Assembly (NCBI GenBank): GCA_021777535.1
Contig: JAJYDN010000023.1
Location: 1-34,107 of the forward strand
Direction: 5' to 3'
Source of the DNA: Pseudomonadota bacterium
GTDB lineage: Bacteria; Pseudomonadota; Gammaproteobacteria; Acidiferrobacterales; Acidiferrobacteraceae
DNA length: 34,107 nucleotides
The position numbers were made by a program, and so were the translations under genes. Shown piece by piece: positions 1-34,107 of the stretch (its first letter is position 1; every line of letters begins with the position of its first letter). A model generated the notes under the pieces. The model was not told the DNA's origin, made no database searches, and saw only the letters and a list, made by a program, of their open reading frames with translations.

Positions 1-332
1 ATCTCGACGAAGGGCGTACCGGCGCTCAGCCCGACGGCGCTCATGTCGTTGGCTTCGACACGGTACCGCCCGTTTCCGCAAAGACTGCGGGTGGCTTTGC
101 TTTCCGCCTCGCCATCGACGAGGACCAGGCTGGACAAAATGACTTCCTTGCCGTGCCCGGCCAGCATGTCCGCTATGTCGAGCCAGTCGGGCAGACGGAG
201 TCCGCGCCGTTTATAGCAGACGATTTCGCCGAGATAGACGATGTCGACCGGCGTGCGGGCGATATCATCGTAAAAGGCCCGGATGGTGTCCACGGACCAA
301 TAGAAAGGGATGGGTGCCAGGGAGAGTTTCAT
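1..332 (-). CDS. ubiV: UbiV, O2-independent ubiquinone hydroxylation protein (partial, runs off the left edge)
   Basis: The first 110 codons of a U32-peptidase-like protein are visible; the rest lies beyond base 1. The protein begins MKLSLAPIPFYWSVDTIRAF and contains LGEIVCYKRR, with Cys39 at the position of the first 4Fe-4S ligand of E. coli UbiV (Cys39 there too). In that family UbiU and UbiV form a complex that, with UbiT, hydroxylates the ubiquinone ring without oxygen, using prephenate as oxygen donor. The ATG lies 2 bases after the ubiU stop codon, so the two genes are almost certainly cotranscribed and translationally coupled. The remaining Cys ligands cannot be checked here. The end is a window cut, not a biological truncation. 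Confidence 0.93.
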   Translation of the reverse strand, partial: MKLSLAPIPFYWSVDTIRAFYDDIARTPVDIVYLGEIVCYKRRGLRLPDWLDIADMLAGHGKEVILSSLVLVDGEAESKATRSLCGNGRYRVEANDMSAVGLSAGTPFVE

Positions 333-334
333 GG

Positions 335-1339
335 TTATCGCCAAGGTCTGTGGAATGCGCCAAGTGTCTGCTGGTGGCCTTCGGCAAGCGCGCTCAGGCC
401 CTGCATCCATTCCGGCCGCAGTACGAAATGGAGGGGATCGCGTGCGCACTCGTCGATCGCGGCGCGCATGATGGCCGTGACCCGTGCCACATAGGTGGGT
501 GAGCGCTGGCGCCCCTCGATCTTGATGGCCGTCACGCCCGTGCGTACGAGATCGGCGAGGATCGGCAGCACATTGAGGCTCGTCGGTTCCTCGAGTGTGT
601 AGTTGATGGCGCCACGGGTCTTGAAGCGGCCTTTGCAGATCGTTGGATAGCCGGCCTTTTCCGTCTTCTGAAAGACATCGATCAGGACCCCGTCGAGCCG
701 TACGCGCCGTGTGCCCGCTTCTTCTTCCCAGCGTACCGAGGCGGCCGGCGAGCAGGCGCCACAGGTATTCGGCGATACGCCCGTGGCGTAGGACGACAGC
801 GCGCAACGGCCTTCCACCATCACGCACAGACCCCCGAAACCAAATACCTCGAGGGCAAGCGGCGCTTCCTGTGTAAGGCGTTCCACCTGGTTTAGCGGCA
901 GCACACGGGGGAGCACGGCACGGGTGACGCCGAAACGTTCCGCATAAAAACGCAGCGCCTCTGCGTTGGTGGCCGATCCCTGCACCGACAAATGCCGCGG
1001 GATGCGCGGATGGCGCTCCTGGCAATACCGCAAAAGCCCGAGGTCGGCGATGATGAAGGCATCGACGCCCGTTGCGGCGGCCTCGTCGACGGCACGCTCC
1101 CAGGTATCTACGCGGCCCGGTTGCGGGTAGGTGTTGATCGCGAGGTAGATCTTGCGGTTTTTGCGGTGCGCATAGCGCACGCTGTCGGCAAGCTCTGTCC
1201 GGCTCAGATTGAGGCCCGGGAAGTTGCGCGCATTGGTCTCGTTGCGCATGCCCACATAGACGGCATCCGCTCCGGCGTCGAGAGCCGCTTCGACTGCCGC
1301 GCTTGTGCCGCCAGGGCACACCAGTTCAGGTTTGTTCAT
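335..1339 (-). CDS. ubiU: UbiU, O2-independent ubiquinone hydroxylation protein (U32 peptidase family)
   Basis: This 334-residue protein matches the size of E. coli UbiU (331). It has the U32 start (ELVCPGGTSAAVEAALDAGA) and four cysteines, C172, C179, C196 and C235. Their spacing equals that of the E. coli 4Fe-4S ligands C169, C176, C193 and C232 with a constant offset of three; an extra Cys193 is also present. It is the partner of UbiV in anaerobic ubiquinone biosynthesis. I chose the ATG at 1339 because it precedes the conserved N-terminus and overlaps the yhcC stop as ATGA; the upstream in-frame extension is arginine-rich and unlike the family. It is the third gene of a leftward operon whose promoter carries an FNR-type box, which suits a pathway used without oxygen. 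Confidence 0.95.
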   Translation of the reverse strand: MNKPELVCPGGTSAAVEAALDAGADAVYVGMRNETNARNFPGLNLSRTELADSVRYAHRKNRKIYLAINTYPQPGRVDTWERAVDEAAATGVDAFIIADLGLLRYCQERHPRIPRHLSVQGSATNAEALRFYAERFGVTRAVLPRVLPLNQVERLTQEAPLALEVFGFGGLCVMVEGRCALSSYATGVSPNTCGACSPAASVRWEEEAGTRRVRLDGVLIDVFQKTEKAGYPTICKGRFKTRGAINYTLEEPTSLNVLPILADLVRTGVTAIKIEGRQRSPTYVARVTAIMRAAIDECARDPLHFVLRPEWMQGLSALAEGHQQTLGAFHRPWR

Positions 1340-2265
1340 CCGTGCGCCCCTTCGGCGAGTATGCCTTGATGAGTTCCCCGCCGGGCGAGTTCGGCGGTGA
1401 TAGCGTTCAGCACCTTCCACTTGCCAAGACACCAGTTCGGCGCCAACAGGATGGCGGCTTTGGCGGTGCCCGTGAGGCGATGGAAGACGATATGGCTCGG
1501 TGTGTGTTCGATCAGGTCCGCGACGATGCCGACGTAGGTCGACAAGGGGAGCGCCGACATATTTCCATTCCGCCAGTCACGCGCCATGCGGCTGCCGCGC
1601 ACAATGTGCAGTGGATGGATTTTCAGTCCCGCCACGCCCAGCGCGATTACGCGTGCGAGGCTCTCGAGCGCATGGTGGCGCTCTTCTCCGGGCAATCCCA
1701 CGATGAGGTGGGTGCAGATCGGCAGTTTATGGCGTTGAAGAAGGAGCACTGCGTCGCGGTATTCGCGAAAGCCGTGGCCGCGGTTCACGCGCGCAAGTGT
1801 GTCGTCGAAGCTCGACTGCAGGCCGAGCTCGACCCATATGGAAAACCCCCGGTCACGATAGGAGGCAAGCAGCGCCACGATTTCTTCGGAAAGACAGTCA
1901 GGCCGGGTGCCGACGCTCAAGCCGACCACGCCCGGAACGGCGAGCGCTTCTTCATAGCGGGCGGCAAGCTGCTCTACCGGCGCGTACGTGTTGGTGTACG
2001 TCTGGAAATAGGCGATGACCTTGCGTGCTCCGGTGCGGCGGCTCACGCACGCCATGCCGGCGCGGACCTGCTCGGCGATCGAGCCTGCGCGCACCTGGGG
2101 ATGAAAGGACTTGTTGTTGCAAAAGGTGCAACCGCCACGTCCGCGCGTTCCGTCGCGGTTGGGGCAGGTAAAGCCGGCGTCTATGGCAACCTTGTGGACG
2201 CGTTCACCAAACACACGCAGACACTGCTGTCCGAAGGTTTCAACGAGGTCGGAAAGAACTGCCAT
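1336..2265 (-). CDS. yhcC: YhcC family radical SAM protein
   Basis: This 309-residue protein has the same length as E. coli YhcC (radical SAM family TIGR01212). Its cluster motif is the family's expanded form, C34-x11-C46-x2-C49 within CPNRDGTRGRGGCTFCNN, rather than the canonical CxxxCxxC. Later landmarks are YFQTYTNTYAP near 115 and the VELGLQS and LIVGLPGE stretches of the radical SAM barrel. The substrate of YhcC is not established to my knowledge. I use the ATG at 2265; an in-frame extension upstream would run inside the preceding gene and looks unlike a protein start. It overlaps the upstream radical SAM gene by 26 bases and ubiU by 4, so the three are one translational unit. Its place beside ubiUV suggests a role in anaerobic growth; that is inference. 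Confidence 0.9.
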   Translation of the reverse strand: MAVLSDLVETFGQQCLRVFGERVHKVAIDAGFTCPNRDGTRGRGGCTFCNNKSFHPQVRAGSIAEQVRAGMACVSRRTGARKVIAYFQTYTNTYAPVEQLAARYEEALAVPGVVGLSVGTRPDCLSEEIVALLASYRDRGFSIWVELGLQSSFDDTLARVNRGHGFREYRDAVLLLQRHKLPICTHLIVGLPGEERHHALESLARVIALGVAGLKIHPLHIVRGSRMARDWRNGNMSALPLSTYVGIVADLIEHTPSHIVFHRLTGTAKAAILLAPNWCLGKWKVLNAITAELARRGTHQGILAEGAHG

Positions 2266-2902
2266 CGGTGGCTTCCATGGGGCGTACCCGGAACTCGACC
2301 CCGATGCGGTCAGCAGTCCGGGCGCAGGCGCCGATGTCGACCCCCTCGAGGCCATCGATTGCCGTGAGCGTCACGCGCGGTACATGGTCGCGCACGCGGG
2401 CGGCAAAATCCAGCACCGCATCATAGCTTCCGGCAAGGAGGGGGCGGCAGTGCCGTTCGTACAGGGCGGCATTGTGTGCGTTCAGGGAGATCGAGACGTG
2501 GTCGATGCAGCCGGCGAGCGCAGGCGTGATGTCCCGTCCATGAACCAAATTGGCGAGCCCATTCGTGTTGAGGCGCAGCGGAATGCGATCCTGGCGCAAA
2601 CTGCGGGCCACGCTGAGGAGCGTGTCGAGGCGCATCGTGGGCTCTCCGAGGCCGCAGAATATGCGTTCGTCGCAGGCACCGGCGACGCGCGCAGCGTGCA
2701 CGAGCGTCTGCACGTCCGGTTCTTCGGAGCGGACCAGCCGGAGATAGGATTGACCTACGGTCCACAGATGATGGAATTTCGGGCAAAATTGACACCGCAG
2801 GGAGCAGCGGTTGGTCAGGTTGAGGTAGACAGCCCGCTCGAGCCGGTAACAAACGGCGCCTTCGGAGGATTCGAAGGAAATGGTCGGGCTCGTATTTCTC
2901 AT
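2240..2902 (-). CDS. TatD-linked radical SAM protein (TIGR04038-like)
   Basis: The 220-residue protein carries the radical SAM motif C33-x3-C37-x2-C40 in YLNLTNRCSLRCQFC, a GLGEPTMR glycine-rich SAM-binding stretch near 87, and RLNTNGLANL near 115. The short length and the xLNLTNRC opening resemble the 'TatD family-associated radical SAM' group, whose reaction is unknown; no tatD gene is in this window. The ATG at 2902 is preferred over the in-frame GTG at 2908, because the predicted transcription start falls on the A of this ATG. No Shine-Dalgarno sequence precedes it. It is first in the leftward operon with yhcC, ubiU and ubiV. The family name is recalled, so a TIGRFAM search would settle it. 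Confidence 0.82.
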   Translation of the reverse strand: MRNTSPTISFESSEGAVCYRLERAVYLNLTNRCSLRCQFCPKFHHLWTVGQSYLRLVRSEEPDVQTLVHAARVAGACDERIFCGLGEPTMRLDTLLSVARSLRQDRIPLRLNTNGLANLVHGRDITPALAGCIDHVSISLNAHNAALYERHCRPLLAGSYDAVLDFAARVRDHVPRVTLTAIDGLEGVDIGACARTADRIGVEFRVRPMEATDGSSFRPR

Positions 2903-2914
2903 GGACACACTCTA
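2902..2914 (-). promoter_or_regulatory. Leftward FNR-dependent promoter, -10 element and predicted start
   Basis: On the minus strand TAGAGT (2914-2909) matches four of six -10 bases. Counting from it puts +1 at base 2902, exactly 41.5 bases from the centre of the FNR-type box. Base 2902 is also the A of the first gene's ATG, so the transcript is predicted to be leaderless. There is no recognisable -35 hexamer, as expected for a class II activator site. Confidence 0.6.
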
Positions 2915-2936
2915 CTCTTGCCGACCCCGGGGACCC

Positions 2937-2950
2937 TTGACGCATGTCAA
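2937..2950. promoter_or_regulatory. FNR/DNR-type binding box between divergent operons
   Basis: TTGACGCATGTCAA is a perfect inverted repeat, TTGAC-N4-GTCAA, differing from the FNR consensus TTGAT-N4-ATCAA only at the fifth position of each arm. Its centre (2943.5) is 41.5 bases from the predicted start of the leftward transcript and about 42.5 bases from that of the rightward one. That is the class II activation distance on both sides. A clear fnr gene lies 3 kb away. Confidence 0.85.
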
Positions 2951-2973
2951 CGGGCAGGGCCCGGGGGGCGCGT

Positions 2974-2986
2974 TGTAATGCACCAG
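2974..2986 (+). promoter_or_regulatory. Rightward FNR-dependent promoter, -10 element and predicted start
   Basis: TGTAAT at 2974-2979 matches five of six -10 bases and gives a start near 2986, about 42.5 bases from the centre of the FNR-type box. The leader would be about 17 bases and would contain the Shine-Dalgarno sequence GAGGAGGA (2989-2996) in front of the GTG at 3003. Confidence 0.62.
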
Positions 2987-3002
2987 GCGAGGAGGAATAT
3001 CC

Positions 3003-3770
3003 GTGCTCGGCAATGGCGATTCAGAGGGAGTGCAGGCGGGCTTGCAGGCGCGCGCCGACGTTTTGGCCGCCATCCGCCTCGGGGGCCTGGTGCCATGGAG
3101 CACTGTCGATTATCCCGGTCATCAGTCCGCCGTACTTTTTTGCGCAGGCTGTCCCTGGCGCTGCGCTTATTGCCACAACAGCCATCTCTGGTTGCCGCGG
3201 GCGGACGTAAGCTGGGCGAGCGTCCAGGCCTTTCTCGCACGGCGCCGCGGCCTGCTCGACGCGGTCGTCATCAGCGGGGGCGAACCCCTTGCGCAAGCCG
3301 GCCCGGTCGCGTCGGCGCTCGCCGCTATCCGCGAAGCCGGTTTCAAGACGGCCCTGCATACCGCCGGCGTCGCGCCCCATCGGTTGGCAAAGCTGCTGCC
3401 GCTTCTCGATTGGGTCGGCCTCGACATCAAGGCGCCTTTCGACCGCTATGCGGCCGTCACGGGCAGCCGGCGCAGCGGTGCGGCGGCTCGCGCGGCACTC
3501 GACGAAGTGCTGACGAGCGGGATTGCCTGCGAACTGCGCACGACTGTTCACCCAGACCTCCTGTCGGAGGCGGATCTCGTGGCCATGGTTACCGAGTTGC
3601 GCGGGCTCGGCGTAGAGCGCCTGATTCTGAAGGATTTCCGGGCGCAAGGCTGCGCGGATGCCGTTCTCGCGGCAAGTTACCGGCCATGGCTTAGTGCGGC
3701 GCTCGCCGGCAGGCTGCGCGCCGTCATGCCCGCCATCGTGCTGCCGGACCAGGTCGGCGCGGCCGCCTGA
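3003..3770 (+). CDS. nrdG: Anaerobic ribonucleotide reductase activating protein (radical SAM glycyl-radical activase)
   Basis: The 255-residue protein has VPWSTVDYPG, then C47-x2-C50 and the radical SAM motif C50-x3-C54-x2-C57 in CAGCPWRCAYCHNS, followed by VISGGEPL and LDIKAPFDRY. This layout fits the NrdG2-like activases that install the glycyl radical on class III ribonucleotide reductase. I keep the GTG at 3003 because GAGGAGGA sits 6 bases upstream. The reductase gene nrdD is not in this window, so the partner is inferred. The gene is divergent from the radical SAM/ubiUV operon and shares its FNR-type box, consistent with anaerobic DNA precursor synthesis. Another glycyl-radical activase role cannot be excluded. 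Confidence 0.85.
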   Translation: MLGNGDSEGVQAGLQARADVLAAIRLGGLVPWSTVDYPGHQSAVLFCAGCPWRCAYCHNSHLWLPRADVSWASVQAFLARRRGLLDAVVISGGEPLAQAGPVASALAAIREAGFKTALHTAGVAPHRLAKLLPLLDWVGLDIKAPFDRYAAVTGSRRSGAAARAALDEVLTSGIACELRTTVHPDLLSEADLVAMVTELRGLGVERLILKDFRAQGCADAVLAASYRPWLSAALAGRLRAVMPAIVLPDQVGAAA

Positions 3771-3849
3771 TGTGCCTATTCCGGGGTCGTGGACCGGTGC
3801 TCGGTGTTCCGCAAACGGGTTCGGGGAGCCGCCATGGCGGGCAGCCGCT

Positions 3850-5049
3850 TCAGGAATCGCGCTGCAGGAACAGAATGGCACTATAGCGCACCACCCAGGG
3901 CAGCAGCGTGATGACGGCCAGAGGGGCCGCGACGACGCTCAGATTGAGTGCGGCCCAACGATCGAATGGCGGGAAAGCCGCCGCGATGCGGAGCAGTGTC
4001 GCGGCCTGCACGCCGCCCAGGGCCAACCAGCTTGCCGCATCGCTGTGCAGGGGCTGGCCGGAGTGGCCACGGGTGACGCGCGTCACCATCGCGACGACGA
4101 GGCTCAAGGCGGCGCCGAGGCCGAGCGCGTGGAGAGGGGCGCGTCCGCCAACCCAGACGCCAAAGAGCCGCGCGCCGTCCTGGACGGTATACAGGCCAAA
4201 GCCGATGGCAATCCAGGCAATCCCTGTGTAAAGGAGCGCAAGCAGGCCGTAGTGCAGGCCGTCGCGCCGCACCCAGACTGCCGCGTGGAAGGCTGCAAGG
4301 CCTGTGAGTGCGGCGTCAAGCGGGACCCGGCCGGCAAAATGCCCGCCGGTTGCCAGCGCGGTGCGGGCAATGCCCAGGGCGAGAAACGCCGCGGGCGCCC
4401 CGCGCAGCGCGCGATTGCGGAAGCGAGGCAGTACCCCGACGCTGAAAAAGGGCAGCATGCGGTAGGCGACGGCAAAGAGTGTGGGCAGAAGAAAGGAAAA
4501 GAGGCCGATACGGATGGCGATCGTCGCAAGGGCCCCGTCATCGCGGCCGAGCGCAAACGCGTACAGAACGAGACCGATCACCTCGGCAGACAGGCTTATA
4601 CAGAAGGGGCCCGCTCCGGTGCGCGCCGGGGCCGGTGTCCGCCGGTAGAGATCGATGAGGCGCGCGACGAGCAGGCCATCGGCCAGTGCCATGGCGAGCG
4701 CGCCGATGGCGGCGACGGCGGCTCCCGCCGCGAGACCGCCATAAACGGCGAGGAGACCTGCGATCCGCAGCAGCGCGGGCGGGGCGTAATGGGTGCGGGG
4801 CAGGGCCGGCTGCCTAAGCCAGCGCGGAAAGGTAGTGGTCAGGAATCCGAACACAAAGAACGGAAAAAGCCCATAGAGCATCAGGAAGCCATGCGTCGCA
4901 GGCGCCGCGATGCCAAGCGGCGGCACCGGATACCAGCCGGCAAGCGCGCCCCCGAGCCACACTGACCACACGACGAGGCTTGCGATGATCTGGAAGAGTC
5001 CGGCCGCGAAATAGATGCGGTGTGGCGCATCGAGAATGCGTGGGCTCAC
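3850..5049 (-). CDS. nnrS: NnrS family membrane protein
   Basis: The protein has 399 residues with about twelve hydrophobic segments throughout. It includes the NnrS hallmark near 53-75 (HGFLMLYGLFPFFVFGFLTT) and a second His region, RAPLHALGLGAA. NnrS proteins are haem- and copper-containing inner-membrane proteins linked to nitric oxide metabolism and protection from nitrosative stress; their exact chemistry is unsettled. The start is GTG, supported by GGAGG seven bases upstream. The gene lies 36 bases downstream of a hemerythrin gene on the same strand, so the two are probably one operon under the FNR/DNR-like site at 5593-5606. Downstream it converges on the nrdG-like gene across a 79-base gap with no clear intrinsic terminator. 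Confidence 0.92.
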   Translation of the reverse strand: MSPRILDAPHRIYFAAGLFQIIASLVVWSVWLGGALAGWYPVPPLGIAAPATHGFLMLYGLFPFFVFGFLTTTFPRWLRQPALPRTHYAPPALLRIAGLLAVYGGLAAGAAVAAIGALAMALADGLLVARLIDLYRRTPAPARTGAGPFCISLSAEVIGLVLYAFALGRDDGALATIAIRIGLFSFLLPTLFAVAYRMLPFFSVGVLPRFRNRALRGAPAAFLALGIARTALATGGHFAGRVPLDAALTGLAAFHAAVWVRRDGLHYGLLALLYTGIAWIAIGFGLYTVQDGARLFGVWVGGRAPLHALGLGAALSLVVAMVTRVTRGHSGQPLHSDAASWLALGGVQAATLLRIAAAFPPFDRWAALNLSVVAAPLAVITLLPWVVRYSAILFLQRDS

Positions 5050-5085
5050 CGCACGGCCTCCAATGACCCGGATGGCGCAGGCACG

Positions 5086-5526
5086 TCAGTACTGGACTCC
5101 GGCCATGGCTTCCATCGCTTCGAGGAGGTCGTCGCGTTCGGTGGCGAACAGGGTATCGAGTGTCGGGCAGAGGACGTTCTCCTCACGGGCATGATGGTCG
5201 CGGATCGTGGCGGCGAGCGTGTTCAGGGCTGTCCGGAACGCCGCCGATGACCGGCAGGCCCGCTCTTCGGCCGCGCGCGCAAGCAGTATGCGAATACGAT
5301 CGTGCTCTGCGCGCATGACGGCAATCGGACCGTCTTCGCCCATGCGCTCCTCGAATGGTTCGAAGAGAACCTGTTCCTCGATGCCGAGGTTGCGTGTAAC
5401 GGCGGTATGGAGGGCCATGAAAGCCCGTCCGTCATCGTCGCACCCCGCGTTGCCGGCCTGCTCGAACAATGTATGAATGTTGCGGTGTTCATCCGTCAAA
5501 AATGCCGATATTGTCGGGTTTTCCAT
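5086..5526 (-). CDS. Hemerythrin HHE domain protein
   Basis: A 146-residue, mostly helical protein with the spaced His/Glu ligands of a di-iron hemerythrin: DEHRNIH near the N-terminus, LHTAVTRNLGIEEQVLF, MRAEHDRIRILL, and IRDHHAREENVLCP near the C-terminus. Such domains bind oxygen, nitric oxide or iron; RIC/YtfE-type relatives act in repair after nitrosative stress, but this protein lacks a visible N-terminal ScdA domain. The ATG at 5526 is preceded by AGAGGA eight bases upstream; a longer in-frame reading is low-complexity and rejected. It is cotranscribed with nnrS, which makes nitric oxide sensing or detoxification the most likely role. I would not assign a gene name. Confidence 0.88.
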   Translation of the reverse strand: MENPTISAFLTDEHRNIHTLFEQAGNAGCDDDGRAFMALHTAVTRNLGIEEQVLFEPFEERMGEDGPIAVMRAEHDRIRILLARAAEERACRSSAAFRTALNTLAATIRDHHAREENVLCPTLDTLFATERDDLLEAMEAMAGVQY

Positions 5527-5556
5527 CGAAACGAATCCTCTGCGTGCCGACTCCCA

Positions 5557-5606
5557 AGTCGCCATTGTGGAGCCTGCGGGTGGTTGGCGGCCTTGCCTTG
5601 GGTCAA
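5557..5606 (-). promoter_or_regulatory. Hemerythrin-nnrS promoter with FNR/DNR-like box
   Basis: On the minus strand TTGAC-CCAA-GGCAA (5606-5593) has one perfect half-site and one half-site with a single mismatch. A -10-like CACAAT (5569-5564) follows and puts +1 near 5557, about 42.5 bases from the box centre, which is class II geometry. The leader to the hemerythrin ATG would be about 31 bases and contains its Shine-Dalgarno sequence. Nitric-oxide-responsive DNR/NnrR proteins bind the same type of site, so the activator may not be FNR. Confidence 0.55.
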
Positions 5607-5691
5607 GTGGGGTGCGCGCTGCGACGGGCCTGCCCCGTGCCGTCGTCACCGGTCGGACTCGGGGTCTCCTTGCGCCCCGCGTCGTTCCCCT

Positions 5692-5705
5692 TTGATATTA
5701 GTCAA
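5692..5705. promoter_or_regulatory. Second FNR box, upstream of fnr
   Basis: TTGATATTAGTCAA matches TTGAT-N4-ATCAA at nine of ten specified bases. No -10 element lies at the class II distance on either strand. TTGATA (5692-5697) could instead act as the -35 of a rightward promoter with TATTCT (5714-5719), spacer 16. In that arrangement bound FNR would block transcription toward fnr. Negative autoregulation is known for E. coli fnr; here it is inference. Confidence 0.6.
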
Positions 5706-6032
5706 GAAAGTAATATTCTGTAAGGGCGCGGATGCATCATCCGGACGGGTGTCCCGATCCACCAGGGCCATGCGGCTTTGCGGGTGGGAGTCATGAGCCC
5801 CCGGCTTGCCGATGCAACCGGTGTGTTCCGGGAAAATGAGGCGCTATCCGGTCGTAGCCGGCCCGAAAGACGGGGAAAGAGTTGTGAAAACAGAAACATG
5901 CCGCGGCCGGATGGTTGTCTTCACGTACACGGACGCGTGTACCGCGCAGCGGCGCCATGACCGCAGCCGACGACTGAAAGGCGTGTTGCCGATTCTCGTG
6001 TTGCCGATTCTATAGAGAACGATCAGACCCGC
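5706..6032. other. Long leader / intergenic region before fnr
   Basis: About 330 bases lie between the FNR box and fnr. Short open frames here look like chance readings and I call none. Near the gene, TTGCCG occurs twice within a tandem repeat and TATAGA (6011-6016) could be a -10, which would give a leader of only about 10 bases. No good Shine-Dalgarno sequence precedes the fnr ATG. Confidence 0.4.
5982..6011 (+). repeat. 15-base tandem repeat, two exact copies
   Basis: CGTGTTGCCGATTCT occurs at 5982-5996 and again at 5997-6011 with no gap and no mismatch, ending 21 bases before the fnr start codon. Each copy contains TTGCCG, a possible -35 element. Confidence 0.95.
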
Positions 6033-6767
6033 ATGCTCGCGACGAATTTTGAAACAACCCTGAAGCAACGCTGTTCGGCCTGTAGCCTGCGGGAGATCTG
6101 TTTGCCCCTCGGGCTCGATCAGCGGGAACTGTCCCGGCTCGACGATCTCATCAAGAAGCGGCGCACGATCCCGGCCGGCCAGCACCTCTTCCGGGCGGGA
6201 GACCCGTTCCAGGGGCTCGCTGCCGTACGGTCCGGATTCTTCAAGATCTACGAGATCAGCGAGAGCGGTTACGAACAGATAACAGGCTTTCCGATGGGGG
6301 GCGAACTGATCGGCCTGGATGCCATCAGCACGGGCGCCCACCTCGGCAATGCGCTCGCCCTGGAAGACAGCGAGGTATGTGAAATCCCGTTCGCGCGTCT
6401 GGAGGTCCTGCTGTCGGAGCTCCCGCGCCTGCAGCATCAGTTCCACAAACTGCTAAGCGGCGCCATCGTGCTCGATCACAGTCTGCTGATGGTACTGGGC
6501 ACGATGACGGCCGAGCACAAGCTCGCGGCCTTTCTGCTGAATCTCGCCGACCGGCTGGAGATGCGGGGCTACTCGCCACTTGTGATTCATCTGCCCATGT
6601 CGCGCGAGGAAATCGGCAATTATCTCGGACTGAAACTCGAGACGGTAAGCCGTATGTTTTCGAAGCTCAGGCAGGAAGGCCTGATCGAGGCGGAAGGCCG
6701 CAAGGTTCTCATTCGCAAACGGGATGCCCTGAAGGTACTGGCGGCGGGCGCACGCCGTGACCGCTGA
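6033..6767 (+). CDS. fnr: FNR, oxygen-sensing CRP-family transcriptional regulator
   Basis: The 244-residue protein aligns along its length with E. coli FNR from memory. The oxygen-labile 4Fe-4S ligands are present as C14, C17 and C23 (RCSACSLREIC) and C116 (EDSEVCEIPF), equivalent to C20, C23, C29 and C122. The cyclic-nucleotide-like beta barrel includes ESGYEQITGFPMGGELIGLDAI. The C-terminal helix-turn-helix has MSREEIGNYLGLKLETVSRMF, keeping the Glu/Ser/Arg residues that read TTGAT half-sites. It is expected to dimerise without oxygen and activate the boxes found at 2937 and perhaps 5593, and to act on 5692. The absence of a strong Shine-Dalgarno leaves the start slightly open, but the cysteine cluster position supports 6033. 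Confidence 0.95.
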   Translation: MLATNFETTLKQRCSACSLREICLPLGLDQRELSRLDDLIKKRRTIPAGQHLFRAGDPFQGLAAVRSGFFKIYEISESGYEQITGFPMGGELIGLDAISTGAHLGNALALEDSEVCEIPFARLEVLLSELPRLQHQFHKLLSGAIVLDHSLLMVLGTMTAEHKLAAFLLNLADRLEMRGYSPLVIHLPMSREEIGNYLGLKLETVSRMFSKLRQEGLIEAEGRKVLIRKRDALKVLAAGARRDR

Positions 6768-6872
6768 GACCGGCCTTGAGTCCCGGCCGCGTACCGTTCG
6801 GCCAATTTCCGTGCCCTGTGCGGCGGATAAGGATGTGTTGCGCAATCGGCGATACTGGAAAAGGATGATCTC

Positions 6873-7058
6873 ATGTGCCAGATGGTCGCGGCCGCCGTGC
6901 CCTCCGGACAAGTCCATCCGCCGAGGCGCGAGGCCTTCGGGACGATGGTATTCCCGAAACCCCGTGTGGTGAGGATATCCCCTTATTTTCCAATTCCAGG
7001 GCCGGGGACGGCGGGCCGGGCGGCGTGCTGCATCACCTTGCGTCCTGCCGCGGTTTAA
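6873..7058 (+). CDS. Doubtful 61-residue ORF
   Basis: This frame starts with ATG seven bases after AAGGA, a reasonable ribosome binding site, and reads MCQMVAAAVPSGQVHP onward. The first half uses GC-ending codons as real genes here do; the second half does not. No domain or homologue is recognised. It may be chance in GC-rich DNA. Confidence 0.2.
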   Translation: MCQMVAAAVPSGQVHPPRREAFGTMVFPKPRVVRISPYFPIPGPGTAGRAACCITLRPAAV

Positions 7059-7109
7059 TCGGCCGGCCTGGGGGCGGCAGGGGCATCGTGTCGCCGCCAG
7101 CGCTACAGA

Positions 7110-7138
7110 TTGGCGTATGAAGGAGCGTGGGCTAAATT
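7110..7138 (+). promoter_or_regulatory. Possible glgP promoter
   Basis: TTGGCG (7110-7115) and TAAATT (7133-7138) are separated by 17 bases, each matching four of six sigma70 bases. A start near 7145 would leave a leader of about 175 bases before glgP. This is a weak call based on spacing alone. Confidence 0.3.
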
Positions 7139-7321
7139 ACCCGTTGGCGCTGCCTTTGTGCTGGTCAGGCCGCGGCGGACCGGCCATCATCCGGTGGGCC
7201 GCAGGGCGGTAATGGGACCAGAGGCTGCCGGTTGACCCGCGCGAACCGCCGTAAGCGGTGTGGCACACGCAAACCCGATGGTTCCCGGGCGTGGCAAGCC
7301 TCCCGTTCTGGAATGGTGCCT

Positions 7322-9778
7322 ATGGATTCGTCTTCGCTGTCCGATGCCGTCGAGCGCCACCTGAAGCAGGATCAGCTGCTCACACCGGCTGCGGCCGACG
7401 CACGCGACCGGTTCGAGGCGCTGGCTGGTGTGCTGCGTGATTTCATTGGCGAGCAATGGCTTGCCACTGAGCAGGCATACGAGCGCAACCACCCGAAACG
7501 GCTCTACTATTTGTCCATGGAGTATCTGCTTGGACGCTCCCTGAAGGCCAATCTCGCGAACCTGCGCATCGAACCCCAGGTTCGTGGCCTGTTCGAACGT
7601 CAGGGCATCGAACTCGAGCAACTCGTAGAGACCGAGCCTGACGCGGGGCTCGGCAATGGCGGTCTCGGTCGTCTGGCGGCGTGTTTCATGGACTCCCTTG
7701 CCACCTTGCAGATTCCGGCCATCGGCTACGGCTTGCGCTATGAGTACGGTATGTTCCGCCAGGAGATCATCGAAGGCTGGCAGGTGGAGCACCCCGACAG
7801 CTGGCTGCGTCGTCCCGATCCTTGGGAGATTGCCCGCCACAAGGAGGCGGTGGAGGCGAAAATCCATTGCACGCTGCGGTTCGAGGAGGGAGTGGCGCGT
7901 CTTGCCGATCATCACGCGGCGACACTGCGTGGTATCCCCCATGACCGGCCGATGGTGGGCTTCGGCGGGAAGACGGTCAACACCCTGCGCCTGTGGGAAG
8001 CCAGCTCCCCGGATTACTTCGATCTCAATGAGTTCAATCACGGTGATTTTTTTGGCGCGGTCCACGACAAGATCCTGGCGGAAAATCTGACCCGCGTACT
8101 CTATCCGGATGATGCCACCTCCGCCGGGCGGCATCTGCGCTTTCTGCAGGAATATTTCCTGGTCGCCTGTTCGCTCGCGGATATCGTGCGGCGTTTCCGC
8201 CATGCCGGTGGCGAGTGGCCGCAGTTCGCCGACCAGACCGTCATCCATCTCAACGATACCCACCCGGCAATGGCAGTAGCCGAGCTCATGCGCATCCTCC
8301 TCGATGATGCCCGCCTCGGCTGGGAGGAATCCTGGGGGATCACGGTGCGTGCGCTTGCCTACACCAACCACACGCTGCTGCCCGAGGCGCTCGAGCGCTG
8401 GCCGGTCGAACTGTTCGAGCTTGCGCTGCCGCGCCAACTCGAAATCATCTACGAGATCAACCGGCGTTTTCTTGCGGACGTGCGGGTGCGGTTTCCGGGC
8501 GATGAGGAGCGGGTAGGGCGCATGAGTCTCATCGAGGAGCGGCCCGTCAAGGCCGTGCGCATGGCAAATCTGGCGATCGTCGGTTCCCGCAGCACGAACG
8601 GGGTCTCGGCGATTCACAGTGATCTGTTGCGCGCACACACGCTGCGGGATTTTGCCCAGATGTTGCCCGAGCGCTTCCGCAACGAGACGAACGGAGTCAC
8701 CCCGCGCCGCTGGCTATTGCTGGCCAATCCCGGGCTCGCGGGGCTTTTGACGGAGGTTATCGGAGAAGATTGGGTCACCGATCTCGGCCGCCTTCGCGCC
8801 CTCCGGCCACTTGCGGATGACGCGGCTTTTCGCGCGCGCTTTCGAGCAGTCAAACAGGCGGCCAAAGTCCGCTTCGCTGTCTGGCTGAAGGCCGCGCTCG
8901 GCCAGACGGTCGATCCGCAGTCCTTGTTCGATTGCCAGGTCAAGCGCATCCATGAGTACAAGCGCCAATTGCTCAACGTGCTCCACATCATCGTTCTCTA
9001 CGATCGCCTGCGGCGGGGCGCCACCAACAGCAGCGATCCGGCACGCACCTTCTTTTTTGCGGGCAAGGCTGCTCCCGCCTACACGCTGGCCAAACTTACC
9101 ATCAAGCTCATCAATAATGTTGCGGATGTGATTGACGCGGATCCGGCCGTGCGGGGCCGGCTCAAGGTGCTCTTTCTGCCAAATTACGACGTTACCCTGG
9201 CGGAGCGGATGATTCCGGCAAGTGACATATCCGAGCAGATTTCGACGGCAGGCTATGAGGCAAGCGGTACCAGCAACATGAAATTCATGATGAACGGGGC
9301 GCTCACCATCGGAACGCGCGATGGCGCGACCATCGAGATGGCGCAAGAGGCCGGCGAGGAGAATTTCTTCCTGTTCGGCCTTACGGCCGAACAGGTGCTC
9401 GGTAGCCGCAGCTGGTACGATCCGCACTGGCATTACACGCACGAGACCCAGACGCGCGAGGCGCTCGATCTGATCGCCGGGAATCACTTCAGTCGCGGCG
9501 AGCCGGGAATATTCACACCGATTCTGGATGCGTTGTTGACGCAGGGGGATTACTTCATGCATCTGGCCGATTTGGCGGCCTATACGCGCGCACAGGCCGA
9601 AGTCGCAAGGCTCTATCCCGATCAGGATGCCTGGACGCGGCGCGCGATTCTGAACGTCGCCGGCAGCGGCATATTCTCGAGCGACCGTGCGATCGCCGGT
9701 TACGCCGCCGATATCTGGGATGTCAAACCCTGCCCCGTTTCCGGGGGTACGGCAGGCGGCACAGGGCCTTTTGCGTGA
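7322..9778 (+). CDS. glgP: Glycogen/starch/maltodextrin phosphorylase
   Basis: The 818-residue protein (E. coli GlgP 815) belongs to glycosyltransferase family 35 and releases glucose 1-phosphate from alpha-1,4-glucans using phosphate. Landmarks in order are YYLSMEYLLGRSL near 60, GNGGLGRLAACFMDSLA near 108, VKRIHEYKRQLLN near 540, and the pyridoxal-phosphate site GTSNMKFMMNGALTIGTRDG with Lys654. The start is uncertain: ATGs at 7313 and 7322 both lack a strong ribosome site, and an upstream extension to 7232 is arginine-rich and unlike the family. The next gene on this strand is pgm, which uses its product, but about 560 bases separate them, so they are probably not one simple operon. Confidence 0.95.
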   Translation: MDSSSLSDAVERHLKQDQLLTPAAADARDRFEALAGVLRDFIGEQWLATEQAYERNHPKRLYYLSMEYLLGRSLKANLANLRIEPQVRGLFERQGIELEQLVETEPDAGLGNGGLGRLAACFMDSLATLQIPAIGYGLRYEYGMFRQEIIEGWQVEHPDSWLRRPDPWEIARHKEAVEAKIHCTLRFEEGVARLADHHAATLRGIPHDRPMVGFGGKTVNTLRLWEASSPDYFDLNEFNHGDFFGAVHDKILAENLTRVLYPDDATSAGRHLRFLQEYFLVACSLADIVRRFRHAGGEWPQFADQTVIHLNDTHPAMAVAELMRILLDDARLGWEESWGITVRALAYTNHTLLPEALERWPVELFELALPRQLEIIYEINRRFLADVRVRFPGDEERVGRMSLIEERPVKAVRMANLAIVGSRSTNGVSAIHSDLLRAHTLRDFAQMLPERFRNETNGVTPRRWLLLANPGLAGLLTEVIGEDWVTDLGRLRALRPLADDAAFRARFRAVKQAAKVRFAVWLKAALGQTVDPQSLFDCQVKRIHEYKRQLLNVLHIIVLYDRLRRGATNSSDPARTFFFAGKAAPAYTLAKLTIKLINNVADVIDADPAVRGRLKVLFLPNYDVTLAERMIPASDISEQISTAGYEASGTSNMKFMMNGALTIGTRDGATIEMAQEAGEENFFLFGLTAEQVLGSRSWYDPHWHYTHETQTREALDLIAGNHFSRGEPGIFTPILDALLTQGDYFMHLADLAAYTRAQAEVARLYPDQDAWTRRAILNVAGSGIFSSDRAIAGYAADIWDVKPCPVSGGTAGGTGPFA

Positions 9779-9790
9779 TGTGCGGCCTGG

Positions 9791-9988
9791 TCATCGGGTT
9801 TCCCTGTTTTCCGCGCGCCACGGGAGGACTGTTTGCGCGCAGGGCGGACCGGCCTCAAGCCGCGTGAGGTGATGCCAGACGCACCACCCGGCAAGGCGGG
9901 GCGGGACAGCAGGACGGGCGGCTCTTGCGCACCAATGGCAATGCAGGCGCCTGTCCGCCACGGCCAGCCGGCGTGCGGCTGCGCGCAT
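9791..9988 (-). CDS. Doubtful 65-residue Cys/Trp/His-containing ORF
   Basis: The frame starts at ATG 9988, eight bases after GAGG, and contains RLHCHWCARAARP and GWCVWHHLTRLEAG, a spacing reminiscent of a small metal-binding protein. About 72 percent of codons end in G or C, close to neighbouring genes. It is antisense to the glgP-pgm gap and ends 13 bases beyond the end of glgP. I recognise no family, and random reading in GC-rich DNA remains the main alternative. Confidence 0.28.
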   Translation of the reverse strand: MRAAARRLAVADRRLHCHWCARAARPAVPPRLAGWCVWHHLTRLEAGPPCAQTVLPWRAENRETR

Positions 9989-10340
9989 GTCGATCGCCTC
10001 GAACGAGGTGGCGGTGCCTGCGCGGGTATGCGCCCAAGCGGATCTGCCAAAGGGCCTGGGCGGCGCGTCCTTTCATGAGGGCAATCCCCCGGGAGAGACC
10101 GCCCGTATGTCTCGCCATGGATGGTAGCGCGAATGATGATCGGCCCGACCGTTTCCGGCGGGTGGGTCCTGCGGGTTTTGCGGAGGGCGGTTGCGGCCCG
10201 GCGTAACCGGTGCCCACTTCTTTCGCCAACCCGGTACGCCCGGCATCCCCGGCTGTCGTCATGGTCTGCAGAATGCCGTGGTTTGCCTGTGTAACGACTG
10301 GATGAACAGATACGCAGTCCCGGCATGGGAGAGCGAACAG
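9989..10340. other. Intergenic region before pgm
   Basis: About 350 bases separate the possible small gene and pgm. Several overlapping frames are open on both strands, as expected at this GC content, but none shows a domain or a convincing ribosome site. I see no clear sigma70 promoter or intrinsic terminator. Confidence 0.4.
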
Positions 10341-11993
10341 ATGAAGATCGACGCGCGCGCAGGGCACCCGGCCACGCCGGATATGCTCATCGACATAGGC
10401 GAACTCGAGCGCGCCTACTACGAACGCAAACCGGACCCCGGTGAGCCGGCCCAGCGCGTGCAATTTGGTACCAGCGGACATCGTGGATCATCGTTGGATG
10501 GCACCTACAATGAGGCGCATATTCTCGCGATCGCGCAAGCCGTGTGCGATTACCGCAAGGCACAGGGCATCGACGGATTGCTGCTGATTGGCAAGGATAC
10601 CCACGCGCTGTCGGCGCCCGCCGAGCGGACGGCCATCGAAGTGCTGGCAGCGAACGGCATGGACACGGTTTGCGCGCAGGGTGCCGGCATTACACCGGTG
10701 CCGGTTATCTCCCACGCCATCGTGACCCGCAATCGCGGGCGCCTTGCGCATTTGTCCGATGGCCTGATCGTTACGCCATCACACAATCCGCCGCAAGACG
10801 GCGGTTTCAAATATAATCCGCCGCATGGCGGCCCGGCGGGCACGGCAGTCACCGCATGGATCGAGCGGCGGGCAAACGAATTGCTCACCGATGGCAATCG
10901 CGGCGTCCGGCGCACGCCGTATGCAACCGCCCGCAGGGCGGCCACCACGCATACGGCCGACTTCATCACCCCGTATGTCGAGGATCTCGGGAGCGTGATC
11001 GATATGGCCGCGATCCGTGCCGCAGGACTGAAGCTCGGGGTCGATCCGCTCGGTGGCGCCGCGCTGTATTGCTGGGAGCCGATCAATGGGCGTTACGGGC
11101 TCGATATCGAGGTGGTGAACAGGAAGATTGACCCGCAATTTGCGTTCATGACACTCGATCACGATGGGAAGATTCGCATGGACTGTTCGAGTCCGTATGC
11201 GATGGCACGGCTCGTGGGGCTGAAGGACCGGTTCAGGATCGCGTTCGGCAATGACCCGGACGCTGACCGGCACGGCATCGTGACCCCCTCCGAAGGACTG
11301 ATGAATCCCAACCACTTTCTGGCGGTGGCCATAGACTACCTGCTCACCCATAGGCCCGACTGGCGATCCGGCATGCAAGTCGGCAAGACCGTGGTCAGCA
11401 GCAGCCTGATCGACCGGGTCGTTGCCCGCCTGCACCGGCAGCTTTACGAAGTGCCGGTCGGTTTCAAATGGTTCGCCGAGGGGTTGCTCGCGGGTTCTCT
11501 GTGCTTTGGCGGCGAGGAGAGCGCCGGAGCGAGCCTGCTGCGGCGGGATGGGACGGCCTGGACCACGGACAAGGACGGACCGGTGATGGATCTGCTCGCC
11601 GCCGAAATCACCGCAGTTACCGGCGATGACCCAAGCGCGCACTATCGACGGCTGACCGGTGTGCTGGGGACGCCTTACTACACGCGCATCGATGTGCCGG
11701 CGCAGCCGTGGGAGCGGGCCGCGCTCGCCACACTCGGGCCGCAAGCCGTACCGGAGACGGAGCTCGCTGGGGAGCCCATTCGCGCCAAATTCACGCAAGC
11801 GCCGGGCAACTCCGCCGCCATCGGCGGGCTGAAGGTGATCGCGGAGAATGGCTGGTTCGCGGCCCGCCCCTCTGGTACCGAGAATCTCTACAAGATTTAC
11901 GCCGAGAGTTTTCGTGACGGCGCTCACCTAAAGAGTGTGGTGCGGGAGGCAGGGGACATTGTGCATCGCGCCCTGGCCAAGGGGCGGGAATGA
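10341..11993 (+). CDS. pgm: Phosphoglucomutase (alpha-D-glucose phosphate-specific)
   Basis: The 550-residue protein follows E. coli Pgm closely from memory. It has [12 protein letters not shown] near 36, the phosphoserine loop [11 protein letters not shown] with Ser147, the metal loop [11 protein letters not shown], the sugar-binding [10 protein letters not shown], and the phosphate-binding [12 protein letters not shown] near the C-terminus. It interconverts glucose 1-phosphate and glucose 6-phosphate in the cytoplasm, so it connects glgP to glycolysis or, in reverse, to glycogen and envelope sugar nucleotide synthesis. The ATG at 10341 is chosen because GGGAGA sits eight bases upstream and [11 protein letters not shown] aligns with the family start. 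The longer frame from 10191 adds 50 unlike residues. Confidence 0.97.
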
Positions 11994-12031
11994 GTCCCGT
12001 GGGCGGCGGTTCGCCCCGCGATCGTGCAGGT

Positions 12032-12054
12032 GGACGAGGACGGACGAGGACGGA
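12032..12054 (+). repeat. Short tandem repeat downstream of pgm
   Basis: The 10-base unit GGACGAGGAC occurs twice in a row followed by a partial third copy (GGA). It lies in the 250-base gap between pgm and the tRNA gene, which otherwise shows no recognisable gene or T-tailed hairpin. Confidence 0.85.
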
Positions 12055-12244
12055 TCCGGAGGGTTGGGCACCGCGGCGGGGGTCGCCTGGGCCGGCGCAC
12101 CCGGGCGCCCTTGGGTTTTCTGCCGATCACGGCTGCGCTGCATGCGGACGCGGTGAATGGGGTTGCGCTGCGGAAATCGCGCTTTTGCAGCGGATCAGGA
12201 GGCGTGCCTGTCACACCGTTGCAAGGCGTCCAGGAAAGCTTGTG

Positions 12245-12321
<77 letters not shown>

Positions 12322-12335
12322 CCAGAAGGTCGCAG

Positions 12336-12363
12336 AGTCTACCACGTTCCCTGCCAATGGCAA
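12336..12363 (-). promoter_or_regulatory. Promoter of the initiator tRNA gene
   Basis: On the minus strand TTGCCA (12363-12358), a 16-base spacer and TAGACT (12341-12336) with an upstream TG (extended -10) precede the tRNA. The start would be near 12329, giving an 8-base 5' leader. The region after the -10 (CTGCGACC) is GC-rich, a discriminator typical of stringently controlled stable RNA promoters. Confidence 0.65.
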
Positions 12364-12379
12364 GCGTAACCGCCAGTCG

Positions 12380-12408
12380 TTGAAGCTTTGCTCCCGAAAG
12401 CTTATAAT
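12380..12408 (+). promoter_or_regulatory. Sigma70 promoter of the rimP-nusA-infB operon
   Basis: TTGAAG (12380-12385), a 17-base spacer and a perfect TATAAT (12403-12408) form the best sigma70 promoter in the window. Transcription would start near 12415, about 54 bases before the rimP ATG, and pass through the hairpin at 12434-12455. Confidence 0.85.
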
Positions 12409-12433
12409 TTCGTTTATCGAACTTTTTCAAATG

Positions 12434-12455
12434 AAGTGGGCGCAGGCCCACTTTT
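12434..12455 (+). terminator. Terminator-like hairpin (attenuator candidate) in the rimP leader
   Basis: AAGTGGGC and GCCCACTT form a perfect eight-base stem around a GCAG loop, followed by TTTTGCGTTT. It lies after the promoter and before the rimP start, so it would act on the operon's own transcript. NusA, encoded downstream, changes pausing and termination at such hairpins, so feedback attenuation is plausible. The broken T-run suggests partial, not full, termination. Confidence 0.65.
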
Positions 12456-12468
12456 GCGTTTATAGGCC

Positions 12469-12924
12469 ATGGAGAAGCGGATTCAGGTAGAGCGGTTGCG
12501 GACGCTGATCGAGCCCGGCATCAATCGGCTGGGTTATGAGGTTGTGGACGTCGAGTACATCAGTGGCCAGAAGGTGTTGCGCATTTACATTGATGCGCCG
12601 GAAGGTATCGATGTGGAGGACTGCGCGAAGGTGAGCCGCCAGGTCAGCGCCCTGCTGGATGTCGAGGATCCCATTCCGGGCCAGTATAGCCTGGAGGTGT
12701 CGTCGCCGGGGCTCGACCGGCCGCTGGCGCGCGCCGAGGATTTTACCCGCTTTGCGGGCGCGAAGGTCAAGATCAGGACGGTCCTGCCCGTAGAGGGGCG
12801 GAAGAATTTTCAAGGGCGACTGGTCGGGCTGCGCGGAAACAATGTGGTCGTGATGACCGATGAGGAAAGTTTTGATCTCGCCCTGAATAACATCGAGAGG
12901 GCGAGACTTGTGCCCGACCTCTAA
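12469..12924 (+). CDS. rimP: Ribosome maturation factor RimP
   Basis: A 151-residue protein of typical RimP size. The N-terminal alpha/beta domain contains GYEVVDVEYI and IDAPEGIDVEDCAKVSRQVS; the central LEVSSPGLDRPL near 77-88 is the family signature; a C-terminal SH3-like domain follows (FQGRLVGLRGNNVVV). RimP binds the 30S subunit during maturation. It is first in the operon with nusA and infB. The ribosome binding site before ATG 12469 is weak (AGG only two bases away), so translation may be inefficient or rely on the leader structure. The gap to nusA is 18 bases. Confidence 0.96.
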   Translation: MEKRIQVERLRTLIEPGINRLGYEVVDVEYISGQKVLRIYIDAPEGIDVEDCAKVSRQVSALLDVEDPIPGQYSLEVSSPGLDRPLARAEDFTRFAGAKVKIRTVLPVEGRKNFQGRLVGLRGNNVVVMTDEESFDLALNNIERARLVPDL

Positions 12925-12942
12925 GAGGGGGCGGAGGTGGCG

Positions 12943-14448
12943 ATGGCAAACGAGATTCTGCAAGTAGTTGAAGCCGTATCGCGCGAAAAGAATGTCGACC
13001 GCGAGGTGATATTCGGCGCGCTGGAAGCGGCACTGGCGACGGCGACGCGCAAGCGTCATCGCGATGACATCGATGCGCGGGTGTCGATTCACAGGAAAAC
13101 CGGCGATTACGATACGTTCCGGCGGTGGCTCGTCGTCGACGACGACGTCGAGACACTCGCGTTTCCGGAACGCGAGATGCGTCTGTCGGAGGCGCGGGCC
13201 CGGGACCCCAATGCCGAGGTCGGCGGTTATGTCGAGGAGCCGCTCGAGCCGGTGGAGTTCGGCCGCATCGCCGCGCAGGCGGCGAAACAGGTGATTGTGC
13301 AGAAGGTGCGCGAAGCCGAGCGCGAGCAGATCGTCAACCAGTTCAAGGATCGCCAGGGCGAACTCGTGACCGGGGTCGTCAAGCGTCTCGAGCGTGGTGA
13401 TGCGATCATCGATCTTGGTAGCGCCGAGGCATTGCTTGCCAAATCGGCGATGATTCCCCGCGAGGGCCTGCGGCCGGGCGACCGGGTGCGCGCCTATCTG
13501 GAGGATGTCCATTCGACGCCGCGCGGTCCGCAGCTGTTTCTAAGCCGTGTCGCCCCGCAATTGCTGGTCGAGCTTTTCAAGCTGGAAGTGCCGGAGGCAG
13601 GGGAAGGCCTGATCGAGATTCACGGAGCGGCGCGGGATCCGGGGTTGCGCGCCAAGATCGCCGTCAACTCGAAGGATCCGCGCATCGACCCGATTGGCGC
13701 CTGCGTGGGTATGCGGGGGTCGCGCGTACAGAGCGTGTCCAACGAGCTGGGCGGCGAGCGTGTGGACATCATCCAGTGGTCGCAGGATCCGGCCCAGTTT
13801 GTCATCAATGCATTGGCGCCAGCCGAGGTTTTGTCCATCGTGGTCGACGAGGAACTGCGTAGCATGGACGTCATTGTCGATGAGGCGCAGCTCTCGCAGG
13901 TCATCGGGCGGGGCGGGCAGAATGTCCGCCTGGCATCGGAGCTGACCGGCTGGGAACTGAACATCATGACCGAAGAGACGGCCTCGGCGCGCGGACAGAG
14001 CGAGGCAACCAATGCCATCCAGATGTTTGTGGAGATCCTGGGTATCGACACCGCGACGGCCGAAATCCTCGTACGGGAAGGTTTCATGAGCCTCGATGAA
14101 GTGGCTTATGTCCCGAAACAGGAAATGATGGCGGTCGAAGGTTTGACAGAACAGCAGATCGATGCCATGCGCGATCGCGCACGTGATATCCTGCTTACGC
14201 GCGCCATCACGCTCGAAGAGAAAATCGATATGGCGGAACCGGCAGCGGATCTGCTTGCCATGCCGGAAATGGATGAACATACGGCGCGTGTATTGGCGAG
14301 CCATGGAATCAAGACCATGGAGGAGCTCGCCGATCAGTCTGTCGATGACCTGATCGGGATCATCGAGGGGCTGAGCGAAGACAGGGCACGCGCCCTGATC
14401 ATGGCGGCGCGTGCGCCGTGGTTTGCGGACGAGGGCCAGGGGGCCTAA
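12943..14448 (+). CDS. nusA: Transcription termination/antitermination factor NusA
   Basis: The 501-residue protein has all NusA domains in order: the N-terminal RNA polymerase-binding domain (ATATRKRHRDD, DYDTFRRWLVVDD), the S1 domain (VTGVVKRLERGDAIIDLG near 140), two KH domains (AVNSKDPRIDPIGACVGMRG near 245; VIGRGGQNVRLASELTGWEL near 320), and two C-terminal acidic helix-hairpin repeats (ILVREGFMSLDEVAYVP; SHGIKTMEELADQSVDDL). This full-length form is like E. coli NusA (495). ATG 12943 is selected over the in-frame GTG 12937 because GGAGG (12933-12937) lies five bases before it. It controls pausing, termination and rRNA antitermination, and may act on its own leader hairpin. Confidence 0.98.
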   Translation: MANEILQVVEAVSREKNVDREVIFGALEAALATATRKRHRDDIDARVSIHRKTGDYDTFRRWLVVDDDVETLAFPEREMRLSEARARDPNAEVGGYVEEPLEPVEFGRIAAQAAKQVIVQKVREAEREQIVNQFKDRQGELVTGVVKRLERGDAIIDLGSAEALLAKSAMIPREGLRPGDRVRAYLEDVHSTPRGPQLFLSRVAPQLLVELFKLEVPEAGEGLIEIHGAARDPGLRAKIAVNSKDPRIDPIGACVGMRGSRVQSVSNELGGERVDIIQWSQDPAQFVINALAPAEVLSIVVDEELRSMDVIVDEAQLSQVIGRGGQNVRLASELTGWELNIMTEETASARGQSEATNAIQMFVEILGIDTATAEILVREGFMSLDEVAYVPKQEMMAVEGLTEQQIDAMRDRARDILLTRAITLEEKIDMAEPAADLLAMPEMDEHTARVLASHGIKTMEELADQSVDDLIGIIEGLSEDRARALIMAARAPWFADEGQGA

Positions 14449-14457
14449 TCGACACAG

Positions 14458-16965
14458 ATGCCTGAAACGACAGTCAAGAGCTTTGCGGAACAGATCGGAG
14501 TCGCGCCGGACAAGCTGCTCCAGCAGTTGAGTGCGGCCGGGATCGACGGCAAGAAGATCGGAGATCCCTTAAGTGACGACGAGAAGATGGCGCTGCTCAG
14601 CTTTTTGCGCACACATCATGGCGGCGCAGAGCCGCCGGCCAAGCGCATCACGCTGACGCAGAAGTCAACCAGCAAGATCGTGCAAAGCTCCCGTTTCGGC
14701 CAGGCCCGCGCGGTGCAGGTGGAGGTGCGCAAGAAGCGGACCTTCGTCAAGCGCCCCGCTGCCGAAGAGCAGGAAGCCATACCGGAGGAGGTGACGGCGC
14801 CGGTTACCGAAGAGCCGTCTCCCGCGGAGATGGTCGCCGAGCTGGCGGTGCAGGCGGAGCCACAGCAAGCGCAGCCCGTGTCCGTTGAGCGGGAAGAAGC
14901 GCCCGCCACGGAGGTGCCGGCGCCCCCGGCCGCCGTGGCGCCACCCGTGGCAGAGGCGCCGCCAGCGATTCCCCCAGCCCCCGTGCGTCCGGCCAAGAAG
15001 GAAACGCGCGTAGAGCGCGAACCCGCGACGGAGAAGGGGCGCGAACGCCGTGAACGGGTCGCCCCGCGGCCGCCGGGCGGCGAACGCAAGGCCGCCAAGA
15101 CGCGTCCGGGACCTCCCCCGCGGGGAGGCGCGCCCGGCAAACGCCCCGTGGCCGGCAAACGGGTGGTCACGAGCATGAGTGGCCAGCACGCATTCGAGAT
15201 GCCGACGGAACCGGTCGTGCGCGAGGTGTCGCTGCCCGAAGCCATTACAGTGGCGGAACTCGCGCAGCAGATGTCCGTCAAGGCGGCCGAAGTCATCAAG
15301 GTCTTGATGAAGCTTGGCATGATGGTGACGATCAACCAGGTGCTCGATCGCGAGACTGCCATGATCGTCGTCGAGGAAATGGGTCATGTCGCGCGCGAAG
15401 CCCGGTCGCACGACCCGGAAGCCGCACTGAGGAGCGAGACGGAGCATGGTGTCGCCGAGCCGCGGCCACCGGTCGTGACCGTCATGGGCCACGTCGACCA
15501 CGGCAAGACCTCGCTGCTCGACTATATCCGCAAGACCAAGGTCGCAAGCGGCGAAGCGGGCGGCATCACGCAGCATATCGGCGCCTATCACGTCGAGATG
15601 CCCAAGGGCGTGCTGACATTCCTCGATACACCTGGTCACGAGGCATTCACTGCGATGCGTGCCCGCGGTGCGAAGGTCACCGACATCGTCATTCTCGTGG
15701 TGGCGGCCGACGACGGTGTCATGCCGCAAACCGTGGAGGCGATCCATCACGCGCGAAACGCGGGTGTGCCTATCGTCGTGGCGGTGAACAAGATCGACAA
15801 ACCGCAGGCCGACATGGAGCGGGTCAAGCAGGAACTGGTGGCTCATGAGGTGGTACCGGAGGAGTGGGGTGGTTCGGACATCTTCGTGCCGGTATCCGCA
15901 AAGACGGGGCAGGGTATCGAAGATTTGCTCGACGCCGTTTTGCTGCAGGCCGAGCTGCTCGAACTGAAGGCGGTCCATGACACGCTGGCGTCCGGTATCG
16001 TGGTCGAGGCCAGACTCGACAAGGGCCGTGGTCCGGTAGCGACAATCCTCGTTCAGCAGGGCACCTTGCACAAAGGGGACGTGATCCTTGCGGGCCGTGA
16101 ATCCGGGCGTGTCCGGGCCATGACCGACGAGACGGGACGGTCCGTCAAGGAGGCGGGGCCGTCGATTCCGGTCGAGGTGCAGGGCTTGTCGGGCGTTCCC
16201 AATGCGGGTGACGAGGTGACGGGGGTCGAAAACGAGCGCAAGGCGCGTGAGATCGCCCTCTTCCGTCAAGGCAAGTACAAGGACGTCAAGCTCCAGCGCC
16301 AACAGGCATCGAAGCTCTCCAATATGTTCCAGCAGATGCAGGAAGGCGACATCAAGACGCTGAACCTGATCGTGAAGGCCGACGTACAGGGTTCGGTCGA
16401 GGCGTTGACCGACGCGCTGGAGAAGTTGTCGACCGATGAGGTCAAGGTCAAGGTCGTGCACGGCATGGTCGGCGGCATCAGCGAGTCCGATGTCAATCTT
16501 GCGGTCGCCTCCAATGCGATCATCATCGGCTTTAACGTGCGTGCCGACGGTGGCGCGCGCCGGCTGATCGATGCCGAGAACGTCGACGTCCATTACTACA
16601 ACGTCATTTACGATGCGGTGAACGAAGTGAAGGCGGCCATGGCAGGCATGCTGAAGCCGCAGATCAAGGAAGAAGTGGTGGGTATTGCCGAAGTGCGTGA
16701 GGTATTCCGGGCGCCGAAGGCCGGCCAGATCGCGGGTTGCCAGGTGACCGAAGGTACGATAAAGCGTGGACGCAAGGCGCGCGTGTTGCGCGAGAACGTG
16801 GTGATCTTCGATGGCGAGATCGAGTCGCTGCGGCGGTTCAAGGATGATGTGGCCGAGGTCAAGGCGGGCTTCGAGTGCGGCATGACGGTCAAGAACTACA
16901 ACGACATCCGCGTCGGTGACCAGATCGAGGCTTACGAAAAGGTCGAGGTCGCCCGGTCCCTTTGA
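14458..16965 (+). CDS. infB: Translation initiation factor IF-2
   Basis: The 835-residue protein starts with an IF2_N domain ([20 protein letters not shown]). It continues with a long charged, Ala/Pro-rich linker (about residues 60-240) and a second IF2_N domain ([20 protein letters not shown]). The GTPase domain follows, with G1 GHVDHGKT at 344-351, DTPGHEAF (G3) and NKID (G4), and then the beta-barrel and C-terminal initiator-tRNA-binding domains. It brings fMet-tRNA to the 30S subunit; an initiator tRNA gene lies just upstream of the same operon. The gap to nusA is nine bases, and the 3' end overlaps rbfA by four. Internal starts giving shorter isoforms, as in E. coli, are possible but not evident. 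Confidence 0.98.
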
Positions 16966-17342
16966 GAACGAAGCACGCAGGCGCACCGGCGGCACGTTCG
17001 GCTCGTGTCGCCTCGCTTATTCGCCGGGAAATGGCGGCGCTCATGCTGACGGCGGTGAGCGATCCGCGGGCCGCGGGCGCGACCCTCACGGAAGTGGATG
17101 TCAGTCCCGACCTGAAGCAGGCACGTGTCTATCTCACGCATCACCGGGGTGAGGAGGCGGCGCGGGAAGCGGTGAAGGCGCTCAATCGGGCAAGCGGTCA
17201 CCTCCGCCGCCGATTGGCGGGACGTCTGAGCTTGCGCATAGTGCCCCAGTTGGTGTTCACCTATGACCCGTCGGTCGACCAGGGCTTCCGCATCGATGCG
17301 CTGTTGCGCAAGGCGCACGCCAAGGACGAGAAGGAGTCTTGA
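16962..17342 (+). CDS. rbfA: 30S ribosome-binding factor RbfA
   Basis: A 126-residue KH-fold protein with [18 protein letters not shown] at the start, [20 protein letters not shown] in the middle and the conserved [20 protein letters not shown] near the end. RbfA assists late 16S rRNA processing and cold adaptation. The start is taken as TTG at 16962, which overlaps the infB stop (TTGA); no ATG or GTG lies in a better place before the conserved region, so coupling to infB translation is likely. The stop overlaps the truB start by one base. Confidence 0.93.
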
Positions 17343-18208
17343 TGGTGCGCCGTGACGGTCTTGTCGTTCTGGACAAGCCGCCGGGGTTGACGTCAACTCA
17401 GGCGCTGGCACAGGCCAAGCGGCAGCTCCAGGCCGCCAAGGGCGGCCATACGGGCACCCTCGACCCGCTGGCTACGGGTGTGCTCGTGCTCTGTTTCGGC
17501 GAGGCAACCAAGGCCGCGCCGTTTCTGCTCGAGGCGGACAAGCGTTACCAGGTGACCATCGGACTCGGTGTCGCAACGACCACCTATGATGCCGAAGGCG
17601 ACGTGGTGGAGCGGCGCCCGGTACAGGTCGGCCGCGAGGATGTCGCGCGATGCCTGGGGGTCTTCCTGGGGGAAATCGAGCAGGTTCCGCCCCGTTTTTC
17701 GGCGATCAAGAAGGATGGCACGCGCTTTTATCAGCGGGCGCGGAACGGGGATCTCGAGGCGCCTCCGTCAAGGCAGGTGCGCATCGATCGCATCGACATC
17801 GTATCGCTCGAGGGGGCGGACCTGACCCTCGACGTGACGTGCGGCAAGGGGGTCTATGTGCGCAGCCTTGCGCATGATCTCGGTGTCCGCCTCGGTTGCG
17901 GGGGGCACGTCAAGGCGTTGCGACGGCTGGCGGTGGCCGGATTTACCATCGACCAGGCCGTGGAACTGGCGCAGCTCACGGCGCAGACACCCCTTATGGC
18001 CAGCGACGAGGCGCTACGCCATATGACGGCAGTCGAGCTGCCTTACTTGCTGGCGGTGGCGGTCGCCAAAGGGCAGACGGTCCATATGCCAGGAGTGGAC
18101 CCGGGCTGGGTACGGCTCTATGGCGCAGACCGGCGGTTTCTCGGGGTCGGATGGGCGCTGGCGGATGGGTCTATCCGACCCAAGCGGTTGTGGGTTGGCG
18201 GGGTTTAG
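17342..18208 (+). CDS. truB: tRNA pseudouridine-55 synthase TruB
   Basis: The 288-residue protein has LVVLDKPPGLTSTQAL at the N-terminus and the catalytic motif GGHTGTLDPLATG with Asp41 (E. coli Asp48). Further TruB blocks are RYQVTIGLGVATTTYDAEGD, PPRFSAIKKDG, and CGKGVYVRSLAHDLG. It makes pseudouridine 55 in the T loop of most tRNAs. ATG 17342 is preceded by AAGGAG five bases upstream and shares its A with the rbfA stop (TGATG), so it replaces the adjacent in-frame TTG at 17339. Downstream, a new promoter for rpsO begins two bases after its stop codon. Confidence 0.97.
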   Translation: MVRRDGLVVLDKPPGLTSTQALAQAKRQLQAAKGGHTGTLDPLATGVLVLCFGEATKAAPFLLEADKRYQVTIGLGVATTTYDAEGDVVERRPVQVGREDVARCLGVFLGEIEQVPPRFSAIKKDGTRFYQRARNGDLEAPPSRQVRIDRIDIVSLEGADLTLDVTCGKGVYVRSLAHDLGVRLGCGGHVKALRRLAVAGFTIDQAVELAQLTAQTPLMASDEALRHMTAVELPYLLAVAVAKGQTVHMPGVDPGWVRLYGADRRFLGVGWALADGSIRPKRLWVGGV

Positions 18209-18209
18209 G

Positions 18210-18238
18210 TTGAGCAGCGCCACGGGGGCGGTTAGAAT
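18210..18238 (+). promoter_or_regulatory. rpsO promoter
   Basis: TTGAGC (18210-18215) and TAGAAT (18233-18238) are separated by exactly 17 bases. A start near 18245 leaves a 39-base leader before rpsO with GAGAGGA as ribosome site. An internal promoter ahead of rpsO-pnp also exists in E. coli, where S15 represses its own translation; I did not find a convincing S15-binding pseudoknot here. Confidence 0.75.
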
Positions 18239-18283
18239 GTCGTTTTTCGGGGCAGGGTTTACTGTTTGAGGGCGAGAGGATTT

Positions 18284-18553
18284 ATGGCATTTACAGCGGA
18301 AATGAAAGGGCAGGTTATCAAGGAGTTCCGGCGGTCCGAAACAGACACGGGTTCGCCTGAGGTTCAGGTGGCGCTGATTTCGGCCCATATTGATGACTTG
18401 TCGCGGCACTTCGAGACGCACAAGAAGGACAATCACTCCCGGCAGGGTCTGCTCCGGATGGTCGGCAAGCGCCGCAAGCTGCTCGACTATCTGAAGCATG
18501 TCGATGCCAACCGCTATCGGGATCTGGTGGCGCGCCTGGGGCTGCGCAAATAA
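18284..18553 (+). CDS. rpsO: 30S ribosomal protein S15
   Basis: The 89-residue protein is exactly the E. coli length. It shows the S15 signature across its four helices: [39 protein letters not shown], and [21 protein letters not shown]15 binds 16S rRNA early in assembly of the central domain. ATG 18284 follows GAGAGGA with good spacing; a GTG six codons upstream is rejected because the family start is MAFTAE-like. It lies between truB and pnp, as is standard, 38 bases before pnp and without an intervening terminator. Confidence 0.98.
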
Positions 18554-18591
18554 AACCCATATCATCCAGATAGATACCCGAGGACAGCGCG

Positions 18592-20682
18592 TTGGGCAAA
18601 ATCACGAAGACATTCACGTATGGCCGTCACACGGTCGCCATCGAAACCGGGGAAATCGCCCGCCAGGCCACGGCTGCCGTCATGGCCAGCATGGGAGATA
18701 CGGTTGTACAGGTTACCGTGGTCGGATTGCGGCAAGGCGCTCCGGACCGGGATTTCTTTCCGCTTACCGTCGACTACCAAGAGCGCACCTACGCCGCCGG
18801 CCGCATACCGGGTGGATTCTTCAAGCGGGAAGGGCGGCCTTCCGAAAAGGAAATCCTGACCTCGCGCCTCATCGACCGCCCCATCCGTCCGCTTTTTCCG
18901 AAAGGTTTCACCAATGAGGTCCAGATCATTGCGACGGTCATGTCGCTCGATCCGGACATCGATCCCGATATCATCTCGATGATCGGCGCATCGGCCGCCC
19001 TGTCGTTGTCCGGCATGCCCTTCCGGGGACCGCTTGGCGCCGCCCGCGTGGGTTACCGTGATGGACAGTTTCTGCTGAATCCGGGTATCCAGGATCTTGC
19101 CGGCTCCCGTCTCGATCTGGTCGTCGCCGGTACGCGCAACGCGGTACTCATGGTCGAATCCGAGGCGCAGGTTCTGCCGGAGGAGGTGATGCTGAACGCC
19201 GTCCTCTTCGGTCACGAACAGATGCAGACCGTGATCAAGGCGATTGACGAGCTCGTGCAGGAGGCGAAAGTCCCCTCCTGGAACTGGGTGGCGCCCGCCA
19301 AGGACACCGCGCTCATGACGCAGATGGCAAGCCTGATCGGCGCCGATCTGACGAGCGCGTATCAGATCCGCGAAAAGCTTCCCCGGCAGGACCGTGTGGC
19401 CGAATTGCGCGACAAGGCGGCGGCGGAACTGGCCGGCGAGGCGCCCAAACCCTCGGCGGAAGCGGTTCTCGCCGCGTTTGGCGATCTCGAAAAGCGCGTC
19501 GTCCGCGGACGCATCCTGAGCGGCGAGCCGCGCATCGACGGTCGTGACACGAAGACGGTGCGGCCGATCACCATCCGCACCGGCATTCTGCCGCGTACCC
19601 ACGGTTCGGCGCTCTTTACGCGCGGCGAGACGCAGGCCCTCGTCGTCACGACGCTCGGCACGGGGCGCGATGCCCAGCTCATCGATGCCCTCGAGGGTGA
19701 GCGCAAGGATCCTTTCATGCTGCACTACAACTTCCCGCCGTTCTCGGTCGGCGAAGTGGGTCGTGTAGGGAGCCCGAAGCGCCGCGAAATCGGTCATGGC
19801 CGGTTGGCCAAGCGCGCGGTGGCGGCGGTTTTGCCTGATCTCAGCGATTTCCCGTATGTGCTGCGCGTGGTTTCGGAGATCACCGAGTCGAACGGCTCGA
19901 GTTCGATGGCGACGGTGTGCGGCGCCAGTCTGTCACTGATGGATGCCGGCGTGAAGACCAAGGCGCCCGTGGCCGGCATTGCCATGGGGCTCATCAAGGA
20001 AGGCGATAAATTTGCCGTGCTGACCGACATTCTCGGGGATGAGGATCACCTCGGAGACATGGATTTCAAGGTGGCGGGCACCACCGAGGGCGTGACCGCC
20101 CTGCAGATGGACATCAAGATCGAGGGCATCAACCGCGAGATCATGGACGTGGCGCTCAGGCAGGCACGTGATGGGCGCATGCATATTCTCGGCGTCATGA
20201 ACAAGGCCATCGGGGCACCCCGGCAGGAGATGTCGGAGTACGCGCCGCGCATCATCACTTTCCATATCAATCCCGAGAAGATCCGGGACGTGATCGGCAA
20301 GGGTGGTGCGACGATCCGTGCCCTGTGCGAGGAAACGGGCGCGACGATCGATATCGACGACGACGGCACCGTGAAGATCGCCTCGGTCGACAATGCCGCA
20401 GGCCAGGAAGCGCGCCGCCGCATCGAACAGATCACGGCCGAAGTCCAGGTCGGCATGGTCTACGAAGGCAAAGTGGCGAAGCTCATGGATTTTGGGGCGT
20501 TCGTGACGATCCTGCCAGGCAAGGACGGACTTGTGCATATTTCACAGATCTCCAATGAGCGTGTGGAGAATGTGAGCGACAAGCTGAGCGAGGGCGAAAC
20601 GGTCCGCGTGAAGGTGCTCGAGGTGGACAAGCAGGGGCGTATCCGCCTCAGCATGAAGGCAGTCGAAAGCGCCGAAGGCTGA
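18592..20682 (+). CDS. pnp: Polyribonucleotide nucleotidyltransferase (PNPase)
   Basis: The 696-residue protein has two RNase PH-like cores (first [11 protein letters not shown] near 35 and [20 protein letters not shown]; second [20 protein letters not shown] near 340 and [16 protein letters not shown]). A KH domain ([20 protein letters not shown] near 565) and an S1 domain ([20 protein letters not shown] near 622) follow. It degrades RNA 3' to 5' with phosphate and works with RNase E in the degradosome. The start is TTG, as in E. coli pnp, supported by GAGGA seven bases upstream. E. coli pnp represses itself through its 5' leader; the leader here is short and shows no obvious hairpin. Confidence 0.98.
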
Positions 20683-20712
20683 GGTCTGCCGAGGTCTCTG
20701 CGCTGGAACCTC

Positions 20713-20744
20713 AAGGAGGACGGGATGACCCCGCCCTCCTTTTC
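20713..20744 (+). terminator. Intrinsic terminator after pnp
   Basis: A 12-pair stem with one A-C mismatch (20713-20724 with 20730-20741) encloses a five-base loop. TTT and, after CA, a second T-run follow. It closes the rimP-to-pnp cluster 30 bases after the pnp stop. Confidence 0.85.
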
Positions 20745-20779
20745 ATTTTGTGCAAGGTCATTCATACCGCGAGGATTTT

Positions 20780-21820
20780 ATGGGCAAGGAAAGCAAACCC
20801 CAGGCAGTCGGACAGGATCTGCGCGATTTCGCCATGCGGGACGCGCAGGGCGCGGTGCGTTTGGCCGTGGCTTTCATCGGGGTCAGTGGAGGGCTCTTTG
20901 GGCATCTGAACCGGTTGCGCGGGGCACGCGCCGAAGAGCTGGCGGCGGCCGCCGGGCGCGATGCGGCCTATGTGCGGCGGTGGTGCGACGCGGCCTATGC
21001 ATTCGAACTCCTGGATGAGGCCGACGGCACGTTCCGGCTCACGGCCCTCGGCCGGGCCTTCATGCCGGAGAGCCCGGGTACGCTCATGCCGTTTGCCGTG
21101 CAGGACGTGTTGAGCGCCCACATGGCCGAGCGGGCGGCCGGTCTCATGACGAGCGGCGAACGTCCCGGCGAGGTGGTGCTGGCCGAGCGGGCGACCATCC
21201 TGCCCTGGTTTGGGCCGATGCTGGAAGCACAGTTCGGGCCGGTCTTTGAAAAGACGATCATGCCGGCTCTCAAGGTGTACGAGGAGGCGGCGTTGCGGGA
21301 AGGCCTTGCGGTCGATCTGGGTTGCGGCAACGGCTGGTATCTGCTGCGGCTGGCGGCGCGCTTTCCGCAATTGCGTTGCCTGGGCGTGGACGGTTTCGAG
21401 GAAAACATCCGCCAGGCGCAGACGCGGGCCGAGGCCCTGGGCCTCGGTGGCCGCGTGCAATTCCGTACGGGCGATATCTACAGCTTCGAAAACCCGGAGA
21501 AAGCCGACATCATCGCGCTGAACAGGGCCCTGCATCACGTATGGGACGAGAAGGAGCGGGTATTTGGCATTCTGAAGAACCACCTGAAGCCGAAGGGATC
21601 GGCGGTGATCTGGGAGCCCCACTGGCCGCTCGAGCGGCATATCCTGCGCCAGCCGACGCACCGCATGATGGCCTTCCAGAATCTGACCGAGCACATCCAG
21701 GGTAACCACTTCCTGATGCCGGCCGAGATCGCCGACGCGTTCAGCCAGGTGGGTCTGACACCGGCCATCTACTCCTTTCTGGAGGGACGGGAAGCGGTGG
21801 TCACAGGGACCCTGGCTTAG
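20780..21820 (+). CDS. Class I SAM-dependent methyltransferase, substrate unknown
   Basis: The 346-residue protein has an N-terminal winged-helix-like dimerisation part (GLFGHLNRLRGARAEELAAA, AYVRRWCDAAYAFELLDE, FRLTALGRAF). A Rossmann domain follows, with SAM motif I VDLGCGNGWYLLRLA near 178 and motif II/III LGVDGFEENI and GDIYSF. The layout resembles O-methyltransferases that act on small molecules, with an N-terminal dimerisation domain. The ATG at 20780 follows GAGGA. It is a single gene after the pnp terminator and converges on yheT with a four-base overlap, so context does not reveal its substrate. I do not recognise a named orthologue. Confidence 0.85.
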   Translation: MGKESKPQAVGQDLRDFAMRDAQGAVRLAVAFIGVSGGLFGHLNRLRGARAEELAAAAGRDAAYVRRWCDAAYAFELLDEADGTFRLTALGRAFMPESPGTLMPFAVQDVLSAHMAERAAGLMTSGERPGEVVLAERATILPWFGPMLEAQFGPVFEKTIMPALKVYEEAALREGLAVDLGCGNGWYLLRLAARFPQLRCLGVDGFEENIRQAQTRAEALGLGGRVQFRTGDIYSFENPEKADIIALNRALHHVWDEKERVFGILKNHLKPKGSAVIWEPHWPLERHILRQPTHRMMAFQNLTEHIQGNHFLMPAEIADAFSQVGLTPAIYSFLEGREAVVTGTLA

Positions 21821-22776
21821 CTGAGGAACGGGCTGAAAAAGGCTGCGAGCCGCTCATCCAGCCAGTAGCGGGCGGCCCAGGGGTGGCGGCCATAGACGAA
21901 GCCCACGTGGCCGCCATGGGGGGGCGCTTCCAGGCGAACGGCGGCGGGCAGGTCGGCGGCCCTGGGCAGGCATCCGCTCCCCGTGAAAGGGTCGTCGAGG
22001 GCGTGTATGAGGAGCGTGGTCACGCGGATGCGGCGCAATCCAGGCAAGGGGCTGGCCTGCGCGTAATAGTCGTTGACGCCACGGTATCCGTGCAGGGGCG
22101 CTGTTACGGCGTCATCGAAAAGACGGAAGGTGTTCAGGCAGGCCAGGTCGGGCAGGGCGGGGATACCGTAACGGGCGGCCTTGCGGCGCAAGGAACGCTT
22201 TACCTGACGCAGCAGTCCGTATTGATAAAGCCGCGAGAACCCTTGGCCGAGCCGCGTGGCCGCGGAATCGAGGTCGTAGGGCACGGATACGGCCGCCGCA
22301 GCCGCCAGGCCGGTGTCGCCGCGTTCGGCAAGCCAGTTCAGCAGTACGGCGCCCCCCAGCGAGAAGCCCACCGCGCACAGCGCGCTGGTGCGGCGACGCA
22401 CATGCCGGATGATGATTTCGAGATCGTCGGTGACGCCGCAGTGGTAGCTGCGGGGGCGGCGGTTTGGTTCGCCGGAGCAGCCGCGGAAATGCGCGACGAC
22501 TGCCCGCCATCCACGGCCCTGGCAGACCTGCAGAAGGCCGCGGACGTACACGGAATCGGAAGACCCCTCGAGGCCGTGCAGGATCAGCAGCAGCGGCCCC
22601 TCGCCGTTCCCGTCGAGCCAGTCGCAATCGAGGAAGTCGCCGTCGGGAAGCGTCAGGCGTTCGCGCCGCAACGGTGGCCGGCGTGTGCGGCGCGCAAGGT
22701 GGGACCACAGCGTCTGGACGTGCGCATTGCGGGCCCACCAGGGCGCACAGAAGGAGGTGACGGTGTCTTCAGTCAC
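21817..22776 (-). CDS. yheT: YheT family alpha/beta hydrolase
   Basis: The 319-residue protein carries the YheT-type opening ([12 protein letters not shown] near 14) and the serine hydrolase nucleophile elbow GFSLGG with Ser139. A DDPFTG aspartate lies near 261-262 and the catalytic His in PPHGGHVGF is His290. HGLEGSSDS near 68 is the oxyanion region. E. coli YheT relatives are putative carboxylesterases of unknown substrate. The start is taken as GTG 22776, eight bases inside the end of acsA; there is no better start before the conserved WWARN, and no clear ribosome site, so coupling to acsA is likely. Its stop codon overlaps that of the convergent methyltransferase gene. Confidence 0.88.
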
Positions 22777-24736
22777 CTTGCAACTGGCGGATGATATCCG
22801 GATTCTCGAGAGTCGACACATCCTGGGTGATCGGCTCGCCGGCGGCCACGGCACGCAGGAGGCGGCGCATGATCTTTCCCGAACGGGTCTTTGGCAGGTT
22901 ATCCGTGTAGCGGATGACCGCCGGTTTTGCGATGGGCCCGATGTGTTCGCTTACCCACTGCCGCAAGTCCTGCGTGAGCGCCTCCGCGTCGGGACCGCTT
23001 GGCCGTGTCCCGCGCACCACCACGAAGGCGCAGATGGCTTCGCCCGTCAGTTCGTCAGGACGGCCGACGACGGCCGCTTCGGCCACACGCGAATGCGCCA
23101 CGAGGGCCGACTCGATCTCCATGGTTCCCAGCCGATGGCCGGAAACCTTGAGCACGTCATCGACGCGGCCCATGATCCAGAAATAGCCATCCGCATCGCG
23201 CTTTGCGCCGTCGCCGCTGACGTAATAGCGGCCATCAAACTCTTTCCAATAGGTGTCGATGTAGCGTTGCGGGTTGCGCCAGACGGTCCGCAGCATGAAT
23301 GGCCATGGCCGCTTGATGACAAGAAAGCCGCCCGTATTCGCTGCCCCTACGGGATCCCCTTTGTTGTCGACGATGTCGGCCATGATGCCAGGGAGCGCCC
23401 GGCCGCAGGAGCCTGGCTTCAGGGTCGATACCCCCGGGATGGGCGCGATCATGTGGGCCCCGGTTTCGGTTTGCCACCAGGTGTCAACGATGGGACAGCG
23501 GCCATGGCCGATGTGTGTGTGATACCACATCCACGCCTCGGGGTTGATGGGTTCGCCGACGCTGCCCAGCAGCCGCAAGCTGCTCAGGTCGTAGCGCGCC
23601 GGGTAATCGTCACCCTGCTTTTTGAGTGCGCGGATCGCGGTCGGTGCGGTGTAGAACACACTCACCTTGTGCCGTTCGCAGATCTGCCAGTAACGGCCGG
23701 GATCCGGCACCATGGGTGCCCCTTCATACATCAGGAGTGTGGCTCCGGCGGCGAGCGGCCCGTAGGCGACATAACTGTGGCCCGTGATCCAGCCGACATC
23801 CGCCGTGCACCAGAACACGTCGTCGGGCCGGATATCGAACACCCAGCGCATGGTGAGAATGGTGCCAAGGAGATAGCCCGCGCTGCTGTGCTGGATGCCT
23901 TTGGGACGGCCGGTCGAACCGGACGTATAGAGCAGAAAGAGAGGATGCTCGGCGCCGACGGCTACCGGGGGGCAGTCGGCGCCCGCCCCCGCCACGGCCT
24001 CATGCCACCAGATGTCGCGTGCGGGGCTCCAGGTGACCGGGTTGCCGGCACGTTTCAGCACGAAGACCGTATGCACCGAGGGGCAGTCGCCGATGATGCG
24101 ATCGCAGACCGCCTTCAATTCAATGACGCGGCCGCTTCGAAAGCCGCCGTCAGCGGTGACCACCGCCGACGCTTCCGCGTCGTTGATCCGGTCACGCAGC
24201 GAATCCCCCGAGAACCCGCCGAACACGACCGAATGGATGGCCCCGATGCGCGCGCATGCCTGCATGGCGATGACGGCCTCCGGCACCATCGGCATGTAGA
24301 GCACCACCCGGTCGCCCTTTTTGATGCCGCGGCCGCGCAGGGCGTTGGCGAACCGGACGACCTCGTGCAGCAGTTCTGCATAGGTGAGTCGGCGCGTATC
24401 GCCTGGCTCACCCTCGAAAATGATGGCCGGCTTGTTGGCCCGGTCCGGAAGGTGGCGGTCTATGCAGTTGACGGAGACATTCAGGAGACCGTCTTCAAAC
24501 CATTGGTAATGCGGGGCTTCGCGGTCATTCAGGGTGCGCGTGAAAGGCTGGATCCATTGGAGCTCGGCCTGCGCCTGCTCTGCCCAGAAGCGCTCATAGT
24601 CGGTTTCCGCCAAAGCGAGGAGGCGCCGGTATTCCGCCTCCTGGATCTGTGCGCGGGCGGCAAATTCCGCAGGCGGCGGGAACGTGCGGTCTTCGTGGGA
24701 CAGGGATTCGATTGTGTCGCGCGATTGATCGGACAT
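22769..24736 (-). CDS. acsA: Acetyl-CoA synthetase
   Basis: The 655-residue ANL-superfamily enzyme matches E. coli Acs (652) in length. Landmarks are the acetyl-CoA synthetase N-terminus, the ATP loop [16 protein letters not shown] near 264, [30 protein letters not shown] near 415, [20 protein letters not shown] near 500, and the acetylatable lysine in [13 protein letters not shown] (Lys621). It activates acetate to acetyl-CoA with ATP. The ATG at 24736 is preceded by GGGATAGG. It may be cotranscribed with dedA, 53 bases upstream, and with yheT, which overlaps its end. No separate promoter was found in the 53-base gap. Confidence 0.97.
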
Positions 24737-24789
24737 GACAGCCTATCCCGGACTAGTTATGGTGGGCCCCATGTTAGCGTTTTGGCGCC

Positions 24790-25419
24790 TTACTTGCCAT
24801 TTTCCATGCCTGATCGGCGGACGCGGAGGATATGGAGCGCAATCAGGGTGATGCCGCCGACGAGGATCCCGCGATCCAGCCAGTGCATGTACGGGCCGAG
24901 CGCCCGCCAGTGATGCCCGAGCCGCAGACCTGCGTCGGCGAGCGCGAAACACCAGATTGCCGACCCCGCCAGCGAGTAACCCACGAAGGGCACGAAGCGC
25001 ATCCGGGCGACCCCCGCAGGCAGGGAGATGAAGGTGCGCAGGACGGGCAGCAGCCGGCCGACAAAAACCGTTGCGTCCCCGTGGCGGGCGAACCAGCGGT
25101 CGGCGAGCGCAAGGTCGTGAGCCGAGATCAGGACGTAGCGGCCGTAGGAGACCAGGAAATGCCGGGCACCGGACAGGCCGATGACATAAGCGGCAAGCGA
25201 TCCGATCAGGCTCCCCAGGCTGCCGGCCACCACGACACCGGTCAGGTTCAGTGCATGGGTCCAGACAAGGTACCCGGAAAATGTCAGGATGATTTCCGAG
25301 GGGATAGGGATGCAGGCACTCTCGAGCGCCATCAGGACCAGTATGCCGGTGTACCCGGAGTGCCGTATCACACCCAGTATGAGTACGGCTGCCTGGCTGG
25401 CTAGGGCATCAATCGTCAA
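24790..25419 (-). CDS. DedA family membrane protein
   Basis: A 209-residue integral membrane protein with the DedA/SNARE-associated domain. The ESACIPIPSEIILTFSGYLV motif lies near 33, the GSLIGSLAAYVIG glycine-rich segment follows, and the FVGRLLPVLRTFISLPAGVARM motif is near 120. DedA proteins are linked to lipid carrier recycling, membrane homeostasis and proton-dependent transport; which substrate this one moves is unknown. The start is TTG at 25419 without a good ribosome site. It is kept because the membrane motif lies about 30 residues in, as usual for the family. It is downstream of dksA on the same strand with a 69-base gap that contains a perfect six-base hairpin but no T-run. Confidence 0.9.
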   Translation of the reverse strand: MTIDALASQAAVLILGVIRHSGYTGILVLMALESACIPIPSEIILTFSGYLVWTHALNLTGVVVAGSLGSLIGSLAAYVIGLSGARHFLVSYGRYVLISAHDLALADRWFARHGDATVFVGRLLPVLRTFISLPAGVARMRFVPFVGYSLAGSAIWCFALADAGLRLGHHWRALGPYMHWLDRGILVGGITLIALHILRVRRSGMENGK

Positions 25420-25488
25420 GTGGCTATACCCGACAGGCGGCAGGGCTGGTGTTCCAGCCGTCCCCGCCCGTCCCGTTAGCGGCGGCCC

Positions 25489-25929
25489 TCAGGCCATCTG
25501 TTTTTCGCGAATCTCGTCTAGGGTCTTGCAGTCGATGCACAAGGTGGCCGTCGGGCGCGCCTCGAGGCGCTGTACGCCAATTTCGACACCGCAGTTCTCG
25601 CAGTAGCCGTAGTCGTCGGCATCTATTTTGCTGATTGCTTCCTCGATCTTCTTTATGAGTTTCCGTTCGCGTTCGCGATTGCGCAGTTCGAGGGACATGT
25701 CAGTCTCCTGGCTCGCCCGATCGTTCGGGTCAGGATGATTCGCCGTCTCATCCTGCATGGTGTGAACCGTGCGCGATATTTCCTGTAAGAGTTCGTCTTT
25801 CCAGGCCAGCAGGACTTTGCGAAAATGTTCCCGCTGCTTGGGATTCATGTACTCTTCGCCCTCAGCCGTGACGTAGGGCTTGATGCCGTGCAGTAGAGCC
25901 TGAACTTCCTTTTTTTTGCTGACTGCCAT
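25489..25929 (-). CDS. dksA: RNA polymerase-binding transcription factor DksA
   Basis: The 146-residue protein has the coiled-coil hairpin whose tip carries the essential DPNDRA (Asp67, Asp70, Ala72, equal to the E. coli DxxDxA). Its zinc finger is complete with C110, C113, C131 and C134. DksA enters the RNA polymerase secondary channel and, with ppGpp, represses stable RNA and activates amino acid genes. The ATG at 25929 follows AGGAG. A strong promoter lies 48 bases upstream. The GC-rich discriminators of the tRNA and other stable RNA promoters in the window are the kind of target it represses. Confidence 0.97.
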   Translation of the reverse strand: MAVSKKKEVQALLHGIKPYVTAEGEEYMNPKQREHFRKVLLAWKDELLQEISRTVHTMQDETANHPDPNDRASQETDMSLELRNRERERKLIKKIEEAISKIDADDYGYCENCGVEIGVQRLEARPTATLCIDCKTLDEIREKQMA

Positions 25930-25976
25930 GAGTTAACTCCTGCGCTCAAGCAATAGGCTTCGCGAGCAAGCGCGAA

Positions 25977-26005
25977 TCTATACCAGAAACGGTCCGGACC
26001 TGCAA
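25977..26005 (-). promoter_or_regulatory. dksA promoter
   Basis: On the minus strand TTGCAG (26005-26000), a 17-base spacer and TATAGA (25982-25977) with TGG immediately before the -10 form a good sigma70 promoter. Its start would be near 25970, with a 41-base leader containing the dksA ribosome site. Confidence 0.78.
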
Positions 26006-26052
26006 GAAAAGCGCCGACAGGCCGATGATAGGCGCATCAATGGGGAGATTCG

Positions 26053-26814
26053 ATGTTAGAAGTGCTTATTTTTGACGTAGACGGCACCCTGGCCGACACG
26101 GAGCGCGATCTCCATCGGGTGGCTTTCAATGCGGCATTCCGCAGCGAGGGCCTGGATGTGGACTGGGACGTGGACCTCTATGGGCGCCTGCTGGCCGTGA
26201 CGGGGGGCAAAGAGCGCCTGACCTATTATTTTACGGAAGTGAGCCCTGAACGGCGGCCCCCGGGGGATCTGGCCGCGTGGGTCCGGCGCCTGCACGCGCG
26301 CAAGACAGAGGCCTTTGCGCACCTGCTTGCGACTGCCGGTGTACAATTGCGGCCCGGTGTCCGGCGGCTGATCGGGGAGGCGCGTGCCGCAGGCCTGCGG
26401 CTTGCCATCGCGACGACAACGACACCCGAAAACCTTGTGCCTATCCTGCAGGCATTCGGGCCGGACGGGGCCTCGCTGTTTGAGGTGATCGCGGCGGGTG
26501 ATGTGGTGGAGCTGAAGAAGCCAGCGCCTGATATTTATCAGTATGCGCTGGCCGCATTGCACAGTCCGGCGATGGCCGCGATCGCCTTCGAGGATTCGGA
26601 AAACGGGCTCAAAGCCGCCCTCGGCGCGGGCCTGAAGACAGTCGTGACCGTCAATGACTACACCCGCGCCCAGAATTTCGACGGAGCCCTCACGGTTGTC
26701 GACCAACTGGGCGAGCCGGGCCGGCCGCTCGCGCACCTGGGTGGCCGTGTCCCGCGCGGGGGCATGATCGATCTTGCGGTCTTGCGGGCCTTGAGCGAGG
26801 CCCAACCGGGGTAA
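26053..26814 (+). CDS. cbbY: CbbY-like HAD phosphatase
   Basis: The 253-residue HAD hydrolase has the nucleophile motif [11 protein letters not shown] with Asp8 and Asp10, a helical cap, [10 protein letters not shown] (motif II), KKPAPDIY (motif III lysine) and [18 protein letters not shown] (motif IV). The KPAPDIY plus [10 protein letters not shown] combination is typical of CbbY, which hydrolyses xylulose 1,5-bisphosphate, a rubisco inhibitor. No rubisco genes are in this window, so this substrate is an inference from sequence resemblance; a general beta-phosphoglucomutase-like phosphatase is the alternative. The ATG follows GGGGAG by five bases. queD starts four bases after its stop, so the two are cotranscribed. 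Confidence 0.82.
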
Positions 26815-26818
26815 CGAC

Positions 26819-27175
26819 ATGGAAATTTTCAAAAGCTTTACGCTTGAGGCGGCGCACCATCTGCCGGCCGTCCCCGAGGGGCACAAATGCCGGCGGTTGC
26901 ATGGGCACTCCTTTCGCGTGGAAATTCACCTGCGGGGCGCAGTCGATGAGGATCTGGGCTGGGTCCAGGATTTTGCCGATGTGTCGTCGGCGTTCCGGCC
27001 TTTGTTCGAGCGGCTCGACCACAGCTATCTGAACGATATCGCCGGTCTCGAGAATCCCACGAGCGAGAATCTGGCGCGTTACATATGGCGGGAACTAAAG
27101 CCCCGTCTGCCGGCGCTCGCCCGGGTTGTGGTGCACGAAACGTGTACCGCGGGTTGCCGGTACGAGGGCGACTAG
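26819..27175 (+). CDS. queD: 6-carboxytetrahydropterin synthase QueD
   Basis: The 118-residue protein is very close to E. coli QueD from memory. It has zinc-binding His13, His28 and His30 and catalytic Cys24 in [41 protein letters not shown] is in the middle and [14 protein letters not shown] at the end. It converts 7,8-dihydroneopterin triphosphate to 6-carboxytetrahydropterin for queuosine synthesis. The radical SAM partner QueE and QueC are not in the window. It is the second gene after cbbY, an unexpected partner. Its stop overlaps that of the convergent phosphatase gene within CTAG. Confidence 0.96.
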
Positions 27176-27822
27176 TGGTGCGTGCGTAACCAGATGAGGA
27201 GGTCAGCCGGTGTCGGCAGCATGCCATCGGCGCCCCAGTGTTCCGCCCCCGTCGTTGCATACCCAAAGAGCGCCACAAGTCCGCGCATGCCGGCGGCCCG
27301 GGCGGCGAGGATATCCGTATGGTCGTCACCCACATAGACCGCCTGGGCGGGCTTGGTTGCGAGTCGTTCGCAGGCAAGCCACAGGGGGTCCGGATGCGGT
27401 TTTCGGCGCACCGCCGTGTTGCCGCCGATCAGGCAACCCGAACGGGTGGCCAGGTGCAGGCCTTCAAGGACACGCAAGGCGAGGTCTTCGGGCTTGTTGG
27501 TAACGACACCCCAAAGCCGTCCGCTTGCCTCCAGCGCGGCAAGCATGTCGGTTACGCCCGGAAAGGTCACAGTCGCGGTGCCGATGGTGTCGGCGTAGCG
27601 GCCGAGGAAATCCCGGCGTACCGTCTCATAGCCGGGGTTGTGGGGGCGCAGGTCGAGGGCGAGTGCCAGCAGCGCCTCCGTGCCGAGCGCCGTGGCCTTG
27701 CGCACCGGCGCCAAATCAAGCGGTTCGAGACCGGAATCGGCACGCAGGCTGTTTAACGCCAGCGCAATGTCCGGGGCGGTATCGGCAAGAGTGCCGTCGA
27801 GATCGAACAGGACGGTGTCCAC
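27172..27822 (-). CDS. HAD phosphatase, MupP or phosphoglycolate phosphatase (Gph)
   Basis: The 216-residue HAD protein has the nucleophile motif [11 protein letters not shown] (Asp7, Asp9), [13 protein letters not shown] (motif II), RRKPHPDPL (motif III) and [18 protein letters not shown] (motif IV). It ends with a [14 protein letters not shown] block. Relatives include phosphoglycolate phosphatase Gph and MupP, the N-acetylmuramic acid 6-phosphate phosphatase of cell-wall recycling. In Pseudomonas mupP lies directly after ubiG, as this gene does, so MupP is favoured by context. The start is GTG at 27822, sharing one base with the ubiG stop (TAGTG). I leave the gene symbol open. Confidence 0.85.
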
Positions 27823-28526
27823 TACGGGCGCTGCGCGTACACGAGATAGTTGACGGCGACGTTCGGCGTAAGCGAATAGCGTTCAAGCAGCGGGATGTAG
27901 CGTACCCCCTGCACGTCGCGCAGCGCGAGTCCTGCCGTCCGGATCCAGTGCCCGAGTTCTGCGGGCTGGATGAAACGCGCGTATTCGTGGGTCCCGCGCG
28001 GAATGATGTTCAGAAGGTACTCCGCGCCCACGACCGCCATCAGCCAGGCTTGCGGGCTGCGGTTGATGGTCGAGAAGAACACGTGGCCGCCGGGCTTGAC
28101 CAGGCGGGCGCAGGCCATGACCACCGATGCAGGATCGGGCACGTGCTCAAGCATCTCGAGGCAGGTTACGATATCGAAAGTGCCTGGCTCGGCGCCGGCC
28201 AGCTGTTCCACGGAGATTTCGCGGTAATCAAGGCGCAGATTTTGTTCGGCCGCGTGCAGACGTGCCACCAGCAAGGCTTCGTGGGCCAGATCGATGCCGG
28301 TGACTTCCGCGCCCTCGCGGGCGAGCGCCTCGCTTAAGATGCCGCCACCGCAACCGACATCGAGTACGCGCGCGCCGGCGAGTGTGGCGTGATCCCTTAT
28401 GTACTGGAGGCGCAGGGGGTTGATCCCGTGGAGGGTCTTCAGGGGACCGTCCAGGTCCCACCAGTGATGGGCGACGGCATCGAAGCGTGTCAGTTCCGCC
28501 TGGTCGGCGTTATGCGTCTGGACCAT
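27822..28526 (-). CDS. ubiG: Ubiquinone biosynthesis O-methyltransferase UbiG
   Basis: The 234-residue class I methyltransferase shows the UbiG pattern: FDAVAHHWWDLDGPLKTLHG, LRLQYI, SAM motif I VLDVGCGGGILSEALA near 51, and later EMLEHVPDPASVV, FFSTINR and EYARFIQPAELG. It performs both O-methylations of the ubiquinone ring. The ATG at 28526 follows GGGAGA; a longer frame would enter mtaD. It is the second gene of the leftward mtaD-ubiG-phosphatase operon, with mtaD 14 bases upstream. Its product shares a pathway with UbiU and UbiV at the left end of the window. Confidence 0.96.
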   Translation of the reverse strand: MVQTHNADQAELTRFDAVAHHWWDLDGPLKTLHGINPLRLQYIRDHATLAGARVLDVGCGGGILSEALAREGAEVTGIDLAHEALLVARLHAAEQNLRLDYREISVEQLAGAEPGTFDIVTCLEMLEHVPDPASVVMACARLVKPGGHVFFSTINRSPQAWLMAVVGAEYLLNIIPRGTHEYARFIQPAELGHWIRTAGLALRDVQGVRYIPLLERYSLTPNVAVNYLVYAQRP

Positions 28527-28540
28527 GAAGGCTCTCCCGT

Positions 28541-29845
28541 TTATGCGTTGCGAATCTTCGTGCGCCACGTCCGTGCCTTGGCGAGAATCGATTGCTCATC
28601 CAGGGTCAGCATCTGGCGGTGACGCATGAGCGGCCGGCCGCCAACCCAGACATCGGTCACCTGGTCGCGTCCGGCGGCGTATACGATCTGTGACAACGGA
28701 TCATATACGGGTTGCGTGGAGGCGGGTGACAGATCGATGGCAATGATGTCGGCCGCCTTGCCCGGCACCAGCGAGCCGATGCGGTCGGCCATGCCCAGGG
28801 CGCGGGCCCCGTTCAGGGTCGCCATCTCGAGCGCCGCCGCAGCCGGCACGGCCGTGGCGTCGCCCGAGATGCCCTTCGCGAGCAGGGCCGCCGTGCGCAT
28901 TTCCCCGAGCATGTCGAGATCGTTGTTGCTGGCTGCGCCATCCGTGCCCAGGGCGACGTTGACGCCATGCTGGATGAGACTCTTTACCGGGCAGATGCCG
29001 GCGGCGATCTTGAGGTTCGATTCCGGGCAGTGGGCGATGCTGACGCCGCGTTCGGCACACAGATGCATTTCCGCTTCGTTCAGCGCGGTCATGTGGACGG
29101 CGATCAGGCCGCTGTCGACGATGCCCAGTTTATCGAGGCGCGCGAGCGGGCGCACCCCGTACCGGGACAGGCTTTGTTCGATCTCGCCTGCGGTTTCGTG
29201 GATGTGCATGTGCAGGCCCATGTCCAGTTCGTCTGCGTGCATGCGAATGGCCTTCAGGGTTTCGTCGCCCACCGAGTAGGGGGCGTGCGGCGCAAACAGG
29301 GCCCGGATGCGCGGATGGTGGCGCCAGGTGTCGCAGAACTCGAGGCCACGCTTTAGGTAGCCGTGGGTGTCGGACGCCCACGCGGTCGGCACATCGATGA
29401 CGACCATCCCCAGGGTTGCGCGCAGCCCCGCCTTGTCGACGACAGCGGCAGTTTCACCGGGAAAGAAATACATGTCGTTGAACGAGGTCGTGCCCCCGCG
29501 AATCATTTCGAGGACCGCGAGCGCCGTGCCGTCGGTGACGAACGCGCTGTCGACGAAGCGCCCCTCGGCAGGCCAGATGTGCTGCGCGAGCCATTCGGAA
29601 AGCGGCAGGTCATCGGCAAGGCCGCGAAAGAGCGTCATGGCGGCGTGGGTATGTGCGTTGACGAATCCCGGTGCGAGCACATGATGCGGCAAATCGACGA
29701 CAGTTTGGGCGTGGATGTTCGTGGAACTGGGTACGAGCGCGACGATTTGCCCTTCGTCGACGATGATGGCGTGGTCTTTCAGTACGGTGCGGTGGGGCTC
29801 TACCGGAACAATCCATCCGGCGCGTATACACAGATCGGCGTTCAT
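28541..29845 (-). CDS. mtaD: 5-methylthioadenosine / S-adenosylhomocysteine deaminase
   Basis: The 434-residue amidohydrolase of the TRZ/ATZ family has the metal motif NAHTHAAMTLFRGLADDLPL near 59, FFPGETA, APHAPYSVGDE near 184, HIHETAGEIEQS near 212, and a LGTDGAASNNDLDM aspartate block near 297. Enzymes of this group deaminate methylthioadenosine or S-adenosylhomocysteine. ATG 29845 fits the family's beginning, although no Shine-Dalgarno sequence precedes it; an in-frame ATG at 29914 is possible. It heads the operon with ubiG and the phosphatase. ubiG makes S-adenosylhomocysteine, which gives the pairing some sense. Confidence 0.92.
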   Translation of the reverse strand: MNADLCIRAGWIVPVEPHRTVLKDHAIIVDEGQIVALVPSSTNIHAQTVVDLPHHVLAPGFVNAHTHAAMTLFRGLADDLPLSEWLAQHIWPAEGRFVDSAFVTDGTALAVLEMIRGGTTSFNDMYFFPGETAAVVDKAGLRATLGMVVIDVPTAWASDTHGYLKRGLEFCDTWRHHPRIRALFAPHAPYSVGDETLKAIRMHADELDMGLHMHIHETAGEIEQSLSRYGVRPLARLDKLGIVDSGLIAVHMTALNEAEMHLCAERGVSIAHCPESNLKIAAGICPVKSLIQHGVNVALGTDGAASNNDLDMLGEMRTAALLAKGISGDATAVPAAAALEMATLNGARALGMADRIGSLVPGKAADIIAIDLSPASTQPVYDPLSQIVYAAGRDQVTDVWVGGRPLMRHRQMLTLDEQSILAKARTWRTKIRNA

Positions 29846-30072
29846 CGGGTTGCGCAGGGCATCCGGGCGAAACCCCTCGGGGTCGCGCCGCGGGTGGGAT
29901 AGCGCGGCGACCATCGGTCGCCCCGGCCCCGCTTCTCCTTGGTATGACGAAGGAAGGCTATCTCTGGCTGTGAAAGCGGCCGGCCACCCCGTGGCGACGG
30001 CCTGCAGGCCGGACCGGGATTCCCCGGGCGCGGCAGGCAGGGCGTGTTGGGGCTGCGGATCTGCATGGCCCT

Positions 30073-30825
30073 TCAGATGCCGCCGCCGAGCGCGTGGGCG
30101 CGCGGCGTGCTGCCGAGGCGGCCGGATTCAACGACCCGGCCGCCGTCTAGGCGGATGAAGGAGTCGCAAATCGACCGGACCTGATCCTCGGAATGGGAGA
30201 CAAGGACGATACCCATGCCGTTACGCCGCAGATGGGCAATGCGGTCGCGGCACTTCTCCTGAAAGGTGGCATCGCCGACGGCGAGGATTTCGTCGGCCAG
30301 CATGACATCGGGTTCGAGATGTACGGCAATCGAAAACCCAAGACGCATGTACATGCCGGACGAATAATTCTTGACCGGAATGTCGATGAAATGGGCGAGC
30401 TCCGAAAATTCGACGATAGCCCGCACCCGCTGGCGGATCTCGCGGTTGCGGAATCCGTAGAGGCTCGCGTTGAGGTAGATATTTTCCTCACCCGTGAGTT
30501 CCGGATGAAAGCCGACACCAAGCTCGATCAGGGGCGCCACGCGTCCGCGCGTGGCGATGGTCCCGCTGCTCGGCTTCAGGATCCCTGCGACGATCTGCAG
30601 TAGCGTGCTCTTGCCCGAGCCGTTGCGGCCGAGCAGGCCGATGGCTTCGCCGCGGGCAAGCGAGAAGGAGACGTCGGACAGGGCAAGGAAATGCTCCCGG
30701 CGCGGCCGATGACGCCTGTGAAACAGACCGACAAAACGCCCCTTCAGGCTGTCGACGCGGTTGTGATGAAGGACAAACTCCTTGGATACGCGATCGACGA
30801 CGACGATATCATCGGCATTGGGCAT
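30073..30825 (-). CDS. wzt: ABC polysaccharide exporter ATP-binding protein (Wzt/KpsT-like)
   Basis: The 250-residue nucleotide-binding protein has Walker A GLLGRNGSGKSTLLQ, the Q-loop region with GVAPLIELG-type wording (RVAPLIELGVGFHPELTGEE), the signature NYSSGMYMRLGFSIA and Walker B VMLADEILAVGD. It belongs to the polysaccharide/teichoic acid export group. It stops after the ATPase domain, lacking the roughly 150-200-residue carbohydrate-binding C-terminus found in O-antigen-specific Wzt proteins such as E. coli O8/O9a, so it is closer to KpsT-like or short Wzt forms. ATG 30825 shares its A with the stop of the permease gene (TGATG). Upstream extensions are rejected. No glycosyltransferase genes lie nearby. 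Confidence 0.93.
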   Translation of the reverse strand: MPNADDIVVVDRVSKEFVLHHNRVDSLKGRFVGLFHRRHRPRREHFLALSDVSFSLARGEAIGLLGRNGSGKSTLLQIVAGILKPSSGTIATRGRVAPLIELGVGFHPELTGEENIYLNASLYGFRNREIRQRVRAIVEFSELAHFIDIPVKNYSSGMYMRLGFSIAVHLEPDVMLADEILAVGDATFQEKCRDRIAHLRRNGMGIVLVSHSEDQVRSICDSFIRLDGGRVVESGRLGSTPRAHALGGGI

Positions 30826-31640
30826 CACAGGCGCTCCACGAGATTGTCGGCGTGGCGGTGGAAGACGAAGAGGCCCACGCCCAGGGTTGCCGCCGTCCAC
30901 AGGAGGGCGGCGCCCATGATATGGATGCTCGGCAGGTGGCCGCTGTACAGGATGCCACGGAAGATCAGTATGTACTCGACAAGGGGGCTCAGTGCGAAGA
31001 TCTCCCGCAAGTGCGGGGGGATCCGGTGAAACTGGTAGACGATCGGTGTCACCCAGAAAAGAAACAGCAAGGCCACGTCGATCAGGTGCTTTAGATCGCG
31101 GAACAATACGTTCAGCACCGAAAGGATCAGCGTGACCCCGAACGTGAAGGCGAGAAACAGGATGAGCGCGAACGGATAGGCAAGCAGGGTCCAATGGGCC
31201 TGTCCGCCTATGAAGGGGTACAGGGCGAACAGCAGGACGATCGCAAGCAGCCAGAGTACGACATTGAAGAGAACGGAGGAAATCGGCACGAGCAGCCGCG
31301 GGAAATAGATCTTCTTTACCAGTCCCGCGTTGGCTATCAGCGTATCGCAGCTCTGCCCCGTGATCTGGCTGAACAGATTCCAGTGCAGGATCCCGGCCAT
31401 CAGGTAAAGCGGGTAATGCGGCTGGGTGGAGCGAAAAACATCCGAGAAGACAAAGATGTACAGGCCGATCATGACCGCCGGATTGATGAGCGACCAGAGG
31501 AACCCCAAGGCCGCTCCCTGATAGCGGACCTGAATGTCTTTGCGGACGAAATTCGCCAGCATGTCGGAATAGGCGGCAAGCCCCTTGAGGCCGCGTGCCT
31601 TTGCGGTTGGCGCCAGGGGCGCGTGTGCGTATGTAGCCAT
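30825..31640 (-). CDS. wzm: ABC-2 polysaccharide exporter permease (Wzm-like)
   Basis: The 271-residue protein has an ABC2 membrane domain with about six membrane segments. The cytoplasmic start contains FVRKDIQVRYQGAALGFLW, followed by LINPAVMIGLYIFVFSDVFR, the LVKKIYFPRLLVPISSVLF motif typical of O-antigen/teichoic acid exporters, and WVTPIVYQFHRIPP. Together with Wzt it would carry an undecaprenyl-linked glycan across the inner membrane. The ATG at 31640 is favoured because it precedes the normal N-terminus; the same frame is open far upstream across mtnA but that part is a shadow. It is divergent from mtnA with a 75-base gap. The glycan is unknown. Confidence 0.93.
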   Translation of the reverse strand: MATYAHAPLAPTAKARGLKGLAAYSDMLANFVRKDIQVRYQGAALGFLWSLINPAVMIGLYIFVFSDVFRSTQPHYPLYLMAGILHWNLFSQITGQSCDTLIANAGLVKKIYFPRLLVPISSVLFNVVLWLLAIVLLFALYPFIGGQAHWTLLAYPFALILFLAFTFGVTLILSVLNVLFRDLKHLIDVALLFLFWVTPIVYQFHRIPPHLREIFALSPLVEYILIFRGILYSGHLPSIHIMGAALLWTAATLGVGLFVFHRHADNLVERL

Positions 31641-31715
31641 GAGCCGGATGCGAATATGACGACGGCCGCCATGATACATTAACCGGCTGGGTAATGCTTC
31701 AGGTTGGGAGGATGC

Positions 31716-32780
31716 GTGGCGGGAGAAGTGCAGTACGACAAGGTGCGGGCGGTCGAGTTGCGTGACGGAGCGGTGCATCTGATCGACCAGCGGGTGCTGC
31801 CGCTGGAGGTGCGCTACGAGGTGTGCCGTGACGCGCGGCAGGTGGCGGCGGCCATTACAGACATGGTGGTGCGGGGCGCGCCGGCCATCGGCGTGACGGC
31901 CGCTTATGGTGTCGTCCTCGCCGCCGCGGGCGCCTATCGCGCGGCGGGCCCGGGGTGGCGGGCGGCCATGGCGGGCGACATGGAGTGCCTGCGCGCGAGC
32001 CGGCCAACCGCGGTCAATCTGCACTGGGCGCTCGCCCGCATGGAAGAGGCCATGGCAGGCCTTGGCGCAGAGGACCCCACGGTCCCGCTTACGGGGGCCG
32101 CGACGCGGCTGCATGCAGAAGACATCGAGGCCAACCGGCGCATGGGCGTGCTGGGTGCCGCCTTGTTGCCCAAGGGGGCACGGCTGCTGACACATTGCAA
32201 TACGGGGGCCTTGGCGACGGGCGGGTATGGCACGGCGCTTGGGGTCGTGCGCGCAGCGGCTGCGCGCGGCGGAGTGGCGGCAGTCTATGCCGACGAGACG
32301 CGTCCCTGGCTGCAGGGTGCGCGGCTTACTGCCTGGGAGCTCGTCACCGAGGGTTTGCCGGCCACCATCCTGGCCGATGGAGCGGCCGCGGCGCTGCTCC
32401 AGAGGGGGCACATCGATGCCATCCTGGTGGGCGCCGACCGGATCGCCGCGAATGGCGATACGGCCAACAAGATCGGCACCTACGGGCTTGCCGTGCTGGC
32501 GCGTCACCACGGGGTTCCCTTTTACGTCGTGGCACCGACCAGCACGATCGATCGCGCCTGTCCCGACGGCAGCGGCATTCCGATCGAGGAACGCGATCCG
32601 CTCGAGGTGCTGGCCTTCCGTGGCGTACGGCATAGCCCGGAGCAGGCCCGGGCCTGGAATCCCGTGTTCGACGTCACGCCCGCTTCGCTCATCGATGCGC
32701 TGGTGACGGAAGAGGGGGTCGTCGAGCGCCCCGATGCCGGGGGAATCGCCGCCTTGTTCGGCGCAATCCGGCCGGCGTGA
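31716..32780 (+). CDS. mtnA: S-methyl-5-thioribose-1-phosphate isomerase
   Basis: The 354-residue protein has [17 protein letters not shown] near 50, [12 protein letters not shown], the catalytic-cysteine segment [20 protein letters not shown] near 155, [14 protein letters not shown], and [19 protein letters not shown] with the catalytic Asp. It isomerises methylthioribose 1-phosphate in methionine salvage; the remaining salvage genes are absent from this window. Start GTG 31716 is preceded by GGGAGG four bases away, better than TTG 31704. It is divergent from the exporter genes and upstream of gyrA on the same strand. MtaD, 1.9 kb to the left, acts on a related substrate. Confidence 0.95.
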
Positions 32781-32900
32781 CAAGCCGCCTGGCGGGTATC
32801 GCGAGGTCATGCGTGCCACGGGGAGGCCGGGCGTCCGTCGCCAGGGCGGCATGCCGGCGGGGGATGCCGGGCGTGACAGGGTCCGGACTTGCAGGGCGCT

Positions 32901-32930
32901 CTGACGGCGCAGCATGGTTTATGGTAAAGT
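32901..32930 (+). promoter_or_regulatory. gyrA promoter
   Basis: CTGACG (32901-32906) and TAAAGT (32925-32930) are 18 bases apart, and TGG just before the -10 makes it an extended -10. The start would be near 32937, with a 53-base leader before the gyrA ATG. The whole gap between mtnA and gyrA is 209 bases and contains no ORF of note. Confidence 0.55.
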
Positions 32931-32989
32931 ATCGATGATTCTTCTCCGAATCCCAATGAGGTCCAAGGGCCGGTAGCGGCCGAACATCC

Positions 32990-34107
32990 ATGGATCAATT
33001 CGCCAAAGAAACAGTTCCGGTCAACCTGGAAGAGGAGATGCGCCAGTCGTATCTCGATTACGCGATGAGCGTGATCGTCGGGCGGGCGCTGCCGGACGTG
33101 CGTGATGGCTTGAAACCCGTCCACCGCCGCGTTCTCTATGCCATGCAGGAGCTCGGCAACGACTGGAACAAGGCCTACAAGAAGTCGGCGCGCGTCGTCG
33201 GCGACGTGATCGGTAAATACCACCCGCACGGTGATACCGCCGTCTACGACACGATCGTGCGGATGGCGCAGACGTTCTCGATGCGCTACCCCCTGGTCGA
33301 CGGACAGGGCAACTTCGGGTCGGTGGATGGCGACGCGCCTGCGGCGATGCGCTATACGGAGATCCGGATGGCGCGTATCGCGCATGAGTTGCTTGCCGAC
33401 CTGGACAAGGAGACCGTCGATTTCGCGCCGAACTATGATGGATCCGAGCGCGAGCCTCTGGTGCTGCCGACGGGCCTGCCGAACCTGCTCGTCAACGGGT
33501 CGTCGGGCATCGCCGTCGGCATGGCGACGAACATCCCTCCGCACAATCTGTCGGAGGTGATCGACGCCCTGCTGGCCCTTATCGACGACGACAACCTGTC
33601 TGTCGACGCGCTGATGGCGCTGATTCCGGGCCCCGATTTTCCGACCGCGGCCATCATCAACGGCAGTGCCGGCATCCGCGAGGCGTATCTCACGGGCCGG
33701 GGCAAGATCTATGTGCGCGCCCGGGTGGAGATCGAGGAGGAGCGCGCCGGCCGCCGCCAGGCCCTGGTGGTGACCGAATTGCCCTACCAGGTCAACAAGG
33801 CGCGCCTTCTCGAAAAAATCGCCGAACTCGTCAAGGAAGGGCGCCTCGAGGGCATCGCCGAACTGCGCGACGAATCCGACAAGTCCGGCATGCGGATGGT
33901 GATCGAGCTTAAGCGTGGCGAAAATGCCGAGGTGGCGCTGAACAATCTCTACCAGATGACGGCCATGCAGAGCGTGTTCGGCATCAATATGGTGGCGCTC
34001 GAAAACGGTCAGCCAAAGCTGCTCAATCTCCGCCATATCCTGAAGGCATTTCTGGGTCACCGCCGCGAAGTGGTGATACGGCGCACGCTCTACGACCTGC
34101 GCAAGTC
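32990..34107 (+). CDS. gyrA: DNA gyrase subunit A (partial, runs off the right edge)
   Basis: The first 372 codons are present. The N-terminal winged-helix/tower part includes [20 protein letters not shown], the quinolone-determining region [14 protein letters not shown], and the catalytic tyrosine in [10 protein letters not shown] (Tyr122, as in E. coli). Residue 83 is Thr, the wild-type residue in Pseudomonas, and residue 87 is Asp, so there is no evidence of resistance mutations. GyrA and GyrB introduce negative supercoils. The C-terminal beta-propeller is beyond the window. In E. coli and Pseudomonas gyrA also lies near ubiG or mtnA, which fits the neighbourhood here. Confidence 0.98.

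Follow-up and report, generated by a model that had tools for sequence, protein, structure and literature searches.

Gene content at the end of the window

The window, by which we mean the whole 34,107-nucleotide stretch analysed, starts with a minus-strand operon in which two radical SAM genes precede ubiU and ubiV. The features at this end are as follows.

5–332, minus strand: N-terminal part of ubiV, truncated at the contig end, remainder on contig C58
335–1339, minus strand: ubiU (O2-independent ubiquinone hydroxylase subunit), CX6CX16CX38C motif
1336–2265, minus strand: yhcC (TIGR01212, MnmL/YtqA family), 309 aa, C-x11-C-x2-C
2240–2902, minus strand: TatD-linked radical SAM gene (TIGR04038), 220 aa, first in the operon, CxxxCxxC and GLGEP
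2937–2950, no strand: perfect FNR-type box TTGACGCATGTCAA, between the radical SAM operon and divergent nrdG2
3003–3770, plus strand: nrdG2-type activating enzyme (TIGR02495, 177.2 bits, cut-off 131.15), pointing away from the operon
3850–5049, minus strand: NnrS protein (PF05940)
5086–5508, minus strand: hemerythrin-domain protein (PF01814)
5692–5705, no strand: another FNR-type box TTGATATTAGTCAA, with the hemerythrin gene on one side and fnr on the other
6033–6767, plus strand: Fnr-family regulator (NF008365, 238 bits, cut-off 228)

The TatD-linked radical SAM gene and yhcC overlap by 26 bases (2240–2265), yhcC and ubiU overlap by 4 bases (1336–1339), and ubiU and ubiV are separated by 2 bases (333–334); these minus-strand junctions, given in the earlier note, proved exact to the base. 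The window UbiU scored 512.8 bits against NF047963 (cut-off 440) and contained the CX6CX16CX38C cluster motif of UbiU described in the accessible part of PMC6747719, which places it in the UbiU family. The two unjoined pieces of UbiV scored 131.6 bits (the N-terminal piece in the window) and 237.6 bits against NF047965, whose cut-off of 275 applies to the whole protein; the N-terminal score is below it because the piece is cut off. The pieces carry C39 and the CX12CX3C part of the CXnCX12CX3C motif. Contig C58, which holds the rest of ubiV, matched window positions 5–130 (126 bases), and the first four bases of the window, ahead of this match, differed from C58, indicating that ubiV was split by the assembly. 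On C58 the operon continues with ubiV and then an lplA/DUF116 gene; ubiT, ubiD and hemN come next, and nrdD lies on the same contig. Together with nrdG2 and the Fnr regulator in the window, ubiT, ubiD, hemN and nrdD would place the operon in an island of oxygen-independent enzymes.

FNR-type boxes and the distribution of yhcC with ubiU

UbiU and UbiV have been shown in print to carry out the O2-free hydroxylation of ubiquinone precursors in E. coli. The present locus resembles the ubiTUV O2-independent ubiquinone locus (PMC6747719, PMC10470549, PMC11707229) in the order of ubiU and ubiV, the nearby ubiT, the FNR-type box, and the UbiU and UbiV cysteine motifs in the window and C58 pieces. It differs in that two radical SAM genes head the operon, and the box therefore stands before them, far from ubiU. 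In the accessible text of PMC11707229, which describes a search of the 450 bp upstream of ubi genes, no occurrence of yhcC was found.

The box at 2937–2950 is a perfect match, making the operon a predicted member of the FNR regulon. Of 30 linked loci, 24 had a box with at most one mismatch ahead of the operon's first gene, versus 1.0 expected. The stretch tested began 300 bases ahead of the start of the longest frame and ended 110 bases past it, and the shuffles preserved base composition only; the loci are not independent, and the G203 locus was omitted as too short. Such a box was found inside the yhcC–ubiU junction at 1 of 29 loci (the G164 junction was too short to include) and, where yhcC lay away from ubiU in the class sample, at 1 of 8 versus 0.6 expected. 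E. coli yhcC has an FNR-type box with one mismatch, and the accessible part of PMC3688515 counts yhcC and yhbUV (ubiUV) among the operons directly activated by FNR. The two are unlinked in E. coli. Judging from its promoter box, the operon of the radical SAM gene, yhcC, ubiU, ubiV and lplA/DUF116 is most likely turned on by FNR when oxygen is absent, and both radical enzymes appear to come under the same oxygen-sensing switch as the O2-free ubiquinone genes.

Of 16 family relatives analysed, 15 had the four-gene order; a seventeenth, G010, was left out of the count, its ubiU being divided over two contigs. The 26-base overlap was kept in all 15 relatives with both genes, and the yhcC–ubiU junction ranged from a 7-base overlap to an 8-base gap (13 of 15, where a script found the ubiU start). 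Profiling thus located the grouping beyond this genome, so the first objection foreseen in the earlier note, a grouping confined to it, does not apply. The tight coupling from which a common task had been suggested is borne out: the grouping is widespread, an FNR-type box precedes the set, and the genes have the appearance of a single anaerobic unit.

Across the class sample, yhcC (TIGR01212) was over the cut-off in 42 of 229 genomes, all 42 of which have ubiU, and in 0 of the 167 genomes without ubiU (p 5e-31 with genomes taken as independent, which they are not). These counts exclude a sub-cut-off fragment of 163 bits in G084, a genome without ubiU over the cut-off, a 120.6-bit match beside a broken ubiU in G050, and the smaller G203 piece. 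In 33 of the 42 genomes, yhcC lay within 1 kb of ubiU on the same strand, whereas 20 of the 62 ubiU genomes had no yhcC over the cut-off. In the phylum sample (188 genomes), ubiU was present in 7 of 7 yhcC genomes, 2 of which are also in the class sample, and yhcC was not over the cut-off in 61 of 68 ubiU genomes. Five of six control genomes with TIGR01212 over the cut-off were without UbiU over its cut-off. Counted over 50 families, the neighbours of ubiU were ubiV (47), ubiT (35) and then yhcC (at least 26). NrdD, used as an anaerobic control, was accompanied by ubiU in 15 of 19 genomes versus 42 of 42 for yhcC (p 0.007, small numbers).

Relatives of the two radical SAM proteins

The window YhcC scored 351.4 bits against TIGR01212 in a profile search (cut-off 180), a family whose present NCBIfam name is 'tRNA modification radical SAM protein MnmL/YtqA', and it has the three-cysteine cluster of radical SAM enzymes as C-x11-C-x2-C. 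When its model (built on 8 sequences; pLDDT 80.9, poor at residues 39–59, around the cluster motif) was compared with solved structures, the 11 best matches were Elp3/Elongator, followed by MtaB at rank 13 and MiaB at ranks 15 and 16. MtaB and MiaB are tRNA enzymes. Elp3 also headed the sequence relatives of YhcC among solved structures; unlike Elp3, the 309-aa YhcC has Radical_SAM and Radical_SAM_C only (Pfam), with no acetyltransferase domain. The earlier note gave both radical SAM proteins as lacking an established substrate. This is not supported for YhcC, whose family now bears the name of a tRNA enzyme and whose modelled fold is nearest to Elp3, and stands for the TatD-linked protein, for which none was found. 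No stated function of E. coli YhcC was found in the accessible parts of the yhcC literature. The E. coli gene had no blastn match and was found by a protein search of the plasmid collection.

MnmL acts on tRNA, turning cmnm5(s2)U into nm5(s2)U. The Firmicute MnmL–MnmM operon contains the same radical SAM family, with a mean identity of 37% to ubiU-linked YhcC, but in the present operon ubiUV takes the place of mnmM as the partner. The Listeria protein is 42% identical to the window YhcC. In Listeria, Anoxybacillus and Enterococcus, the relatives of yhcC overlap a class I methyltransferase gene, by 4, 4 and 1 bases respectively. To our knowledge, Listeria and Enterococcus make no ubiquinone. 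Conservation among the ubiU-linked YhcC proteins covers 96 columns; 56 of these, including the three motif cysteines, were identical in these three Firmicute proteins, and the other 40 were not. The alignment took 42 of 43 hits (G173 was missed by ORF picking) and the tree 41, the short G203 being excluded. A separate ubiU-linked clade was not found: linked and unlinked rows were mixed, with E. coli, Aeromonas and Thiothrix among them (48 rows, bootstrap unsettled). A long branch (2.35) lay between the Gammaproteobacterial and Firmicute proteins, again with unsettled bootstrap, and the second G234 copy and Parabacteroides fell outside on long branches.

In 33 of the 42 yhcC genomes, including that of the window, neither an MnmC oxidase over the cut-off (at most seven candidates scored per genome) nor an nm5U methyltransferase (PF05430/PF06962) was detected; in these genomes, the known pathway would end with nm5U. 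At E 1e-10, the window genome had no match to PF05430 or PF06962; without this methyltransferase to finish mnm5U, its YhcC is filed by sequence as an MnmL family member and not as a proven MnmL. PF06962 (MnmM) was detected in 3 of 42 yhcC genomes, and a methyltransferase without MnmC oxidase in 8 of 42 versus 17 of 187 (p 0.10, not significant). yhcC (42 genomes) and MnmC oxidase (48) were both over the cut-off in 1 of 229 genomes. This exclusion (1 of 42 versus 47 of 187; p 5e-4) was rejected as proof of MnmL because it vanishes within ubiU genomes, where MnmC occurred in 1 of 42 with yhcC and 1 of 20 without. MnmC matches under the cut-off were present in two further yhcC genomes (G024 and G189), and E. 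coli has both yhcC and MnmC. In B. subtilis, an MnmC-like activity is reported in the accessible part of PMC7408541 to be independent of SAM.

The TatD-linked protein scored 206.9 bits against TIGR04038 in a profile search (cut-off 129.7) and shares CxxxCxxC, the radical SAM three-cysteine cluster, and GLGEP with the TatD-associated proteins of that family. It differs from them in its surroundings: its direct neighbours are yhcC and nrdG2, and TatD was unmatched among the scanned neighbours. A fold search with its AlphaFold2 model (pLDDT 91) returned general radical SAM enzymes (BlsE, PflA, NifB, TYW1, MoaA and viperin) and nothing decisive. At 26 loci away from ubiU the gene had no constant partner, and its non-ubi neighbours recurred within lineages only, as far as seen in 80 named loci of at least 591. 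In four Desulfuromonadales-type loci it lay downstream of a putative methionyl-tRNA synthetase gene, named by eye. The product is a small single-domain radical SAM enzyme, its gene often behind an FNR box, and probably catalyses an anaerobic step.

Candidate roles of YhcC

Family and modelled fold make it most likely that YhcC belongs with the Elp3-like radical SAM enzymes, is of the MnmL type and acts on a tRNA wobble uridine. It would be the O2-independent equivalent of MnmC, a flavin oxidase. We therefore favour an oxygen-independent enzyme set under FNR in which YhcC modifies tRNA and not quinone, a reading that we consider about evenly balanced between right and wrong. YhcC and ubiUV would then keep company as replacements for oxygen-dependent steps, and not because YhcC makes quinone. 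Restriction to ubiU genomes (42 of 42 in the class sample) counts against a YhcC acting on tRNA only, as nothing beyond shared regulation explains it. Also against the tRNA reading are the methyltransferases missing from 33 of 42 genomes, the confounded MnmC exclusion, the long branch to the Firmicute proteins, the SAM-independent activity in B. subtilis, the single box among 8 yhcC genes away from ubiU, and the poor stretch of the YhcC model around the cluster motif.

The same restriction, repeated in all 7 phylum-sample genomes with yhcC, is what YhcC, perhaps with the TatD-linked protein, would display if it acted in O2-independent ubiquinone synthesis, for example in UbiU/UbiV maturation or in handling a prephenate-derived hydroxyl donor. 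The less strict association of NrdD, an unrelated anaerobic marker, and the rank of yhcC next after ubiV and ubiT beside ubiU agree with this, as does the account of prephenate as a hydroxyl donor in the accessible text of PMC11574389. Nevertheless, we judge such a role unlikely: yhcC is missing over the cut-off from 20 of 62 (class) and 61 of 68 (phylum) ubiU genomes; the family has members in Firmicutes such as Listeria and Enterococcus and in five control genomes where no UbiU reaches its cut-off; G084, which has the yhcC fragment, likewise shows no ubiU above the cut-off; and the nearest fold is Elp3. The narrower proposal that Pseudomonadota YhcC has come to function as a component of the UbiU/UbiV system, as a radical SAM helper for, e.g., the prephenate-derived hydroxyl donor, seems to us quite unlikely. 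We know of no published assay of such a helper. The anaerobic step of quinone or cofactor synthesis suggested in the earlier note is partly supported: the anaerobic unit is borne out, and a quinone role would be a less likely possibility.

Somewhat unlikely, in our estimate, is another anaerobic job for YhcC, at a different RNA position or on a different substrate, with only the FNR promoter in common with ubiUV. The methyltransferases missing from 33 of 42 genomes and the 40 of 96 conserved columns that differ in the Firmicute proteins would fit it, but the 56 common columns, motif cysteines included, and Elp3 as the closest fold argue against it. That the neighbourhood is a lineage accident, with neither function nor regulation in common, is extremely improbable: the variable yhcC–ubiU junction would allow it, but it is contradicted by adjacency in 33 of 42 genomes across many families, by the overlap of 26 bases that all 15 relatives share and by FNR boxes at 24 of 30 loci.

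Two facts narrow YhcC to a few testable roles: its gene occurs together with ubiU, and it stands first or close to first in an FNR-type ubiUV operon. Were it to serve UbiUV, it would be an overlooked component of the O2-independent ubiquinone pathway, and about two thirds of ubiU genomes (42 of 62, class sample) would use a radical SAM helper. If instead YhcC is an anaerobic MnmL, wobble-uridine and quinone chemistry would change together without oxygen, linking decoding to respiration. Since one of the radical enzymes most likely edits tRNA, the operon suggests that these bacteria exchange several oxygen-dependent steps at once when air runs out.

The operon and its surroundings

The window, the initial 34 kb of its contig in a genome of 2.3 Mb and 76 contigs, opens inside ubiV at the contig end and carries the following operon genes:

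2902..2240, minus strand: TatD-linked radical SAM gene, first in the operon (TIGR04038, 206.9 bits; cut-off 129.7)
2265..1336, minus strand: yhcC (TIGR01212, 351.4 bits; cut-off 180)
1339..335, minus strand: ubiU (UbiU profile, 512.8 bits; cut-off 440)
332 to contig end, minus strand: start of ubiV

The spacings claimed in the earlier note were confirmed: the radical SAM gene and yhcC overlap by 26 bases, yhcC and ubiU overlap by 4, and ubiU and ubiV are separated by 2. The remainder of ubiV was found on a second contig of the same genome, C58, which is identical to window positions 5-130 (126 bases); positions 1-4, at the assembly edge, differ. The window UbiU contains CX6CX16CX38C, and C39 and CX12CX3C were found across the two UbiV pieces (cysteine motifs as given in an excerpt of PMC6747719).

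Further genes on C58 are ubiT, which runs on the opposite strand, ubiD, hemN, nrdD and one that encodes a lipoate-ligase-like protein with a DUF116 domain; the contig also bears FNR-type boxes (TTGAY-N4-RTCAA with at most one mismatch):

C58 2781: FNR-type box between the diverging ubiT and ubiD
C58 4314: FNR-type box before hemN
C58 5768: FNR-type box
C58 10702: FNR-type box, ~420 bases upstream of the nrdD match
C58 11170: FNR-type box

On the window side, nrdG2, NnrS, a hemerythrin protein and an Fnr-type regulator lie beyond the operon. We read these surroundings as an island of oxygen-independent enzymes.

The lipoate-ligase-like domain followed by DUF116 (L040:850-2256, on C58) comes after ubiV in the family, and the same arrangement is seen in Ectothiorhodospira lacustris and two genomes of family f28. 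In several families, a TauD/TfdA-type dioxygenase-like gene (L100:5875-6783, L270:2797-3702) turns up repeatedly close to the TatD-linked gene, yhcC or ubiUV, odd company for oxygen-independent enzymes.

Linkage of yhcC and ubiU

Among 16 of the 17 existing family relatives, the order radical SAM gene-yhcC-ubiU-ubiV-lplA was kept in 15, with an identical 26-base overlap in 15/15; in the one exception, G017, no such radical SAM gene adjoins yhcC. Each protein family was then searched with curated cut-offs in 229 Gammaproteobacteria genomes (class sample), giving yhcC in 42, ubiU in 62, TIGR04038 in 41, MnmC oxidase in 48 and NrdD in 19. All 42 yhcC genomes had ubiU, and yhcC passed the cut-off in none of the 167 without it (p 5e-31, treating genomes as independent); the two genes lay on the same strand at most 1 kb apart in 33 of the 42. 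Two sub-cut-off yhcC fragments were excluded from these counts: one adjoins a broken ubiU (G050), and the other, in a genome with no ubiU over the cut-off (G084), is a possible exception to the rule. NrdD, a gene of anaerobic life, was tied to ubiU less strictly than yhcC (15 of 19 NrdD genomes in the class sample). Of 188 Pseudomonadota genomes (phylum sample), 68 had ubiU and 7 had yhcC, all 7 with both; 2 of these 7 also belong to the class sample. Within four genes of ubiU (63 loci, 50 families), we found ubiV in 47 families, ubiT in 35, yhcC in at least 26 (a lower bound, one having been overlooked), the TatD-linked gene in 10 and ubiD in 6. Several yhcC-bearing records in a plasmid collection span millions of bases or hold core chromosomal genes; they appear to be chromosomes, whole or in part, filed under the wrong label.

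In the main texts of the openly licensed papers searched, the name yhcC did not occur alongside ubiU, yhbU or ubiV, and YhcC was not found together with 'radical SAM'; the linkage may have been reported elsewhere in print.

The TatD-linked radical SAM gene and FNR-type boxes

The TatD-linked protein has 220 residues and a radical SAM domain with a single three-cysteine motif; its model (pLDDT 91) most resembles general radical SAM folds. Its association with ubiU was looser than that of yhcC, as 28 of the 41 TIGR04038 genomes in the class sample had ubiU. The two genes were adjacent on the same strand in 10 of these 28 and within 5.3 kb on either strand in 5 more. Since yhcC over the cut-off was absent from 5 of the 10 adjacent cases, TIGR04038 is tied to ubiU in its own right. 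Across our set, it was ubiU-linked in 10 of 31 families. Among 80 named TIGR04038 loci kept out of at least 591, the radical SAM gene-yhcC-ubiU-ubiV run occurred in six (two Ctena orbiculata symbionts, Ectothiorhodospira lacustris, and a gammaproteobacterial, a proteobacterial and a Chromatiales bin); in most, including Nitrospirae and Geobacter, the stretch examined contained no ubi genes. The gene also occurs in lineages that are not known to have ubiquinone. At L248, L252, L260 and L262 it comes after a gene resembling methionyl-tRNA synthetase, a position often occupied by tatD.

An FNR-type box preceded the first gene (TatD-linked or yhcC) at 24 of 30 linked loci, 22 perfectly, against 1.0 in shuffled controls that preserve base composition only, and fell within the yhcC-ubiU junction at 1 of 29 scorable loci. 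Because boxes precede the first gene and almost never sit in this junction, the radical SAM genes and ubiUV most likely share one promoter. The window box (2937-2950) is a perfect match and could also serve the divergent nrdG2. At yhcC-first loci the site lies farther from the ubi genes than the 450 bp upstream zone searched in PMC11707229. Boxes often precede the TatD-linked gene, including 10 of 25 unlinked copies (1.0 expected), versus just 1 of 8 unlinked yhcC genes in the class sample (0.6 expected). In E. coli, yhcC is not linked to ubiUV, adjoins arcB and has a one-mismatch box; the directly FNR-activated operons in an excerpt of PMC3688515 include both yhbUV and yhcC.

Function of YhcC

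NCBIfam titles TIGR01212 'tRNA modification radical SAM protein MnmL/YtqA'. The yhcC-family genes of Listeria, Enterococcus and Anoxybacillus each overlap with a gene for a class I methyltransferase, which we take to be mnmM. Sequence identity of the window YhcC is 42% with the Listeria protein and 44% with E. coli YhcC. Of 96 alignment columns that are conserved among ubiU-linked YhcC proteins, all three Firmicutes share the residue at 56. In the tree, gammaproteobacterial YhcC forms one group (95/96) on a long branch from Firmicutes, save a second G234 copy (L163:7950-8915, 270 bits), a divergent protein encoded away from ubiU, with altered residues in its first motif region. The 11 solved structures closest to an AlphaFold2 model built from 8 sequences (pLDDT 80.9, poor at residues 39-59) are all Elp3/Elongator, and MtaB and MiaB rank just below them. 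For nm5s2U34, MnmL is listed alongside MnmC in a portion of PMC12548931, which cites a 2024 J Bacteriol paper.

We hold with about even confidence that YhcC acts on tRNA, as an anaerobic enzyme of the MnmL type. That 33 of the 42 yhcC genomes have neither MnmC oxidase over the cut-off nor a detected nm5U methyltransferase counts against this reading. MnmC oxidase was found in 2 of 62 ubiU genomes versus 46 of 167 without ubiU and was rare with or without yhcC; its scarcity is a general trait of ubiU genomes, which also counts against a tRNA role. A direct role in quinone synthesis is unlikely: the pairing with ubiU fails beyond the phylum, and among six control genomes with the yhcC family over the cut-off, E. 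coli alone had UbiU over its own. Another anaerobic role is possible, if rather doubtful.

As regards the MnmL-type reading, MnmC is an oxidase that passes its electrons to O2. Its oxidase domain is FAD-dependent (PMC9976899). The radical SAM protein YhcC would be its oxygen-free counterpart, much as UbiUV is to the O2-dependent ubiquinone hydroxylases.
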